Positions 1 through 62,449 of a stretch of DNA of 62,449 nucleotides are shown here, one piece after another. Source of the DNA: Methanobacteriota archaeon (lineage in GTDB: Archaea > JAADCQ01 > Methanopyri > Methanopyrales > Methanopyraceae); assembly GCA_027064305.1 (NCBI GenBank), contig JAMOPY010000046.1, positions 1 through 62,449 of the forward strand, in the 5' to 3' direction. The position numbers were made by a program, and so were the translations under genes. The notes below the pieces were generated by a model that was given only the letters and a program-made list of their open reading frames with translations, had not been told where the DNA came from and made no database searches. Numbering within the stretch: position 1 is the stretch's first letter; each line of letters begins with the position of its first letter.

Positions 1-111
1 CCGCTCCGCCCCGAACGCCTCCCCCAGCCTCACCAGCACCTCCAACAACCGCGCCTTCATCTCCCCCTCCTCACCGTCCAGAATCCGCTCCTCCTCCCGC
101 GTCAGGTACAC
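1..111 (-). CDS. Aconitase X / phosphomevalonate dehydratase large subunit, N-terminal fragment
   Basis: Only the first 37 codons are in the window; the gene runs off the left edge. Translation from GTG at 111 gives VYLTREEERILDG followed by an Ala/Leu-rich helix ending LGEAFGAER, which matches the start of archaeal aconitase-X large subunits. In archaea this protein pairs with a small subunit to dehydrate mevalonate 5-phosphate in the modified mevalonate pathway (known of the family). The start is supported by a G-run plus TG at 128-120, 8 nt upstream, and a TATA-like box at 148-155. The assignment rests on a short N-terminus, so it is moderately sure. Confidence 0.6.
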   Translation of the reverse strand, partial: MYLTREEERILDGEEGEMKARLLEVLVRLGEAFGAER

Positions 112-147
112 CGACGCCGCACCCCCCCGAACCGACCCGCCGACAAG

Positions 148-155
148 ATTAAATA
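148..155. promoter_or_regulatory. Shared TATA-like box between aconitase X and tRNA-Phe
   Basis: ATTAAATA is the only AT-rich patch in the 82 bp between the leftward aconitase X gene and tRNA-Phe. It lies 39-46 nt before the tRNA and about 25 nt before the G-run of the leftward gene, so it could serve both directions. The role is inferred from position and composition. Confidence 0.5.
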
Positions 156-193
156 GACGGGCCCGAACGCCACCTCGACGGCCCCGGCGCGAG

Positions 194-302
194 GCCGCGG
201 CAGCTCAGCCTGGGAGAGCGCCGGACTGAAGAGGTCCCGCGGGTCATCCGCGGGACCTTGGCCATCCGGTGGGCCCGGGTTCAAATCCCGGCCGCGGCAC
301 CA
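194..302 (+). tRNA. tRNA-Phe(GAA) with intron, C at position 8, encoded CCA
   Basis: Acceptor arms GCCGCGG (194-200) and CCGCGGC (292-298), D-stem GCTC/GAGC, anticodon stem CCGGA/TCCGG, T-stem CCGGG/CCCGG and an encoded CCA form a full cloverleaf. The loop reads C-T-GAA-G-(intron)-A, giving anticodon GAA. A 32-nt intron sits at the canonical 37/38 position. Position 8 (base 201) is C instead of the near-universal T, so the transcript should need C-to-U editing, as described for Methanopyrus tRNAs. The CCA within 262-264 belongs to the intron and is not the anticodon. Confidence 0.95.
232..263 (+). other. Archaeal tRNA intron in tRNA-Phe
   Basis: The intron holds a perfect 10-bp stem, GGTCCCGCGG (233-242) with CCGCGGGACC (248-257), closed by loop GTCAT. 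The flanking bases allow the bulge-helix-bulge that the archaeal splicing endonuclease cuts between positions 37 and 38. The boundary is ambiguous by one base because an A stands at both edges. Confidence 0.85.
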
Positions 303-311
303 AAAGCCGCA

Positions 312-336
312 AATCGTTACGAGATTCAAAACGTTG
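312..336. repeat. ATCGTTA-family element 3' of tRNA-Phe
   Basis: The 16 bases AATCGTTACGAGATTC (312-327) are identical to bases 3732-3747, just 3' of tRNA-Gly. Here the right arm is degenerate (TCAAAACGTT instead of TCGTAACGAT), so the palindrome is imperfect. It starts 10 nt after the tRNA CCA. The rest of the 303-422 gap shows only the ribosome-binding site of the next gene. Confidence 0.6.
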
Positions 337-422
337 TTTCCGAATCGCGGTCCGAGGGACCCGGCCGGTCCGCATCGTTCTCCGCTTACGCCCGGCCGGC
401 GCGCCCCCGAGAGGTGCTCGCG

Positions 423-2120
423 GTGAACTCGGAAGCCATCGAGACCGTCCTTGCCAGGCTGCTCGGGGTGCTGCTGGGCAGGGGAGCGCTCCGCGGCGGT
501 GGCCGGCCGCGCGTGCGCCTCTCGGTGCCCAACGAGGGGACGCGGGATCTCCTTGAGGACCTGCGCCGGTTCGGCGTGAGCCCGTCGGTGCGGCGGGGCA
601 AGCGGTGGACGAGCGTGGAGTCGCGGGACGCTCGCCTCCTGAGCGCGCTGGCCGTGGCTGGCGCGTCCCCGGGCACGGGTCGAATCCCGGGCTGGGTGTT
701 TGAGGATCCGAGCGCGGCGCGTGAGCTGCTGTCCGGGCTCTACAGCGTGCGCGGGGAGGTGCCAGGGTTCGACGGGGGTCGTCCCCGGCCGGTGCGGCTG
801 GAGCTTCGGACGCGGGCGGATCGGGAGGGTAGCCTGCTCTTCCTGGCGCTCGACGTCCTCAGGTTGCTCAACTCGCTGGGCGTGGGCGCGGAGGTGGTGG
901 GGCTGTCTCCGGTCTCCTCCGGGCGCTACCGGTACGCCCGGATGGGGGTGCTGGTGCGCGGTCGGCGCGACCTGCTCCGGTTCCTCTCGCGGGTCCGGTT
1001 CCGCTACAATCCCCGGGAGGAGGAGCGGGCCCGGTTGGTTCTGGGGGAGCTCGCTCGGCGGGAGGCGAGGCTGTCGGCGCGGTGGCCGGCTCGGTGGAAC
1101 GGGGCGGCCCGTCTCGCCGGGGACCGGGGCGCCGGCGTGGTCGTAGGCACCGGGCTGGGGTTCGAGCTCGCGGGCCCGGAGGGTCAGCGCGTTCCTACTC
1201 CAGGGGGCGAGCGGCGGTTGGGTGATCTCGAGCCGGGGGATCGGGTCGTGCTGTACCCGGTGGAGGTGCCGCCGGCGGTGGATCGGCGGGGCGTGCTGCT
1301 GTCGGACGTTGGCGCCTCGGGCGGTGCTCGCGGGTTCCTGCGGGATCTGGGACTGCTGCCGCTGCGGTGGGAGGATCCGGCGGTCCCGGCGCTGGCTAGG
1401 ATCGTGGGCTACGCGGTGGGCGACGGTCACTTGGAGCGGGACGTGGTCAAGTTCTACGGGGAGTCGGCGGGGCTGCGTTGGCTGGAGCGAGATCTCGGGA
1501 CGTTGGGCCTCTCGCCGGTGAGGTACGAGTACGAGGATAGGGACTCGGTGGAGGTGGCCGTGCACTCGGAGGGGTTCGCGGCGCTGCTGCGGGAGCTCGG
1601 GGTGCCGGAGGGCCGGAAGGCGGGTAGGGTGGAGGTGCCGGGGTGGGTTCGTCAGGGCCCGAGGCGGGTGGTGCTGGAGTTCCTGGCCGGGCTCTTCGGT
1701 GCCGATGGATGGGTGTCGGTGGCTGACGGAGGGAGGGTGAGGGTGGGCATCGCCCAGGCATCGCCGTTCGAGGACCCTCCTCGCGTTCTGCCGGAGATCA
1801 ACGCGATGCTGGACGAGGTGGTCGGTGCGCGCTCGGTGGTTCTCAGGAGCCGGTCGTACGAGACCTCCGAGGGTGAGCGTCGGTGGCTCTTCAGGCTGGA
1901 GCTCCGCGGCGAGCGCGCGGAGCGGTTCCTGACCCGGGTTCCCTTCGAGTACTCGCTGCGGAGGCGGGCACGCGGGCTGTGGGCGGGCGCGTTCCTGCGG
2001 TACCGGTCCCGGGGAGGAGGGGGCTCGTTCGAGCGGTTCGTGCGGGAGCGCTGCCTGCCGGGTGGTCGGGTGGTCGATCGGGTGGTGTCGGTCAGCGCTT
2101 TAGCTCGCGGCAGACGCTGA
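423..2120 (+). CDS. Free-standing LAGLIDADG homing-endonuclease-like protein with intein-like linker
   Basis: From GTG 423 (GAGGTG ribosome-binding site just upstream) the gene encodes 565 residues. Four LAGLIDADG-like helices are visible. The first pair, LLGVLLGRG (about residue 13) and LLSGLYSVRG (about 100), lack the acidic catalytic residue. The second pair, IVGYAVGDGHL (about 325) and FLAGLFGADGW (about 419), keep it. Between the pairs the stretch RRLGDLEPGDRVVLYPVEVP resembles the segment that precedes the endonuclease in archaeal inteins. There is no intein C-terminal HN, so self-splicing is not expected. It lies 120 bp after tRNA-Phe and overlaps the convergent methyltransferase gene by 29 bp. 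The DNA target is unknown. A longer in-frame reading begins inside the tRNA and is not accepted. Confidence 0.75.
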   Translation: MNSEAIETVLARLLGVLLGRGALRGGGRPRVRLSVPNEGTRDLLEDLRRFGVSPSVRRGKRWTSVESRDARLLSALAVAGASPGTGRIPGWVFEDPSAARELLSGLYSVRGEVPGFDGGRPRPVRLELRTRADREGSLLFLALDVLRLLNSLGVGAEVVGLSPVSSGRYRYARMGVLVRGRRDLLRFLSRVRFRYNPREEERARLVLGELARREARLSARWPARWNGAARLAGDRGAGVVVGTGLGFELAGPEGQRVPTPGGERRLGDLEPGDRVVLYPVEVPPAVDRRGVLLSDVGASGGARGFLRDLGLLPLRWEDPAVPALARIVGYAVGDGHLERDVVKFYGESAGLRWLERDLGTLGLSPVRYEYEDRDSVEVAVHSEGFAALLRELGVPEGRKAGRVEVPGWVRQGPRRVVLEFLAGLFGADGWVSVADGGRVRVGIAQASPFEDPPRVLPEINAMLDEVVGARSVVLRSRSYETSEGERRWLFRLELRGERAERFLTRVPFEYSLRRRARGLWAGAFLRYRSRGGGGSFERFVRERCLPGGRVVDRVVSVSALARGRR

Positions 2121-2946
2121 GCTCGTGTCCGTGTTTGGAGACGGGCTTGACCTCTCGGAACAGCTCGAGGAGGTGGCCGCGGATCTCGCGGACGGCTCGG
2201 ACCCAGCCGGTGAAGCCGTGGGCGATGATGGCGGTGCGGACGTGGGGTCGCTCCTCCTCCAGCTTTTTCAGGAGCTCGAGGGCGGAGGCGTAGGGTGGGT
2301 CGGCGGTGAGGAGGTCGATGGGCTCGAGCTCGCGGAGGTTGAGTTCGCGGAAGTCGGCCTCGATGATCTCGATGCCCTCGCTCTCGAGGCGTTCGCGCAC
2401 GTTGGGGTGGATCTTGGCGTCGATGGCGTAGATCTCGTCGTAGCCGGCGCGGGCGGCGGCGAGTGCGGCGGCTCCGGTGCCGGTGAAGAGGTCGACGGCG
2501 CGCTCTCCCTCGGTCTTTTGGACGAGCTTGGGGAGGACGGGGTTGGGGCCGACGATCTCGCGGGCGCCGAGGACGACGTAGGGGATGTCGAGCTCGCGGC
2601 AGGTTCGGTAGATGGGGTGGTTCTCGTCGAGGATGTTCTCCCTGAGGGCGCGCTCGAGGGGGAGGTAGCGGAACTCCTCGGTCTCGTCGCGGAGGCCGGC
2701 GTTGGTGACGCTGACGTGGACGCGGGCGTCGTGTCCGTGGGCGGCGAGGTAGCCCTCGACGTAGCCTTCTAGGTACTGGCGGTTGCGGCCGCCCTTGCCC
2801 TCGACGTTGCGGCGTTGGTTGGTGAGGACGTGGATGTGGAGGGTGTCGTTGGAGACGGTGGTCACGTGGGTCCAGGCGTCGGGGTCGAAGACGGTGCGCT
2901 CGAGGGCTTTTTTGACGGCTTGGTGGGCGAGTTTCTCGGGTCGGAT
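2092..2946 (-). CDS. SAM-dependent methyltransferase with DPPY motif; start codon probably ATC
   Basis: A Rossmann methyltransferase: VDLFTGTGAAAL is motif I, IYAIDAK the acidic loop, and TADPPYAS an N6-adenine/guanine-type catalytic motif, suggesting a nucleic-acid or amino-group target. The substrate is unknown. The first canonical start is GTG at 2865 (257 aa). Plausible protein-like sequence continues upstream in frame (PIRPEKLAHQAVKKALE) for 27 more codons without any ATG, GTG or TTG, to an ATC at 2946 preceded by GGGGGG at 2960-2955 with 8-nt spacing. I therefore place the start there (284 aa) as an inference; 2865 is the conservative alternative. The 3' end overlaps the convergent LAGLIDADG gene. 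Confidence 0.7.
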   Translation of the reverse strand: MRPEKLAHQAVKKALERTVFDPDAWTHVTTVSNDTLHIHVLTNQRRNVEGKGGRNRQYLEGYVEGYLAAHGHDARVHVSVTNAGLRDETEEFRYLPLERALRENILDENHPIYRTCRELDIPYVVLGAREIVGPNPVLPKLVQKTEGERAVDLFTGTGAAALAAARAGYDEIYAIDAKIHPNVRERLESEGIEIIEADFRELNLRELEPIDLLTADPPYASALELLKKLEEERPHVRTAIIAHGFTGWVRAVREIRGHLLELFREVKPVSKHGHELSVCRELKR

Positions 2947-2960
2947 GGGGGTGTCCCCCC

Positions 2961-3620
2961 TTGCTGGAGGTGTACTCGTGCGAGGAGTTCTCGGTGTATC
3001 GGGTGGGTGGAAAGGGCGTGACGCCGGCGCCGGACTGCAACTGCTACCTGTTGGCGTCGGGCGGGGAGGGGTTGTTGGTGGACGTGGGTGCGACGGGTGA
3101 GGTGGTCCGGAGGGTGGGTGACGTGGAGGTCGTGGGGGTCGTGTTGACGCACGCTCACTACGATCACGCGGCGGCGGGGCCGCGGGCGTTGGGGAGGGGT
3201 TGGAAGGTGGGGGTTCATCCGGCGGAGGCGGAGGTGCTGCGGGAGGGGGACGATCGGAGGTCGGCGGCGTACCTGTTCGGGGCGTCGATGCCGGCGTTCG
3301 AGCCGTCGTTCACGTTCCGGGATGGGGACGTGATCGAGGTGGGGGAGGTGAGGGTGCGGGTGTTGCACACGCCGGGGCACTCGCCTGGGAGCTGCTGTTT
3401 CCTGGTGGGGGACGTGGCGTTCACGGGGGATACGGTGTTCGGGTTCGGGCCGGGTCGGTGGGATCTGCCGGGTGGGGATCGGGAGCGGTTGTGCGAGTCG
3501 TTGGAGCGGTTGCTGGCGGTGGGGGTGGAGTCGATCTTCCCGGGGCACGGGTTTGAGGTGGTGGGGGAGGCGGAGTCGGCGATCGAGGCGGCGCTGCGGG
3601 AGGCCGAAAAAGATATTTAG
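2961..3620 (+). CDS. Metallo-beta-lactamase-fold hydrolase
   Basis: 219 aa starting at TTG 2961. THAHYDHAAA (about residues 58-67) is the HxHxDH zinc-binding signature. Further metal ligands are likely in HTPGHSPG, FTGDTVF and the C-terminal PGHG, as in glyoxalase II-like members of the superfamily. It is a stand-alone single domain with no RNA-processing extension, so a small-molecule thioester or phosphodiester substrate is more likely than RNA. It is divergent from the methyltransferase; both ribosome-binding sites fall within a G5-TGT-C6 palindrome. Its last codons contain the TATA box of tRNA-Gly. Confidence 0.85.
   Translation: MLEVYSCEEFSVYRVGGKGVTPAPDCNCYLLASGGEGLLVDVGATGEVVRRVGDVEVVGVVLTHAHYDHAAAGPRALGRGWKVGVHPAEAEVLREGDDRRSAAYLFGASMPAFEPSFTFRDGDVIEVGEVRVRVLHTPGHSPGSCCFLVGDVAFTGDTVFGFGPGRWDLPGGDRERLCESLERLLAVGVESIFPGHGFEVVGEAESAIEAALREAEKDI
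3612..3619 (+). promoter_or_regulatory. TATA box for tRNA-Gly
   Basis: GATATTTA overlaps the last codons of the hydrolase gene and lies 30-37 nt before the tRNA, the usual archaeal TATA distance for a tRNA. Confidence 0.6.
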
Positions 3621-3648
3621 CCGCGCCGGGGTGCGCGTGCCTGGGGGT

Positions 3649-3724
3649 GCGGCCGCAGTCTAGTCTGGTAGGACGCGGGCCTGCCGAGCCCGTGGCCCGG
3701 GTTCAAATCCCGGCGGCCGCACCA
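3649..3724 (+). tRNA. tRNA-Gly(GCC), C at position 8, encoded CCA
   Basis: Acceptor GCGGCCG/CGGCCGC, D-stem GTCT/GGAC with one G-U pair, anticodon stem CGGGC/GCCCG with loop CTGCCGA (anticodon GCC), T-stem CCGGG/CCCGG and CCA at 3722-3724. Position 8 (base 3656) is C, again implying C-to-U editing before folding. There is no intron. Confidence 0.95.
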
Positions 3725-3732
3725 TACCGGGA

Positions 3733-3755
3733 ATCGTTACGAGATTCGTAACGAT
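3733..3755. repeat. Perfect ATCGTTACGA palindrome 3' of tRNA-Gly
   Basis: ATCGTTACGA (3733-3742), spacer GAT, TCGTAACGAT (3746-3755): a perfect 10-bp inverted repeat starting 8 nt after the tRNA end. It has no T-tract, so it does not look like a simple terminator. The left arm plus spacer is identical to the site after tRNA-Phe. Confidence 0.7.
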
Positions 3756-3770
3756 GGTGCGGTGAGGGGG

Positions 3771-5582
3771 CTAGGCGGCGGCGCGTCGCCGGATGCGCGT
3801 CGCCTCCCGCAGGATCCGCAGCGCCTGCAGGAGTTCCTCGCCCGCTTCGGTGATCTTCCAGCCGCTCATCATCTTCGTTCGCCGGAGCACGGTGACCACC
3901 TTCTTGGCCTGGTCCAGCGTGACGTCCGCCTCCTTCAGCAGCGTCTTCGGGAACTTCGACAGCTTCTTCGCCCCGTAGCCCCGGTCCTTCAGCGTGGCCA
4001 CGGCCTCCAGGAACCGGGCGGAGACCGGGGTGATCGGGTGCTTCAGCTTGAGTATCTCCATCGTCTGCCCCTTGCTCACGGCCCTTCGTAGGTGCAGGCC
4101 GGCCCGGGTCAGCGAGACGTAGCCGGTCAGCAGCTCGTCCACGATGCCCCGGGACTCGAGGCGGTCCAGGTGGTCCAGCACCTCGTGCTCCAGGAGCCCG
4201 TACCGGTTTTCCAGGTCCTCGATCAGGTCCTCGCGGGCCACGGCCTCCGGGGGGATCCGGTACACGATCTTCGCCTCGTCCCCGGTCAGGAACGGGGCCC
4301 GCTCCACGTTCTTGGCCGCCTTGGAGGCCAGCAGTCCCTTGGAGGTGATCGCCGACTTCGACACCAGTCCCTGCCGGTGCGCCTCCTCCAGCCACTCGGG
4401 CGCCGGGGCCTCGTGGCCCAGTGAGATGGTGACGGCCTTGACGGCGACGGCGCGGACGGGGGTGCCGAGCTGGTGCAGCATCCGCTCTCCCTCCTCCGTC
4501 AGCACCCAGATGGGCTTGCCCTTCTCCTGACCGTAGTCGCAGACGGTCTTCTCGATGAACCCGTGCGCCTCGAGCTCCTTGAGCTCCGTGGACGGGTCGG
4601 GGTCGTGCTCCCCGTACTCCTCCACCAGCACGCGCTTGATGCGGGCGAGCGTGGGGGCGACGTTGGGGTTCTCGTCCGGGTTGTGGAGTCGGTCGATGAT
4701 CTCCAGCAGCCGGAGCTCCTCCGGCCGTAGGCTGATCGGCGGGACGCCGGGGACGTCCTCACCGAGCATCTCGTAGGCGCGCAGCACGTGCTCGCCGGCC
4801 CGCGTCAGCGAGCCCTCCCAGGCGTACCCTAGTCGTTCCAGCCGCTCCATGTCCTTGGGCTCCTTCCCCTCGTCCACGGCCTTGACGTCCTCCATGATCT
4901 CCGGGGAGAGGACGACGTGCATGGCCGGGACGGCCTTTTCCAGGGCGAACTTGACCTCCCGGCCCAGGGCCGTCAGCGTGTAGGTTCGCCCCCCGTCGAT
5001 GGGGGGCGAGATCACGAGCAGCCGCATCGCCTCGAGGGCGTGGAGGACGTTGTCCGGGATCCCCAGCGTTTCCCGGTACTTGATGAGCGCCTTGGCGGTG
5101 CCGGGACCGGGGGGCAGCCGGGCGATGACGCCGGAGACGTCCTGGGTCACGTAGAGTCGCGGGGTGGCCTTCAGGTAGGCGTTCAGAATCAGCTCGCCGG
5201 CCTCCGTGAGCTCCTCTCCCTCGGCCAGGCCGCGCTCCTCCAGCAGTTCGCTCCACTCCTCGGGGACGGCGGACAGAGACGAGTGCTTGAGCGCGAGGAT
5301 GGTGTCCGAGCCCACCCACCGCTCGTGGGGCCACTCGTGCGGGTCGGCGTCCAGCGTCTCCACGGCTCGCTCCGCCGCCTCGGCGGCGAGCCGGCCCGCC
5401 TCCGTGAGCTCCCACTCGTTGGGTCCAACCCGCCGCATCAGGCCCTGCAGTTCGAGCTCGAGGAGCCTTCTGGGGACGATCTCGGTGGTCGTCTCCGCCT
5501 CCTCCGCGATCTCCCGGGCCTCCTCCCTACCGGCCCGCTGGACCGTGAGGAGCACGTCCGCGTGATCCCGCAGGAGGAGCAA
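3771..5582 (-). CDS. Protein of tandem winged-helix repeats, DUF505-like
   Basis: 603 aa from TTG 5582, with a TATA box 31-38 nt upstream. The protein is built of roughly eight repeats, each ending in a wing-like phrase of the form W-x-L/I-T-x-A/E-G followed by a helix, for example WELTEAGRLAAE, ELTEAGELILNA, WVLTEEGERMLHQL and WKITEAGEELLQAL. That pattern is typical of archaeal wHTH DNA-binding modules. Its length and repeat plan recall the methanogen DUF505 family; the family name is from memory and only moderately sure. No catalytic motif is visible. It may be a chromatin or transcription factor, but the function is unknown. Confidence 0.6.
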   Translation of the reverse strand: MLLLRDHADVLLTVQRAGREEAREIAEEAETTTEIVPRRLLELELQGLMRRVGPNEWELTEAGRLAAEAAERAVETLDADPHEWPHERWVGSDTILALKHSSLSAVPEEWSELLEERGLAEGEELTEAGELILNAYLKATPRLYVTQDVSGVIARLPPGPGTAKALIKYRETLGIPDNVLHALEAMRLLVISPPIDGGRTYTLTALGREVKFALEKAVPAMHVVLSPEIMEDVKAVDEGKEPKDMERLERLGYAWEGSLTRAGEHVLRAYEMLGEDVPGVPPISLRPEELRLLEIIDRLHNPDENPNVAPTLARIKRVLVEEYGEHDPDPSTELKELEAHGFIEKTVCDYGQEKGKPIWVLTEEGERMLHQLGTPVRAVAVKAVTISLGHEAPAPEWLEEAHRQGLVSKSAITSKGLLASKAAKNVERAPFLTGDEAKIVYRIPPEAVAREDLIEDLENRYGLLEHEVLDHLDRLESRGIVDELLTGYVSLTRAGLHLRRAVSKGQTMEILKLKHPITPVSARFLEAVATLKDRGYGAKKLSKFPKTLLKEADVTLDQAKKVVTVLRRTKMMSGWKITEAGEELLQALRILREATRIRRRAAA

Positions 5583-5612
5583 CCGCTCGCCCTGCGGCCC
5601 GGTCGACGGCCC

Positions 5613-5620
5613 TTATAAAA
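5613..5620 (-). promoter_or_regulatory. TATA box of the winged-helix repeat gene
   Basis: On the minus strand this reads TTTTATAA. It overlaps the stop codon of the upstream Nre gene and places a transcription start a few bases before TTG 5582, implying a nearly leaderless mRNA. Confidence 0.6.
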
Positions 5621-6767
5621 ACCTATCGAGGGTGGACTGCCGGTCGCGCCTGAGGGCGCGTAGCGCCGCGCGTGCGGGACCATCCAGGCGCTCGCGGAGG
5701 GCCTCCAGCAGCTCTCCGTGGTCGTCCGTCCTCATCACCTCCTCCGCCCTCCGGACGGCCTCCCGGATCACCCAGGCCCCGAGCGGGGCGGAGTACTCCC
5801 GGCGGACGACTCGGATGACCGTGATCCCGAACTGTCGACCGAGGTCCCGGCACGCCTCCAGGGCTCCCACCCGGGCGGCGTAGTACGCGCCGCCGGTCTC
5901 CTCGGGCTCGCGTTCCCGGCTCACCTCCGCGTCGCGGAGCACCGTGACCCGCTCGCGGTCGGACCAGGGGGCGCCGGGCTCGTACACCTCAATGAGCTCG
6001 TACGAGAGGGGTTCGGGTCGTAGGATCACCCACATCTCGTTGCCGAAGAGCTCTCCGTGGAGCAGTCGGTAGTCGTCGCCCGGGGGCAGTTCTCGGACGG
6101 TGCGCTTGAGGTGGTCGGAGACGATCGAATCAACGGCCGCGACGCTCCATCGGGTGGGGACGAGGCGGCGGTCGGATGGGCGTCCGAGCAGGCCCAGGGA
6201 GAGGGCTCGGGCGATGTACCCCTCGTCGAACCCGCGCTCGTAGAGCTCGATCACCGCCCGCTCGGCCTTCAACTCGTCCTCGTGGACCCGCTCGAGGTGG
6301 CTCGGGACGCGCGGGGTCCCGTCCAGCTCGAGTCGCCCGTCGACGAGCGGTCCGAGGAAGGGGGCCGTGCGGGTGGGGTCGCTGAGTCGGCGCTCGACGT
6401 GAAGGGTGCTCTCGACGGGGCGGGCGGAGACCGTGGCCTCGATCTCTTCGTGGGAGAGGTCGGGGGTCTCGCGCACGTGCCTCCGCTCGCTGCGCTTGCG
6501 GAAGGTGAGGGCGCGGAGCTCGAGGAGCTCGTCGTAGGGGAGACGGGCCAGCGCTCGGCCCTCGTCGGGAATGTCCCGCTCGCCGACGCCGGGGGCCAGG
6601 CGGACGCGTGGGTATCCGCGCCACGAGACGTGGACGGTGAGGGTGTATCCGTCCAGGTCCCGGTGCCGGGATAGTCGCTCGCGGACCTCGCGCAGTGCGG
6701 CCAGGTACACGCACTCGTCCCGGCCGCACCAGCCGCGGCCCCGGCACCTCGGGCACAGGCCTCCCAT
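5613..6767 (-). CDS. Nre-family DNA repair protein with PCNA-interacting motif
   Basis: 384 aa from ATG 6767. The N-terminus has a zinc-finger-like CPRCRGRGWCGRDEC (residues 5-19). The central body matches the archaeal NreA/NreB family (DUF650/651), implicated in repair of mitomycin-type damage. The last residues QSTLDRFL form a PCNA-binding PIP box, a defining feature of NreA. It probably acts on DNA with PCNA. It sits directly upstream of the winged-helix repeat gene, whose promoter overlaps its stop codon, and diverges from the KaiC-like ATPase. Confidence 0.85.
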   Translation of the reverse strand: MGGLCPRCRGRGWCGRDECVYLAALREVRERLSRHRDLDGYTLTVHVSWRGYPRVRLAPGVGERDIPDEGRALARLPYDELLELRALTFRKRSERRHVRETPDLSHEEIEATVSARPVESTLHVERRLSDPTRTAPFLGPLVDGRLELDGTPRVPSHLERVHEDELKAERAVIELYERGFDEGYIARALSLGLLGRPSDRRLVPTRWSVAAVDSIVSDHLKRTVRELPPGDDYRLLHGELFGNEMWVILRPEPLSYELIEVYEPGAPWSDRERVTVLRDAEVSREREPEETGGAYYAARVGALEACRDLGRQFGITVIRVVRREYSAPLGAWVIREAVRRAEEVMRTDDHGELLEALRERLDGPARAALRALRRDRQSTLDRFL

Positions 6768-6811
6768 GGTTGTTCACTCCCGGTCGCGCGCTGAGCGCGG
6801 TTTCGTAATGG

Positions 6812-6818
6812 TTTAATT
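6812..6818 (+). promoter_or_regulatory. TATA box of the KaiC-like gene
   Basis: TTTAATT lies 26-32 nt before GTG 6844, implying a leaderless or near-leaderless transcript. Confidence 0.5.
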
Positions 6819-6843
6819 CGAGCTACGGTCGTGGTCTCGCGGG

Positions 6844-7614
6844 GTGTTGGAGTTGTCGGTGGAGAAGGTTTCGACCGGTATTCCCGGGATGGACGACGTG
6901 CTGAACGGGGGGATCCCGGAGCGGAACGCGGTGCTGTTGACGGGAGGTCCGGGCACGGGGAAGACTATCTTCTCGCAGCAGTTCATCTGGTCCGGGCTGG
7001 AGGAGGGCGAGCCGGGCGTGTTCGTGACGCTGGAGGAGCACCCGGTGCAGGTGCGGAAGAACGCGGAGGGGTTCGGCTGGAACTTCCGGGAGTACGAGCA
7101 GGAGGGGATGCTGGCGGTTGTGGACGCGTTTACGGCGGGGATCGGGAAGGCGAGCGAGTACGAGAAGTACGTGGTGAAGGACCCGACGGACATCAGCGAG
7201 CTGACGGGGGTGATCCGGAGGGCGGTGGAGGACGTGGACGCGAAGCGGGTGGCTATCGACTCGGTCACCCCGCTGTACATGGACAAGCCGAGCGTGGCGC
7301 GGCGGATCATGTTCCGGTTGAAGCGGATGCTGGCGGGGCTGGGGTGCACGACGATCCTGGTGAACCAGATCGCGGCGCACGAGCGGGGGTTCGGCGGGCC
7401 CGGCGTGGAGCACGCGGTGGACGGGATCATCCGGCTGGACCTGGACGAGGTGGGCGGGCGGCTCTGGAGGTCGCTGATCGTGTGGAAGATGCGGGGCACG
7501 GCGCACAGCATGTACCGGCACCCGTTCGAGATCAGTGACGAGGGGATTCGGGTGGATCCCGACAAGGTCTTCGACAAGAGCAGCGGCCAGGTGCGAGAGA
7601 TCCCGGAGGAGTGA
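6844..7614 (+). CDS. KaiC/RadA-like RecA-fold ATPase (single domain)
   Basis: 256 aa. Walker A GGPGTGKT (about residues 33-40), Walker B VAIDS (about 136), and the opening [16 protein letters not shown] typical of single-domain archaeal KaiC-like proteins. Such proteins are usually signalling or regulatory ATPases; the specific role here is unknown. The start may be GTG 6844 or TTG 6847. The stop codon abuts that of the convergent Pelota gene (TGATCA), leaving no intergenic space. Confidence 0.85.
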
Positions 7615-8673
7615 TCACCCGGGCAGGCCGAACCGGAGCAGGGCCGCGACCCCTCCCAGCTCCAGCAGCCGCTCGCCCCACTCGTGCTCGGTGCTCACGA
7701 TGAGCACGTCGCCGCCCGTGCGCTCCACGTACTCCACGAGCTCGCGCACGTCCTCGTCCCCCTCCACCATCGCCCGCCGGAAGACCTCGTCGGCGATCAG
7801 CAGCGTCTCGACGGCGCCGAACTCCGCCGCCCGCTTGCAGTCCTCCAGCCCGTAGGCGACCGTGTCGTCCCCGCGGCCGATCCGCTTGAACACCTCCTCC
7901 ACGTGCCGGGCCTCCTCGGCGACGCGGGACTCCTCCACCACCCGCTCCACCGCGCCGCGCCGGATCATCTCGACGAGGCCCGACTCGTCGGCCGATCCGG
8001 TGTCCTCCACCGCCGGGTTGATCCCGCGCTCCTCCCGGAGGAACTCCGCGAACTCCTCCTTCACGAACCCGGGCCCGCCGACGACCAGGTGCTCAACGCC
8101 CTCTTCCTTCATCACCCGCTCGATCTCGTCCGCGAGCCGGTGGAAGAACTCGCGGAGCTCGGCGCGACGGTCCCCGCCCCGCTTACCGGGCACGTTGTGT
8201 CGAACGCGGGCCACCACGTCGAGCCCGTAGTCCCGGACGATCCCCAGCGTGCCCTCCCCCGCGTCGACGGCGACCAGCAGCACGGGCGGTCGGGACATCT
8301 CCGCCTCCTCGAGCCGCTCCAGGTCCTTCCGGTCCCACTCCTCCTTCACCACCTTGATCCGCTTGCCCGTGGTGACGTTGATCGTGTGGTGGGAACCGGA
8401 CTCGGGTCCGTGCTCGATGATCCCCTTGATCCGGAGCCGGTTGGAGTACTTGTCGAACTCCGTGTCCTCGACGCGGACGCCCAGGTACACGGGCCGCCGC
8501 TCGCCCTTGTCCCGTCGGATCGTCTCGGCGCGCTCGTCCTTCACCCGACGCCGCTCCAGGGCGAACACGAGGTCGCCCTTCCGCACGATGTGGTACAGGT
8601 GCCAGAGATCGTCCAGCGTCTCCGGTAGGACCTCCACGTACCCCTTATCCAGGTCCTTCTCCAGGATCTTCAC
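7615..8673 (-). CDS. pelA: Pelota (Dom34), mRNA surveillance factor
   Basis: 352 aa from GTG 8673 (MKILEKDL), chosen because GGGGTGGTG precedes it and the family starts with MKI-like residues; GTG 8682 is an alternative. It shows the N-terminal Sm-like domain, the eRF1-like central domain (LLVAVDAGEGTLGI, GGPGFVKEEF) and the C-terminal domain ending in LLELGGVAALLRF. Pelota binds the empty A site of stalled ribosomes with aEF1A and hands over to ABCE1, whose gene is also in this window. It overlaps the upstream HD gene by 29 bp, indicating co-transcription. Confidence 0.95.
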   Translation of the reverse strand: MKILEKDLDKGYVEVLPETLDDLWHLYHIVRKGDLVFALERRRVKDERAETIRRDKGERRPVYLGVRVEDTEFDKYSNRLRIKGIIEHGPESGSHHTINVTTGKRIKVVKEEWDRKDLERLEEAEMSRPPVLLVAVDAGEGTLGIVRDYGLDVVARVRHNVPGKRGGDRRAELREFFHRLADEIERVMKEEGVEHLVVGGPGFVKEEFAEFLREERGINPAVEDTGSADESGLVEMIRRGAVERVVEESRVAEEARHVEEVFKRIGRGDDTVAYGLEDCKRAAEFGAVETLLIADEVFRRAMVEGDEDVRELVEYVERTGGDVLIVSTEHEWGERLLELGGVAALLRFGLPG

Positions 8674-9232
8674 GCTCACCACCCCGCTTCAGGAGCTCCT
8701 CGAACACCTCCAGGTACTCGGGGCCCAGCTCCCGGGCCGTCTCCCGGGCCGATCGCACGAACTCCCGGTAGCCCCGGAACCCCACCCGAGCGTACTCCAG
8801 GGCCTGCAGGGCCATGTCCAGCACGTCCGCCAGCTTCGCCGCCTTCGCCTCCTCCGACTCCAGCCGCTCGAACTCCCGCCAGAGCCTCAATAACTCGTCG
8901 TCCAGCAGCTCCCGGGCGGCCCGCTCCTCGGCCCGGCGCTTCGCCTCCCCGTACACCCGGCTGGCCTCGGCGTCCAGGTCGAGGGCCACCGCCTCCGGTA
9001 GGTCGTGGACGAGCGCGAGGAGGACGGCCCGCTCCGGGTCCACGTCCACGCCGCGCTCGCGGAGTCTCCGCGACACCTCCCAGGCGAGCATCGCGGCCCC
9101 GAAGGAGTGCTCCGCCACGCTCTCCACGGCGCCGCGCGGGACGCCGCGCACCAGCCAGCCCGTCCTCAGCACCCGCTTCAGCCGGTAGATCGCCCTCAGG
9201 TCCAACGTCCGGGCCCCTGGGGGGCTGTTCAT
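8645..9232 (-). CDS. HD-domain phosphohydrolase (5'-nucleotidase-like)
   Basis: 195 aa from ATG 9232. The HD signature is present: AEHSFGAAMLAWE, LVHDLPEA and a later KLADVLDMALQ supply the H...HD...D metal ligands seen in YfbR/YGK1-type nucleotidases. ATG 9232 overlaps by two bases the ATG of the divergent gene at 9231; a TTG at 9205 (LDLRAIYRLK) is a reasonable alternative start because the domain begins there. The substrate is probably a deoxynucleotide or other small phosphate ester (family knowledge). Confidence 0.8.
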   Translation of the reverse strand: MNSPPGARTLDLRAIYRLKRVLRTGWLVRGVPRGAVESVAEHSFGAAMLAWEVSRRLRERGVDVDPERAVLLALVHDLPEAVALDLDAEASRVYGEAKRRAEERAARELLDDELLRLWREFERLESEEAKAAKLADVLDMALQALEYARVGFRGYREFVRSARETARELGPEYLEVFEELLKRGGEREDPGEGPG

Positions 9233-9419
9233 GGGTCGTAGTGAGCTGCTCGCCGGGGTCGAGCTGTCCACCTCGGTCGTGTTCGGGGTGGTGGCCGGCT
9301 GGGCGCTCTCCCGGCACGTGCACTCCCGGACGTTAAAGGCGCTCCTGCCCGCGCTGGGCGCGGTGATCGGGTTTTTCGCCGGGATACTCCGCCTCGCGCG
9401 GGGGCTGTCGGAGGCGTGA
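9231..9419 (+). CDS. Small two-helix membrane protein
   Basis: 62 aa with two hydrophobic segments, VVFGVVAGWAL (about 16-27) and ALLPALGAVIGFFAGILRLA (about 37-56), and a short polar loop. I recognise no family. A G6 run ends 6 nt before ATG 9231, a good ribosome-binding site. Its stop overlaps the start of the GTPase gene (GTGA), suggesting translational coupling. Confidence 0.6.
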   Translation: MGRSELLAGVELSTSVVFGVVAGWALSRHVHSRTLKALLPALGAVIGFFAGILRLARGLSEA

Positions 9420-10000
9420 AGCGGGCCGAGGTGGAGGAGGTGCCGCGGCTGGAGCGGGGACGGTTCCGCGTCGCCGTGGTGGGGCCGGAGAACGCGGGGA
9501 AGTCGACCCTCGTGAACGCGCTCCTGGGCCGGGCCGTCGCCGAGGTCTCCGAGGTACCCGGCACGACGAAATCGGTCTCCGGGTACCGGTGGTCGCGGCG
9601 GGATGTGCCCCTGTACGTGTTCGACACGATGGGACTCGCGGACGAGCGAGGGCGTCGGAGCCGCCGGGGCGTTACGGCGGAGGACGTGGTGGAACGGCTG
9701 GGTGGCTACGACCTGGCCCTGTTCGTGGTGGACGTCACCAAGCCGCTCGGTCCCGAGGCGCTGCGGGCCCTGCACGTGATCAAGCACGCGGCCGACCTGG
9801 AGACGCTCCTCGTCGCGAACAAGATCGACCTGCTGGAGGAGGGGGAGCTGGAGGAGCGGCTGAGGGAGCTCCGCCGGCGGACGGGGCACCGGCCGATTCC
9901 CGTCTCGGCGCTGAGGGGGGACGGGCTGGACCGGTTGCTGAGCGAGATCGAGCGGCGGGTGCGGCGGAAGCGTCGGGTGCTCGCGTCGTCGCCCCGGTGA
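9416..10000 (+). CDS. Small Era/Der-like GTPase
   Basis: 194 aa from GTG 9416. All G motifs are present: G1 GPENAGKST (about 24-32), G2 PGTT, G3 DTMG, G4 NKID and G5 SAL. It has no KH or other effector domain after the G domain, only a basic Arg/Lys-rich tail (RRVRRKRR). The role is unknown; a ribosome or membrane link is possible given the coupling to the membrane gene. Confidence 0.85.
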   Translation: MKRAEVEEVPRLERGRFRVAVVGPENAGKSTLVNALLGRAVAEVSEVPGTTKSVSGYRWSRRDVPLYVFDTMGLADERGRRSRRGVTAEDVVERLGGYDLALFVVDVTKPLGPEALRALHVIKHAADLETLLVANKIDLLEEGELEERLRELRRRTGHRPIPVSALRGDGLDRLLSEIERRVRRKRRVLASSPR

Positions 10001-10052
10001 GCGGTAAGGCTATCATCACGGGCGGGCGGCGGCCCCGAGGGGGGAGTGCCCG

Positions 10053-11135
10053 GTGACCGTGCTCAGGTCGGTGGACGAGCTGCGGGAGCTCAACCCGTTC
10101 GCGGTCGTGGGCGCCGGTGGCGGCGGGGAGAAGTTCGCGTCGCTGCCGACCGTGGAGGTCGTGGGGTTCCTGGACGACGATCCCGGCAAGGCGGGGATGA
10201 GGATCGCCGGGGTGGAGGTGACGAACGACTTCGAGGAGGCGGTGAGGGACGCCCGCTCCGTGGCGATCATGCTCCCGAAGGGGGCGGAGCACCGGGCGCT
10301 CGAGCTGGCGGTGGAGTCGATCCGACGCGGGCTGAACGTGGTGACCTCCTTCCGATCGCTCCCGCTGGACGAGTACCCGGCGCTCGTTCGGCTGGCCCGG
10401 GAGCGGGGCGTGCGGATCCTGGAGCTGAGCCCGCGGTTGGACGTGGTTCGGGAGGTGGCGGGGGACGCGCCGGAGCGGTGCACGGAGTGCGTTCCGAAGA
10501 AGGACGCGCCCGAGGCGGACGTGCCCACGGTGTTCGTCGGGGGTACCTCGCAGGAGTGCGGGAAGCGGACGACGACGTTGAAGCTGGCGGAGGGGCTGAG
10601 GTCGCTGGGTTACGAGGTGGCGACCGTGGGTACGGGCGAGTTCGCGGCGCTGGAGGCGGACGTGGGGTTCCGGGCGGGTTCCCTCTCCGTGATGGACGTG
10701 GCCTCCGCCGTCGCGCACGCCGTGGACCACGTGGCGGAGGAGAGGGACCCCGACGTGGTCGTCGTGGAGGGGCAGTCCTCCCTGACCGAGCGTCGTAACC
10801 CACACCCACGGCCTCTGTACCTGGGGATCCTGCTGGGGTGCCGTCCCGACGCGGTCGTCGTGTGCCATCGGCCCAACCATCCGTTCCGGTACCCGCGCGG
10901 GGTGGTGGACGAGATCCGTGCGATCCTGTCCCTGGTTCCCGACGTTAAGATCGCGGCCGTAAGCTTGAACCCGAAGAACCTCGAGGAGCCCGTGGAGGAC
11001 TACGCGCGCCGGCTACGGGCCAGGGTCTGGCGGGCGCTGGGGTCGCGGGTCCCCGTCAGGGACCCGGTGAGGGAGTCGGAGGAGCTGGCCCGGGACGTCC
11101 TGAGGGCGCTGGGACTGGAGGGTCGGGGGACCTGA
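10053..11135 (+). CDS. DUF1611 family P-loop/Rossmann protein
   Basis: 360 aa from GTG 10053. The N-terminal Rossmann-like part contains VVGAGGGGEKFA and FLDDDPG. The C-terminal half has a P-loop-like GGTSQECGKRTTT (about 163-175) and VVVEGQSSL. This architecture matches DUF1611 (COG3367), a family that includes N-acyl-amino-acid-metabolising and phosphotransfer-like members. No substrate can be assigned. It is followed one base later by sepF, so the two are likely co-transcribed. Confidence 0.75.
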   Translation: MTVLRSVDELRELNPFAVVGAGGGGEKFASLPTVEVVGFLDDDPGKAGMRIAGVEVTNDFEEAVRDARSVAIMLPKGAEHRALELAVESIRRGLNVVTSFRSLPLDEYPALVRLARERGVRILELSPRLDVVREVAGDAPERCTECVPKKDAPEADVPTVFVGGTSQECGKRTTTLKLAEGLRSLGYEVATVGTGEFAALEADVGFRAGSLSVMDVASAVAHAVDHVAEERDPDVVVVEGQSSLTERRNPHPRPLYLGILLGCRPDAVVVCHRPNHPFRYPRGVVDEIRAILSLVPDVKIAAVSLNPKNLEEPVEDYARRLRARVWRALGSRVPVRDPVRESEELARDVLRALGLEGRGT

Positions 11136-11136
11136 G

Positions 11137-11469
11137 TTGTTCCGCCTCCTCCGGCGCCTCCTGTCCGGGTCGGAGGATCAGGAGGCCGAGCCGCTGCCCC
11201 CGGATCTGGAGGAGGAGAGGGAACCGACCCTTAAGATCGTGGTCTCGCGCGTGACCGACGCCTCGGAGTTGGACGAGTTGATCGAGGAGCTGTACGACGG
11301 CAACGTGCTGATCCTGGACCTGGGCCCGCTGATGAGGCGCGGCGAGCACGAGCGGGCGGTTCGGGAGCTTAAGCGCACCGCGATCGGGCTGGGTGGGTTT
11401 ATAGGCGTCATCCGCGACACGGTCGTCCTGGTCACTTCGGACAACGTTGAGATCGAGAAGAGGGGGTAA
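11137..11469 (+). CDS. sepF: SepF-like cell-division protein (DUF552)
   Basis: 110 aa from TTG 11137. The short N-terminal amphipathic segment MFRLLRRLLS (membrane-targeting in archaeal SepF) is followed by an acidic linker and a compact alpha-beta domain with VLILDLGPL and a C-terminal beta-rich DTVVLVTSDNVEI. Archaeal SepF anchors FtsZ to the membrane (family knowledge). It lies between DUF1611 and pgk2 with 1- and 3-nt spacings, so the three form one operon. Confidence 0.8.
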   Translation: MFRLLRRLLSGSEDQEAEPLPPDLEEEREPTLKIVVSRVTDASELDELIEELYDGNVLILDLGPLMRRGEHERAVRELKRTAIGLGGFIGVIRDTVVLVTSDNVEIEKRG

Positions 11470-11472
11470 ACG

Positions 11473-12432
11473 TTGGCCAAGCCCACGATCGTCCTGATCG
11501 GCGGCGCGTCCGGCGTGGGCACGTCCACGATCGCCCGCGAGGTCGCGCGCCGGTTGGACATCACCCACCTGATCGAGACGGATCACCTCCGGGAGGTGCT
11601 GCGCGGGGCGATCGACGAGGAGTACGCTCCCACCCTTCACATGTCCTCGTACAACGCGTACCGCGCGCTCCGGATCCCGAGTCACATGATCCCCGAGGAG
11701 TTCGAGGACCGCGTGATCGCGGGCTTCCTGGACCACGCGTCCATGGTCAAGCCGGCCATCGACATGGTGATCAAGCGGGCCGTGGAGGACGCGAGCGACC
11801 TCGTCATCGAGGGCGTGCACATCGTGCCGGGCCTTATCTCGCCGGACGATTACCCGTACGCGGACGTGCACATGGTGATCCTGTACGCGGACGAGGACGA
11901 GCACCGGGAGCGGTTCGTCAAGCGGGCCATGGAGAAGGGGCGCGGCGGCCGGCACCTGGAGTACTTCCGACAAATTCGAGTGATCCACGACTTCCTGATC
12001 GAGGCCGCGGAGGAGCACGGGATCCCGGTGATCAAGAACGACGAGATCGAGCGGACCGTGCAGGAGGTGATGGCCGTCGTCCGCAAGGTCACCCGGCTGA
12101 TTCGGTCCGTGCACCCGATCGAGGACTCGATCAAGGAGGCGAGGATCCTGCGAGAGCACAACTGCAGGATGATGGACGTCGGCTTCCCCATCCCCGGCAA
12201 GCGGGACGTGCTCAAGGTCACGTTCCACCGGGACCCCGTGGACGAGTGGCGGGAGATCCTGGATCGGGAGGAGAGCCGGGACTACTTCGAGCACCTGCAC
12301 TCGGCCTCAAACGACGTGCACTATCACCGGGTCACGGCGCCGGACGAGAAGGCGCTGAAGCGGGCGTTGGAGGCGCTGAAGGAGGCGGGGATCGAGGTGG
12401 AGGAGATCGAGCCGGGGAGTGACCGGGATTGA
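11473..12432 (+). CDS. pgk2: 2-phosphoglycerate kinase (cyclic 2,3-diphosphoglycerate synthesis)
   Basis: 319 aa from TTG 11473. The P-loop is the variant GGASGVGTST (about 10-19), followed by LIETDHLREVLRG, DLVIEGVHIVPG and a C-terminal alpha-beta extension, as in Methanothermus fervidus 2PGK. It phosphorylates 2-phosphoglycerate to 2,3-diphosphoglycerate, the precursor of the thermoprotectant cDPG, which Methanopyrus accumulates to very high levels (established for the genus). The cyclizing synthetase is not in this window. The stop overlaps the next start (TTGA). Confidence 0.9.
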   Translation: MAKPTIVLIGGASGVGTSTIAREVARRLDITHLIETDHLREVLRGAIDEEYAPTLHMSSYNAYRALRIPSHMIPEEFEDRVIAGFLDHASMVKPAIDMVIKRAVEDASDLVIEGVHIVPGLISPDDYPYADVHMVILYADEDEHRERFVKRAMEKGRGGRHLEYFRQIRVIHDFLIEAAEEHGIPVIKNDEIERTVQEVMAVVRKVTRLIRSVHPIEDSIKEARILREHNCRMMDVGFPIPGKRDVLKVTFHRDPVDEWREILDREESRDYFEHLHSASNDVHYHRVTAPDEKALKRALEALKEAGIEVEEIEPGSDRD

Positions 12433-13088
12433 GCGAGAAGCCGGATGGCGAGGGCGGCGGGTCCGAGGAGGGTGATGGCGAGTCGTTCCGGTACCAAATG
12501 GAGGTGTCCGACCAGGAGTGTCCGGTCTGCGGTCGGAAGGCGCTGCGGGTCTACGGGAGGGTGGACGAGATCCCGCACTTCGGCCGGGTGCTGGAGCAGT
12601 TCATCCAGTGCGAGGCGTGCGGGTACCGGATCTCCGACGTGATGTGCCTGGAGGAGCGCGATCCGGCGGAGTACCGGTACCGGGTGAACTCCCCGGACGA
12701 CGTCAAGGTTCGCGTGATCCGGTCGCCCTCCGGCTTCCTGGAGATCCCGGAGCTGGGGGTCAAGGTTCGGCCGGGACCCGCCGCCGAAGGGTTCGTGTCG
12801 AACGTGGAGGGGGTCCTGCGCCGGATCAAGGCGCACGTGCGGATGGCGGCGAAGTGGGCGGACCGGGAGGAGGCCCGGGAGCGGGCCCGGGAGATCCTGG
12901 ACCGGATCGAGGCCGCGCTGTCCGGGGAGGATGAGATCACCCTCGTGCTGAAGGATCCCTACGGTCACTCGGCCATCGTCCCGGAGGATGAGGAGAAGCT
13001 GGAGGTCCGGCGGTTGGAGGAGGATGAGGTAAGGCGGCTGCGGAGCCTGATCCTAAGGGGCTCGCTCCAGGGTCGGGAAACTTTCTAA
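12429..13088 (+). CDS. ZPR1-related zinc-finger protein
   Basis: 219 aa from TTG 12429. After a Gly/Glu-rich lead, CPVCGRKAL (about 31) and [11 protein letters not shown] (about 59) form one C4 zinc finger of ZPR1 type, followed by the family beta-helical domain ([17 protein letters not shown]). Eukaryotic ZPR1 binds EF1A and assists its folding; archaeal versions have one module. It is translationally coupled to pgk2. Confidence 0.85.
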
Positions 13089-13144
13089 TTCCACTCGCGG
13101 AGCCGCCGCGTTCCTCGGGGATCCGCGGCCGGGGGGAGCTCGCG

Positions 13145-13594
13145 TTGAACCTCAGGCCTCAGCGCAGGATGGCCGCGGAGATCCTGAAGTGCGGCGTGCA
13201 CCGCGTGTGGATCGACCCGGACCGGCTGGACGAGGTCGCGCAGGCGCAGACCCGGGAGGACATCCGACGCCTCATCAAGGAGGGCGCGATTCGGAAGAAG
13301 CCGATCAAGGGACAGTCCCGCGTGCGCGCCCGGAAGCGGCACGAGCAGAAGAAGAAGGGGAGGAGGCGTGGACCGGGTCGCCGGAAGGGCGCGAAGGGTG
13401 CCCGGATGCCGAAGAAGCGGCTCTGGATCCAGCGGATCCGACCGATCCGACGCAAGCTGCGGGAGCTGCGAGACTCGGGCAAGATCGACCGGAGCACGTA
13501 CCGGAAGCTGTACCTGATGGCCAAGGGCGGGTACTTCCGAGACACCTCTCACCTGCTCCAGTACATAGAGGAAAACGATCTGTGGAAGAAGTGA
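13145..13594 (+). CDS. rpl19e: Ribosomal protein eL19
   Basis: 149 aa from TTG 13145, with a GGGGGGAG ribosome-binding site. The full family pattern is present: [16 protein letters not shown] at the N-terminus, basic [13 protein letters not shown] in the middle and [15 protein letters not shown] near the end. It is a large-subunit protein and the first gene of the ribosomal block here; eL32, its usual upstream neighbour in archaea, is absent and pgk2-ZPR1 takes its place. Confidence 0.97.
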
Positions 13595-13611
13595 CACGGA
13601 GGTGATTTTCG

Positions 13612-14214
13612 ATGGCGACCGGGCCGCGCTACCGGGTACCGTTCCGTCGGCGCCGGGAGGGCAAGACCAACTACTACAAGCGGCGGGAGCTGCTGAAGGC
13701 CGACGCCCCGCGGCTGGTGGCTCGGAAGACGCTGAACCACAACATCGCCCAGATCATCGACTACGCCCCGCAGGGAGACGTGACGCTGGCCTCGGCCCAC
13801 TCCATCGAGCTCCGGAACAAGTTCGGGTGGAAGGGCCACTGCGGTAACACGCCGGCCGCATACCTGACGGGATACCTCTGCGGGCTCCGGGCCCTGGACC
13901 GGGGGATCGAGCGGGCGGTCCTGGACATCGGGCTGCACCGTCCCGTCCGGGGAGCCCGGGTCTTCGCGATCCTGAAGGGGGCGCTCGACGCGGGCCTGGA
14001 GGTGCCGCACGGGGAGGAGGTGCTGCCCCCGGAGGACCGGATCCGGGGTGAGCACATCGCCAACCTGGCCCGGCAGATCCGGGAGGAGGACCCGGAGGAG
14101 TACGAGCGCCGGTTCTCCAAGTACCTGGAGCGGGGGCTACGGCCGGAGGAGCTGCCGGAGCACTTCGAGGAGGTGAAGGCTAAAATCGAGGAGGAGGTCG
14201 GCTCCGGATCGTAA
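13612..14214 (+). CDS. rpl18: Ribosomal protein uL18
   Basis: 200 aa from ATG 13612 behind an ideal GGAGGTGAT ribosome-binding site. [40 protein letters not shown] and [20 protein letters not shown] are conserved uL18 segments. It binds 5S rRNA in the large subunit. A C-terminal acidic/basic helix extends the protein as in other archaea. Confidence 0.97.
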
Positions 14215-14235
14215 AGTCGGTCGGGGGTGTGAGCC

Positions 14236-14919
14236 GTGGGCGCCCCTAGGAGCCTGGAGGAGTGGGAGCCCAAGACGAAGCTGGGTCAGATGGTGAAGGA
14301 GGGCGAGATCAAGACGATCGACGAGGTGCTGGCCCAAGGCTGGCGGATCATGGAGCCGGAGATCGTGGACTGGCTGCTGCCGGACCTGGAGGAGGAGGTG
14401 CTGGACGTCAACATGGTCCAGAAGATGCACAAGTCCGGTCGGCGGGTCCGGTTCCGCGTGACGGTCGTGGTGGGGAACAAGGACGGGTACGTCGGCGTGG
14501 GTCAGGGCAAGGCCCGTGAGGTGGGTCCGGCGATCCGGGCCGCGATCGACCGGGCCAAGCTGAACATCATCAAGGTGCGGCGCGGGTGTGGTAGCTGGGA
14601 GTGCGGGTGCGGTCGACCGCACTCCGTGCCGTTTGAGGTCACGGGCAAGTGCGGTAGCGTCCGGATCACGCTGAAGCCTGCCCCACGGGGCACGGGCCTG
14701 GTGGCGGGCGAGGCGGCGCAGAAGGTGCTCGAGATGGCGGGCATCGAGGACGTGTGGACGAGGACCACGGGCGGCAAGGGCAAGGGTGAGACGCGGACGA
14801 CGATCAACTTCGCGAAGGCCACGTTCGACGCGCTGCGGAACCTGATCTACATGCGGATGCGGCCCGAGGAGGCGGAGCGCCTCGGCATCGTGAGCGGCAG
14901 CGCCGAGGAGGGGGCGTAA
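14236..14919 (+). CDS. rps5: Ribosomal protein uS5
   Basis: 227 aa from GTG 14236. The double-stranded RNA-binding-like S5 domain is seen in [26 protein letters not shown], followed by the second S5 domain with [12 protein letters not shown]. Archaeal CGCGRPHS insertion is present. It is a small-subunit protein at the decoding region. Confidence 0.97.
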
Positions 14920-14922
14920 ACG

Positions 14923-15534
14923 GTGGCGGAGGCCGGCAAGGTACCCACCGGTCGGGTGGAGCTGGAGAAGCCGGAGACCGCGAGCGAGGCGGCGAGGAAG
15001 CGCGCGGAGACGGGTGAGGGCGTCAAGGTCAGCCCGGACGCGCGGGAGTACGAGCGCGCCACGAGGCGCCTCGCGGTGGTTCGGGTGCGCGGTCGGGTCG
15101 GGGTGCGGTACGACATCGAGGATACCATGCGGATGCTCAAGCTGCTGCGGCGGAACTGGTGCGTGCTCATCGACGACCGACCCAGCTACCTGGGCATGCT
15201 GCAGAAGATCAAGGACTACGTGACCTGGGGCGAGGTCAGGCCGGAGGTCGTGGCCGAGCTGCTCCGGAAGCGGGGCGAGCTGGAGGGCGGTAAGCCCGTG
15301 ACGGACGAGTACGTCGCCGAGCACACGGACTACGACGGTATCGACGAGTTTGCGGAGGCGTACTGCAACTTCGAGGCCGAGCTGGACGACATCCCGGGGC
15401 TGAAGCCGTTCTTCCGCCTGCACCCGCCGCGCGGCGGTTACGAGCGCGGTGGGATCAAGAAGCCGTTCGTGCTCGGGGGCGCGCTGGGGTACCGGGGTGA
15501 GCACATCAACGACCTGCTGATGAGGATGATCTAG
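14923..15534 (+). CDS. rpl30: Ribosomal protein uL30 with N-terminal extension
   Basis: 203 aa from GTG 14923, which has a good ribosome-binding site (GGAGGGGGCG) 8 nt upstream. The uL30 fold starts at about residue 48 ([16 protein letters not shown]) and includes [18 protein letters not shown] and [19 protein letters not shown]. The first 47 residues are charged and not part of the usual archaeal protein of about 155 aa; an internal GTG near 15073 could give the short form. Confidence 0.95.
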
Positions 15535-15547
15535 GGGGAGTCCGACC

Positions 15548-16045
15548 ATGGTCGTTCGCCGGAGGAAGAAGTCGCCGAAGAAGTACCGCGGGTCGCGCAC
15601 GCACGGTGGCGGCCACCACCGGAATCGAAGCGGGGCCGGCAACCGAGGAGGCCGAGGAATGGCGGGTTCACACAAGCACAAGTGGTTCCACGTGATCAAG
15701 TACATGCCGGATCACTTCGGGAAGCACGGGTTCAACCGGCCCCCGAAGGTCGTGCGGGAGCCCAACACGATCAACGTGGGCGACCTGGACGCCCTGGCGG
15801 ATCGGCTGCTCGAGGAGGGGATCGCGGAGAAGGAGGACGAGAGGATCGTCATCGACGTCACCGACGAGCGGATGAAGCGGTTCGGCGGCCCGTTTGACAA
15901 GGTGCTGGGCGGCGGCCAGGTCAAGCGGCCCCTTGTCGTCAAGGCCCCGGAGTTCACGGACCGGGCCGTGGAGAAGCTGGAGGAGGCCGGTGGTGAGGCG
16001 GTAACGCTCGAGTCCGGCGGGTCCGAGGAGGAGGCCGAGGCGTAG
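15548..16045 (+). CDS. rpl15: Ribosomal protein uL15
   Basis: 165 aa from ATG 15548. The basic, Gly/Arg/His-rich N-terminus ([20 protein letters not shown]) and the C-terminal fold with GKHGFNRPP and [16 protein letters not shown] are typical of archaeal uL15. It is followed by a T7 tract and a new TATA-like box before secY. Confidence 0.97.
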
Positions 16046-16053
16046 CGCCCTCA

Positions 16054-16060
16054 TTTTTTT
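16054..16060 (+). terminator. T-tract terminator after uL15
   Basis: A run of seven T, then CTCT, 9 nt after the uL15 stop. Archaeal RNA polymerase terminates at such tracts. Some read-through into secY is likely because the gap is only 44 bp. Confidence 0.5.
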
Positions 16061-16062
16061 CT

Positions 16063-16069
16063 CTAAAAA
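16063..16069 (+). promoter_or_regulatory. TATA-like box for secY
   Basis: CTAAAAA, 21-27 nt before TTG 16090, would give a near-leaderless secY transcript separate from the ribosomal genes. Confidence 0.4.
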
Positions 16070-16089
16070 GCCGCCTCGGGTGGTAGGCG

Positions 16090-17466
16090 TTGTCCGAGGA
16101 GTGGCTGGAGCGGCTCCGGCCGATCCTCGAGCGCATGCCGGAGGTGAAGGTGCCGAAGAGGCACGTCCCGTTCAACGAGAAGCTGTTCAAGTACACCGGA
16201 CTCCCGCTCCTGGCGTACTTCGTCCTGTGCGAGATCCCCCTGTACGGGATGGCCCCGCAGGCCGTGGACTACTTCGCGAACCTGAGGGCCGTCATGGCGG
16301 GCAGCTTCGGGTCCCTGCTCACCCTGGGTATCGGGCCGATCGTGACCGCCTCCATCCTGCTGCAGCTGCTCGTCGGCGGTGACCTCCTCGAGCTGGACCT
16401 CACGGACCCGGAGGACCGGCGCCTGTTTCAATCCCTGCAGAAGTTCCTGGCCATCCTGCTCTGCTTCTTCGAGGGCGCCATGATGGTGTTCAGCGGGGCC
16501 GTGCCCCCGGCCGAGCCCAGTCCGCTGCTCGAGATCCTGCTCATCCTGCAGCTCGCGCTCGGCGGCATCCTCGTGATCTTCCTGGACGAGGTCGTGAGCA
16601 AGTGGGGAATCGGCTCGGGCGTGGGCCTGTTCATCGTCGCGGGCGTGTCCTCCCAGATCGTGATCGGCACGCTCAACCCGCTCCCCAGCCCGCAGCAGCC
16701 GGGACGACCGGCGGGCGCCCTGTGGGCGTTCCTGCAGACCGCGCTGCAGGGCTCGCCCGACTGGACCCTGCTGGCCCCCGTGCTGGGCGCGCTGATCACG
16801 TTCTTCGTCGTCCTGTACGTGGAGGGCATGCGGGTCGAGATCCCGATCGCGTTCTCCGGGATCCGGGGCGCCCGGGGTCGGTTCCCGGTCCGCCTGCTCT
16901 ACACGTCCAACATCCCCGTGATCCTGGCGACGGCGCTGTTCATGAACATCCGGCTCTGGGCGCTCGCCTTCCAGCGGATGGGCGTGCCCATCCTCGGCAA
17001 GCTGGACCCGCGCGGCCAGCCCGTCTCCGGTCTGGTGTACTACCTCTCGCCGCCCAACAGCATCGTGAAGACGCTCTCCGACCCGCTGCAGGCGCTCGGG
17101 TACACGATCGCGATGGTCGTGACCTCCACGTTCTTCGCCGTCCTGTGGGTCGAGCTGACGGGCATGGGCCCGAAGGACATCGCCGAGCACCTGCACCGGG
17201 CCGGGCTTCACATCCCGGGCTTCCGTCGGGACGTGCGCGTGCTGGAGAAGCGGCTGCGGCGCTACATCTACCCGGTGACCGTGATGGGTGGCGCCTTCGT
17301 CGGGCTGCTGGCGGCGGGCGCGGACCTGCTGGGCGCCCTGGGTGGGGGCACGGGCGTCCTGCTGACCGTGTCCATCCTGTACAACATGTACGAGGAGATC
17401 AAGCAGGAGCGGCTGATGGAGGCTCACCCGGTGGTGAGGAAGTTCCTGGAGCGAACCCTGCGGTAG
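16090..17466 (+). CDS. secY: Protein translocase subunit SecY
   Basis: 458 aa, ten hydrophobic membrane helices. The plug/helix-2 region (GSFGSLLTLGIGPIVTASILLQLL), the cytosolic loop ENNIPVA-like EIPIAFSGIRGARGRFPVRLLYTSNIPVI and the C-terminal TGVLLTVSILYNMYEEI identify archaeal SecY. It forms the membrane channel of the Sec pathway with SecE and Sec61-beta. The TTG start follows GGGTGG. It is the standard next gene after uL15. Confidence 0.97.
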   Translation: MSEEWLERLRPILERMPEVKVPKRHVPFNEKLFKYTGLPLLAYFVLCEIPLYGMAPQAVDYFANLRAVMAGSFGSLLTLGIGPIVTASILLQLLVGGDLLELDLTDPEDRRLFQSLQKFLAILLCFFEGAMMVFSGAVPPAEPSPLLEILLILQLALGGILVIFLDEVVSKWGIGSGVGLFIVAGVSSQIVIGTLNPLPSPQQPGRPAGALWAFLQTALQGSPDWTLLAPVLGALITFFVVLYVEGMRVEIPIAFSGIRGARGRFPVRLLYTSNIPVILATALFMNIRLWALAFQRMGVPILGKLDPRGQPVSGLVYYLSPPNSIVKTLSDPLQALGYTIAMVVTSTFFAVLWVELTGMGPKDIAEHLHRAGLHIPGFRRDVRVLEKRLRRYIYPVTVMGGAFVGLLAAGADLLGALGGGTGVLLTVSILYNMYEEIKQERLMEAHPVVRKFLERTLR

Positions 17467-18054
<588 letters not shown>

Positions 18055-18064
18055 GGTGGTGCCC

Positions 18065-18598
18065 GTGGACTGGGGCTCCCTCGCCCGACACTTCTACCCG
18101 CTCGTGGACCCCTTCCTCCGGTACTTCGGCCCGGCCCTGGGCATGCTCGTCGCGGCCGCCATAGTCATCTTCTTCATCGACGTGGTGTACGAGCTCGTCA
18201 TCGGCCGGGAGGAGCTGGAGCGGATCCAATCGAAGGTAAACGAGGTTAAGAAATACCAGCGAGAGCTCGAGAAGGCCAAGATGCTGGGGGACATGGAGCG
18301 CGTTCGAGAGCTGGAGGAGCGGATCCGGGACCACGCGCAGGAGACGTTCGAGATCCAGTCCCGGGTCATGATGAAGAACCTCAAGGCCATGTTGATCACG
18401 TTCCCGCCCATCATCGTGATCATCTACACGCTCGAGTACCGGCTCGCGCACTGGACGCTCAAGCTCCCCTTCCACGTGCCCTTCGTGGGGCGTGAGATCG
18501 GTCCCGTGGGCTGGTACATCCTGTGCGCGACCGTCGTCTCCCTTCCCCTCAAGCCTTTAGCCGAGCTGCTGGTGTCCCGGGTGCGCGGGGGTGGGTAA
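18065..18598 (+). CDS. Oxa1-superfamily membrane insertase-like protein (DUF106/EMC3)
   Basis: About 177 aa with three membrane segments: one N-terminal ([22 protein letters not shown]), then a long charged coiled coil (about residues 50-105), then two C-terminal helices. This is the archaeal DUF106 plan, related to YidC/EMC3, which inserts membrane proteins. GTG 18065 is chosen because GGGTGG ends 5 nt upstream; GTG 18056 and 18059 are also in frame. The location between adkA and eL34 is conserved in archaea. Confidence 0.9.
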
Positions 18599-18600
18599 CC

Positions 18601-18957
18601 GTGCCCGAGCCTCGGTACCGCTCCCGATCCCGCCGGCGGGTGTACAAGCGGACGCCCGGAGGACGCACCGTGATCCACTTCGAGAAGAAGATCCCGAACT
18701 GGCCCAAGTGCGGCGCCTGCGGCCGGCGGCTGAACGGCGTGATCCGGGGCCGCAACATCGACTTCCGGAAGACGCCGAAGACCCAGAAGCGCCCCAACCG
18801 ACCCTACGGCGGCGTGCTCTGCCCGGAGTGCATGCGGAAGCTGATCAAGGACAAGGTCCGGTACAAGTTCTGGCGGCAGAAGCGCGAGCAGCCGTGGCTG
18901 CCACCGCTGCCCGGTGAGGAGCCGCCGGAGCCGGCCGAGGAGGAGTCAGAGGAGTAG
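18601..18957 (+). CDS. rpl34e: Ribosomal protein eL34
   Basis: 118 aa from GTG 18601. [20 protein letters not shown] is the conserved N-terminus, followed by zinc-finger cysteines in [10 protein letters not shown] and CPECMRKLI. The C-terminal tail is acidic and Pro-rich ([12 protein letters not shown]), longer than in many archaea. It is in the same reading frame as the downstream cytidylate kinase, separated only by its TAG stop. Confidence 0.95.
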
Positions 18958-18972
18958 ACGGGGTGCTTCCCG

Positions 18973-19545
18973 ATCGGCGTCGTCATCACCATCGGTGGCC
19001 CGCCGGGCTCCGGCACCACCACCATGGCCCGCCGCCTCGCCGAACACTTCGGACTCCGACACGTGTACGCCGGCCAGATCTTCCGGGAGATGGCGAAGGA
19101 GCGGGGAATGACCCTGGAGGAGTTCTCCCGGCTCGCCGAGGAGGACCCGGAGATCGACCTGGAGATCGATCGGAGGCAGCGCGAGGCCGCGGAGGAGGGG
19201 GACGTGGTGCTGGAGGGACGCCTCGCCGCGTTCGTCGCCGCCGGCGAGCTCGAGCACGTTCAGGGTCCGGACCTGGCCGACGTTAAGATCTGGTTGAAGG
19301 CACCCCTGGACGTCCGGGCGGAGCGCATCGCGCGCCGCGAGGGTATCTCGGTGGAGGAGGCGAAGCGCCGGATCCGGGAGCGCGAGCGGAGCGAGCTCAA
19401 GCGGTACCGGGAGATCTACGGCGTCGACCCCACGGACCTCACCATCTACGACCTGGTGCTCGACACCGCCGGGTGGAACGAGGACGAGACGTTCGAGATT
19501 CTCAAGGCGGCGGTAGAACCGGTGGTGAAGCGGGATCGAGCATGA
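18973..19545 (+). CDS. cmk: Cytidylate kinase; probable non-canonical ATC start
   Basis: The P-loop GGPPGSGTTT, the helix MARRLAEHFGLRHVYAGQIFREMA, DVVLEGRLAA and RERERSELKRYREIYG identify archaeal CMP kinase. The first canonical start in frame is ATG 19024, but it lies after the P-loop and would remove the nucleotide-binding loop. Between the eL34 stop (18955-18957) and that ATG there is no ATG, GTG or TTG in frame. An ATC at 18973 sits 7 nt after GGGGTG (18960-18965) and yields a normal N-terminus (IGVVITIGGPPGSG), so I place the start there as an inference. The missing Walker lysine (Thr) is common in archaeal members. The stop overlaps the next ATG. Confidence 0.85.
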   Translation: MGVVITIGGPPGSGTTTMARRLAEHFGLRHVYAGQIFREMAKERGMTLEEFSRLAEEDPEIDLEIDRRQREAAEEGDVVLEGRLAAFVAAGELEHVQGPDLADVKIWLKAPLDVRAERIARREGISVEEAKRRIRERERSELKRYREIYGVDPTDLTIYDLVLDTAGWNEDETFEILKAAVEPVVKRDRA

Positions 19546-20309
19546 GGGTGGGCGTGATCGGGGGCACCGGGTTCCGGCCCGGGCACCCCGAGGGCACCCG
19601 CACCGTCAACACCCCGTACGGCCGCGTCCGGGTGGAGATCACCCGACTGGGGGACCGCAGGGTCTACTTCATCAACAGGCACGGGCGGGGCCACGAGCGT
19701 CCGCCGCACCGGATCGAGTACCGGGCGATCGTCTGGGCGCTCAGGGAGATGGGCGTGGAGCGGATCCTGGCCACCAACTCGGTGGGCGTGATCAACGCGG
19801 ACGAGTACGAGCCCGGGGACCTGGTCCTGCCGGTCGACTTCCTGGACTTCACGAAGAGCCGCCCCACCACCTTCTACGACGACAAGGTGGTGCACGTGGA
19901 CGTGACCGAGCCCTACTGCCCGGAGCTTCGGAGGGCGCTCCGGGAGGCGGCCGAGGAGCTCGGGCTCGAGCTCAAGGAGGGGGCGGTGTACGTGGCCACC
20001 GAGGGGCCGAGGTTCGAGACGCCGGCCGAGATCCGCGCCTTCGCCCGGCTCGGTGGCGACGTCGTGGGCATGACCGGGTTCCCGGAGGTCGTGCTCGCCC
20101 GGGAGCTCGAGCTGTGCTACGCGACCGTGTGCATCTGCACCAACTACGCGGCCGGGGTGGACGAGCGGCGACGGACGGTGGACGAGGTGTTCGAGCTGGT
20201 CGAGCGGCTGCGGCCCCAGGTGGTCCGGTTGATCGAAGCCGCGATCGATCGGATCCCGGAGGAGCGGAACTGCCCGTGCGCCCGGGCGCTGGAGGGCGCC
20301 GAGGTATGA
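19542..20309 (+). CDS. Methylthioadenosine/methylthioinosine phosphorylase family
   Basis: 255 aa from ATG 19542 (ATGA overlap with cmk). IGGTGF at the N-terminus, the phosphate/substrate segments FINRHGRGHERPPHRIEYRA and TNSVGVIN, and TEGPRFETPAEIRAFARLGGDVVGMTGFPEVVLARE are hallmark motifs of the MTAP/PNP family II. It phosphorolytically cleaves a purine nucleoside; in methanogens a methylthioinosine-specific form is known, so the base specificity is uncertain. Confidence 0.9.
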   Translation: MRVGVIGGTGFRPGHPEGTRTVNTPYGRVRVEITRLGDRRVYFINRHGRGHERPPHRIEYRAIVWALREMGVERILATNSVGVINADEYEPGDLVLPVDFLDFTKSRPTTFYDDKVVHVDVTEPYCPELRRALREAAEELGLELKEGAVYVATEGPRFETPAEIRAFARLGGDVVGMTGFPEVVLARELELCYATVCICTNYAAGVDERRRTVDEVFELVERLRPQVVRLIEAAIDRIPEERNCPCARALEGAEV

Positions 20310-20575
20310 GCGATCGGCCGGAGGAGCGGCTGAGGTCGCTGCGGCTGATCCCGGACGATTACACGGTCCGTCCGCTGGCGCTCCGGTACCTGAAGAGGCT
20401 GGAGGATGATCACCCCGAGCTTCTGGAGGACGTCGTGCGTGAGGCGCTCGAGATCGCCCGGGAGGAGGGCCACTACGAGGTTCGGGCCGAGACGCTGAGG
20501 AAGGCGTACGCGAGGGTGAAGGGGATCAGCCTGGAGGAGGCGCGCCGGGAGTTCTTCCCGAAAGCGCTTAAATGA
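20306..20575 (+). CDS. Small all-helical protein of unknown function
   Basis: 89 aa from ATG 20306, overlapping the preceding stop (ATGA). It is predicted to be fully helical and charged: [38 protein letters not shown] recognise no family with certainty; it faintly resembles the small helical modules at the C-terminus of dark-operative reductases. No cysteines. Its stop region doubles as the TATA box of the RNA gene that follows. Confidence 0.6.
   Translation: MSDRPEERLRSLRLIPDDYTVRPLALRYLKRLEDDHPELLEDVVREALEIAREEGHYEVRAETLRKAYARVKGISLEEARREFFPKALK
20567..20573 (+). promoter_or_regulatory. TATA box of the H/ACA-like RNA
   Basis: CTTAAAT overlaps the end of the small helical gene. Its centre lies about 26 nt before base 20596, where the first RNA stem starts two bases later. 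This is the same arrangement as at tRNA-Gly. Confidence 0.5.
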
Positions 20576-20593
20576 GTCGACCCGACCCCGGAA

Positions 20594-20728
20594 GCGGCCG
20601 GGCGCGGCGGCCCGCCGGAGAACGATGACGGCGGGCGGAACCCGCCCGGTACACGCAGCCGGCGGGGCGGAGGCGGCCGGTCGCGTCGGCCGACCGTGAC
20701 CGCCCCGTCCTTTGGGCCGGGCACAGCC
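20594..20728 (+). ncRNA. Candidate double-hairpin H/ACA guide RNA
   Basis: The only long gap here (20576-20738) folds into two GC-rich hairpins, each followed by an ACA. Hairpin 1: lower stem CCGGGCG (20598-20604)/CGCCCGG (20643-20649), internal loop CGGCGG/CGGAACC, upper stem CCCGCCG (20611-20617)/CGGCGGG (20629-20635), apical loop GAGAACGATGA with GA and ATGA elements suited to a K-loop bound by L7Ae. ACA is at 20651-20653, 15 nt after the upper stem, the known H/ACA spacing. Hairpin 2: CGGGGCGG (20663-20670)/CCGCCCCG (20700-20707), again with ACA (20723-20725) 15 nt later, but with no clear two-sided pocket. A TATA box stands at the right distance. The target is not identified. Confidence 0.6.
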
Positions 20729-20738
20729 GCGTCACCCC

Positions 20739-21101
20739 TCAGAACGTGAGTAGGTCGGCCGCCCCCTCCAGCTCCTTGCGGCACTCATCGCACGCGATCC
20801 GCCCCGTCACGCTGACCACGTCGTACCGGGACGGTGCCAGCCGGGCGTAGTACACGTTCGGCTTCTTCCCCAGGATCCCGCGCGCGAGCGACGACAGCAG
20901 CTCCCGGAGCTTGGACTCGAACACCTCCACGTCCTCCCGGACCAGGTTCCGAGTCTCCAGCGAGACCCCCACGCAGCCGCACGGCATCGCGAACACCGTC
21001 AGCTGCAGCACGCCCACGGGCTTCCCCAGCAAGTTCGACAGGCGCGACTCGGCCCGCCGCCGGGCCTCAGTCAGCCTCGACGGTTGCAGGCCGGCCGGCA
21101 T
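20739..21101 (-). CDS. Small cysteine-containing protein of unknown function at the end of the hcg operon
   Basis: 120 aa from ATG 21101, overlapping the U32-like gene by 35 bp. It has two cysteine pairs, MPCGCVGV (about 40-43) and ACDECRKEL (about 103-106), spaced to bind zinc or an Fe-S cluster, around a helical middle and the phrase NVYYARLAPSRYDVVSVTG. I do not recognise the family. Its position as last gene of the operon that starts with hcgC makes a role in FeGP cofactor assembly possible but unproven. Confidence 0.55.
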   Translation of the reverse strand: MPAGLQPSRLTEARRRAESRLSNLLGKPVGVLQLTVFAMPCGCVGVSLETRNLVREDVEVFESKLRELLSSLARGILGKKPNVYYARLAPSRYDVVSVTGRIACDECRKELEGAADLLTF

Positions 21102-22119
21102 CCGTCAACCCGCCCCGGTAACTCACGGCCCGCTCCGCCAGCCGCTCGCAGAACCCGCACTCCGAGCACCTCTGATCGCACCGACCGGCCCGCTCCAGCA
21201 GCCCGTCGAGCTCCCGGTTGTCCAGGTGAACCAGGTGCCGCAGCGTAGTGGGACAGTCCAGGATGTCGAGCAGGTTCCCATCGTACCGGCGCTGCAGGTA
21301 CGCCCTCACCGCGCGCCGGATCCACCGGGTCGAGTTGGCGCGCCCCGCGATCTTGAACGAGTCCACCCCCAGCCTCCGGTACTCATCCACGTCCTCCGGA
21401 CGCACGAACGGCTGCTGCACCAGCAGCGTCGGGTTGTTCAGCCGCTCCGAGACGCACCGGACGTAGTACGAGTCCTCCACGACCCCCGCCTCGGAGCGGG
21501 TTGCGTGGGAGAACAGGCAGAAGTGGTACGGCCGGTACGGGCAGTCGGGCAGGCACCCCTCGTTCACGATGATCCGCAACCGGGCGGAGACCTCGCCCGC
21601 GATGGCCTCGACCACGTCCAGGCGCCGGTTCACGTTCGTGTCCAGGGTGATCTCGTCCACGCCCAACTCGTCGTAGTATCGGGCCCGTCGGGGCGTGTTC
21701 ACCTCCGAGACGCAGGAGACGGACACGTGGAAACCCCGCTCGAGGGCGGCGCGGATCAGGAGTGGGTCCGACAGCACCAGGTGCTCCACCCCGGCGTCGT
21801 CAAGCTCGGAGAGCGTACGCTCGAACCCGGAGAACCCGTCCCGGTTCGAGACGACCTCCGCCGTGCAGAGTGGGTTCATCACGATCTCCAGGTCGACGTC
21901 GTGCGAGTCGCACGCCTCGGCCACGGACTCGACCGTGTCCACGTCCACGTGGACGACGGTGGCCCGGCCGGTGCCCAGGGCCGGCAGGCCCATGTACACC
22001 CGGGTCACCTCGGGCTCGTCGGAGAACCAGTCGAGCAGGCGCTCGGTGGAGTCGGGATCGCCGGGAGAGGGGATGGAGAACAAGGGCCCCGCTCTCTCGG
22101 TGGGTGGCGAAACGATCAA
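21067..22119 (-). CDS. U32-family (UbiU/RlhA-like) protein with probable Fe-S cysteines
   Basis: 350 aa from TTG 22119. The TIM-barrel-like N-terminal part has repeating beta-strand motifs (VTRVYMGLPALG, VEHLVLSDPLL, VDEITLDTNVNR). The U32 core shows IIVNEGCLPDCPYRPYHFC and VDSFKIAGRANS. A C-terminal cluster CDQRCSECGFC follows. Cysteines of this kind hold a [4Fe-4S] cluster in U32 hydroxylases (UbiU/V, RlhA, TrhP), so an oxygen-independent hydroxylation role is conceivable. It starts 9 bp after hcgB on the same strand. Confidence 0.7.
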   Translation of the reverse strand: MIVSPPTERAGPLFSIPSPGDPDSTERLLDWFSDEPEVTRVYMGLPALGTGRATVVHVDVDTVESVAEACDSHDVDLEIVMNPLCTAEVVSNRDGFSGFERTLSELDDAGVEHLVLSDPLLIRAALERGFHVSVSCVSEVNTPRRARYYDELGVDEITLDTNVNRRLDVVEAIAGEVSARLRIIVNEGCLPDCPYRPYHFCLFSHATRSEAGVVEDSYYVRCVSERLNNPTLLVQQPFVRPEDVDEYRRLGVDSFKIAGRANSTRWIRRAVRAYLQRRYDGNLLDILDCPTTLRHLVHLDNRELDGLLERAGRCDQRCSECGFCERLAERAVSYRGGLTDAGRPATVEAD

Positions 22120-22128
22120 GTGAGCTGT

Positions 22129-22647
22129 TTATTCCTTCGATGAGTCGTCATGATACTTGGTAACATCACGCCGCCCGTGCACCATACCGAGCCGCTCGAG
22201 CGCCCGCCGGGTCTCCCGCCTCACGGCCTCGCGAACGGACAGCCCGTGCAGCACGTGCGGAGGGGATAGGGCGGCCGTGAGCACGCGGCACCGGTCGTCC
22301 ACGAAGACGGTCATCGCCCCGGAGCCGGGGACCCCGAGGCGACCCCGGGCGATCGCGACGTCGGCGTCCGAGGTCTGAACGCCCAGCAGGGCCTTGAAGA
22401 GGGCGGGGCACGGGGTCGCGTCCGCCATCTCGGTGGGCACCTCGTGCATCTCCGCCTCCGGGAGCCCGAACGATCGCAGGACCTCGTTGACCGCCTCCAG
22501 CTTCTCCCGGTTGGAGGTGACCACCACGATGCGGTCGGCGGTCCGGAGACGCTCGCGGACGGCCCGGACCTCCTCCTCGCGGTCACCCAGACGGCGACCC
22601 TCGCTCGACTCCCTGACGGCGCGCAGCAGGAGCCTACCGAGGCTCAC
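22129..22647 (-). CDS. hcgB: HcgB, FeGP cofactor guanylyltransferase
   Basis: 172 aa from GTG 22647, overlapping hcgG by 14 bp. RIVVVTSNREKLEAVNEVL and TPCPALFKALLGVQTSDADVAIARGRLGVPGSGA match the DUF3236/HcgB family. HcgB attaches GMP to the pyridinol precursor of the FeGP cofactor of [Fe]-hydrogenase Hmd (established for Methanococcus/Methanothermobacter proteins). The surrounding hcg genes agree. Confidence 0.85.
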   Translation of the reverse strand: MSLGRLLLRAVRESSEGRRLGDREEEVRAVRERLRTADRIVVVTSNREKLEAVNEVLRSFGLPEAEMHEVPTEMADATPCPALFKALLGVQTSDADVAIARGRLGVPGSGAMTVFVDDRCRVLTAALSPPHVLHGLSVREAVRRETRRALERLGMVHGRRDVTKYHDDSSKE

Positions 22648-24178
22648 AGGCCGGTCGAGCCCCCGTCCGCTCCGCGATCCTCCGGGCCACCCGGGGCAGG
22701 ACCGCGGTCACCAGGGCCTCGTCCGCCTCCTCCACGGCCCTCCGGTCGTCGCCCCCCATCCCGTGCACGGTCGCGTCCAGCTCCTCGTTGAGCAGCCGCA
22801 CCGTGACCCGCTCCACCCACGCGTCCGGGTCGCTGATGAGGATCTCCGAGACCCCGACCTCGTCCAGCGCCTTGGCAAGACCCCAGGCCGGGAACCGGCC
22901 CCCCAGCAGGGCGATCGTGTCCCCGTTAACCTCGCGGGCGACCTCCAGCGCGCTCCTCACCCGGGGCTCGAGCTCTCGGGCCCGACCGGACCGCAGGGCG
23001 GCCACCCAGTGAACGTCCCCTACGGGGATCCCGGAGACGTCGTTCGGGTACACCAGGTCCTCGCCGAGCATCAGGGAGGCTCGCACGATACCGTCGAGCT
23101 CGCTCCAACCGGCCGGAACGCTCGTCTGACCGTACCTGTCCCCGAGGACCCGCTTCATGAGCGCGAACACCCGGGGGAGCCCGAACCTACCGCGACGGGC
23201 GGTTCCGGGCTCGTAACCCACCATGTACCCGTGGTGGTTCCCGGGGAAGCCGGAGATGGCCCCGTTCAGGCCGGCCCGCAGGCCGGCGGCGAGCTCGTCC
23301 CGGTAGGCCCCGTTCGTGATCACCACCTTGCCGGGGGCCAGGATCCGCGCCGCGACCACGGCCCGTCGAAAGGCCGTCAGCCGGTCGTCGGCCCGGTTGA
23401 ACGGTCCTCCCTCGATCGCCAGGTAATCGACCCCTAGGTCCTCCACCGCCGCCCGAAGTCCGTCCGCCAGATCGTCCTCCCCGTCTCCCACGTGCAGGAT
23501 GGCGCCGACGCCCGCGCCCACCTCCCGGGCGGCGCGCACCACCCGCCGCATCTCCTCGAGCGGCGCCGCGTGACCCTCGGCCCCCTGACCGCCCTCCCCG
23601 GTCACGTTGACGCACACGGAGGAGGCGACCTTGAGCCACTCGAGCGGGTCCTCGTCCTGCCCACGCTCCCGGTCCATCAGCCGCCGGTGGACGCGGCCCC
23701 GGGGGCACTCCACGCAGGGGGGACCCTGGAGGTAGCAGGTCCCCTCACACTCGGTGACGTCCCGGGGAAACCTCATCGGCCCGCGGGCCCCGAGGTGATC
23801 CACGTCCACGGGAACGCGGACGCGGTCCACGAGCCGGCGGAAGAGCTCGATGGGACGCATCCCGGCGCGCTCGGCGGCGTCGGCCACCGCGTAGGCGCAC
23901 ACGTGCAGGCAGAGGCCCATCCGGTCCGCCAACTCCGCGTTCGCCAGGATGATCTCCGGTGGTTGGTCGGACGCGCACGGTCCCACGGCGAGCTCGATCA
24001 GGTCGCAGCCCATGGGGAAGGTGCGGAGGTTGTCCCCCAGAGCCTCCAGCTCGCGGTCCGAGAGCTCCAGTAGGTCCGACACCAGTCCGTCCACGTCTAG
24101 CCCGCCTCCGTACGCCCGGCGCTTCAGCTCGAGGGCTGCGTCGAGGGACTCGCACGCTTCCCGGAGCAGGTCAAGCAA
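22634..24178 (-). CDS. hcgG: HcgG, FeGP cofactor biosynthesis protein
   Basis: 514 aa from TTG 24178. The protein has an N-terminal helical region, cysteine-rich CEGTCYLQGPPCVECPRG (about 142-159, a candidate metal or Fe-S site), NVTGEGGQGAEGH, IEGGPFN and SGFPGNHHGYMVGYEPGTARRGRFGLPR. Among hcg genes the length and position fit HcgG, whose exact chemistry I cannot assign; assembly of the CO/acyl ligands is a possibility. The assignment is by context plus the other six family members being recognised, so it is less certain than the others. It overlaps hcgA by 55 bp. Confidence 0.7.
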   Translation of the reverse strand: MLDLLREACESLDAALELKRRAYGGGLDVDGLVSDLLELSDRELEALGDNLRTFPMGCDLIELAVGPCASDQPPEIILANAELADRMGLCLHVCAYAVADAAERAGMRPIELFRRLVDRVRVPVDVDHLGARGPMRFPRDVTECEGTCYLQGPPCVECPRGRVHRRLMDRERGQDEDPLEWLKVASSVCVNVTGEGGQGAEGHAAPLEEMRRVVRAAREVGAGVGAILHVGDGEDDLADGLRAAVEDLGVDYLAIEGGPFNRADDRLTAFRRAVVAARILAPGKVVITNGAYRDELAAGLRAGLNGAISGFPGNHHGYMVGYEPGTARRGRFGLPRVFALMKRVLGDRYGQTSVPAGWSELDGIVRASLMLGEDLVYPNDVSGIPVGDVHWVAALRSGRARELEPRVRSALEVAREVNGDTIALLGGRFPAWGLAKALDEVGVSEILISDPDAWVERVTVRLLNEELDATVHGMGGDDRRAVEEADEALVTAVLPRVARRIAERTGARPACEPR

Positions 24179-25137
24179 GCCCGCCTACCCTCGTTCACGC
24201 TCAGTGCGGGCTTGAGCCCGAAGTTCTCGATGAGCTCGATCACGCGGTCGAGGTTGCCCGTGCGCGGGCTCCCCACTCCCTTGACCTCGTGCGGATGGTC
24301 GTCCGGGATGACCGTCGCCAGGTTGTCCGCCCCGGCCATCAGGGCCACCTGAACCTCCTCGGGACCGATCGTCGGGGTCGGGGCCGTGATCATCAGGTCC
24401 GGGTACATCAGCCGGGCCACCGCCATCACCCGAGCCTGCTCCAGGAGCGGGCACCGGGGGTGGTTCTCCATCGGGGTCCCGGGGTACGGGTGGAACCCCA
24501 TAATCGGGATCTCCATGAGCGTCTCGAACCGGGCCAGGAACCGCAGGTGCCGGGCCCGATCCCTCCGCGACTCACCAACGCCGACCAGGAGGCCGCTGGA
24601 GAGGCCGATCCCGTGCTCGCACACGAGCTCGCAGGTCCGGATCCGGGCGTCGAGGTCGTCCCCGGGCTTCAATCGCTCGAAGAGCCCGCGGTTGATGGTT
24701 TCCAGGTTGCAACAGACGGTTTCCACACCGAGCTCCCGGAGCCCCCGGAGCGCCTCGCGGGACAGGTCGTGACCGAAGTTGACCAGGACGAGCAGGTCGG
24801 TGTGCTCCTTCACCGCCCTCGCGGCCATGACGGCGAGCCGGCCGCCGTCGCCCCGGTACGCGCCCGAGCAGCTCACCCTCGGGATCCCGGATCGCTCGAT
24901 CGCGCGCGCCGCCTCGGCCACCTCCTCGTAGGACCTGGTGAACGGGCGGTGGTACCCTCTCGGGGACGCGCCGGCCGCGAACCCGCAGAACGCGCACCTG
25001 GGTCGGATCCGGCACTCGTTCGTCACGTGGATCGTGGACGTCAGCAGGACCCGCTCCCCGCGGTACCGCAACCGCTCCTCGAAGGCGGCCCGGAACAGGT
25101 CGTGAACGCGCGGGCCCTTCGCGGAGAGCAGTCGCAC
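24124..25137 (-). CDS. hcgA: HcgA, radical-SAM enzyme with CX5CX2C motif
   Basis: About 337 aa from GTG 25137, chosen because GGGGG lies 5 nt upstream directly after the hcgD stop; longer in-frame starts (TTG 25203) exist. The cluster-binding motif is CRIRPRCAFC (C-x5-C-x2-C), the unusual spacing known for HcgA in place of CX3CX2C. BioB-like features follow: GGRLAVMAARAVKEH, CCNLETINR, SSGLLVGVGESRRDR, GFHPYPGTP. It is thought to act early in pyridinol formation. The C-terminal CLTCSGK is an extra Cys pair. Confidence 0.85.
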   Translation of the reverse strand: MRLLSAKGPRVHDLFRAAFEERLRYRGERVLLTSTIHVTNECRIRPRCAFCGFAAGASPRGYHRPFTRSYEEVAEAARAIERSGIPRVSCSGAYRGDGGRLAVMAARAVKEHTDLLVLVNFGHDLSREALRGLRELGVETVCCNLETINRGLFERLKPGDDLDARIRTCELVCEHGIGLSSGLLVGVGESRRDRARHLRFLARFETLMEIPIMGFHPYPGTPMENHPRCPLLEQARVMAVARLMYPDLMITAPTPTIGPEEVQVALMAGADNLATVIPDDHPHEVKGVGSPRTGNLDRVIELIENFGLKPALSVNEGRRACLTCSGKRASPSTQPSS

Positions 25138-25147
25138 TATCGCCCCC

Positions 25148-25918
25148 TCATCGGCTCGATGACGGTCGATTCGTACCTCCCGGAGGGCCCGCTTGAACCT
25201 CAACCTCGACCCCCCAGGGGCAGCGCGGGTCGACCAGCTCAACCTTGACCGGGAGCCGCTCGTCCAGCTCCCTTCGCAGCTCCCGGAGCCCGGGCAGCTC
25301 GGTGGCGGCGTGGGTGGCGTCCACGCAGCTGACGTTCAGAAGCCGAGCCCGGAGCGCGACGTGGTGGGTCAGGTCCCCGGACACGACCACGCGGGCCCCG
25401 ACCTCGGCCGCCAGCTCCACGAAGTCGGGCCGGGACAGACCGAAGCCCGGGACGGCTAGGACCCGGGACGCGTCGACCGTGGCCTCAACCACGCGCAGCT
25501 CGGGCGGGTCGAGCCTCGAGACCCGGTCCAACAACTCGGGTAGGGTACCGTCGAACGAGCCCAGGGCGGCGAGGTCGTGGGGACGCTCGACGTCCTCCAG
25601 GCCGAGGAACTCGGCCAGCGCGAGGGCCCCTCGGGCGGCGTCCCAGTTGGAGTGTGCGACGATGATCGGAAACCCGACGTCCCGGAGCGGCTCCGGAACC
25701 GGATGGTGGGAGACGACCAGGGTGCCCTCGGGCACCTTTGAGGCGAGGTCGGGGGTGAGGTCGAGGCAGACGAGGACGCGGCTCACCTCCTGCGACTCGG
25801 ACCCACCGACGAGGCCCACCTCGTCCCCCTTCACGGCCCGGTCGAAGGGGGCGAGCTCGTCGAGCGTCTCCAGCACCTCGCCCACGCTAACGCTCTCGGA
25901 CCTCGAAGAGGAGCTCAT
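25148..25918 (-). CDS. hcgD: HcgD, Nif3-like FeGP cofactor protein
   Basis: 256 aa from ATG 25918, or 245 aa from GTG 25885, which lies one base after the hcgC stop and matches the family N-terminus (GEVLETLDELAPFDRAVKGDEVG). VSHHPVPEPL, VAHSNWDAARGALA and VVSGDLTHHVAL carry the His/Asp dinuclear metal site of Nif3/DUF34 proteins. HcgD has been proposed as an iron chaperone for the FeGP cofactor. Confidence 0.85.
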   Translation of the reverse strand: MSSSSRSESVSVGEVLETLDELAPFDRAVKGDEVGLVGGSESQEVSRVLVCLDLTPDLASKVPEGTLVVSHHPVPEPLRDVGFPIIVAHSNWDAARGALALAEFLGLEDVERPHDLAALGSFDGTLPELLDRVSRLDPPELRVVEATVDASRVLAVPGFGLSRPDFVELAAEVGARVVVSGDLTHHVALRARLLNVSCVDATHAATELPGLRELRRELDERLPVKVELVDPRCPWGVEVEVQAGPPGGTNRPSSSR

Positions 25919-26645
25919 CCAGGACCTCCCCGAGCACCTCGTCCGGGTCCACGGCGCCCCGGAGCTGCGAGACGGTCACCGCGGGCCGCTCCTTGGCCCG
26001 TTCCACGCCCTCCCTGGGTCGCTTGAGCGCGAAGGTCCAACGCTCGAGGTTGACGATCCCGGGGATCGCGTAGAGGACGCCGTAGTGCCGCTCCAGCCGG
26101 TTGGCCGCCTCCCGGACGACGCGGATGGAGAGGGTGAACGTGCCGGAGGTCTTGACCTCGAACGGGGCGTCCATCAGTCGGAGCTCGTACGACTCCTCCC
26201 CGGCCTTCAGCCTCTCCTCAGTCTCGTTATGCTCCTCCACGCGGGGATCGTTGAGGTTCCCCTCCGGGTTCTCCACGACCAGGATCTCCGGGCCGAGTCG
26301 CCGCAGCGAGCGCGGATCCACCCCACCCAGGCCGGTGAAGTCGAGGACCGCGTCGTAGCGGCCCGGCGGGGGGACCCGCGCGGCCCGAAATCGGACCCCG
26401 TCGGGCAGCAGGTCGCCCACGGCGGGCTCCGGGTCCAGGACGGTCACGTCGTACCCCTCCTCCACCAGCAGCTCGGACGCGAAGACGCCGGTGAGGTAGC
26501 CACCTAGGATGAGCACCCGGGCGTCCTCCGGGAGTACCTCCAGCACCTCCTCCGCCTTGAGGTACCCCACCTCCCGAACGACGTCCCAAAACGGGCGCGA
26601 GGTCACGGTCTCGGTGAGGTCGGTGATGCCGCGCTCGCCCCGCAA
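25887..26645 (-). CDS. hcgC: HcgC, pyridinol C-methyltransferase (DUF1188)
   Basis: 252 aa from TTG 26645. The family opening GITDLTETVTSRPFWDVV lies right after this start, and a TATA-like TTTTAA is 35-40 nt upstream. The Rossmann part VLILGGYLTGVFASELLVEEGYDVTVLDPEP and FENPEGN-like VVENPEGNLNDP match DUF1188/HcgC, the SAM-dependent enzyme that methylates C3 of the pyridinol. It is first gene of the leftward hcg operon. Confidence 0.85.
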   Translation of the reverse strand: MRGERGITDLTETVTSRPFWDVVREVGYLKAEEVLEVLPEDARVLILGGYLTGVFASELLVEEGYDVTVLDPEPAVGDLLPDGVRFRAARVPPPGRYDAVLDFTGLGGVDPRSLRRLGPEILVVENPEGNLNDPRVEEHNETEERLKAGEESYELRLMDAPFEVKTSGTFTLSIRVVREAANRLERHYGVLYAIPGIVNLERWTFALKRPREGVERAKERPAVTVSQLRGAVDPDEVLGEVLDELLFEVRER

Positions 26646-26679
26646 CCGGGACCCCGCGCCGGTGGAGCCGTCGGGGTCG

Positions 26680-26685
26680 TTAAAA
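26680..26685. promoter_or_regulatory. Shared TATA-like box between hcgC and hcgF
   Basis: TTAAAA / TTTTAA is the only AT-rich hexamer in the 71 bp between the divergent hcgC and hcgF starts. It is 35 nt from the hcgC TTG and 32 nt from the hcgF GTG, so it could serve both genes. Confidence 0.5.
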
Positions 26686-26716
26686 TGGGTCGCCTCGGCC
26701 CGCCGGAGGGGCACCC

Positions 26717-27274
26717 GTGCTTCGCGTGGCCACGGCCGAGTGCTTCACGCACGGGCGCGTGGGGAGGGAGATCCACGCCTCCGCGAGCGGTTACACCGGG
26801 GAGCTGGGCTCCGACATCCTGGGCGACAGCCTGGAGGGGCGCGTCTCGGTCGTGGCCGCCTGCTTCATCCCCACGATCTCCGGGCTCCGCGGGCTGCTCG
26901 GGGTTGACCCGCCCGAGCCCGATTACACCACGAAATCCGGTGCAAAGGCCTACTCGGAGGAGAAGGATCGGGAAGTGGCCAAGCTCATGGCTCGGGCCGT
27001 ACGAGAGAGGACCGGCGCCGACGTGGGCATCGGCACGACCGCGGGGATCGGCCGGGGCGCGATCTGCCTGGACGACGGCAGGGTGACCGTGGTGGCCCGG
27101 ACCGACGTGCACGCGAACCTGCTGAGGCCGGACGAGAGGATCGCGAGGCGGCAGCGGCAGGGCGTTCGTCGGGCCCTGCTCCTCTTTCGGGCGTACGTGG
27201 AGGGGGAATTAGCGGAAGTGGTGGAGAAGGAGTGGGTGGTGGAGGCCCGGGGCGTTACTTCGGGTCCTCCATGA
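26717..27274 (+). CDS. hcgF: HcgF, thioester-forming FeGP cofactor protein
   Basis: 185 aa from GTG 26717. The N-terminus LRVATAECFTHG places a cysteine at residue 9, the conserved residue through which HcgF forms a thioester with the pyridinol carboxylate (established for the Methanocaldococcus protein). GYTGELGSD, GADVGIGTTAGIGRGAI and ARTDVHANLL are further family segments (UPF0254). Its last 20 bp overlap the convergent mtd gene. Confidence 0.9.
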   Translation: MLRVATAECFTHGRVGREIHASASGYTGELGSDILGDSLEGRVSVVAACFIPTISGLRGLLGVDPPEPDYTTKSGAKAYSEEKDREVAKLMARAVRERTGADVGIGTTAGIGRGAICLDDGRVTVVARTDVHANLLRPDERIARRQRQGVRRALLLFRAYVEGELAEVVEKEWVVEARGVTSGPP

Positions 27275-28112
27275 GCTCCCGCTTGGAGAGCACCGTGCCG
27301 TCCGGCGCGTGCGGGGTCCGGAGGACGGTGTCGTTGGACTTCTCGATCTCGCGCGCCTCGTCGGCGAGCTTGGCGGCCTGTCGCATCATCTCGTGGGCGG
27401 AGGCGACGATGGGCACGTACCGCTCCTTGTCCTGCTCCATGAAGCAGCCCTCGACGGTCACGTCCGCCACGTCCTCGGCGATCTCGAGCGCGGCCATCGC
27501 CTTCGCGCGCGCGTACGGGTTCTCGAACTCGTCCTTCAGCTCGTCCAGCAGCGTGTTCCGGTCGATGACCAGCCGCGGCAGGTCGTCCTCGGTGATCTCG
27601 CCCTCCTTGGCCTTCTCGATGAGCTCATCGAAGGTCCGCTGGACCAGCCTCAGGACGCCCGTGGCCGCGAGCGTCTTCACCAGGTCGGCGTTGTACACGG
27701 CCATCTCGACCGGGTCCAGGAACTCGCGGCGGGCGCCGATCATGGCGTCCGGCTTGACGAGGATGTAGCCCAGGCCCTGCTCCTCCATCTCGTCCTTCAC
27801 CTTCAGCCCGGGGGAGTCCCCGATGATCACGGCCGGGTAGTCCGACTCGGCGAGCATCTCCCGGGCCTTGGAGGGACCGGGGGCGCTCGGGTTGGGGCCG
27901 CCGTACACGATGAAGTCCGGCTCGAAGTCCTCCGCCAGGTCCAGGGCGGTCTGAACGACGTCCTCCACGTACTCCGGGTCCATCTTGACGGAGCTGCTCA
28001 GGATGCGGAACTCGACGTCCTCACGGTCGGCGCGCTCGTCCAGGAGCATGTCCACCATCATGGTCGTTCCCAGGTTGCCGCACTTGATGAAGATGGCCTT
28101 AACCTCCGCCAT
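27255..28112 (-). CDS. mtd: F420-dependent methylene-tetrahydromethanopterin dehydrogenase
   Basis: 285 aa from ATG 28112, with GGGGTG 7 nt upstream. FIKCGNLGTTMMVDMLLDERADREDVEFR, IVYGGPNPSAPGPSKARE, IIGDSPGLKVKDEMEEQGLGYILVKPDAMIGARREFLDP and PIVASAHEMMRQAAKLA are diagnostic of Mtd. It reversibly reduces methenyl-H4MPT to methylene-H4MPT with reduced F420 in methanogenesis from CO2. In the cell this step is paralleled by the H2-dependent Hmd, whose cofactor genes surround it here. Acidic surface residues agree with a high-salt cytoplasm. Confidence 0.97.
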   Translation of the reverse strand: MAEVKAIFIKCGNLGTTMMVDMLLDERADREDVEFRILSSSVKMDPEYVEDVVQTALDLAEDFEPDFIVYGGPNPSAPGPSKAREMLAESDYPAVIIGDSPGLKVKDEMEEQGLGYILVKPDAMIGARREFLDPVEMAVYNADLVKTLAATGVLRLVQRTFDELIEKAKEGEITEDDLPRLVIDRNTLLDELKDEFENPYARAKAMAALEIAEDVADVTVEGCFMEQDKERYVPIVASAHEMMRQAAKLADEAREIEKSNDTVLRTPHAPDGTVLSKRELMEDPK

Positions 28113-28181
28113 GGCGCGCACCCCTGGGCCCGCCGGGCCGCCTCGGGATATCACGAGATCGTCCTCCCAACTATCGAAACG

Positions 28182-28190
28182 ATTATTTAA
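28182..28190. promoter_or_regulatory. Shared TATA-like box between mtd and hcgE
   Basis: ATTATTTAA (TTAAATAAT on the minus strand). It is 70-78 nt from the mtd ATG and only 14-22 nt from TTG 28204 of hcgE, which would fit a leaderless hcgE beginning at the in-frame TTG 28213. A short palindrome ATCG-AAA-CGAT (28173-28183) overlaps its edge and could be an operator. Confidence 0.45.
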
Positions 28191-28203
28191 GGAGGGATGG
28201 GCG

Positions 28204-28893
28204 TTGCCCGGTTTGGCCCGGCTGGAGCGCCGCAAGCGGCCTCGGGGCACCGTGCTACTGTGCGGAGTGGGACGGCTCGGGTTCCGGGTTTTCATCCAAC
28301 TGGTTGAAACCCACCGCGGAGGACCGGAAACCGTAGTGTGCGTGGACGGTCAGGAGGTCGAGCCGAACGACGTGATCCACCTCCGGCACGGGGCCCGGGT
28401 GGGCGAGAACAAGGCCGAGTTTTGCGCCCGGCTGGGCCGCGCTCACCCGGATCGGGACGTGATCGCCGTTCCGGAGTATGTGCGGGAGGAGAAGGCAGAG
28501 TCCCTGGTGGAAAAGTGGAGACCGGACGTCGTGGTGATCACAATCGCGGGCGGCCGGACCACGCCCGTCACGGCCAGGCTGGCGCGGGCGGGGCGTGAGG
28601 CGGGGGCGACCACCGTCAGCACCGGGGGCGTGTTCGGTTACGGGAGCGAGGACGTCCGGGTGCTGAGTCTGAGGGAGGCCTCGGGGCCCGTGGCCCGGGA
28701 GCTTCGGTCGCTGGGCGCCCCCGGGGATCACCTACTGGTCACCACCGGCCGCTACATTCGGGACCCGGATCCGCTGGCGCCGGCCGTGCTGGACCGAGTG
28801 GCCCGTCGGCTGGTGGAGGTGACGCTGCGATCGCTGCAGGGCCCGGAGGAGCGCCGCCAGCGCGAGCAGGATCGGGAGTCCGGCCGCCGGTGA
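28204..28893 (+). CDS. hcgE: HcgE, ThiF/E1-like adenylating enzyme
   Basis: 229 aa from TTG 28204 (GGAGGG 7 nt upstream); TTG 28213 is an alternative. The E1-like nucleotide fold is seen in VLLCGVGRLGFRVFIQL, VDGQEVEPNDVIHL and RVGENKAEF, then DVVVITIAGGRTTP. HcgE adenylates the pyridinol carboxylate before transfer to HcgF (established in relatives). The last 162 bp overlap the convergent secreted-protein gene. Confidence 0.85.
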   Translation: MPGLARLERRKRPRGTVLLCGVGRLGFRVFIQLVETHRGGPETVVCVDGQEVEPNDVIHLRHGARVGENKAEFCARLGRAHPDRDVIAVPEYVREEKAESLVEKWRPDVVVITIAGGRTTPVTARLARAGREAGATTVSTGGVFGYGSEDVRVLSLREASGPVARELRSLGAPGDHLLVTTGRYIRDPDPLAPAVLDRVARRLVEVTLRSLQGPEERRQREQDRESGRR

Positions 28894-30030
28894 CGGTTGC
28901 CGCTCCCGCCGGCCGGCCACGATCTCGACCGTGGCGGACGCGTCCACCGCCCGGAACCGGACCCGGTACTCCCCCTCCCGGGTCACGGGCACGGTCACGC
29001 TCACCATCCCCTGCTCGTTCGTCGTCAGCTGCAGGCTCCGGTCCCTCGTGGGCCCCTCGATCGTTACCTCCACCGGGAACTCGGAGATCGGCTCGTTCAC
29101 CCAGTTCGTCAGCGTGGCCGTGAGCGTCACCCGGCGGTCCTTCCCGGGCTTCGGCACGATCACGGTGGGACCCGGGGACACCGTCAGTATCCAATCCGCG
29201 GGCAGCCGTTTCGCGGCCCACAGGAGCGCGTACACGAACATCTTGACCATGTCGGGGTCGCGGTTCCGTCGTCCCATGATCTCCGGGTGCACGCTCATGA
29301 TGGCGAACCGGCCCTTCTCCACCCCGTCGACGATCCAGCGGCCGACGACGTAGGCCCAGCCCTTGACCTTCTCGAGGTACTTGGCCACCCCTCGGACGTC
29401 GCAGTAGGCGCGCACGGTGTGCCACCGACGGTCGATGTAGTACTTGATGGTGTACCAGCCCCGCCGGAAGGACATCCCGGGCCCGTTCGCGTAGTACATC
29501 CGCATCTCGTAGGTGCTGCCCGGCTCGTTGGCGAGCGGGTTGGCCGGGTGCGGGAGCAGCAGCACGCGCGGCTCGGCGTGTCCCTTGAGCCCGTCGACCG
29601 CCTTGACGCACGGGAAGGCGCGGATGTACGTGGTCGCGCCCGCGCAGATGCCCACGTACCCGATCCCCAGGTGCAGCTGCGCCCACCGCAGCAGGTCGAC
29701 CCAGTCGGACCCCCAGTGATCCTCGGGCCGCCACCCTCCCGGCACGTAGACGACGTCCACGTGGATCCCCGTCTTCGGATCCACGCCGGTGTACAGGACG
29801 TGCCGCCAGCGGTGCACGTCCTTGATCGGGATCAGGACCACGCGCTCCCGGATCGGGAGCTCCTGCAGGTGCTCGTTCCACCAGCGCACGTCCCAGGCGG
29901 AGGTCGTCCAGCAGTTGGTCTCCGGGTTGGGGTCGGTGTCGAGCCCCGGCCCGGTCCAGGTGGCCACGTAGACCGTGGCGTGGGCGGGCACCGGAGCGAG
30001 GAGGATCGTGAGGATCGCGATCCAGCGCAC
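28732..30030 (-). CDS. Secreted/membrane-anchored amidotransferase-fold (BPL_N-like) protein
   Basis: 432 aa from GTG 30030 with GGAGGG 6 nt upstream. A signal peptide (MRWIAILTILLAPVPAHA) is followed by a class-I glutamine-amidotransferase-like domain: VVYVPGGWRPEDHW and YVGICAGATTYI carry the nucleophile-elbow cysteine (about residue 129). Next comes a beta-sandwich (VTLTATLTNWVNEPISEFPVEVTIEG) and a hydrophobic anchor (AAGLPILLALAALLRAL). The last 35 residues are basic and lie inside the region overlapping hcgE, so they may be an artefact of a lost stop codon. An extracytoplasmic hydrolase is likely; the substrate is unknown. Confidence 0.7.
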   Translation of the reverse strand: MRWIAILTILLAPVPAHATVYVATWTGPGLDTDPNPETNCWTTSAWDVRWWNEHLQELPIRERVVLIPIKDVHRWRHVLYTGVDPKTGIHVDVVYVPGGWRPEDHWGSDWVDLLRWAQLHLGIGYVGICAGATTYIRAFPCVKAVDGLKGHAEPRVLLLPHPANPLANEPGSTYEMRMYYANGPGMSFRRGWYTIKYYIDRRWHTVRAYCDVRGVAKYLEKVKGWAYVVGRWIVDGVEKGRFAIMSVHPEIMGRRNRDPDMVKMFVYALLWAAKRLPADWILTVSPGPTVIVPKPGKDRRVTLTATLTNWVNEPISEFPVEVTIEGPTRDRSLQLTTNEQGMVSVTVPVTREGEYRVRFRAVDASATVEIVAGRRERQPSPAAGLPILLALAALLRALQRSQRHLHQPTGHSVQHGRRQRIRVPNVAAGGDQ

Positions 30031-30054
30031 GTTCGCCCTCCACGCGCCCGGAGT

Positions 30055-30405
30055 TCAGAAGAAGATAACGTTGTCGGACTCCCGAACCCAGCTCACCAGG
30101 TCGTGCATCGTGGCGAGCTCGGCGCCGTCGATCAGGTCGTCCTCGGTGATCCCGCGGGCCTTGGAGCACGGTCCGCAGACCTTGACCTCCGCCCCCTGCT
30201 CGATGCACTGCCGCAGCAGCTCCAGGTAGTTGGGCACCTCGTCCGGGTCCTGCCCCTCCTTGGCCACGTACACGCCGTCCTCGATCAGGAAGATCCGGAC
30301 GTCCTCGCCCTCGAGGAGGGCCGTCAGCGCGAACCTCAGGGCGGAGTAGGCGCGCTCCCGCCCGTACGGGGCCTCGGAGATGATCACGGTGATCACGGTC
30401 CTCAC
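30055..30405 (-). CDS. DsrE-family protein
   Basis: 116 aa from GTG 30405. ITVIISEAPYGRERAYSALRFALTALLEGEDVRIFLIEDGVY is the DsrE/TusD fold, and the Cys pair in VKVCGPCSKARGI (about 77-80) is where DsrE-like proteins carry persulfide sulfur. A role in sulfur relay or redox is likely; the partner is unknown. It lies 24 bp upstream of the secreted-protein gene on the same strand. Confidence 0.8.
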   Translation of the reverse strand: MRTVITVIISEAPYGRERAYSALRFALTALLEGEDVRIFLIEDGVYVAKEGQDPDEVPNYLELLRQCIEQGAEVKVCGPCSKARGITEDDLIDGAELATMHDLVSWVRESDNVIFF

Positions 30406-30502
30406 CCCGGCGGCGCCGGCCGCCGCGCGCTCGATTATGGGTTGCCCGAAGCGGCGTTGTTCTCCATCGGGTGATCGGAACCCCTCGGACCGTTCCAGAA
30501 AA

Positions 30503-30514
30503 TTTTAAATATAA
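30503..30514 (+). promoter_or_regulatory. Strong TATA box for the TIP49-like gene
   Basis: TTTTAAATATAA is the most AT-rich stretch in the 130-bp gap 30406-30535. It is centred about 27 nt before ATG 30536, predicting leaderless transcription. Nothing else clear was seen in the gap. Confidence 0.65.
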
Positions 30515-30535
30515 GTGCATGACGGTCAACGAGGG

Positions 30536-31912
30536 ATGCGGATTATGGTTGAGATCGAGGAGATCACCGAGTCCTCGACCCGGGAGGAGGCGGTCGGGGC
30601 GCACTCGCACATCTCCGGACTGGGCCTCGACGAGAACCTGCGGGCCAAGCCCGTCGGTGACGGTCTGGTCGGTCAGGAGGAGGCCCGGGAGGCGGCCGGT
30701 ATCATCGTGGAGATGGTGCGGGAGGGGCGCCGGTCCGGGCACGGGCTGCTGCTGGTGGGCCCGCCGGGGACCGGTAAGACGGCGATCGCGTACGGGATGG
30801 CGCGGGAGCTGGGTGAGGACGTTCCCTTCGTCTCGATCTCCGGCTCGGAGATCTACGGAACGAACCTGAGCAAGGCGGAGTTCCTGCAGCAGGCGATTCG
30901 GCGGGCGATCGGGGTCGAGATCACGGAGACGCGGGAGGTGATCGAGGGCAAGGTGGAGAGCCTGGAGATCGAGCGGGCGAAGCACCCGCTCTCGCCGTAC
31001 ATGGAGGTGCCCAGCGGGGCGATCCTGGAGGTCAGCACGCGGGACGATCGGCGGAAGTTCAAGGTGCCCGAGGAGATCGCGGTGCAGCTGGTGCAGGCGG
31101 GCGTGCGGGAGGGTGACGTGATCCAGATCGACCTGGAGAGCGGTCGGGTGGCGAAGCTGGGTCGGGCGAAGGAGGCGCTGGAGAAGGAGGAGGAAGAGAT
31201 CCTGGGCGTGCGCGCGGTGGAGGTGCCGGAGGGCCCGGTGCAGAAGAAGAAGGAGATCAAGCGGGTGGTCACGCTGCACGACCTGGACATGGCGAACGTG
31301 AGGGCGGGTCGGCTGCTAGGGTTCCGGGAGGAGGAGATCACGGACGAGATCCGGGAGAAGGTGGACGAGCAGGTGCAGAAGATGGTGGACGAGGGCGAGG
31401 CCCGGCTGGTTCCGGGCGTCCTGTTCATCGACGAGGCACACATGCTGGACATCGAGGCGTTCGCGTTCCTGAACCGGTCTCTGGAGGAGGAGATCGCGCC
31501 CATCCTGGTGATGGCCACCAACCGGGCGATGGCGAAGGTGCGGGGCACGGACGAGGAGGCCCCGCACGGGATCCCGGGGGACCTGCTGGACCGGCTGTTG
31601 ATCGCGCGGACGCGGCCGTTCAAGCGGGAGGAGATCCGGGAGATCATCGGCATCCGGGCCCGGGTGCAGGACATCGAGCTGACGGACGAGGCGCACGAGT
31701 ACCTGACCGACCTGGGCGAGGAGAAGTCCCTCCGGTACGCGACCCGGCTGCTCGAGCCGGCCCGGATCGTGGCGGAGAAGGAGGGATCGGACGTCGTGGA
31801 GAAGGAGCACGTGGAGCGGGTTGAGGAGGTGTTCACGGACGTGGCGGACAGCGTGGAGTACATGGAGCGGATGCGCCGCGAGCTGCCGACGATGAAGTAC
31901 TTAACCGGGTAG
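30536..31912 (+). CDS. TIP49/RuvB-like AAA+ ATPase
   Basis: 458 aa from ATG 30536 (ATG 30545 is also possible, GAGGG 9 nt upstream). Walker A GPPGTGKTA, a family-specific OB-fold insertion (about residues 120-225), Walker B LFIDEAHMLD and sensor ATNRAMAKVRG identify the archaeal homolog of eukaryotic RuvBL1/2 (TIP49). These ATPases remodel chromatin and assemble RNPs, including box C/D RNPs. The archaeal role is less defined. Confidence 0.9.
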   Translation: MRIMVEIEEITESSTREEAVGAHSHISGLGLDENLRAKPVGDGLVGQEEAREAAGIIVEMVREGRRSGHGLLLVGPPGTGKTAIAYGMARELGEDVPFVSISGSEIYGTNLSKAEFLQQAIRRAIGVEITETREVIEGKVESLEIERAKHPLSPYMEVPSGAILEVSTRDDRRKFKVPEEIAVQLVQAGVREGDVIQIDLESGRVAKLGRAKEALEKEEEEILGVRAVEVPEGPVQKKKEIKRVVTLHDLDMANVRAGRLLGFREEEITDEIREKVDEQVQKMVDEGEARLVPGVLFIDEAHMLDIEAFAFLNRSLEEEIAPILVMATNRAMAKVRGTDEEAPHGIPGDLLDRLLIARTRPFKREEIREIIGIRARVQDIELTDEAHEYLTDLGEEKSLRYATRLLEPARIVAEKEGSDVVEKEHVERVEEVFTDVADSVEYMERMRRELPTMKYLTG

Positions 31913-31949
31913 CCCCCGCCACACGCCTCTTCTTCGGGGAGGTGCGGCG

Positions 31950-33740
31950 TTGTCCGAGCACGACGAGGTCGAGGTGCTGGAGGTACCCTGGGTGGAAAAG
32001 TACCGGCCCAAGCGGCTCGAGGACATCGTGGACCAGGAGCACGTGGTCAAGCGGCTCCAGGAGTACGTCAAGCGGGGCGACATGCCCAACCTGCTCTTCG
32101 CCGGACCGCCCGGCACGGGCAAGACCACGGCCGCGCTGTGCCTGGCCCGCGAGCTGTACGGGGAGCACTGGCGGGATAACTTCCTGGAGCTGAACGCCTC
32201 CGTGTCCCCGGACACGCCGCTGGTGGTCCGGGCGAACGGGAGGACGTTCCTCACCACGTTCCGGGAGCTGGACGAGGCGCTGCTGGAGCCCGAGGGGGAC
32301 GCTCGGGTTCGGGTGCGCGGCCTGGAGGTGCTCACGGTCGCGAACGGGCGCGTCGCCTGGGCCCCCGTGCGCTACCTGATCCGGCACCGGGCCCCGGGCT
32401 ACCTGCGCGTGCACCTGGAGTCGGGGCACGTGCTCGAGCTCACCGGCGACCACGCCGTCATGGTGCTCCGCGGGGACGGGCTCGAGGCCGTGCCGGCCTC
32501 CGCGCTGCGGGAGGGCGACGTGCTCCTGACCTTCCAGGCCCCGCTGGACCTGATGACGACCGAGCGGCTCGAGGACCTGGCCGGGCTCGTCGGGGACGTC
32601 GAGCTCAACTGGATGGCCCGGTTGTGCGGCGTGGAGGGCTTCGTCCGCGACGGCTCGTTCGAGGAGCCGAGGCCGAGGCGCGCGATCCCGGCCGATCCCG
32701 TGGTGGAGCTGGCGCGCCGGGTGAGCGAGGGGCTGTCCGAGGAGCTGGAGAACCTCTCCGAGGACGGCCTGATCGACGCCGGCCTCGCGCTGGAGCTGCT
32801 GCCCGAGCGCCGGGACGTGCGGCCGGGGGCCAGGTCGGCGTACGACCGGCTGGTCGGGCTCCTGACCTCGGACCTGCGCGGCGTTCGGATCCGGAGGATC
32901 GAGGTCGTGCGGAGCGAGGGGTACGTGTACGACGTCAGCGTGCCGGGCACGGAGATGTTCTTCGCGGGTGAGGTGCCCGTTCTGCTGCACAACTCGGACG
33001 AGCGCGGCATCGACGTCATCCGGACCAAGGTCAAGAACTTCGCCCGGACGCGGCCGATGGGTGGAGCGAAGTTCAAGATCATCTTCCTGGACGAGGCGGA
33101 CAACCTCACGAGGGACTCGCAGCAGGCCCTGCGACGGATCATGGAGATGTACTCGGACGCGTGCCGGTTCATCCTGGCGGCCAACTACTCGTCCGCGATC
33201 ATCGACCCGATCCAGAGCCGCTGCGTGGTCTTCAAGTTCACCAAGCTGCCGGAGGACGCGATCAAGCGGCGGCTGCGGGAGATTGCCGAGAACGAGGGCG
33301 TGGAGGTCACGGACGAGGCCCTGGACGCGATCGTGTACGTGTCCGAGGGTGACATGCGGCGGGCCATTAACATCCTGCAGGCGGCGGCCGCCCTGGGCGC
33401 GAGGGTCGACGAGGACACGGTGTACCAGATCGCGGCCACGGCCCGGCCCGAGGAGGTCCGTCAGATGATCCACCACGCGTGGAACGGGGAGTTCGAGCGG
33501 GCGAGGGACCTGCTGCACGAGCTGCTCTCGCGGTACGGGATGTCCGGGGAAGACGTGGTCCGGCAGGTGCACCGCGAGGTGCTGGAGATGGACGAGATCC
33601 CGGAGGAGGCGGTGCCGGAGCTGGTGGAGGCCGTGGGTGACTTCGAGTACCGGCTCGTGCGAGGCTCGGACGAGCGCATCCAGCTGGAGGCGCTCCTGGC
33701 CCGCATCCACGCGCTGGGCAGCAAGTACTCCGGCGGGTAG
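31950..33740 (+). CDS. rfcS: Replication factor C small subunit with intein
   Basis: 596 aa from TTG 31950 (GGGGAGGTG upstream). The extein is about 331 aa: WVEKYRPKRLEDIV, Walker A AGPPGTGKTT (about 51-60), LNAS-DERGIDVIR interrupted by the intein, Walker B IIFLDEADNLT, SRC motif IQSRCVVFKF. The subunit loads the PCNA clamp. The intein sits at residue 84, between LNA and SDERG, next to the conserved DER segment that is a known intein site in archaeal RFC. rfcL follows 5 bp later. Confidence 0.95.
   Translation: MSEHDEVEVLEVPWVEKYRPKRLEDIVDQEHVVKRLQEYVKRGDMPNLLFAGPPGTGKTTAALCLARELYGEHWRDNFLELNASVSPDTPLVVRANGRTFLTTFRELDEALLEPEGDARVRVRGLEVLTVANGRVAWAPVRYLIRHRAPGYLRVHLESGHVLELTGDHAVMVLRGDGLEAVPASALREGDVLLTFQAPLDLMTTERLEDLAGLVGDVELNWMARLCGVEGFVRDGSFEEPRPRRAIPADPVVELARRVSEGLSEELENLSEDGLIDAGLALELLPERRDVRPGARSAYDRLVGLLTSDLRGVRIRRIEVVRSEGYVYDVSVPGTEMFFAGEVPVLLHNSDERGIDVIRTKVKNFARTRPMGGAKFKIIFLDEADNLTRDSQQALRRIMEMYSDACRFILAANYSSAIIDPIQSRCVVFKFTKLPEDAIKRRLREIAENEGVEVTDEALDAIVYVSEGDMRRAINILQAAAALGARVDEDTVYQIAATARPEEVRQMIHHAWNGEFERARDLLHELLSRYGMSGEDVVRQVHREVLEMDEIPEEAVPELVEAVGDFEYRLVRGSDERIQLEALLARIHALGSKYSGG
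32199..32993 (+). other. RFC intein, 265 residues, no recognisable endonuclease
   Basis: It starts with Ser (SVSPDTPLVVRANG, block A) and has block B GHVLELTGDHAVMVL with the TxxH histidine, block F EGYVYDVSVPGTEMFFAG and block G VPVLLHN followed by extein Ser. N-terminal Ser and +1 Ser give a Ser/Ser splicing centre. The central part (about residues 112-235) contains no intact LAGLIDADG helix, so this is a mini-intein, or one with a decayed endonuclease. Confidence 0.9.
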
Positions 33741-33745
33741 CCCCC

Positions 33746-35311
33746 TTGGTCCCCTGGACGGAGAAGTACCGGCCCCGGCGCCTGAGGGACCTGGCGAACC
33801 AGGAGGAGGCGAAGAAGGAGCTGGTCGCGTGGGCGAACCAGTGGGCCCGGGGCGAGCCGCCCGAGCCCCGCGCCGTCCTCCTGCACGGGCCGCCCGGCAC
33901 GGGCAAGACCAGCGCGGCCTACGCCCTCGCGAACGAGTTCGGCTGGGACGTGGTCGAGCTGAACGCCTCGGACAAGCGCACCCGGGACGTCATCGAGAAG
34001 GTCGTGGGAGGCGCCTCCACGGGACGGTCCCTACTCCGCCTGGTTCAACGCGCCGGAGGCCGCCACGAGCGCGTGGAGGGTTCGGACCGGGTCCTGGTGC
34101 TCGTGGACGAGGTGGACGGGATCGACCCGCGCGAGGACCGGGGCGGCGTGACCGCGCTGATTCGGGCCGTGAAGCGCGCCCGCAACCCGCTCATCCTCGT
34201 CGCCAACGATCCGTGGAGCCTGCCCAAGTCGCTGCGTGACGAGGTCCGGATGATCGAGTTCCGGAGGCTGCGGCAGCGGGACATCGTGGAGGTGCTGCGC
34301 CGGATCTGCGAGTCGGAGGGCGTCGAGTACGACGAGCGCGCCCTACAGATGATCGCCCGTCGGGCCCGGGGCGACCTGCGGGCCGCCATCAACGACCTCG
34401 AGGCGATCGCCAGGTCCACGGGTCGGGTCACGGTCGAGGACGTGCGGGACCTGGGGTGGCGGGACAAGGAGATCACCATCTTCGAGGCGCTGGGTCGGAT
34501 CTTCAACAAGCCGCCCCGGGAGGCGCGCCGGGCCCTGTGGAACCTGGACGAGGACCCGGACGACGTCCTCCTTTGGATCGCGCAGAACGTGCCCCGGGCG
34601 TACAGCGAGCCGGAGGAGATCGAGCGGGCGTACGATTACCTGTCCAAGGCGGACGTCTTCTCGTCCCGGGCGATCGAGACCGGGAACTGGCGGTTCAAGT
34701 ACGTGTACGCGACCGACCTGATGACGACCGGGGTGGCGGCGGCCCGGCGCGGGAAGCCCCCGGGATTCGTGCGGTTCCAGCCGCCCAGGATCCTGCGCAA
34801 GTTGAGCCTGACGAGGCGGGAGCGGGAAATCCTCAACTCCATCGCCGAGAAGGTCGCGGAGCGCATGCACGTGTCGACCCGGGTGGCGAAGAACGACATC
34901 ATTCCGATCCTGCAGGTCGCCTTCCGCCGGTTCGTGGAGGAGGAGTCGGAGCGCGGTCTGGAGATCCTGAGCGGGATCGCCGGGTACCTGCGGCTGACGA
35001 AGCGGGAGATCGCGTACCTGTGCGAGGATCCCCGGGTGGCGCAGCGGATCTACAACCGGTCGCTGCAGGTGAGGAAGAGGCTGAAGGAGGCGCGGCGCGA
35101 GGAGCTGCGTGAGCGTGTGGAGGAGATGATGAGGGAGGTTGAGGAGGCCCCGGCTGAAGGGGAGAAGGCCGTCGAGACGCTCGCCGTGGAGGAGGAAGAG
35201 GAAGAAGAGGAAGGGGAGACCGGGGAAGAGGCCTCCGAGGAGGAAGAGGAGAGGGAAGAGGAGAAAAAGGAGAAACGGGAGGAGCAGAAGACGCTGGACG
35301 CGTTCTTCTGA
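33746..35311 (+). CDS. rfcL: Replication factor C large subunit
   Basis: 521 aa from TTG 33746. Walker A HGPPGTGKTS (about 47-56), NASDKRTRDVI (no intein at this site), Walker B VLVDEVDGID, then the collar domain. The C-terminus is a long acidic tail (about 465-515) ending in the PCNA-binding motif QKTLDAFF. It forms the clamp loader with RfcS. The gene ends 3 bp before the convergent ribosomal P1 gene. Confidence 0.95.
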   Translation: MVPWTEKYRPRRLRDLANQEEAKKELVAWANQWARGEPPEPRAVLLHGPPGTGKTSAAYALANEFGWDVVELNASDKRTRDVIEKVVGGASTGRSLLRLVQRAGGRHERVEGSDRVLVLVDEVDGIDPREDRGGVTALIRAVKRARNPLILVANDPWSLPKSLRDEVRMIEFRRLRQRDIVEVLRRICESEGVEYDERALQMIARRARGDLRAAINDLEAIARSTGRVTVEDVRDLGWRDKEITIFEALGRIFNKPPREARRALWNLDEDPDDVLLWIAQNVPRAYSEPEEIERAYDYLSKADVFSSRAIETGNWRFKYVYATDLMTTGVAAARRGKPPGFVRFQPPRILRKLSLTRREREILNSIAEKVAERMHVSTRVAKNDIIPILQVAFRRFVEEESERGLEILSGIAGYLRLTKREIAYLCEDPRVAQRIYNRSLQVRKRLKEARREELRERVEEMMREVEEAPAEGEKAVETLAVEEEEEEEEGETGEEASEEEEEREEEKKEKREEQKTLDAFF

Positions 35312-35314
35312 GGC

Positions 35315-35641
35315 TTACCCGAACAGGGCTCCGAGGCCGGCCGCCGCCTCCTCCTCGGCCTCCTCTTCCTCTTCTTCCTCCTCTTCTTCCTCTTCCTCCT
35401 CCTCTTCCTCGGCTTCCTCCTCGGCCTCCTCCTCGGCGGCACCGGCGGCCGGCGCCGCGGCCGGCACGGCGGCCTCCTCGATCGCCTCGTCGATGTCTAC
35501 TTCCTCCAGCGCGGCGACCGTGGCCTTCAGGCGCGCCTCGTCCACCTCGACGCCGGCGGCCTCCAGGACCTTCCGCAGGTTCTCCTCGTTGATTTCTTGA
35601 CCGGCGGCGTGCAGCAGGAGGCACGCGTAGATGTACTCCAA
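35315..35641 (-). CDS. rpl12: Ribosomal protein P1 (archaeal L12, stalk)
   Basis: 108 aa from TTG 35641. The N-terminal dimerisation domain [22 protein letters not shown], an Ala-rich hinge, an unusually long Glu-rich block and the terminal GLGALFG that binds GTPase factors are diagnostic. It is usually next to uL10; here it stands alone, convergent with rfcL. Confidence 0.95.
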
Positions 35642-35718
35642 GGATCGGGCACCCCCGTTCGCGCGCCTTCGCCCACGGCGCCCTCAAAGTTCCAAAAAGG
35701 TTTACGGGAGGGAGCCCC

Positions 35719-36855
35719 GTGCCCGGGAACCCGTTCCGCAAGATGCCCGAGGTGCCGGACCCCGAGGAGCTCATCGACACCGCGTTCCGGAGGGCCGAGC
35801 GGGCGGCCGAGGGCACGCGTCGGTCGTTTCGGGGCACCCGAACCCCGCCCGAGGTGAGGGCCCGGTCGATCGAGATCGCCCGCGTGAACACCGCCTCGCA
35901 GCTGATCCAGGATCGGCTTTGGGAGATCGTGCGTAGGACGCCGAACCTGGACGAGATTCACCCGTTTTACCGGGAGCTGGCGGACGCGGTGGCGGGCGTG
36001 AAGAGGCTCAAGCGGAGCCTGGCCGACGTGCACACGGTGGCCAAGCTGGCGCGGCTGATCCGGGAGGAGTACACCAGGAAGCTCAAGCGGGCGGACGATC
36101 CGGCCGAGGCCGCCCGGCTGCGCCGCGAGGCGTACGGGCGGCTGGCCTCGACGGTGCGGCGGAAGGCGGGGGACGCGCTGCGGTTCCTGCGTCGGGTGCA
36201 GCCGAAGCTGGTGGACCTGCCCTCCATCGACCCGGAGATGTTCACGGTGGCGCTGGCGGGCCATCCGAACGTGGGCAAGACGACCCTGATGACGGCGCTC
36301 ACGGGTTCGGAGCCGGAGATCGCGCCCTACCCGTTCACGACGAAGGGGATCCAGGTGGGTTACATGGAGGACCCGTACCCGGTGCAGATCCTGGACACGC
36401 CGGGGCTGCTGGATCGGCCGGAGGAGGAGCGGAATCCGATCGAGCGTCAGGCGATCGCGGCGCTGAAGCACGCGACGGACGCCGTCTTCTTCCTGCTGGA
36501 TCCCACGGGGACGTGCGGGTTCGACGTGGAGGAGCAGCTGGACCTGCTGCGCCGGGTTCAGCGGGAGTTCGACGTGCCCTTCCACGTGGTCCTCACGAAG
36601 GCGGACCTGGAGGAGCTGTGGGAGCGTCCGGAAAGGCTGGAGGAGGTGCTGGACGAGGGGGTGCGGGTGTACGAGGTCTCGGCCGAGGACGGGCGGGGGC
36701 TCGACAAGTTAAAACGTAGGCTGAACGAGCTGGCCCGGGGGTATTACGGTGGGCGTGATCGAGCGATTGCTGGAGGAGACGCTTCGGACCGGGTCGAAGG
36801 GTGCCGAGGAGACGCTGCGGCTCGTGGGTCGGCTGCTCGAGGAGGTCCTTCATGA
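35719..36855 (+). CDS. NOG1-type GTPase, ribosome biogenesis
   Basis: 378 aa from GTG 35719 with GGGAGGG 5 nt upstream. The N-terminal helical bundle (LIDTAFRRAERAA ... NTASQLIQDRLWEIV) is followed by the G domain: AGHPNVGKTTLM, PFTTKGIQVGY, LDTPGLLDR, TKAD, SAEDG. NOG1 acts in large-subunit maturation. The last 35 residues (after LARGYYGG) overlap the Hsp20 gene and are of low complexity, so the natural end may once have been near 36750. Confidence 0.9.
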   Translation: MPGNPFRKMPEVPDPEELIDTAFRRAERAAEGTRRSFRGTRTPPEVRARSIEIARVNTASQLIQDRLWEIVRRTPNLDEIHPFYRELADAVAGVKRLKRSLADVHTVAKLARLIREEYTRKLKRADDPAEAARLRREAYGRLASTVRRKAGDALRFLRRVQPKLVDLPSIDPEMFTVALAGHPNVGKTTLMTALTGSEPEIAPYPFTTKGIQVGYMEDPYPVQILDTPGLLDRPEEERNPIERQAIAALKHATDAVFFLLDPTGTCGFDVEEQLDLLRRVQREFDVPFHVVLTKADLEELWERPERLEEVLDEGVRVYEVSAEDGRGLDKLKRRLNELARGYYGGRDRAIAGGDASDRVEGCRGDAAARGSAARGGPS

Positions 36856-37255
36856 GGGGCGGAGGGTCGCCCAGGAGGCGGAACCCCGGGAGCTGCTCGA
36901 GGAGGTGTCCGGTCAGCTGGTGCGGACGCTGCGCTGGGCCACCACCCCGGCCGTGGACGTGTACGAGCGGCCGGGTGAGCTCGTGATCGTGGCCGAGGTG
37001 CCCGGTGCCGGGCCGGACGACGTGAGCGTGCGCGCGGGCGAGGACTACGTGGAGGTGACGGTCAAGCTGCCCCGGATTCGGGAGGGTGAGCCGAGGTACC
37101 GGGAGCGCGTGTCGGGTGAGGTCTCCCGGCGGATCGACCTGGACGTGAAAATCGACCCGAACGGCGTGAAGGCGAGGTGCGGGAACGGGTTGCTGACGAT
37201 CCGGGCCCCCAAGGTGGAGGAGACGGAGGTGGAGGTGGAGCCGGAGGAGGAGTAG
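36749..37255 (+). CDS. Small heat-shock protein (Hsp20)
   Basis: 168 aa from GTG 36749; a TATA-like GTTAAAAC lies about 32-40 nt upstream inside NOG1. A helical N-terminal region of about 60 aa precedes the alpha-crystallin domain: VDVYERPGELVIVAEVPG, DYVEVTVKLPR, ISRRIDLDVKID-like sequence and GLLTIRAPK. The tail is acidic and lacks a clear IxI motif. It is an ATP-independent holdase chaperone. Confidence 0.9.
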   Translation: MGVIERLLEETLRTGSKGAEETLRLVGRLLEEVLHEGRRVAQEAEPRELLEEVSGQLVRTLRWATTPAVDVYERPGELVIVAEVPGAGPDDVSVRAGEDYVEVTVKLPRIREGEPRYRERVSGEVSRRIDLDVKIDPNGVKARCGNGLLTIRAPKVEETEVEVEPEEE

Positions 37256-37341
37256 CGGCTCGGTCCCGGGTTCTCTCGTCACCCGGGGCCCGTCCGCCCT
37301 TCCGGGCCCTCGTCATCGCCGCCCTCGGCGGAGGGTGCGCC

Positions 37342-38394
37342 ATGATCGAGATCGACGGCTCCTACGGTGAGGGAGGCGGACAGATCCTACGCACCGCCGT
37401 CGGCATGTCGGCCCTCACGGGGAAGCCCGTGCGGGTGTTCAACATCCGGGCCAACCGGCCCAACCCCGGGATGTCCCACCAGCACTACCACGCGGTCAAG
37501 GCCGTGGCGGAGATGTGCGACGCCGAGTGCGAGGGGTTGGAGGTGGGCTCCACCGAGCTGGTGTTTCGGCCCGGTCGGGTGCGCGGCGGCGAGTACGAGA
37601 TCGACATCGGGACCGCGGGCAGCGTGACCCTGCTCCTGCAGGCGGTCAAGCTCGCCGCCCTCGCCGCCGACTCCCCGGTGGAGGTGGAGGTGAGGGGCGG
37701 CACGGACGTTAAGTGGTCGCCGCCCGTGGACTACGAGCGGTACGTGCACGCGCACTACCTCCGGCGGATCGGGTGTCGGTACGAGCTGGAGGTGGAGCGG
37801 CGGGGCCACTACCCGCGCGGTGGCGGGATCGTCCGGGCCCGGATCGAGCCGGTGGACGCGCTCAAGCCCCTTAACGCCGTCGAGTTCGGGGAGCTCGAGG
37901 AGGTTCGGGGCGTCTCTCACTGCGTCCGGTTGCCGCCGCACGTCGCCGAGCGCCAGGCCAGGGCCGCGTCCGAGGTGATCGAGCGGGAGCTGGGCGTGAG
38001 CCCGGAAATCGAGGTGGAGACGTACCCGAAGCATCGGGACCCGCACCTGGGCCCGGGCAGCGGGATCGTGCTCTGGGCGGAGGACGATCGGGGGAACCGG
38101 CTCGGCGCCGACGCGCTCGGTGAGAAGGGCAAGCCGGCCGAGCGCGTGGGCCGGGAGGCGGCGGAGGAGCTGGTCCGGCACGTGAGGACGGGGATGGCGC
38201 TGGACGAGCACATGGGGGATCAGATACTACCGTTCCTCTCCATCGCCGACGGGGAGTCCAAGTACGGGGTGTCGAGGGTCGACCCGCACCTGACCACGAA
38301 CGCGTGGGTGGTGCGGAAGTTCGTGGACGTGGACATCGAGGTGGACGGCGAGGAGGGCGAGCCCGCGGTGGTCAGGGTTCGACCTGGGAGCTGA
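37342..38394 (+). CDS. rtcA: RNA 3'-terminal phosphate cyclase
   Basis: 350 aa from ATG 37342 with GGAGGGTG 6 nt upstream. IEIDGSYGEGGGQILRTAVGMSALTGKPV, RANRPNPGMSHQHYHAVKA, GTAGSVTLLLQ and the catalytic-histidine region TNAWVVRKF are hallmarks. It converts RNA 3'-phosphate to 2',3'-cyclic phosphate with ATP. The 86-bp gap before it shows only a CCGCCCTCGGCGG hairpin. Confidence 0.95.
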   Translation: MIEIDGSYGEGGGQILRTAVGMSALTGKPVRVFNIRANRPNPGMSHQHYHAVKAVAEMCDAECEGLEVGSTELVFRPGRVRGGEYEIDIGTAGSVTLLLQAVKLAALAADSPVEVEVRGGTDVKWSPPVDYERYVHAHYLRRIGCRYELEVERRGHYPRGGGIVRARIEPVDALKPLNAVEFGELEEVRGVSHCVRLPPHVAERQARAASEVIERELGVSPEIEVETYPKHRDPHLGPGSGIVLWAEDDRGNRLGADALGEKGKPAERVGREAAEELVRHVRTGMALDEHMGDQILPFLSIADGESKYGVSRVDPHLTTNAWVVRKFVDVDIEVDGEEGEPAVVRVRPGS

Positions 38395-39064
38395 GCGCCC
38401 GCTCCGCCCGGCGCACGTCGTTCACGCGGTTGACGTTCAGGAGCTCCCCCTCCTCCCGGGGCGGCACGACCCGGAACTCCAGCCCGGACGCCCGCAGTAC
38501 CGGGTTCAAGTTCATCGCGTTGGGGCCGCGCTCGGGCGCCAGCCGCTCGACGGTCTCCAGGAGCCGCTCGACCGCGTCCCTGTCCAGCGCCAGCGGGGGC
38601 CCGTGCCCCTTCAGCTCGTCCCCGCTGATCGGGTCGCTCGGGGCCCCTCGGTCCAGGATCGCGGCCCCGTGCTCCTCCGCCGCCCGGACGAGCTCGCGCA
38701 TCGTCGCCTCGGTCACGGTCGGTTGGTCGCCGGCGAGGACCAGCGCGACGTCCGCCCTGGTGCGCTCCAGGAGGCGGGCCGCGGTGCGGGCCATCGGCAC
38801 GTCCACGGGGTCGTTAAGCACCGGCTTGACGGGAGCCCTCGCGTGCTCCGTCACCGCCTCCCACACCAGGCCCGCGTCGTACCCCAGGCCCACCAGGATC
38901 ACGTCCGCGACCCGGGAGGCGCGATCCACCACCCACCCCACCATCGGACGGCCCGCGACCGGGTAGACGAGCTTGTTCACCGGCTCCTCCCCACGCTCCC
39001 TCAGATCCCGCCGGAACCTGGTGGACCGGCCCGCTGCCAACACGCACGCGGCGACCTCGGGCAT
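38372..39064 (-). CDS. MobA-like nucleotidyltransferase
   Basis: 230 aa from ATG 39064. CVLAAGRSTRF (about 7-17) is the nucleotide-binding loop, LVYPVAGRPMVGWVVDRA follows, and LVLAGDQPTV gives the metal-binding Asp. It belongs to the MobA/GlmU-N superfamily that transfers NMP to a phosphorylated acceptor. In methanogens this could be cofactor-related (MobA, CobY or CofC-like), but the acceptor cannot be told. The 3' end overlaps rtcA by 23 bp. Confidence 0.75.
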   Translation of the reverse strand: MPEVAACVLAAGRSTRFRRDLRERGEEPVNKLVYPVAGRPMVGWVVDRASRVADVILVGLGYDAGLVWEAVTEHARAPVKPVLNDPVDVPMARTAARLLERTRADVALVLAGDQPTVTEATMRELVRAAEEHGAAILDRGAPSDPISGDELKGHGPPLALDRDAVERLLETVERLAPERGPNAMNLNPVLRASGLEFRVVPPREEGELLNVNRVNDVRRAERALSSQVEP

Positions 39065-39077
39065 CGGGTGTCCTCCC

Positions 39078-40250
39078 TCAGTCCGCGTGTAGCTCGACGA
39101 TGTCCCCATCCTCCAGGACGTGGTCACGCCCCACCATCATCCCGTCCTTTTTCACGGACCGGCCCCAGACCCGCGCGTACCGCAGGTTCTTCGCCAGCTC
39201 CGAGTGGATCTCCCGGGCCAGGTCCTCCACCGTCGATCCCCGGGGCAGGACGACCGGGGGCTTCTGCGGCTTCCCACCCGGCTTCTTCGTGTACACGCGG
39301 ATGATGTTCAGCGCGTCGTACAGCCGCTCCTTGAACGCGTCCAGGTTCGCCCCCTTCTTCGCCGAGATCGGCACGACCGGCAGCTCGAACTCCAGCTCCC
39401 GCTCGATCCACTCGCGGAGCTCCTCGTAGGACTCGCGCGTTCCGGGCGCGTCCCCCTTGTTCGCCACGACCAGGCCCCGCTTGTACTCGATCCTCCGGTC
39501 CAACGCCTCCGCCACGTCCTCCAGCGTCACCCCGTCCTCCTCGATCACGACGATCGCGCTGTGGAGCCCGGACTCCCGCAGGAACTCCTTCACCTCCTCC
39601 GGGTCGCAGGCCAGCCGCTCCTCGCCCCGGATCTCGATCCCGCCCGTGGCCCGCTCCTCGATGCTAACCCCGGGCGGGGATTGGTTCAGCCGGATCGCCG
39701 CCGAGTCCAGCTCCCCCAGCACCGTCTCCAGCTGACTCACGGGATCCTCCGAGAGGTCCACCACGATGCAGATCGCGTCCGCGCTGCGCATCACGCCCAC
39801 GAACCGGCTGCCCTCCCCGTGCACGAACCCCTCGTGCACCGGGGGCACCTCCACCAGCTGGATCTGCACGTCCCGGTACTCCATCATGCCCGGGACCGGC
39901 TTCCGCGTCGTGTACGGGTACGGGGCCACCTCCGGCTCCGCGTTCGTCAGCCTCCGCAGAAGCGTCGACTTGCCCGCGTTCGGCGGCCCCACCAGCGCGA
40001 CCTGCGCCGCCCCCTCCTTCTTCACGTGGTAGTCCGGCCCGCCCCCGGACTTCTGCTTCCGCCGTTTCTCCACCTCCTCCCGCAGCTTCGCCAGCCGGCG
40101 CTTGAGCAGCGCCCGCAGGTTCTCCGTGCCCTTGTGCTTCGGGACGACCGAGAGCATCTCCTCCGTGATCTTCAGCCGCTCCTCCGGCGAGCGGGCCCGC
40201 CGGTACCGCTCCTCCAGCTTGTGGTACTCCGGGGGCAGGTTCGCCGGCAC
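39078..40250 (-). CDS. DRG/Obg-like GTPase with C-terminal TGS domain
   Basis: 390 aa. N-terminal coiled region (LRALLKRRLAKLREEVEKRRKQ), G1 GPPNAGKST, PYPYTTRKPVPGMM (G2), and NKGD (G4) with SAKKG (G5). The usual G3 DxPG is replaced by VEVPPVHEGF. The TGS domain at the end (GSTVEDLAREIHSELAKNLRYARVWG...VGRDHVLEDGDIVELH) resembles DRG. It probably acts in translation; the altered G3 suggests unusual hydrolysis. Confidence 0.85.
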   Translation of the reverse strand: MPANLPPEYHKLEERYRRARSPEERLKITEEMLSVVPKHKGTENLRALLKRRLAKLREEVEKRRKQKSGGGPDYHVKKEGAAQVALVGPPNAGKSTLLRRLTNAEPEVAPYPYTTRKPVPGMMEYRDVQIQLVEVPPVHEGFVHGEGSRFVGVMRSADAICIVVDLSEDPVSQLETVLGELDSAAIRLNQSPPGVSIEERATGGIEIRGEERLACDPEEVKEFLRESGLHSAIVVIEEDGVTLEDVAEALDRRIEYKRGLVVANKGDAPGTRESYEELREWIERELEFELPVVPISAKKGANLDAFKERLYDALNIIRVYTKKPGGKPQKPPVVLPRGSTVEDLAREIHSELAKNLRYARVWGRSVKKDGMMVGRDHVLEDGDIVELHAD

Positions 40251-40254
40251 GCGC

Positions 40255-40848
40255 TCACCCCCGGAGGAACCGCGTCACGCCGTCCAAAACCATCTGCACC
40301 CCGATGCCCGCCAGCACGACCCCCATCACCCGGGTCAGCACGCGGATCCCGGACCGCCCCAGCGCGCGGGCCAGCGGCTCCGCCGCCAGGAACGTCGCGA
40401 GCGTGGCCAGCATCACGAGCCCGCAGGCCAGGATCGTCTCCAGCCGCCCGTACCGGTGCAGCATGACGATGACCGTGACGATGGCGCCCGGCCCCGCCAG
40501 CAGCGGGGTGCCCAGGGGTACGTACGCCACGTCCAGCCGCTCCTCCGGCTCGATTCGAAACCCGGTGGGGTCACCCTCCACCATCCCCAGGGCCGCCCGC
40601 AGCAGCAGGAGCCCGCCCGCGATCATCAGCGCCTCGATCGAGACCCCCAGGTACTCCAGCACGAGCTTGCCTGAGACCGCGAACGCCAGGATCAGCACGC
40701 CCGCGAACGACACCGCCCGGTACGCGACCCGCACCCGCTCCCGGGGTCGCAGGTCCGAGGTGAGCGAGAGGAGGACCGGCACGTTCCCGATCGGATCCAC
40801 GATCACGAACAGCTCGATGAACCCCTTCAGGACGCCGCAGGGATCCAA
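40255..40848 (-). CDS. MarC-family membrane protein
   Basis: 197 aa from TTG 40848 (MDPCGVLKGFIELF), placed 23-27 nt after a TATA-like TTAAA, so probably leaderless. FVIVDPIGNVPVLLSL and VPLGTPLLAGPGAIVTVIVML are conserved MarC segments, with six hydrophobic helices. The function of the family is unclear; it was once linked to antibiotic resistance without proof. Confidence 0.88.
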   Translation of the reverse strand: MDPCGVLKGFIELFVIVDPIGNVPVLLSLTSDLRPRERVRVAYRAVSFAGVLILAFAVSGKLVLEYLGVSIEALMIAGGLLLLRAALGMVEGDPTGFRIEPEERLDVAYVPLGTPLLAGPGAIVTVIVMLHRYGRLETILACGLVMLATLATFLAAEPLARALGRSGIRVLTRVMGVVLAGIGVQMVLDGVTRFLRG

Positions 40849-40870
40849 CGGTCCTCGGGTCCCCCTAGCG

Positions 40871-40875
40871 TTTAA
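40871..40875. promoter_or_regulatory. Shared TATA-like box between marC and the His/Tyr-rich protein
   Basis: GTTTAAGA reads as a TATA-like box on both strands. It is 23-27 nt from the marC TTG and 38-42 nt from GTG 40913. Confidence 0.45.
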
Positions 40876-40912
40876 GAGCGATCGCGCCCGCCCCCACCCT
40901 GGGGGTTCCGAC

Positions 40913-41173
40913 GTGGCCCGCCACGTGTACAAGTACAAGAAGGTCGTAGTGTACCACGGCCACCCCGGTTACTACCACGGGTATCGGTACTACCCGTACC
41001 ACCCGACGTACGGGCACCATGTGGTCGCGTACAAGAAGACGGGGCTGCTCGGGAGCCTGCTGAAGCTCGGGCTGGCGGCCGCGATCCTGATCATCGTGGT
41101 GATCGGGCTGGTCCTCCTCGTCGGGCTGTACCTGCTGTACCGGTTCCTGGCCCGGCGGAGGCGGGTCGCCTAG
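40913..41173 (+). CDS. Small single-pass membrane protein with His/Tyr-rich N-terminus
   Basis: 86 aa from GTG 40913. The first 40 residues are strikingly rich in His and Tyr (YHGHPGYYHGYRYYPYHP, then YGHHVVAYKK). A transmembrane helix of about 28 residues (LGLAAAILIIVVIGLVLLVGLYLLY) and a basic tail RFLARRRRVA follow, predicting an N-out, C-in topology. No family is recognised. The His cluster may bind metal ions; this is inference. Confidence 0.65.
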   Translation: MARHVYKYKKVVVYHGHPGYYHGYRYYPYHPTYGHHVVAYKKTGLLGSLLKLGLAAAILIIVVIGLVLLVGLYLLYRFLARRRRVA

Positions 41174-41174
41174 C

Positions 41175-41220
41175 CCGGCCGGCCGATCGTTATCGTTATC
41201 GTAACGATTGCGGGCCGGCT
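41175..41220. repeat. Long imperfect hairpin containing an ATCGTTA palindrome
   Basis: Core ATCGTTA (41192-41198)-TCG-TAACGAT (41202-41208), with an extra ATCGTTA copy at 41186-41192, flanked by complementary CCCGGCCGGCC and GCGGGCCGGC. It follows the small membrane gene by a few bases. Being in the 115-bp gap 41174-41288, it is the third member of the motif family also found after both tRNAs. The rest of the gap shows no other feature. Confidence 0.55.
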
Positions 41221-41288
41221 CGGCACGCTGTGGAAAACGTATTTCGGGCCGGGGTGGACCGCCTCGAGGGCGCTTTGGGGGACGCCGG

Positions 41289-42545
41289 TTGAGTGACCGG
41301 GTTCTCGAGGCGCTGGACGCCGTGGAGGAGCGCTGGGCCGATGACCTCCGCGAGGCGCAGGTTCGGATGCTGTCGGACCTCCGGGGGCAGTTGGAGGAGG
41401 ATCGGGTGGCCATCCTCCGGGAGCGGCCCGGCTCCGGAAAGACGTGGCTGCTGCGTCGGATCGCCCGCGTGTACGGGGAGGGAGGCCGGGTTCACGTGCT
41501 GTTCTCGACCCCGTCCCCGGACCTGGCGGAGCGGGAGGTGAAGCGGTTCCGGGATGACTGGGGGCTGCGGGCGGAGCGGTGGCGGGACGTGAGCGAGTAC
41601 GAGTGCCGGGTGAGCCTGGACGTGCTCCTCGGGGATCGGCTGAGCGAGCGGGAGTTGCTTCGGGTGTACCGGGACGCCTCCCGGGCGAACGATCTCCCGA
41701 AGTGTCACCCGGAGTTCTACCGGAAGGACGGGCCGCTGCTGGGTCGGATCGGGGACGAAGGGCTGCGGGAGCAGGTTCGGGAGGCGCTGTACCGGGACAA
41801 TCCGTACGTGCACGGGTTCGCCCCGTGGGACGAGTGCGAGGGGTGCGAGGCGGTGCGGCAGCTGCGGTCCCCGGCCCGGATCGTCTGCCTGTCCTTCGAC
41901 AAGCTGCTGTCGGTTCCGTCCCTGTACGCTTCCCACGAGCGGACCCGGGATGCCCAGGGTAAGGAGCCGCTGATGACGCTGGAGGACTGGAGGGAGGTGC
42001 TGGAGGGCGCCCTCGTGGTGCTGGACGACGCGCACATGCTGCCCGGGGCGCTCGTGGTGGAGGTGCCCGGGTACGTGCCGGTCGGTGGGTCCACGCTGGA
42101 GGGTCGGTTGGATGGCCTGGCGATGGGGCAGGAGTACCTGTGGAGGGTGGTGGACTGGGGTCAGGACGTTCGGAACGTGAAGGAGGCGCTGCGGGGCGAG
42201 GTGCTCCGGGAGGTGCGGGACGTGCTGGTGCGGGAGCTGGAGGACTGGCTGGAGGAGCTGCGCGACCGGATCGTCCGGGACCGGAACGCGGGGTACCTGC
42301 ACGCGAGGAAGCAGCTGTCGCTGCTGAACGAGCTGGTGAACCGGGCGGAGGAGCTGGGCGTGCGGGAGTGGGTGGCGGTGCGGAGCCCCCGGCGCGGTGG
42401 GAGCCGGATGCTCACGTTCGCCCCGGTGATCGAGAGCTTGGATCAACTGTTGGGGCTGCTCATGGGGCCGGACCTGATGGACCTGCCGGAGGCGTACCTG
42501 GCGGCCGAGAACCGCCCGACGCTGTCGGAGCTGCGGTGCGGGTGA
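41289..42545 (+). CDS. XPD/DinG-like helicase, N-terminal (ATP-binding, Fe-S) half
   Basis: 418 aa from TTG 41289. Motif I RPGSGKTW (46-53), motif Ia LFSTPSPDLAEREV, motif II VVLDDAHM (DDAH 246-249) and ARIVCLSFDKLL are in the order of superfamily 2 XPD-type helicases. Cysteines 106, 139, 183 and 186 lie between Ia and II, where XPD holds a [4Fe-4S] cluster, though the spacing differs. The HD2 domain with motifs IV-VI is missing; the next gene, 6 bp downstream, may supply it. Confidence 0.65.
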   Translation: MSDRVLEALDAVEERWADDLREAQVRMLSDLRGQLEEDRVAILRERPGSGKTWLLRRIARVYGEGGRVHVLFSTPSPDLAEREVKRFRDDWGLRAERWRDVSEYECRVSLDVLLGDRLSERELLRVYRDASRANDLPKCHPEFYRKDGPLLGRIGDEGLREQVREALYRDNPYVHGFAPWDECEGCEAVRQLRSPARIVCLSFDKLLSVPSLYASHERTRDAQGKEPLMTLEDWREVLEGALVVLDDAHMLPGALVVEVPGYVPVGGSTLEGRLDGLAMGQEYLWRVVDWGQDVRNVKEALRGEVLREVRDVLVRELEDWLEELRDRIVRDRNAGYLHARKQLSLLNELVNRAEELGVREWVAVRSPRRGGSRMLTFAPVIESLDQLLGLLMGPDLMDLPEAYLAAENRPTLSELRCG

Positions 42546-42551
42546 GCGGAA

Positions 42552-43316
42552 TTGGGTCGGGCCGTCTTCCACCTGCTGCCGGTGCGCCTGAAGGTGAAGG
42601 ATGCGTGGAGGCTGGGCCGGCTGATCGGGCGGCTGGACGTCCGGAATCACCGGGTGCTGGTGCTCGATCGGGCCCGCGGGTTCGCCGACAAGGTGCACGA
42701 GGCCCTGGGGGACGCGGAGCGGGTTCGGAGCGTGGAGGATCTGGAGCGGTTCGCGGGCCGCGGGGGCGGGTTCGCGGTCGCGGAGATCATGCGCGGGCTC
42801 ATGGGGGCGGACGTGCGCGGGATCGAGGGCATGATCGTGTGCCGCACGTACCTGTCCAACTACGCCGCCCAGCGCTCCATCGTCATCCCGATCATGCTCC
42901 GTCGGATTCGGTTGGAGCCGAAGCCGGTGATGCGGGAGAACCCGCTGGACGCGCTGCGGTTGGAGGCGTTCGAGAGCGTGCTGCACGATCTCGCCACGGT
43001 GTCCGGCCGGGCGGTGCGGGCGGAGGACCTGGACGAGCACCCGTTCACGGTGCTGGTGGGCGCCGGCACGGTCGTGGAGGTGATCCAGCGGTACCCGGAG
43101 GAGGCCGGGGAAATCTACCGGACGTTCCGGGACCGGTTCAGCTCGGTCGATCCCCGGGTGAGGGTGCTAGACCTGGACTCCGGTGAGGAGCTGCCGGTGG
43201 AGAAGGTGATCGACGGGTCCACCCGCGTGAGCGTTCGCGACTTTGAGGAGCTGGAGAGGGAGGAGCGAGAGCGGCTGATTAGGTGGATGGAGCGAAAGCT
43301 GTTCATGGTCAGATGA
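42552..43316 (+). CDS. Possible C-terminal half of the split XPD-like helicase
   Basis: 254 aa from TTG 42552. An early Rossmann-like segment NHRVLVLDRARGFADKVHEAL and the later FAVAEIMRGLMGADVRGIEGMIVCRTYLSN occupy the positions of XPD motifs IV and V, where G-D-L/F-x-G-x-x-x-x-V-I-I is expected. It then continues in a charged helical region. The resemblance is weak. Gene order, same strand and the 6-bp gap support a partnership with the preceding gene; on its own it would be hypothetical. Confidence 0.45.
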   Translation: MGRAVFHLLPVRLKVKDAWRLGRLIGRLDVRNHRVLVLDRARGFADKVHEALGDAERVRSVEDLERFAGRGGGFAVAEIMRGLMGADVRGIEGMIVCRTYLSNYAAQRSIVIPIMLRRIRLEPKPVMRENPLDALRLEAFESVLHDLATVSGRAVRAEDLDEHPFTVLVGAGTVVEVIQRYPEEAGEIYRTFRDRFSSVDPRVRVLDLDSGEELPVEKVIDGSTRVSVRDFEELEREERERLIRWMERKLFMVR

Positions 43317-43336
43317 GGCGGGTTGGGGGGTCTCCC

Positions 43337-44527
43337 GTGAGGTTACACATCGCCACCGAGGAGGAGATCCGGAGGGGCGAGACCGCGGACGTCTACTTCC
43401 GGCGGATTCGGCGGGTGCTGGAGGAGGAGGGGTTGGACGACGTAGAGGTCGTGGCGGAGGTCTCCGCGCACTCGCTCCCGGAGGGCTGGCCCTGGGGCGT
43501 TCTGTGCGGCGTGGAGGAGGCGCTGTCGCTGCTCGAGGGTCGGGACGTGACGGTCTACGCGATGGACGAGGGCGAGGTCTTCCGGCCGGGTCAACCCGTG
43601 ATGCGGATCGAGGGCCCATACGTCGAGTTCTGCGAGCTGGAGACGGCGCTGATCGGGTGCCTGGCCAAGGCGACGGGGATCGCGACGAAGGCGGCCCGGT
43701 GCAAGCTGGCGGCGGGTGACCGGCCCGTGTACAGCTTCGGGATCCGGCGGCAGCACCCGGCGATCGCCCCGATGGTGGACCGGGCCGCGTACGTCGGCGG
43801 CTGCGACGGGGTGTCGGGGATCAAGGGGGCGGAGCTGATAGGGGAGCGACCGGTCGGCACCATGCCGCACGCGTTCATCCTGGTATTCGGGGACCAGCGC
43901 GAGGCCTGGCGTGCCTTCGACGAGCACGTGCCGGAGGACGTCCCCAGGGTCGCGCTCGTGGACACGTTCTACGATGAGGTGGAGGAGGCCCTCATGGCGG
44001 CGGAGGAGCTGGGCGACCGGCTGTTCGGCGTGCGCCTGGACACGCCGTCCTCGCGGCGGGGCGATATGGCGGAGATCGTGCGCGAGGTCCGGTGGGAGCT
44101 GGACGCCCGCGGGTACGAGGACGTGAAGATCATGGTCTCCGGCGGGCTGGACGAGGAGGAGATCCGCGAGCTCGCGGAGGCCGGGGCGGACGCGTTCGGC
44201 GTCGGCACGGCGATCTCGGACGCGCCGGCCGTGGACTTCGCCATGGACGTGGTGGAGGTGGAGGGCGAGCCCCGGGCGAAGCGTGGCAAGCTGTCGGGAG
44301 CGAAGCAGGTGTGGAGATGCCCGGAGTGCCTGGAGGACGTGGTGACGCTCGCCGACCGGAGGCCGGGAGCGTGCCGGAGGTGCGACGCGGAGCGGCGCCC
44401 GCTGCTGCGTAAGTTCATCGAGGACGGCGAGCCCGTTCGGGAGCCGAGGGGGCCGAAGGAGGCCAGGAAGCACGCGCTGGAGACCGTGAGGAGGTTGGAG
44501 GGGACGCACCGTGAGCGAGGTGAGTGA
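43337..44527 (+). CDS. pncB: Nicotinate phosphoribosyltransferase (archaeal type)
   Basis: 396 aa from GTG 43337, preceded by GGGGGG with 7-nt spacing; ATG 43313 overlaps the previous stop and is the alternative. HIATEEEIRRGETADVYFRR, SFGIRRQHPAIAPMVDRAAYVGGCDGVSG, GTMPHAF and SGGLDEEEIRELAEAGADAFGVGT match the family. It makes nicotinate mononucleotide for NAD. A C-terminal zinc ribbon (CPECLED ... CRRCDAE) is typical of the archaeal form. Confidence 0.92.
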   Translation: MRLHIATEEEIRRGETADVYFRRIRRVLEEEGLDDVEVVAEVSAHSLPEGWPWGVLCGVEEALSLLEGRDVTVYAMDEGEVFRPGQPVMRIEGPYVEFCELETALIGCLAKATGIATKAARCKLAAGDRPVYSFGIRRQHPAIAPMVDRAAYVGGCDGVSGIKGAELIGERPVGTMPHAFILVFGDQREAWRAFDEHVPEDVPRVALVDTFYDEVEEALMAAEELGDRLFGVRLDTPSSRRGDMAEIVREVRWELDARGYEDVKIMVSGGLDEEEIRELAEAGADAFGVGTAISDAPAVDFAMDVVEVEGEPRAKRGKLSGAKQVWRCPECLEDVVTLADRRPGACRRCDAERRPLLRKFIEDGEPVREPRGPKEARKHALETVRRLEGTHRERGE

Positions 44528-45401
44528 GAGGCTCGGTAGGGCGCTATTGGAGACCGTGAAGCGGGACGATCCCTCGCCCTTCGTGGAGGCCGTCCGGGAG
44601 GTGAATCCTGACCCGGAGGAGGTGAGGAGGTTCCTGGAGGCGCTGCGGATCCAGCGCGAGAAGGGCAGGGTGTCCGAGGACACCGTGAGGGCCGCGGAGC
44701 GGGCCGTCAGGGAGCTGGTCGGTGGGGAGGAGCGGGAGCGCGAGGTCGGCGTCCGGGAGGTGGACCCGCTGGCGGAGTACGCGGGAGTCGATCGGGTGCT
44801 GGGTACCATCATGACGGGGAAGGAGGCCGACGTCCTGCTGGCGGAGCGGGAGGGCAGGAAGGTGGCGCTGAAGGTGTACCGGGCGTTCACCGGGCGGGAG
44901 GAGCGTCGGGAGGAGCGGGCCTACCGGACGGAGGACGGCGAGGTCGTGCGTCGCGTGAGTCGGGGCGACGCGGCCCTTCGGGAGTACTCGCTGCTGCGCC
45001 GGGCGTACGAGGCCGGGGTTCGGGTTCCGAAGCCCTACGACGCGAGGCCCGGGGTCATCGTCATGCAGTACGTGCCCGGCGAGCCCCTGTACCGGGCTCC
45101 GGACCTTCGGGACCCGGGGGCGGTGCTCGACGACCTGCTGGAGCAGGTGGAGCGGTTGGCGGTCCGGGCGGGCCTGGTGCACGGTGACCTGAGCGCGTTC
45201 AACGTGCTCGTGAGCGAGGACGAGATCCCCTTCCTCATCGACCTGTCCGAGGCCAAGAAGGTCCATGAGCCCGGGGCGCTGCGGCTCCTGAGGAGGGACG
45301 TGGAGAACCTGGTCGACTTCTTCGAGCGGAAGTACGGGGTCACCCGGGACGTCGACGGGTTCGTGTCGAGGGTGAAGGCGCGTGTACGAGGTGATCGGTG
45401 A
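44511..45401 (+). CDS. rio1: RIO1-type serine protein kinase
   Basis: 296 aa from GTG 44511, overlapping pncB by 17 bp. The RIO kinase signature is clear: TGKEADVLLAEREGRKVALKVYR, VVMQYVPGEP-like VIVMQYVPGEPLY, catalytic loop LVHGDLSAFNVLV and metal loop LIDLSEAKKV. The N-terminal 90 residues are charged helices. RIO1 acts in small-subunit maturation. Confidence 0.93.
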   Translation: MSEVSERLGRALLETVKRDDPSPFVEAVREVNPDPEEVRRFLEALRIQREKGRVSEDTVRAAERAVRELVGGEEREREVGVREVDPLAEYAGVDRVLGTIMTGKEADVLLAEREGRKVALKVYRAFTGREERREERAYRTEDGEVVRRVSRGDAALREYSLLRRAYEAGVRVPKPYDARPGVIVMQYVPGEPLYRAPDLRDPGAVLDDLLEQVERLAVRAGLVHGDLSAFNVLVSEDEIPFLIDLSEAKKVHEPGALRLLRRDVENLVDFFERKYGVTRDVDGFVSRVKARVRGDR

Positions 45402-45810
45402 GTACGTGCGCGGGCTGGGGGAGGGCCGGAAGTACGTGAGCATGCCTTATTACCGGGAGGAGATGCGGAGGATCACCGGGGAGTACCCGTACCCGGGCAC
45501 GTTCAACGTCAGGGTGGAAGAGGAGGAGAGGCAAGCACTGCTGCGCATCGCCGAGTCCCACGGTCACAGGATCGAGCCCCGGGGTGAGCTGGGAGGGGCC
45601 TGGCTCTACCCGTGCACCGCCAACGGGGTCCGCGCCTGGCTGGTGTTCCCCGACCTGGCCGAACACCGCGACCATCTGGAGCTAATCTCCGGGTTGGAGC
45701 TGCGCCGGGCGCTGGGCGTGCTGCCCGGTGATCCCGTCAAAATCAGGCTGTGGGGACCGAAATCTTGGCGGATCTGGCGGAGCGGTTGCGCGAGGTCCGG
45801 AGAACGCTGA
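45382..45810 (+). CDS. ribK: CTP-dependent riboflavin kinase
   Basis: 142 aa from GTG 45382, overlapping rio1 by 20 bp. GEYVRGLGEGRKYVSMPYY, YPGTFNVRV and the C-terminal GDPVKIRLWG match the archaeal RibK family (DUF120), which uses CTP to make FMN. The last 20 residues overlap ribB and are probably non-essential. Confidence 0.92.
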   Translation: MYEVIGEYVRGLGEGRKYVSMPYYREEMRRITGEYPYPGTFNVRVEEEERQALLRIAESHGHRIEPRGELGGAWLYPCTANGVRAWLVFPDLAEHRDHLELISGLELRRALGVLPGDPVKIRLWGPKSWRIWRSGCARSGER

Positions 45811-46496
45811 AGCGCGGCGACCCGGTGCTCGTGTTCGACTTCGAGGATCGGGAGGGAGAGACCGACCTGATGTTCTGGGCCGCTAAGGTGAGGCCGGAGC
45901 ACGTCGCGACGCTGAGGGAGCGCGCCGGCGGGCTCATCTGCGTCGTCCTGCACCCCGAGCACGCCCGGGAGATCGGGCTGCCGCACCTGGTCGAGGTGTA
46001 CCGGGCCGCGGGGGACGAGTTCCCGCTCCTGCGGGCCACCAGACCGGACGACATCCCGTACGACGAGCGCTCCACGTTCTCGATCACGGTCAACCACCGG
46101 GAGACGTTCACCGGGGTCACGGACGAGGATCGATCCCTCACCATCCGAAAGCTCGCGGAGTTCTTCGAGCGGGAGCACGAGGACCCGATCCGCGAGTTCG
46201 GTAGGGAGTTCCGGTCACCCGGCCACGTCCACCTGTTGCGACCGTTCGACGGACTCCTGGACGAGCGTCAGGGCCACACGGAGCTCACCGCGGCCCTGCT
46301 GGAGATGGTCGGACTCGAGCCCAAGGTGGCCGTGATCTGCGAGATGCTGGAGCCCGGAGGTGGCTCAATGCCACCGGACCGCGCCCGAGAGGTGGCCGAG
46401 GAGATGGGGGCCCCGTTCGTGACCGGGGACGAGATACTCGACGCGTGGGAGCGCGGCCTCCGGGTGCGGGAAAACGGAAAAGGAACCGTGGGGTGA
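45750..46496 (+). CDS. ribB: 3,4-dihydroxy-2-butanone-4-phosphate synthase
   Basis: 248 aa from GTG 45750, overlapping ribK by 61 bp. DFEDREGETDLMFWA (metal-binding acidic loop), TVNHRETFTGVTDEDRSLTI and RPFDGLLDERQGHTELTAALLEMVGLEPKVAVICEML are hallmark segments. It makes the four-carbon unit of riboflavin from ribulose 5-phosphate, complementing ribK next door. Confidence 0.95.
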   Translation: MGTEILADLAERLREVRRTLKRGDPVLVFDFEDREGETDLMFWAAKVRPEHVATLRERAGGLICVVLHPEHAREIGLPHLVEVYRAAGDEFPLLRATRPDDIPYDERSTFSITVNHRETFTGVTDEDRSLTIRKLAEFFEREHEDPIREFGREFRSPGHVHLLRPFDGLLDERQGHTELTAALLEMVGLEPKVAVICEMLEPGGGSMPPDRAREVAEEMGAPFVTGDEILDAWERGLRVRENGKGTVG

Positions 46497-46518
46497 GGGT
46501 CGTCCGGGGGAGCCCCGG

Positions 46519-47136
46519 GTGAGGAAGCTCGCCATCCTGACGGCCGCGATGCTCCTCTCGGCCGTCGTCCCGTCGCTCGCGCAGACGGTCGGTGGGACGG
46601 CTCAGACGGTCCAAACCACCCAATCGGTGCAGACCGCGCCGGCAGGGACCGGAGGGGGAGGGACGGCGGTTCAGGGGACGACGCAGGCGGCGCCCTCCGG
46701 TGGCGGCGCCGGCGGGTCGGCCGCCTCCCAGCCCACGCAGGGTAGTCAGAAGGGCGGAGGCCAGCACAACCAGAAGAAGGGAGGGAGTCACCAGCGGGAG
46801 GCCCAGCCAGTGAAGCGCGAGACGGGTGGATCCCAAGAGGCGGGGCTCGGCCGGCTGATGGGTGAGTACAGGTACTACACGATGGCGGCGGCGGTCGGCC
46901 TCATGGTGCTCGCTGGGCTGGTGGGTCACGGAATGCTGAAGTTCGAGCGCGAGACCGCCCGAGGCTTGTCCGGGTCGGGGTCGGAAAGACGAGCGGGGAC
47001 GGGTAGATCGGGCGGCGGGAGGGAACGGCGCACCGGGTCGGGGAGGTCCAGGAGGCGCACATCGTCCCTAATCGAGGGCCACGAGGAGGACGTGGAGAAG
47101 GTTAAGCGACTGTGGGAGCAGCTGAGGGAGGAGTGA
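46519..47136 (+). CDS. Low-complexity secreted/membrane protein with basic cytoplasmic tail
   Basis: 205 aa from GTG 46519 (GGGGGAG 7 nt upstream). A signal-like N-terminus (LAILTAAMLLSAVVPSLAQ) is followed by about 75 residues of Gln/Thr/Gly/Ser-rich low complexity (GGTAQTVQTTQSVQTAP), a hydrophobic helix (MAAAVGLMVLAGLVGHGML, about 118-136) and a Gly/Ser/Arg-rich basic tail with RSGGGRERRTGSGRSRRR. No family is recognised. The tail resembles RGG-type nucleic-acid-binding segments, which is odd for a membrane protein. Confidence 0.6.
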   Translation: MRKLAILTAAMLLSAVVPSLAQTVGGTAQTVQTTQSVQTAPAGTGGGGTAVQGTTQAAPSGGGAGGSAASQPTQGSQKGGGQHNQKKGGSHQREAQPVKRETGGSQEAGLGRLMGEYRYYTMAAAVGLMVLAGLVGHGMLKFERETARGLSGSGSERRAGTGRSGGGRERRTGSGRSRRRTSSLIEGHEEDVEKVKRLWEQLREE

Positions 47137-47149
47137 GGGGAGTTCGGGC

Positions 47150-47536
47150 ATGGCGTTGAGGTGCCCCAAGTGCGGTGGTCCGGTGCGCCCACACCCGGAG
47201 TCGCTGGAGTGCGAGGAGTGCGGCTGGTCCAAGGAGCTGAGCGGCCGGCCACGGCGCTCCACCCGACTCAAGTGGGCCAAAGAGTACGCGACGCGGGTGC
47301 TGCGAGAGGAGTTCGATGACTGCGGCGTGGTGAAGGTCTTCGTGCGCGGCCCCCGGGGACCTCGGGGCGATGAATACCTGGCCGCCACGGTCTACGTGGA
47401 GGACCATCACAAGGCGATCGGCAAGGAAGGGAAGCGGGTGAAGGAGGTGGAGGAGCGGCTTCGGGAGATCTGCGAGGAGCTGGACGTGCCGCCGGTCCGC
47501 ATCACCATCCAGCCCGCCTCGCAGGCTCCGGACTAG
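47150..47536 (+). CDS. Zinc-ribbon protein with KH-like GxxG element
   Basis: 128 aa from ATG 47150. An N-terminal zinc ribbon, CPKCGG and CEECGW (Cys at about 5, 8, 22, 25), is followed by a basic linker and an alpha-beta domain with AIGKEGKRVKEVEERLREI, similar to the GxxG loop of KH domains. It probably binds RNA. I recognise no named family. It ends before a T-rich terminator. Confidence 0.55.
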   Translation: MALRCPKCGGPVRPHPESLECEECGWSKELSGRPRRSTRLKWAKEYATRVLREEFDDCGVVKVFVRGPRGPRGDEYLAATVYVEDHHKAIGKEGKRVKEVEERLREICEELDVPPVRITIQPASQAPD

Positions 47537-47539
47537 CCG

Positions 47540-47557
47540 TTTCCGTTTTTCCTTTCT
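47540..47557 (+). terminator. T-rich terminator after the zinc-ribbon gene
   Basis: TTTCCGTTTTTCCTTTCT just after the stop codon, without a strong hairpin, a typical archaeal termination tract. Confidence 0.5.
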
Positions 47558-47625
47558 GGTTCTGGTCCCGACCCGGGCCCCCGGTGGGTCGCGGTCCGCC
47601 ATTCATCCGCCGGGGTGGTCCGACT

Positions 47626-49332
47626 TTGCCGTCGGCGGTGGTCGTGGAGGACCTGAGGAAGGTCTACGAGACCGAGACGAGGGGTGAGGTGGTCGCGCTG
47701 GACGGGTTGAACCTGGAGGTGGAGGAGGGGGAGATTCACGGAATCCTGGGTCGGAGTGGGGCGGGCAAGAGCACGCTGATTCGGATCCTGCGCGGGGTCG
47801 AGCGGTTCGACGAGGGTAGGGTGGAGGTGTGCGGGATCGAGCTGACGCCGGACGCGCCGGAGTCCCGGTTCACCGAGGTGAAGAAGGTCACCGCGATCCA
47901 TCCGCAGCGGGAGTTCGGGCTGTGGCCGGAGACGGCGGCGGAGAACGTGATGCGGAAGCTGTACTGGAAGCGGTCGGGCGTGGAGGAGCTGCCCCCGGAG
48001 GACACGTCCGACTACGAGGAGCTGTACGAGGAGGCGTTGGAGTACCTGAGGATCGTGGGGCTGGAGCACAAGGCCGATCACTACGCCCCGGTGCTCTCGG
48101 GCGGCGAGAAGCAGCGGTTGCTGCTGGCGAGGCAGCTGGCCAAGGACCCGGAGGTCCTGCTCCTGGACGAGCCGGCGGCCATGTCCTGCCCGGGCACGAA
48201 GCAGCAGCTGCTGGACGCGATCCGACGGGCTAACGAGGAGAAGGGGCTGACCGTGATCGTCGTCTCGCACCTGACGGAGGTCATCGAGTACCTGTGCGAC
48301 ACGGCGACGCTGATCGAGGAGGGCAGGGACGTGCTGCACGGCTCTCCGAGGGAAGCGGTGGAGAGGTTGACCCGTGGGATGCCCGAGCCGGCCCCGAAGC
48401 CGGAGCCGGGGGAGGAGGTCGTTCTACGGGTCTCCGACCTCGAGAAGCGGTACCAGTTGCTGCGCTGCGGTGAGACGCTGCACATGCGGGACGTGAACCT
48501 GGAGGTGCGGCGGGGTGAGGTGCTGGCGGTGGTCGGTCCGAGCGGGGCGGGTAAGACGGTGCTGCTCCGGATGATCGCGGGGGTGGAGCTGCCGGACGGT
48601 GGGGAAATCGAGCTCAAGGTCGACGGTGAGTGGGTGAGCCTGACGGACCTGGGCTACGGTCGGATGGAGGCCCGTAGGCGGATCGGGATCGTGCACCAGG
48701 AGTTCGGGTACGTGCACCACGCCACGGTGCGGGACCTGCTCGCGGGCCGGCTGGGGGTGAAGAGCGCGAGCGTGCTGGAACGAGCGCGGGAGCGGGCCGA
48801 GGAGCTCGGGATCAGCGAAAAGGTGCTGGACGTACTCTACGCGCTGACGGACCTGCCGCGGGAGGAGGCGGAGGAGCGGTTGAAGGAGCTGGACCTCAGC
48901 CCGGAGATCCTGGATGAGCTGTTTCCGAGGCTGCCGGCGGAGGAGGTCGAGCGGTTCGCCAGGCCCGTGTTCCAGGCCTTCGACCTGCCCATGGAGGTGC
49001 TGGACATGAAGTTCGGCGAGCTGTCCGGGGGTCAGAAGGTCCGGGTGGCCATCGCGCTGGAGCTGGCCACCGAACCCGAGTTGCTCCTCCTGGATGAGCC
49101 GTTCGGGGACCTGGACCCCGTCACGCTGCGCAGCGTGACGAACTCGCTGAAGCGGTTCGTTGAGAGGCGCGGGATCACGACGATCCTGGTGAGTCACGAC
49201 GTGCGCTTCGTGGAGGAGACGGCCACCCGGGCGGTCCTGCTGGACGACGGTAGGATCGTGATGGAGGGAGGGCCGGAGGAGGTGTGTCGCGAGTTCGTGG
49301 AGAGGAGCGAGGCGCGGTTCCTGCAGTCGTAG
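47626..49332 (+). CDS. atwA: Methyl-CoM reductase activation component A2 (double ABC ATPase)
   Basis: 568 aa from TTG 47626 (GGGGTGG 8 nt upstream). It has two ABC cassettes: GRSGAGKST with SGGEKQR and LLLDEPAAMSC, then GPSGAGKTV with SGGQKV and LLLDEPFGDLDP. The two halves are joined by a Pro/Glu linker (PEPAPKPEPGEE) and there are no membrane segments. The phrase VTAIHPQREFGLWPETAAENVMRKL is family-specific. Component A2 uses ATP in reductive activation of methyl-coenzyme M reductase. Confidence 0.9.
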   Translation: MPSAVVVEDLRKVYETETRGEVVALDGLNLEVEEGEIHGILGRSGAGKSTLIRILRGVERFDEGRVEVCGIELTPDAPESRFTEVKKVTAIHPQREFGLWPETAAENVMRKLYWKRSGVEELPPEDTSDYEELYEEALEYLRIVGLEHKADHYAPVLSGGEKQRLLLARQLAKDPEVLLLDEPAAMSCPGTKQQLLDAIRRANEEKGLTVIVVSHLTEVIEYLCDTATLIEEGRDVLHGSPREAVERLTRGMPEPAPKPEPGEEVVLRVSDLEKRYQLLRCGETLHMRDVNLEVRRGEVLAVVGPSGAGKTVLLRMIAGVELPDGGEIELKVDGEWVSLTDLGYGRMEARRRIGIVHQEFGYVHHATVRDLLAGRLGVKSASVLERARERAEELGISEKVLDVLYALTDLPREEAEERLKELDLSPEILDELFPRLPAEEVERFARPVFQAFDLPMEVLDMKFGELSGGQKVRVAIALELATEPELLLLDEPFGDLDPVTLRSVTNSLKRFVERRGITTILVSHDVRFVEETATRAVLLDDGRIVMEGGPEEVCREFVERSEARFLQS

Positions 49333-49429
49333 CGGGTCGGTCGGGCCCCTCCCCTCATCGGGCTCGGCTCTGCGGGACCTCCTCATCCCCGATCCGAGGA
49401 TCCGTCCCGGGTTCTATCCTCATCCGGGC

Positions 49430-49444
49430 CTCGGCTTGGCCGAG
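49430..49444. repeat. Inverted repeat between atwA and abce1
   Basis: CTCGGC-TTG-GCCGAG, a perfect 6-bp stem followed on the plus strand by a pyrimidine tract, in the 117-bp gap 49333-49449 between convergent genes. It could terminate either transcript. The gap also carries four CTCATC/CTTCATC words (GATGAG on the minus strand) with no explanation found. Confidence 0.35.
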
Positions 49445-49449
49445 CCTCT

Positions 49450-51249
49450 TCATCCCTCGTAGAAGTACTCCCCGCGCCGCTTCTGCTCCCGATCCCGGTG
49501 GCTGCCCGGCTTGTTGGCCCGGGGGCGCCGCGTCTCCGGGTCGCGCCGGTACGTGACCCCCAGCTCGGACAGGAACCGGTTCATGGCCTCCCGCTTGCCC
49601 TCGGGAGGGTTCGCCCGTCCCTCCCGGCCCGGCTCGCCCTCGAAGACCATCATTCGATCGCTGATGTAGTCCAGCAGGAGCAGGTCGTGGTCCACCACGA
49701 TCGCCGCCGCCTCCCGGGCCTCGATCACCCGCCGGATCACCCGGGCCACGTTGATCCGCTCCTCCACGTCCAGGTAGGCGCTGGGCTCGTCCAGCAGGTA
49801 CAGGTCCGCGTCCCGGGACAGCGCCGCCGCCACGGCCACCCGCTGCAGCTCGCCACCGCTGAGCTCGTTGAGCGGTCGGTCCAGCAGGTACTCCAGGTCG
49901 AGCGGCTCCAGGATGTGGGATCGGTACCAGCTGGAGCCCCACTCGTCCCCGGCCGCCCGCTTCAGCGCGAGCTGCACGGGCTCCTCGGAGTCCACCTCCA
50001 GGTACTGGGGCTTGTACGACACCGTCACGTCCACGTCCAGCTCGCCCTCCGTCGGCTCCAGCACCCCGGCCAGCAGCTTGACGAAGGTGGTCTTACCGAT
50101 CGCGTTGGGCCCCAAGGCCCCCACGATCTCGCCCTCCCGGATCTCGCCCGGCTCCACGACCAGCCGGAACCCGCCGTCGTACTCCTTCACCAGCCGCCCG
50201 TACTCCACCAGCGTCTCCCGCTCACCGGCCTCCGCGTCGGCCGGCTTCTCCGGCAGCACCACCTCCTCGTCGCGGAATCGCACGTTCTCCGCCTCCAGGT
50301 ACCCCTTCAGGTACGCGTTGATGCCCTTGCCCACCCCCATCGGCTTGGAGACGATCCCGTAGGCCCCGCGCTTACCGTAGAGCACGTGCACCACGTCCGC
50401 GATGTAGTCCAGCGTGGCCAGGTCGTGCTCGATCACGAGCATGGGGATCTCTCGCTCCTCCACGATCTCCCGCAGGAGCCGCGCCAGCGTGAGCCGCTCC
50501 CGCACGTCCAGGTAGCTGCACGGCTCGTCCAGCACGATGAAGTCCGCCTCCCGGGACAGCGCGGCGACGATCGCCACCCGCTGCAGCTCGCCCCCGCTCA
50601 GCTCCGAAACGTCCCGGTCCAGCGCCCCGTCCAACCCCAGCCGCCGCGCGAGCTCGTCCGCGATCCCGAGCTCGTCCACGTCCTCCAGAACCTCCCGGAC
50701 CCGACCCTTCACCACCTTGGGCAGGGCCTCAACGTACTGGGGCTTGAGCACGGCGCGGAGCTCGCCGTCCGCGAGCCGGCGGAAGTGCTCCTGCAGCTCG
50801 GTGCCCGCGAACGCCCGGATGATCTCGTCCCAGTCCGGGTCGGCCTCCGGGTCGCCGAGGTTGGGCTTCAGCTCGCCCGTGAGGATCCTGGCGGAGGTCG
50901 TCTTGCCGATCGCGTTCCGACCGACGAGGCCCGTCACCCGGCCCGGCTTCGGGACCGGTAACCGGTACAGGCGGAAGCCTCCCTCCCCGTACCGGTGCAC
51001 GCACTCCCCCCCGAGCTCCTCGGGGAGCCGGACGACCTTGATCGCGTCGAACGGGCACTTCTGCGCGCAGATGCCGCACCCGGTGCAGAGCTCCTCGGAG
51101 ATCACCGGCTTACCCGAGTCCTCGTCGATCTGGATCGTCTCCTTCCCCGTCTTGACGCCCGGGCAGAACCGCTGGCACACGTAGTCGCACTTCGAACCGC
51201 CCTTGCACCGCTCGCGGTCGATGATCGCGACCCGGTCGATAGTCGTCAC
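49450..51249 (-). CDS. abce1: ABCE1 (RNase L inhibitor homolog), ribosome recycling ATPase
   Basis: 599 aa from GTG 51249. The N-terminal RLI/ferredoxin domain has CKGGSKCDYVCQRFCPG and CTGCGICAQKCPFDA (two 4Fe-4S clusters). The two ABC domains show GRNAIGKTT and GPNAIGKTT, each with LSGGELQR, and DEPCSYLDVRERL / DEPSAYLDVEERI. It splits ribosomes after termination or with Pelota. The C-terminal 35 residues are basic and family-typical. The upstream GGGGGTG overlaps the GTG start. Confidence 0.97.
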   Translation of the reverse strand: MTTIDRVAIIDRERCKGGSKCDYVCQRFCPGVKTGKETIQIDEDSGKPVISEELCTGCGICAQKCPFDAIKVVRLPEELGGECVHRYGEGGFRLYRLPVPKPGRVTGLVGRNAIGKTTSARILTGELKPNLGDPEADPDWDEIIRAFAGTELQEHFRRLADGELRAVLKPQYVEALPKVVKGRVREVLEDVDELGIADELARRLGLDGALDRDVSELSGGELQRVAIVAALSREADFIVLDEPCSYLDVRERLTLARLLREIVEEREIPMLVIEHDLATLDYIADVVHVLYGKRGAYGIVSKPMGVGKGINAYLKGYLEAENVRFRDEEVVLPEKPADAEAGERETLVEYGRLVKEYDGGFRLVVEPGEIREGEIVGALGPNAIGKTTFVKLLAGVLEPTEGELDVDVTVSYKPQYLEVDSEEPVQLALKRAAGDEWGSSWYRSHILEPLDLEYLLDRPLNELSGGELQRVAVAAALSRDADLYLLDEPSAYLDVEERINVARVIRRVIEAREAAAIVVDHDLLLLDYISDRMMVFEGEPGREGRANPPEGKREAMNRFLSELGVTYRRDPETRRPRANKPGSHRDREQKRRGEYFYEG

Positions 51250-51252
51250 CCC

Positions 51253-51522
51253 CTACGCCGGGTAGTTGTAGAAGTACGTCCAGGAAAGGAGCCAGGAGGC
51301 GAGGTACGCGCCCAGCCCGTAGGCCAGCCATCCCTTGGCCCCGCCGATCCGCTCCGCCTCCACCAGCCTCTCCAGGACCCTCCCCAGCAGGAACGGGACC
51401 GCCAGGAGGAGCGCGCCCAGGAGCGGTCCGCCGCGGATCGCCATCAGGTACCCGGCCAGGACCCCTAAACCCTCGTGGAGTAGGGCCAGGAGCAGCTTGT
51501 ACAGTGGGTCTCCACCGTTCAA
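51253..51522 (-). CDS. Small membrane protein upstream of abce1
   Basis: 89 aa from the start at 51522, ending 3 bp before abce1 on the same strand. Hydrophobic segments: LLLALLHEGLGVLAGYLMAI, PLLGALLLAVPFLLGRVL and WLAYGLGAYLASWLLSWTYF. Polar ends suggest three membrane helices. No family is recognised. The tight spacing implies an operon with abce1. Confidence 0.6.
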   Translation of the reverse strand: MNGGDPLYKLLLALLHEGLGVLAGYLMAIRGGPLLGALLLAVPFLLGRVLERLVEAERIGGAKGWLAYGLGAYLASWLLSWTYFYNYPA

Positions 51523-51626
51523 CCTCCCGCCTCCCCACGGGTCGCTCTCGGCGGGCGCGCCGCCGGTACCGATTTCTTTTTTGCCGTGATCCGGTTCATG
51601 GGGCGAGGAGCGCAGGGGGGCTGCGG

Positions 51627-52808
51627 TTGAAGGTTTTCGAGCAGCCCGTGGAGGAGATCATGACCCCGGCGGAGAAGGTCATCACGGCGGATCCGGACGA
51701 GCCCATCTCGAAGATCTTCGCGAAGATGGAGCGGTACGGGGTCAAGGAGATCCCGCTCGTCCGGGACGGTGAGGTGGTAGGCATCGTCTCGTACTACGAC
51801 GTGGTGGACGCGCACGTTGTCTCGGATCCCTCCTCGGTTAAATCGGAAACGCTGAAGATCAAGCCGGAAACCATCACCCCGGACACGCTCATCGTGGAGG
51901 CGATCACGGAGATGCTGGACTCGGGCCTCCGGGCGCTGCCCGTGGTCGAGGACGGGGAGTTCGCGGGCCTCGTCACGGAGTACGACATCATCGACGTGGC
52001 GCGCGAGTCGGAGCGGCTGGAGGAGATCGACGCGCGCGAGATCATGAACTCGCCGCCGATCACGATCCACGAGGACGAGACGATCGCGAAGGCCCGGGCC
52101 CTGATGCGCGATCACGGGATCAGCCGGCTCCCCGTGGTGAACGACGAGAACAAGCTCCGGGGCATCGTGACGACCACGGACATCATCCGCGAGGTGATCA
52201 AGCCGATCACGCGCCTGGGCAAGACGGACCGGAAGGGGGAGAAGGTGCCCGCCTTCGGCCACCCGGTGAAGAGCATCATGAGCTCCCCGTGCATTCGGTC
52301 GGAGCCGGACGAGACCGTCGTCGACCTGTGCGAGAAGATCGTCGAACATCGGATCCGAGGCATGCCGATCGTCAACCAGCTGGAGGAACCCATCGGCGTC
52401 GTGACGCGGCGCGACATCCTGCGGAAGATCCCGGAGCTGATGCGCCAGCGGGGCGTGTTCGTCTCGCTCAAGGGCGTCGAGGACGTGGACGACTTCACCC
52501 TCGTCATCCTGCGCAAGTCGATCGCGGCCGCGATTCAGAAGCTCGCCTCCATGCGACCCACCATCGAGGCGGCGGAGGTGCACGTCAAGCGGTACCACGA
52601 GGAGGGTAACCGCCACAAGTACTCGGTCCGCATCCACGTGAAGGACGCGCGCAACGTGATCTCCGTGAAGGCGCACGACTGGGACCTCATCACCGCCCTG
52701 AAAAAGGCCATCCGGCACCTGCTTCGGGAGACGCTGGGCGAGGAGGAGAAGGAGGAGACCGTGCAGCGGAGGGAGGCGCTGAAGGCCAAGCTGCAGCGGG
52801 GCGAGTAG
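51627..52808 (+). CDS. CBS-domain protein fused to HPF/S30AE-like domain, probable ribosome hibernation factor
   Basis: 393 aa from TTG 51627 with GGGGGG 6 nt upstream. Four CBS repeats are visible (EIMTPAEKVITADPDEPISKI; LKIKPETITPDTLIVEAI; EIMNSPPITIHEDETIAKA; SIMSSPCIRSEPDETVVDLC), forming two Bateman modules that sense adenine nucleotides. The C-terminus from about residue 275 (FTLVILRKSIAAAIQKLASM ... VHVKRYHEEGNRHKYSVRIHV) has the alpha-beta plan of HPF/S30AE. Archaeal CBS-HPF proteins have been linked to ribosome hibernation; the call here is by architecture. Confidence 0.8.
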   Translation: MKVFEQPVEEIMTPAEKVITADPDEPISKIFAKMERYGVKEIPLVRDGEVVGIVSYYDVVDAHVVSDPSSVKSETLKIKPETITPDTLIVEAITEMLDSGLRALPVVEDGEFAGLVTEYDIIDVARESERLEEIDAREIMNSPPITIHEDETIAKARALMRDHGISRLPVVNDENKLRGIVTTTDIIREVIKPITRLGKTDRKGEKVPAFGHPVKSIMSSPCIRSEPDETVVDLCEKIVEHRIRGMPIVNQLEEPIGVVTRRDILRKIPELMRQRGVFVSLKGVEDVDDFTLVILRKSIAAAIQKLASMRPTIEAAEVHVKRYHEEGNRHKYSVRIHVKDARNVISVKAHDWDLITALKKAIRHLLRETLGEEEKEETVQRREALKAKLQRGE

Positions 52809-52836
52809 CCCCCACCGTCCCGGGCGGGGCCCTCAG

Positions 52837-54849
52837 GTGCGAGCCTGGTCCAAGGACGCGATGACCTCCTTCGACGCCCGCGCCGCCGCCCGCGAGCTTC
52901 ACTCCTTCCTGGAAGGGGCCCTGATCGACAAGGTCTACCAGGTGGACGAGGGCGAGCTGAAGGTCAAGCTCCACGTGCCCGGGCTGGGCTCGCACTACCT
53001 GGCCATCGAGCCCGGCCGGCGCGTCCACTTAACGTGGCGCCCCAAACCCAGCCCGGACAGCCCCACCCCCGCCGCCCAGGCCCTGCGCAAGGTGCTCAGC
53101 GGGGACCGGATCGAGTCCGTCTCCCAGGTCGAGTTCGATCGGATCCTCAGGTTCGACCTGCGCTCCGGGCGCCGCGTGTACGTGGAGCTCTTGCCCAAGG
53201 GAACCCTGGCCGTCGTCGATGAGGACGGCGTGATCGAGCAGGCCTTCCCGGCCCGACGCTTCCGGGATCGCGCGGTGGTCCCCGGCGAGGAGTACCGGAC
53301 GCCCGAGCCCCCTCCCAACCCCTACGAGCTGGACGAGGACGAGTTCCTGAGGCTGCTGCTGGAGTCCGAGCGCGACGTGGTCCGGACCCTCGCCGTCGAG
53401 GTGGGGCTGGGTGGCCTCTACGCCGAGGAGGTGCTCCTGCGGGCCGGCCTGTTCGGGGAGCGGGAGCGGCACGCTTCCGAGCTCGGGCGGGAGGATCTGA
53501 GGGAGCTGTACGAGACGCTCCGGGACCTGCTGGGCCAGGTCTCCTCGGGCGACCTACGCCCGACCCTGTACGAGGTGGAGGAGGGGTACGTTGACGCGAC
53601 GCCCGTTCCGCTGGAGCGGTACCGGGAGGAGGGCGTCGAGCTGGTGGAGAAGGACACGTTCCAGCGGGCCCTGGACGAGTACTACGTGGGCGAGTTCCTG
53701 GCCCGGGAGGAGGAGAAGGCGCGGGAGGAGTGGGAGCGGGAGAGGAGGAGGCTGGAGCGTACGATCGAGCGGCAGCGGGAGAGCGTGGAACGGTTGGAGG
53801 CGAAGGCCCGGCGGCTCCGGGAGCGCGCGAACGCGCTCTACATGAACTATCAGTTGGTCGATGGGATCCTGCGGGAGCTGCGGCGGGCGGAGGAGAAGGG
53901 GTACTCCCTGGAGGAGATCAAGCGGAGGATCCTGGAGGCCAAGGGGTCCGGGATCGAGGAGGTCGAGCGGATTGTGGACGTGGACGTTGACAACCGGCGC
54001 GTGATCCTGAGGCTGGAGGGGGAGGACGGCGAGGTCACCGTCCCCGTGCCGCTGGACGAGGACGTGCACTCCGTCGCCTCCAGGCTGTTCGACAGGGCCA
54101 AGGAGCTGGAGCGGAAGGCCGAGCGGGCCCGGGAGGTGCTCGAGGAGAAGGAGCGCGAGCTGGAGCGGCTGCTGGAGGAGGGGCCGCCGGAGGTTCGGCT
54201 GGAGGAGCTGACCGTTCGGCTGACGAAGCGGCGGAAGAAGGCGTGGTACGAGCGGTTCCGGTGGTTCATCTCCTCGGACGGATTCATCGTCATCGGGGGC
54301 TCGGACGCGCACACGAACGAGCTGATCCTGCGGCGCTACCTCGAGGATCACGACATCCTGGTGCACGCGCACGTGCACGGCGCGCCGCACGTCGTGATCA
54401 AGACGGAGGGTAAGGAGGTGCCGGAGCGCACGCTGCGGGAGGCGGCCGTGTTCGCGGCCTCGTACTCGAGGGCGTGGCGGTGGGGGCTGCGGGCCGCGGA
54501 CGTTTACTGGGTGCCGGCCGAGCAGGTGGACAAGTCGGCCGAGGCGCCGCACGGTGGAGCGATCATCCGGGGACGGCGGAACTGGTTCCGGCGCGTGGAG
54601 CTGGAGGTGGCCGTGGGCATCCAGGAGGTCGAGGGGGGTTACCGGGTGATGGGCGGGCCGGTGTCCGCGGTGAAGCGGCACTGCCTGACGTACGGGGTGA
54701 TGGTGCCGGGCGAGGAGAAGAAGTCGGCCGTGGCCAAGCGGCTGTTCGAGACGTTCAAGGAGGAGGTGGAGGACCTGCGACGCTACGTGACCGTGGACGA
54801 CATCATGCGCGCCATGCCGCCGGGCAAGGCCCGGTTGGTGGAGTCCTAG
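52837..54849 (+). CDS. rqcH: RqcH/NEMF family ribosome quality-control factor
   Basis: 670 aa from GTG 52837 (MTSFDARAAAREL at ATG 52861 is an alternative). The NFACT-N domain has MTSFDARAA (D13) and the conserved Asp-Arg pair at 101-102 (EFDRILRF). Two coiled-coil stretches (about 290-345 and 410-450) surround helix-hairpin elements. The NFACT-R domain has RWFISSDGFIVIGGSDAHTNELIL and HVHGAPHVVIKT. It binds split large subunits carrying peptidyl-tRNA and adds C-terminal tails. Its TAG stop shares CTAG with the convergent purO stop. Confidence 0.93.
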   Translation: MRAWSKDAMTSFDARAAARELHSFLEGALIDKVYQVDEGELKVKLHVPGLGSHYLAIEPGRRVHLTWRPKPSPDSPTPAAQALRKVLSGDRIESVSQVEFDRILRFDLRSGRRVYVELLPKGTLAVVDEDGVIEQAFPARRFRDRAVVPGEEYRTPEPPPNPYELDEDEFLRLLLESERDVVRTLAVEVGLGGLYAEEVLLRAGLFGERERHASELGREDLRELYETLRDLLGQVSSGDLRPTLYEVEEGYVDATPVPLERYREEGVELVEKDTFQRALDEYYVGEFLAREEEKAREEWERERRRLERTIERQRESVERLEAKARRLRERANALYMNYQLVDGILRELRRAEEKGYSLEEIKRRILEAKGSGIEEVERIVDVDVDNRRVILRLEGEDGEVTVPVPLDEDVHSVASRLFDRAKELERKAERAREVLEEKERELERLLEEGPPEVRLEELTVRLTKRRKKAWYERFRWFISSDGFIVIGGSDAHTNELILRRYLEDHDILVHAHVHGAPHVVIKTEGKEVPERTLREAAVFAASYSRAWRWGLRAADVYWVPAEQVDKSAEAPHGGAIIRGRRNWFRRVELEVAVGIQEVEGGYRVMGGPVSAVKRHCLTYGVMVPGEEKKSAVAKRLFETFKEEVEDLRRYVTVDDIMRAMPPGKARLVES

Positions 54850-55451
54850 CCCCGGTTTCGCCCCTCGAGCCGCCACTCGTCCCCGGCTCGCCTCGCCACG
54901 ACCGCGCAGACGAAGTGGTCGAACGACGCGACCGGATCGATCTCGAGCGGGTCGTCGTCGGTGAGCCTCACGTTGGGTTCCCTGGGCACGGTCGAGTACT
55001 CGCCGTAGACCGAGAGTAGGTACCCCTCCCCGTCCCCCGGTTCGACTCGAACGAAGGCGATCTCGTCGGGCGCCGCCTTCCCGAGCCACGCGCTCCTCCC
55101 GTCGGTCACCAGGCCGATGCGTGGGGTTCCGTACTCGTCGTGCTCGTAATCCATGGCGAGGGTCACGGAGGCCAGGGCCTCACGGGGCGGCACCCCGTCC
55201 TCCAGCTTGTCCGCGATGGGGACGGTCTGCGCCCCGTTGGTTAGCACCAGGTGCCGATTCACGACCCGGGCGCACGGGTAGACGACGTACGGGTTCTCGA
55301 CCGCGTACTCCGGATCCTCCGGCACGATGTGCGCCTCGTCGTCGGACACCCGGGCCCGCCGGTCGGGGAAGCTGCGGCTGCACACCCCGTAGACGGCGAT
55401 CGGCGTTCCCGACTCCGTCCGACCGAACAGCAGGAACCGGCCCACGTACAT
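54846..55451 (-). CDS. purO: Archaeal IMP cyclohydrolase
   Basis: 201 aa from ATG 55451. MYVGRFLLFGRTESGTPIAVYGVCSRSFPDRRA at the N-terminus, then NRHLVLTNGAQT and ALASVTLAMDYEHDEYGTPRI, match archaeal PurO, which closes the IMP ring in purine synthesis. It lies 6 bp after fumB in the same leftward operon. Confidence 0.93.
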   Translation of the reverse strand: MYVGRFLLFGRTESGTPIAVYGVCSRSFPDRRARVSDDEAHIVPEDPEYAVENPYVVYPCARVVNRHLVLTNGAQTVPIADKLEDGVPPREALASVTLAMDYEHDEYGTPRIGLVTDGRSAWLGKAAPDEIAFVRVEPGDGEGYLLSVYGEYSTVPREPNVRLTDDDPLEIDPVASFDHFVCAVVARRAGDEWRLEGRNRG

Positions 55452-55457
55452 CGAGGC

Positions 55458-56006
55458 TCACCCGGTCTCCTTCCAGGAGAGCTCGTTCCCGTGGGCGTCG
55501 ACCGTGACGATGAGGGGACCGAACTCGCGGACCTCCAGGATCCACATGGCCTCCGGCACGCCCAGGTCCCGCCAGCACACGTCCCGGATCCGCTCCACGC
55601 GCTCGGAGAGCAGCGCCGCGCACCCGCCCGGGGCCGTCAGGTACACGGCCCGCCCCTTCATGAGCTTCGGGGCCTCGGGGCCCATGCCGCCCTTCCCCAC
55701 GATGACTCGGACGCCCGCCTCCAGCACGTCCTCCAGGTACTTGGCCATCCTCGTGCTCGTGGTGGGTCCCACGACGACGAGCTCGTAGTCGCCGTCCCGC
55801 TTGCGGACGACGGGGCCGGCGTGGAAGATGGCGGCGCGGTCCAGGTCGACGGGCGGCTCGCGCCCCTCGTCGAACATGCGCTGGTGGGCCTTGTCTCGGG
55901 CGGTGATCAGCGTCCCGTTCAGGTAGACCACGTCGCCAACCTTGAGCTCGAGCAGCCTGTCCGGGTCCCGCACGGGCACGGTCAGCCGGTGCTCGCTCGG
56001 GCTCAC
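55458..56006 (-). CDS. fumB: Class I fumarate hydratase, beta (C-terminal) subunit
   Basis: 182 aa from GTG 56006, overlapping fumA by GTGA. VGDVVYLNGTLITARDKAHQRM, FHAGPVV, VVGPTTSTRMAKYLEDVLEAGVRVIVGKGGMG and YLTAPGGCAALLS are typical of the beta subunit of two-subunit fumarase or tartrate dehydratase. With FumA it hydrates fumarate to malate. Next to por and pheA, fumarase in the partial reductive TCA branch is the best reading. Confidence 0.9.
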   Translation of the reverse strand: MSPSEHRLTVPVRDPDRLLELKVGDVVYLNGTLITARDKAHQRMFDEGREPPVDLDRAAIFHAGPVVRKRDGDYELVVVGPTTSTRMAKYLEDVLEAGVRVIVGKGGMGPEAPKLMKGRAVYLTAPGGCAALLSERVERIRDVCWRDLGVPEAMWILEVREFGPLIVTVDAHGNELSWKETG

Positions 56007-56920
56007 TCCACCTCGCCCCTCGGGTAGTCGTCCTGAACGATCTCGTAAAACCCGTCAGGGTAGATGATGGCCGTGGCCCTGCGGTTCGCCCAGCACTGGA
56101 TGTTGACCGCCACGGGCAGGCCGGCCGTGTGGGTGTAGGCCATCTCGATGTTCACGGCGAGGGCGGTCGTGTCCCCGCCGAGCCCCATGGGTCCGATTCC
56201 GAGCTCGTTCACGGCGTCCAGCAGCCGCTCCTCGAGGTCGGCGAGGGCGGGATCGGGATTGCGGACGTTGAGGGGCCGGAAGAGGGCGAGCTTGGCCAGG
56301 AACGCCGCCTCCTCGATGGTGCCGCCCACGCCCACCCCGAGCACGATGGGCGGGCACGGCATCCCGCCGGCCCGCTTCACGGTGTCCAGCACGAAGTCCC
56401 AGATCCCGCTGAGCCCCTCCGTGGGGAGCAGTCGGGTCACGGCGCTGGAGTTCTCGGAGCCGAACCCCTTGGGCATGAAGTGGAGGCGCAGCTCCTCCCC
56501 CTTGGTCGGGACGAACCGGATCACGGGCGCCCGGCGCCCGGTGTTGTCGCCGGTGTTCTCCCGGGTGATGGGGTGAACCACGTTGGGTCGGAGGGGGATC
56601 TCCTCGGTCGCGCGCTGCACGCCCCTCTTGATGCCCTTCTGAATGGTCTCGGCGAGCCGGACGGGGAAGCGGCGTCCCACCTCCGCGATCACCGTGATCA
56701 GTCCCGTGTCCTGGCACATGGGTACCTCCTTTTCCCTCGCGATCCGGACGTTCTCGAGGATGGCGTCCAGGATCATCCGGGCCCTCTCGTTGCTCTCCTC
56801 CTCGCGGGCGCGCTCCAGGGACTCCATCACGTCTTCGGGCAGGCGGGTCTCGGCCACCCTGAGCGCCTCAACGGTGGCCTCGGCGATGCTCTCCACGAGC
56901 TCCTCCTCCGACTCCGACAC
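56003..56920 (-). CDS. fumA: Class I fumarate hydratase, alpha (N-terminal) subunit
   Basis: 305 aa from GTG 56920, preceded by GGGGTG with 6-nt spacing; GTG 56929 is the in-frame alternative. The Fe-S ligands are in KEVPMCQDTG, MPCPPIVLGVGVGG and VNIQCWANRRA, and NVVHPITRENTGDNTGRRAPVI is conserved. It forms the [4Fe-4S] dehydratase with FumB. The gene start overlaps porF by 53 bp. Confidence 0.92.
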   Translation of the reverse strand: MSESEEELVESIAEATVEALRVAETRLPEDVMESLERAREEESNERARMILDAILENVRIAREKEVPMCQDTGLITVIAEVGRRFPVRLAETIQKGIKRGVQRATEEIPLRPNVVHPITRENTGDNTGRRAPVIRFVPTKGEELRLHFMPKGFGSENSSAVTRLLPTEGLSGIWDFVLDTVKRAGGMPCPPIVLGVGVGGTIEEAAFLAKLALFRPLNVRNPDPALADLEERLLDAVNELGIGPMGLGGDTTALAVNIEMAYTHTAGLPVAVNIQCWANRRATAIIYPDGFYEIVQDDYPRGEVE

Positions 56921-57344
56921 CTCGACCACCCCGGATCCGGGCGAGGGTGCGGGCGGTTCGGTAGCGGGCCCAGAGCGCGCGTTCCGGGAGCCGCGCGGTC
57001 GTGGCGGCGCCGGGGATCGGGCAGGCCTCGACGCAGGGTGGGTACTCCCGGTCCGGGCATCCGTCGCACTTGACGGCGCCATCGTCGCGGATCACGATAC
57101 CGTTGACCGGGCAGGCCTCGACGCACCGACCGCAGGCCGTGCACCGGTCGGTGTCGACGCGGAGCGTGTCCCCGACGGGCACGATGGCTTGCACGGGGCA
57201 GGCCTCGGCGCAGGGGGCGCGCTCAGGGTGGCAGTGAACGCACTTGACGGGGCGGCCGTGCTCGATGCGGACGGCGCCCTTCGGGCAGGCCTCGACGCAC
57301 CGACCGCACCCTACGCACTCGGGCAGGCCGGTCCAGACCTTCAC
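56868..57344 (-). CDS. porF: Polyferredoxin associated with pyruvate oxidoreductase
   Basis: 158 aa from GTG 57344 (GTGA overlap with porB). Four cysteine clusters are present: [37 protein letters not shown] and [16 protein letters not shown], enough for four [4Fe-4S] centres in two HCP-type repeats. Methanogen por operons carry PorE/PorF electron-transfer ferredoxins at this place; only one is present here. The last 25 residues (Gly/Arg-rich) overlap fumA and may be non-functional. Confidence 0.8.
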
Positions 57345-58243
57345 CGCTCTCGCTCCAGTCTCTCCAGCTCCTCCCACTGTTCATCCACCATCCTCTGGAT
57401 CTCTTCGATCTCCTCCTCCGTCAGGTGCTGGAAGCGCTTCTGCCGCTTGAGGTACTCCTCCACGGGCTTCCGCTCCCTGGGCCGGTAGGTTAGCCGGAAC
57501 TCCCCGTCCTCGACCTCGTACAGGACCCACATCCCGGTGTCCACGGCCAGCTCTCCGATCTCCACGGTCTCGGAGGAGTCGTAGCCCCAGCCGGGCGGGC
57601 ACGGGCAGAGGACGTGGATGTAGGCGGGCCCATCCGTCTCCTTGGCCTTCTCCACCTTCTTGATGAGATCCTGGGGGTGCGAGATGCAGGCGGTGGCGAC
57701 GTAGGGGACGCCGTGGTCGACCATGATCCGGGGCATGTCCTTCTTGGGACGCATCTCGCCGCGCCAGACCTTGCCCGCGGGGGTGGTGGTCGTGGCCGCG
57801 TAGGGCGGGGTGGCGCCGCTGCGCTGCACGCCGGTGTTCATGTAGGCCTCGTTGTCGTAGCAGATGTACACGACGTTGTGCCCGCGTTCCGCCATCCCGG
57901 ACAGGGCCTGGAAGCCGATGTCGACGGTGCCCCCGTCGCCCGAGAAGACGGCGACGGTCACGTCCTCCCTGTCGAGCGCCTTCAGGGCGCGCTCCACGCC
58001 GGAGGCGACCGCGGCGGCGTTCTCGAAGGCCACGTGGATCCAGGGGACCTCCCACGCGGTCTCGGGGTACGGGGTGGTGGTCACCTCGATGCAGCCGGTG
58101 GAGGTGACGACGATGGTGTTCCGCCCGAGCGCCTTGAGGCACAGTCGGACGCACAGGGCGGATCCGCAACCGGCGCAGGCGCGGTGTCCGGGGGCGAGCA
58201 GCTCCTCCTTGGGAATGGGCAGCCTGGGCTTCCGCCCGCTCAA
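57341..58243 (-). CDS. porB: Pyruvate:ferredoxin oxidoreductase, beta subunit
   Basis: 300 aa from TTG 58243, 6 nt after [24 protein letters not shown] (Fe-S cysteines), [31 protein letters not shown] and [16 protein letters not shown] (TPP-binding GDG...N) are diagnostic. It synthesises pyruvate from acetyl-CoA and CO2 in autotrophic methanogens. Confidence 0.96.
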
Positions 58244-58254
58244 CCCGGGCCCCC

Positions 58255-59418
58255 CTACACGTTCACGTTGATCCACACGGGCTCGTCCGTGCCCTTACCC
58301 TCCTCCGCGACCTTGATCGCCCGGAGCACGTCCTCGGGTCGGACGTCCCGGCCCCCGAGCCCGGCGATCGTGGAGGAGACCTCCACGTCCGGGGCGTGCG
58401 CCTTCACGTCGGTCCATAGGGGCGGCATGGCCCCGTACGAGTGCGTGCGGTCGATGGTGACGACGCCCTCCCGGTCCTGGATGATCTCGGCGATCCGGTC
58501 GCCGGGGAAGGGTCGGTAGGCCTTGACGCGGACGAGCCCGACGTCGGGGCGCTCCTCGTCGATCACGTGCTTGACGGTGCCGCAGACGGAGCCCATCGCG
58601 ATCACGATGTAGTCCGCGTCCTCGGTGTTGTACTCCTCCACCAGCCCGTCCCCGTACGAGCGGCCGAACGCGTCCGAGAATTCCCGGTTGACCTCCCCGA
58701 TAACCTCGCGGGCGCGCTCCATCGCCTCGTGCTGCATCTTCTTGAACTCCATGTAGCAGTCCGGGCCGCCGACGGGGCCGATCGTCATGGGCTCCTCCGG
58801 GTCGAGCCGGCAGTGCACGGGCTCGAACTCGCCGACGAACTCGCGCACCCGCTCCTCGTCGGGGATAGCGACGGGTTCGAGCGTGTGTGAGAGGGTGAAC
58901 CCGTCGAAGCAGACCATCACGGGGAGGAGCACGTCCTCGTGCTCGGCGATGCGGTAGGCCTGGATGATCGTGTCGAGGATCTCCTGGTTGGACTCGCAGT
59001 ATAGCTGGATCCAGCAGGTGTCTCGCTGGGCCACGGTGTCGGAGTGGTCGCACCAGATGTTGATAGGGGCGGAGAGGGCGCGGTTGGCCACGGCCATGAC
59101 GATGGGGAGCCTCAGCCCGGAGGCGATGAAGAGCACCTCGTGCATCAGCGCCAGCCCCTGGGAGGCGGTGGCCGTGAATACGCGTACGCCGGTCGCGGAG
59201 GCGCCGACGACGGCGCTGATGGCGCTGTGCTCGGACTCGACGTGGATGAACTCCGCGTCCAGCTCGCCGTTGGCGATGAACTCGGAGAGGTACTCGACGA
59301 TGGGGGTCTGCGGGGTGATGGGGTACGCGGCGATGACGTCGACGTCGACCAGGCGCACCGCCTCCGCCGCCGCGTAGTTCCCGTTGATCACGCGCACGTC
59401 GGGCCCGAGCTCGGTCAA
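58255..59418 (-). CDS. porA: Pyruvate:ferredoxin oxidoreductase, alpha subunit
   Basis: 387 aa from TTG 59418, with GAGGGG about 9 nt upstream. [71 protein letters not shown] and [19 protein letters not shown]-like segments match PorA. The second domain contains [11 protein letters not shown] and [12 protein letters not shown]. Longer in-frame readings upstream overlap porD and are not accepted. Confidence 0.96.
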
Positions 59419-59431
59419 TTTGGGGTCCCCT

Positions 59432-59698
59432 CTACTCCATCTCCTCCTCCAACACCATCTCGATGGCGTCGACGGGGCAGACTTTCGCGCAGATCCCGCA
59501 GCCCTTGCAGTACTCGTAGTCGATCTTGAACGCGTCCTCCGCGGGCCGGACGCAGCCGTCCGGGCAGAACATGAAGCACCGGGCGCACCCGACGCACTTG
59601 TCCTCATCCAGAACGGGGCGGAAGACCCTCCACCGTCCCGTCTTGTTCCGGCGCGTGCTGCCGGGCTCCTTGATGACGGCCCCGATCGTGTACTCCAT
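59432..59698 (-). CDS. porD: Pyruvate:ferredoxin oxidoreductase, delta subunit (2x[4Fe-4S])
   Basis: 88 aa from ATG 59698, directly abutting porC. CVGCARCFMFCPDGC and CKGCGICAKVCPVDA are two [4Fe-4S] motifs after an N-terminal ACSD-type lead (MEYTIGAVIKEPGSTRRNKTG). It passes electrons from PorAB to ferredoxin. Confidence 0.95.
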   Translation of the reverse strand: MEYTIGAVIKEPGSTRRNKTGRWRVFRPVLDEDKCVGCARCFMFCPDGCVRPAEDAFKIDYEYCKGCGICAKVCPVDAIEMVLEEEME

Positions 59699-59699
59699 C

Positions 59700-60251
59700 T
59701 CACTCAATCCGCTCCACCTCCTCGTACGCCCGCTCCACGGCCCGGACGTTCTTCTCGGCGATCTCACCGGAGAATCGAACGCGGATGGCCTCCCTCACGG
59801 CGTCCAGGGACAGCACCTTCGAGGCGCGGAGGTAGGCGCCCACCATGGCGGTGTTCACGATGGGCACGCCGAGCTCGTCCAGCGCGATCTCGGTGGCGTC
59901 GACCGCGTAGACCCGGTACCCGGACAGCCGCTCGAGCACGTCGTTCCAGTTGTCCTCCGGGGCGTTAATAACGACCAGCCCGTCCTCCCGGAGCCCCTCG
60001 GTCACGTCCACCACGCTCATCAGGCTCGGGTCCAGGACGATGATGTGGTCCGGCCGGTAGATCTGGGAGCGCACCCGGATGAACTCGTCCGAGATCCGGG
60101 CGAACGCCGTCACGGGCGCGCCCCGTCGTTCCACGCCGAAGAACGGAAACGCCTGGGAGTACTTCCCGTCCTCCTTCGCGGCGATCGCCAGGATCTCGGC
60201 CGCGGTCACGGCCCCCTGGCCGCCCCGGCCGTGGATGCGGATCTCGATCAC
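59700..60251 (-). CDS. porC: Pyruvate:ferredoxin oxidoreductase, gamma subunit
   Basis: 183 aa. IRIHGRGGQGAVTAAEILA, AFPFFGVERRGAPVTAFARI, QIYRPDHIIVLDPSLM and NTAMVGAYLRAS are typical of the gamma subunit (often called PorC or PorG). It is first of the por genes in transcription order C-D-A-B-F. Confidence 0.95.
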   Translation of the reverse strand: MIEIRIHGRGGQGAVTAAEILAIAAKEDGKYSQAFPFFGVERRGAPVTAFARISDEFIRVRSQIYRPDHIIVLDPSLMSVVDVTEGLREDGLVVINAPEDNWNDVLERLSGYRVYAVDATEIALDELGVPIVNTAMVGAYLRASKVLSLDAVREAIRVRFSGEIAEKNVRAVERAYEEVERIE

Positions 60252-60263
60252 GCGGCCTCCCCC

Positions 60264-61067
60264 TCACGGGAACTCCTTCGGGTACGAGCCCAACACCTTC
60301 GAGAAGGGGGTACGCTCCCGGAGCTCGGCGAGGGCCTCGCTCCCGGGGTACAGCATGCGGTGACCCTCGAAGTCCAGGAAGAACACGTAATCCCCCAGGC
60401 CGCTCTTCGCGGGCCGGGACTCGATCTTGGTCAGGTTGATCCCCCGGTCCGCGAAGATCCCGAGCACCTCGCGCAGCGCGCCGGGCCGATCCGTGACGGA
60501 GAACACCACGGAGGTCTTGTCCTCGCGCGTGGGGGCCCGGTCCCGGGTGGAGAGGATCGCGAACCGAGTCTCGTTGTTCTCCAGCCGGATCTCCCGCACC
60601 ACGTCGAGGTCGAACCGCTCGGCCAGCCGGGGCGGACCCAGGGCGTAGCCTCCCTCCTCCGCGGCCCGCCTCGCCGCCTCGGCCGTGCTGGAGGTGGGGA
60701 CGAACTCGTGCTCCCCCAGCTCGTCCCGGAGGACGTCCCGCGCCTGCTCGTACGCGTGAGGGTGAGAGTAAACCACGTTCTCCTCCTTCTTCCCGACCAT
60801 GAGCGCGTGCACGATCGGCAGCACGATCTCCCCGAACACCCGCACGTCCCTTCGCAGGAAGTTGTCCAGGGTCTCGCCCACGGATCCCTCCAGCGAGTTC
60901 TCCCACGGCACGACGCCGAACTCCGCGTCCCCACGCTCGACCCGCGAGAAGACCTCGGTGATCGTGTCGGAGGGACGGAGCTCCGCGTCGTCCCACCCCA
61001 TCCCGCCCAGGAACTCACGGGCGGCCTCCTCCGTGAACGTGCCCGGTGGCCCCAGGTAGGCGATCAC
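60264..61067 (-). CDS. pheA: Prephenate dehydratase
   Basis: 267 aa; the start ATG overlaps the stop of the marker-12 gene upstream. IAYLGPPGTFTEEAA, VVPWENSLEGSVGETLD (substrate site), TSSTAEAAR and a C-terminal ACT domain with VVFSVTDRPGALREVLGIFADRGINLTKIESRPAKSGLGDYVFF (ESRP motif for Phe feedback). It converts prephenate to phenylpyruvate. The ACT domain predicts allosteric inhibition by phenylalanine. Confidence 0.95.
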   Translation of the reverse strand: MIAYLGPPGTFTEEAAREFLGGMGWDDAELRPSDTITEVFSRVERGDAEFGVVPWENSLEGSVGETLDNFLRRDVRVFGEIVLPIVHALMVGKKEENVVYSHPHAYEQARDVLRDELGEHEFVPTSSTAEAARRAAEEGGYALGPPRLAERFDLDVVREIRLENNETRFAILSTRDRAPTREDKTSVVFSVTDRPGALREVLGIFADRGINLTKIESRPAKSGLGDYVFFLDFEGHRMLYPGSEALAELRERTPFSKVLGSYPKEFP

Positions 61068-62050
61068 CGGCGAGAAATTCGCACCCCCAGGACCTCCCGG
61101 GCTCCGGACGCGATCTCCGCCGCGATCAGCGCCAATCCCCTCGAAGCCGGCTCGGGCGGCAGCACTCCGACGACGTTAAAAGTCTTACTCAGAAGACCGC
61201 GGAGCGCGCTCACGAAGTCCTCATCCTCCGCCAACCCGCCACCGATCCAGGCCTCGTCGCACCCGTAGACCGCGCCCAGCCCCGCCACCTCCCACGCCAC
61301 CAGCCTCGCCAGCGCCTCCTTCCACTCCCGACCGCACCGCTCCCGAAACGCGTCCACGGCGTCCGACACGCTCTCGTCGACGCAGTCCGCCACCTTCACC
61401 ACGCCGCCCCGGGAGAAGGCCTCGTTGGCCGAGCACTCCCCCGCGTCCACGGCCCGGATCGCCTCCAGGTCCAGCGGGCCCTGCAGCACCCCGGGGGCTC
61501 CGAGGCACGCGTCGATCCCGCCGATCACCCGGCCCCCCTTGACGACCACGGAGACCGTGTTCGAGCTCGCGTCGCAGACGACCAGGTCCTCCCCCTCCGA
61601 GAGCTCCAGCGCCATCCTCGCGGTTCCGAGCTTCTCCCCGCTGCCCACGTGAGAGAAGACGCGGAAGGCCCGGTCCAGGCCCGGGGTGTCCCGGTGCAGG
61701 CCCGGTGCCAGGTACGCCTCCACGTCCAACCGCAGCAGGTCCTCGATCATCCGGCGGCCCGCCCCGAACTCCGGGCCCGCGCCCCCGGTATCCCTCAGCC
61801 CGAAGCCCACGCCGATCTCCTCCGCCTCCTCCAGCGGGGTGAACTCGGTCAGCGCGTCCCCCATCCCGTAGTTCAGGCACACGCACTCCGCCTCGCGCAG
61901 CGCCTCCGCCGCGGGCTCGGGGAGGGCCCTCAGCAGCCCCTTGCGCGCCACCTCCGGTCGCGGTGCCTTGCCCAGGAACCTCGGCCTACCCTCGCCGTCG
62001 TACGCGGCGACCTTCATCCCCGACGTCCCGTGGTCGATCCCCACGTACAT
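61064..62050 (-). CDS. Methanogenesis marker protein 12 (UPF0285)
   Basis: 328 aa from ATG 62050. An ASKHA-fold start MYVGIDHGTSGMKVAAYD and a second phosphate-loop like region VVCDASSNTVSVVVKGG, with GGIDACLGAPGVLQGPLDLEAIR and WIGGGLAEDEDFV, match the methanogen-specific UPF0285/marker 12 family of acetate-kinase-like fold. The biochemical function is unknown. It overlaps pheA by ATGA. Confidence 0.88.
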   Translation of the reverse strand: MYVGIDHGTSGMKVAAYDGEGRPRFLGKAPRPEVARKGLLRALPEPAAEALREAECVCLNYGMGDALTEFTPLEEAEEIGVGFGLRDTGGAGPEFGAGRRMIEDLLRLDVEAYLAPGLHRDTPGLDRAFRVFSHVGSGEKLGTARMALELSEGEDLVVCDASSNTVSVVVKGGRVIGGIDACLGAPGVLQGPLDLEAIRAVDAGECSANEAFSRGGVVKVADCVDESVSDAVDAFRERCGREWKEALARLVAWEVAGLGAVYGCDEAWIGGGLAEDEDFVSALRGLLSKTFNVVGVLPPEPASRGLALIAAEIASGAREVLGVRISRR

Positions 62051-62051
62051 G

Positions 62052-62449
62052 CTAGAGCCGCACCCGCAGGAGCTCGTGCTCGCCCGTCTCCGGGTCCACC
62101 CTCAGCGAGCCGAACTGGACGACCCGCACCGAGCGCTCGTGGATCAGACGGCCCTCGACGATCAGGCGTCCCTCCTCGAGGTCCAGCTCCCGGAGCACGC
62201 CGATGCCCAGCAAGTCGCCCACCCCGTCGCACAGGCCGACGAGGATGTCCCGGAGCTCGCGCTCGTTGATCACGATCAGCTCCGAGATCCCGAGCAGGCG
62301 CCGGAGCTCGCGGGCGTGGCGGCCGCCCCGACCGATGATGCGGCCCGCCTCGTCCTTGACGACGAGCACGACCGCGTCGGGCGAGCGCTCGAAGTAGACG
62401 ACGTCGGGCTCCACCTTGGAGACGGCCTTGATCAGCGCGATCAGCTCGT
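62052..62449 (-). CDS. KH-domain protein, probably C-terminus of a PIN-KH ATPase (partial)
   Basis: The reading frame is open to the right edge (ELIALIKAVSKVEPDVVYF), so GTG 62414 is not the true start. The visible part has a KH motif, VKDEAGRIIGRGGRHARELRRLLG, and a beta-rich C-terminus (LIVEGRLIHERSVRVVQFGSLRV). That arrangement is seen at the end of archaeal PINc-KH ATPases (COG1855). The upstream PIN and ATPase domains are outside the window, so the family is an inference. Confidence 0.6.
   Translation of the reverse strand, partial: ELIALIKAVSKVEPDVVYFERSPDAVVLVVKDEAGRIIGRGGRHARELRRLLGISELIVINERELRDILVGLCDGVGDLLGIGVLRELDLEEGRLIVEGRLIHERSVRVVQFGSLRVDPETGEHELLRVRL

Follow-up and report, generated by a model that had tools for sequence, protein, structure and literature searches.

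Genomic Context and Fold of the Locus

The window analysed is a stretch of 62,449 nucleotides from a Methanobacteriota archaeon of the Methanopyraceae (contig JAMOPY010000046.1). A gap extends from position 20576 to 20738, between the stop of a plus-strand gene (20575) and the end of a convergent minus-strand gene (20739), and the features recognised in this region are collected in Table 1.

Table 1. Features at the two-hairpin RNA locus of the window.
Feature	Position	Strand	Remarks
Small protein gene 5' of the RNA, outside it	20306–20575	+	C-terminus EFFPKALK conserved in three relatives
Two-hairpin H/ACA-type sRNA gene (probable), family A copy of this genome	20597–20725	+	Ends placed from the structure; block conserved in five Methanopyrus genomes
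5' strand of the canonical lower stem	20597–20604	+	8 bp with 20643–20650, this genome only
Hairpin 1 GA stem	20610–20636	+	8 bp (20610–20617 with 20629–20636) plus two G.A pairs, 10 layers
Apical K-loop of hairpin 1, expected L7Ae site	20618–20628	+	GA...UGA, GAGAACGATGA; from the sequence
Hairpin 1 3' guide, GGAACC	20637–20642	+	Position 14 nt upstream of ACA
First ACA box	20651–20653	+	Invariant across all orthologues and paralogues
Proposed 5' guide of hairpin 2, AGCC	20657–20660	+	Predicted to pair with GGCU downstream of 23S U2491
Hairpin 2	20662–20708	+	9-bp stem (20662–20670 with 20700–20708) and apical K-turn-like region
Hairpin 2 3' guide, CCUUUGGGC	20709–20717	+	Predicted 9 bp with GCCCAAAGG, immediately 5' of 23S U2491
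Second ACA box	20723–20725	+	Invariant in the four copies aligned
Convergent gene 3' of the RNA, outside it	20739–21101	-	

The gap contains two strong GC-rich hairpins, whose sequence and geometry agree with the description given in the first-pass annotation, and its fold has a calculated energy of -99.6 kcal/mol (z = -1.9 versus shuffles), a stability that by itself constitutes modest evidence, the DNA of this region being so rich in GC. The same annotation had placed an ACA 15 nt past the upper stem in both hairpins. This is true when the distance is counted from a stem of 7 bp in hairpin 1 and 8 bp in hairpin 2, and becomes 14 nt in both once the closing pair is taken into account (G20610-C20636 in hairpin 1, a G.U in hairpin 2). 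An RNA from the opposite strand was also considered and discarded; it folds too, but the K-loop and the ACA boxes make sense on the plus strand only.

A TATA box had been proposed at the end of the preceding gene as the signal starting transcription. This proposal was not confirmed: the element, CTTAAATG, falls within the final codons of that gene and reads CTTAAG in the relatives that keep the gene. The same bases encode the conserved C-terminus of the protein (KALK), which accounts for the conservation of the site and leaves the promoter claim weak.

Structural Features of the Two Hairpins

Archaeal box H/ACA RNAs carry the ACA 14-16 nt past the closing pair of the upper stem, below a K-loop or K-turn. 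The GA and UGA ends of the apical loop of hairpin 1 provide the two sheared G.A pairs of a K-loop, and this loop lies on top of a stem of about ten layers as expected for the H/ACA class, hairpin 2 being only K-turn-like in the same comparison; by inspection, it has no textbook K-turn. With a GA stem of 10 and the ACA at 14, the geometry of hairpin 1 fits the productive "10/14" rule, which combines a GA stem of ten layers with 14-15 nt to the ACA and according to which the 3' guide duplex is decisive, while the other side sometimes consists of one pair (Toffano-Nioche et al., PMC4652768). A descriptor combining the stem, the GA...TGA loop and an ACA at 14-15 nt returned one match in the whole window, searched on both strands, against a mean of 0.08 matches in dinucleotide shuffles.

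Conservation in Methanopyrus and Identification of a Paralogous Family

Methanopyrus is a heat-loving methane producer, and the element was found conserved in all five Methanopyrus genomes examined (G000-G004), where the RNA block stands out clearly from much less conserved flanks. Of the 49 positions of hairpin 1, 33 do not vary between the copies, as counted from the invariant columns. The GA...GAUGA signature of the K-loop is kept in most copies, 2 nt being missing in G001, and the distance from the closing pair to the ACA ranges from 13 to 16 nt in the relatives. The 3' guide of hairpin 1 is identical in G000, G004 and G001 and altered in G002 and G003. The closing pair of hairpin 2 is a G.U in three copies and an A-U in G003. 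G000, G004, G001 and G002 have the same upstream gene, while G003 shares neither neighbour, which indicates that the RNA is independent of its usual neighbours.

Two copies deserve separate mention. The one in G001 (G001:C1:19794-19840, L003, reverse strand) lacks an AC in the K-loop/stem of hairpin 1 in comparison with all other family A copies, either a sequencing error or a real loss. In the family A copy of G002, hairpin 2 is degraded or replaced and the guide of hairpin 1 reads AAACCC instead of GGAACCC.

A covariance model built from hairpin 1 retrieved a paralogous two-hairpin RNA, named family B, in G000, G001, G002 and G004. Family B shows the GA stem, the K-loop and the double ACA as in family A, with different guide sequences. 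A wider model returned nine copies, consisting of four of family A, four of family B and one in G003 with B-like guides. The resemblance of its guides to family B led us to reject the G003 copy as a relocated orthologue; it may rather represent a third locus or an ancestral form. The genes neighbouring family B are conserved (G000:C23:81097-81147, L020; G004, L019; G001, L021; G002, L022), and a T-rich stretch occurs past the last ACA in L019 and L020.

When orthologues and paralogues were compared, six of the eight pairs of the GA stem of hairpin 1 were invariant, the closing pair varying among G-C, A-U and G-U and the top pair between G-C and U.G. Both variable pairs thus show compensatory or wobble exchanges. 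The shuffle control for this pairing (41/500) is suggestive only, given the few sequences.

The model was also searched against 144 non-Methanopyrus archaea (149 genomes in total) and gave nothing significant outside the genus, so that, in this sample, the family seems confined to Methanopyrus. One weak match (E 0.011 for one genome) was taken as chance.

Probable Assignment to the H/ACA Class

Rfam returned nothing at gathering score at the locus. At a relaxed E-value, weak sub-threshold matches appeared, including the H/ACA families PyrR208 and HgcG; hairpin 2 scored 15.7 bits against PyrR208, whose gathering score is 64. The protein partners Cbf5 and L7Ae are encoded, above cut-off, in all five Methanopyrus genomes, these being the two partners checked.

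The independent RNA gene of H/ACA type postulated at the outset was supported by its presence in five of five genomes, the different neighbours in G003, the paralogues in four genomes and the occurrence of Cbf5 and L7Ae. We therefore consider it highly probable that the locus encodes a guide sRNA of H/ACA type built of two hairpins in tandem, which we assign to family A of Methanopyrus. Structure, spacing, conservation, paralogues and two of the four proteins constitute the basis of this reading, from which we infer transcription, protein binding and target modification.

On this basis, L7Ae would bind the apical K-loop or K-turn of each hairpin and Cbf5-Nop10-Gar1 would associate with the stem and ACA box of each. 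The segment that separates stem and ACA would pair with a target RNA, most likely ribosomal RNA, just 5' of a uridine; this U, at 14 nt from the ACA, would be placed in the active site of Cbf5 and converted into pseudouridine.

Lower Stem and Guide Pocket

The locus had originally been drawn as a canonical H/ACA RNA, with a lower stem closing a two-sided pocket; in archaeal box H/ACA sRNAs this stem measures 5-9 bp and lies below an internal loop. Both elements are clear in the window copy, whose lower stem of 8 bp is equalled by 2% of shuffled flanks, but they are not clear in its relatives: the lower stem has at most 6 bp in orthologues and paralogues, which is the chance level versus shuffled flanks. 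For this reason the RNA was filed as H/ACA-type, possibly H/ACA-like, and the pocket probably works open in most relatives, as it does in the Pyrobaculum H/ACA-like RNAs. The 10/14 geometry without a lower stem suits most copies, the window copy itself being able to form one. By analogy, an H/ACA-type RNA whose lower stem is reduced or open, similar to those of Pyrobaculum, thus appears the better general description. The 5' GGCG is invariant among the five copies, and in family A it may instead pair with a conserved 3' CGCC.

Search for Target RNAs

The target predicted from the pocket of hairpin 1, GGTTCCG-UN-CCGCCG, was absent from the 85 loci searched, which included 16S, 23S and 30 tRNAs. 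When both sides of the pocket were considered, no rRNA site paired better than shuffles, and the thirty tRNAs of G001 gave short matches only; overall, hairpin 1 showed no significant target in rRNA or tRNA. The 23S site GGGUUCC[U1510]C pairs with 7 bp on one side and 0 on the other; since 483 of 1000 shuffles equal it, it is not claimed as a target. The guides of paralogue B were likewise compared with rRNA, with no significant site. Hairpin 1 thus has the best scaffold, with no convincing target.

A better candidate emerged for hairpin 2. In the 23S rRNA of G001 (a 1,694,969-bp genome) its guides can flank U2491 with 9 + 4 bp, and 10 of 1,000 shuffled rRNA sets do as well. The 5' duplex at this site has a calculated energy of -15.2 kcal/mol, compared with a published cut-off of -6. 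The guide of G001 itself pairs more weakly (7 + 4 bp, equalled by 62 of 1000 shuffles), and since several hairpins were tested the match is to be regarded as good but not conclusive. By alignment, U2491 of G001 corresponds to U2291 of E. coli, after a shift by 3 correcting the offset of the E. coli copy used, and the site does not differ among the three 23S sequences compared. E. coli U2291 is not among the modified positions that we met in the literature. An alternative target of hairpin 2 near the A-loop (U2747) gave a weaker match and was set aside. By complementarity, 23S U2491 (E. coli U2291) is the most likely predicted target of hairpin 2.

Evaluation of Alternative Interpretations

We tentatively propose, as a possibility still short of an even chance, that Methanopyrus has its own family of tandem H/ACA-like RNAs with open pockets, one of which might modify the 23S site that corresponds to E. 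coli U2291. The canonical H/ACA sRNA as first drawn, with a lower stem of 7-8 bp and the pocket CGGCGG/CGGAACC guiding modification of GGTTCCG-UN-CCGCCG, seems unlikely to us: the window copy can form the 8-bp lower stem and the 5' guide strand GGCG is invariant in five copies, but the orthologues lose the stem, the predicted target was not found in any rRNA or tRNA locus searched, and in rRNA two-sided pairing never exceeds that of shuffles. An H/ACA-type RNP RNA serving mainly some purpose other than pseudouridylation, such as rRNA folding or processing or the docking of L7Ae and Cbf5, would keep its scaffolds and let its guides drift. The almost invariant scaffold of hairpin 1, its guides differing in G002 and G003, and the failure to find it a target agree with such a role, and roles of this kind have been raised for orphan guides (PMC3608112). 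We nevertheless regard this explanation as doubtful, as hairpin 2 has a good two-sided match in 23S and the differing guides of the paralogues are consistent with guide diversification.

The locus might even contain no RNA gene, being simply GC-rich intergenic DNA or a 3' UTR or terminator common to both convergent genes. Convergent genes often end in hairpins, and the fold is just modestly better than shuffles, but the element is kept in a different gene context and has a paralogue elsewhere, its conservation is far above that of the flanks, and the K-loop and ACA spacing also speak against this reading. Such an explanation is very improbable in our judgement.

Comparison with Known H/ACA RNAs

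The tandem H/ACA-type RNA resembles the Pyrococcus-type archaeal box H/ACA sRNAs, including the multi-hairpin Pab40/HgcG and Pab35, in the 10-layer GA stem with K-loop or K-turn, in the ACA 14-15 nt past the closing pair, in the several hairpins each with an ACA and in the same encoded protein partners (Cbf5 and L7Ae checked). It departs from them in that the Methanopyrus family lacks an Rfam match at gathering score and a conserved lower stem. With the Pyrobaculum H/ACA-like sRNAs (sR203-sR210; Rfam PyrR208) it shares a GA stem near 10, the ACA at 14 and an absent or reduced lower stem, and hairpin 2 matches PyrR208 weakly, well under the gathering score; the Methanopyrus RNA differs in having two hairpins per RNA and in belonging to another archaeal lineage.

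RNA-Seq of Methanopyrus kandleri reported six H/ACA box sRNAs (PMC3695527), which have the genus and the RNA class in common with the present locus, and the G001 orthologue may be among them. In the 1,694,969-bp genome the orthologues lie at about 19,721-19,840 and 766,886-766,935, both on the minus strand. With families A and B, a hyperthermophile lineage that is poorly annotated would gain two paralogous H/ACA-type RNAs specific to the clade, together with a concrete, testable 23S target. Moreover, the data suggest that guides with a reduced lower stem also occur outside Pyrobaculum, a point relevant to what Cbf5 requires of its guide.

Additional Observations

Two tRNA annotations in the window were discordant. 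At positions 194-299 Rfam scores a tRNA that ARAGORN does not list, while at 59186-59277 ARAGORN lists a tRNA-Ile that is not reported by Rfam; introns may cause this disagreement. Finally, the Methanopyrus genomes have widely separated 16S and 23S genes, with a distance of about 67 kb in G001 (L008, L011).
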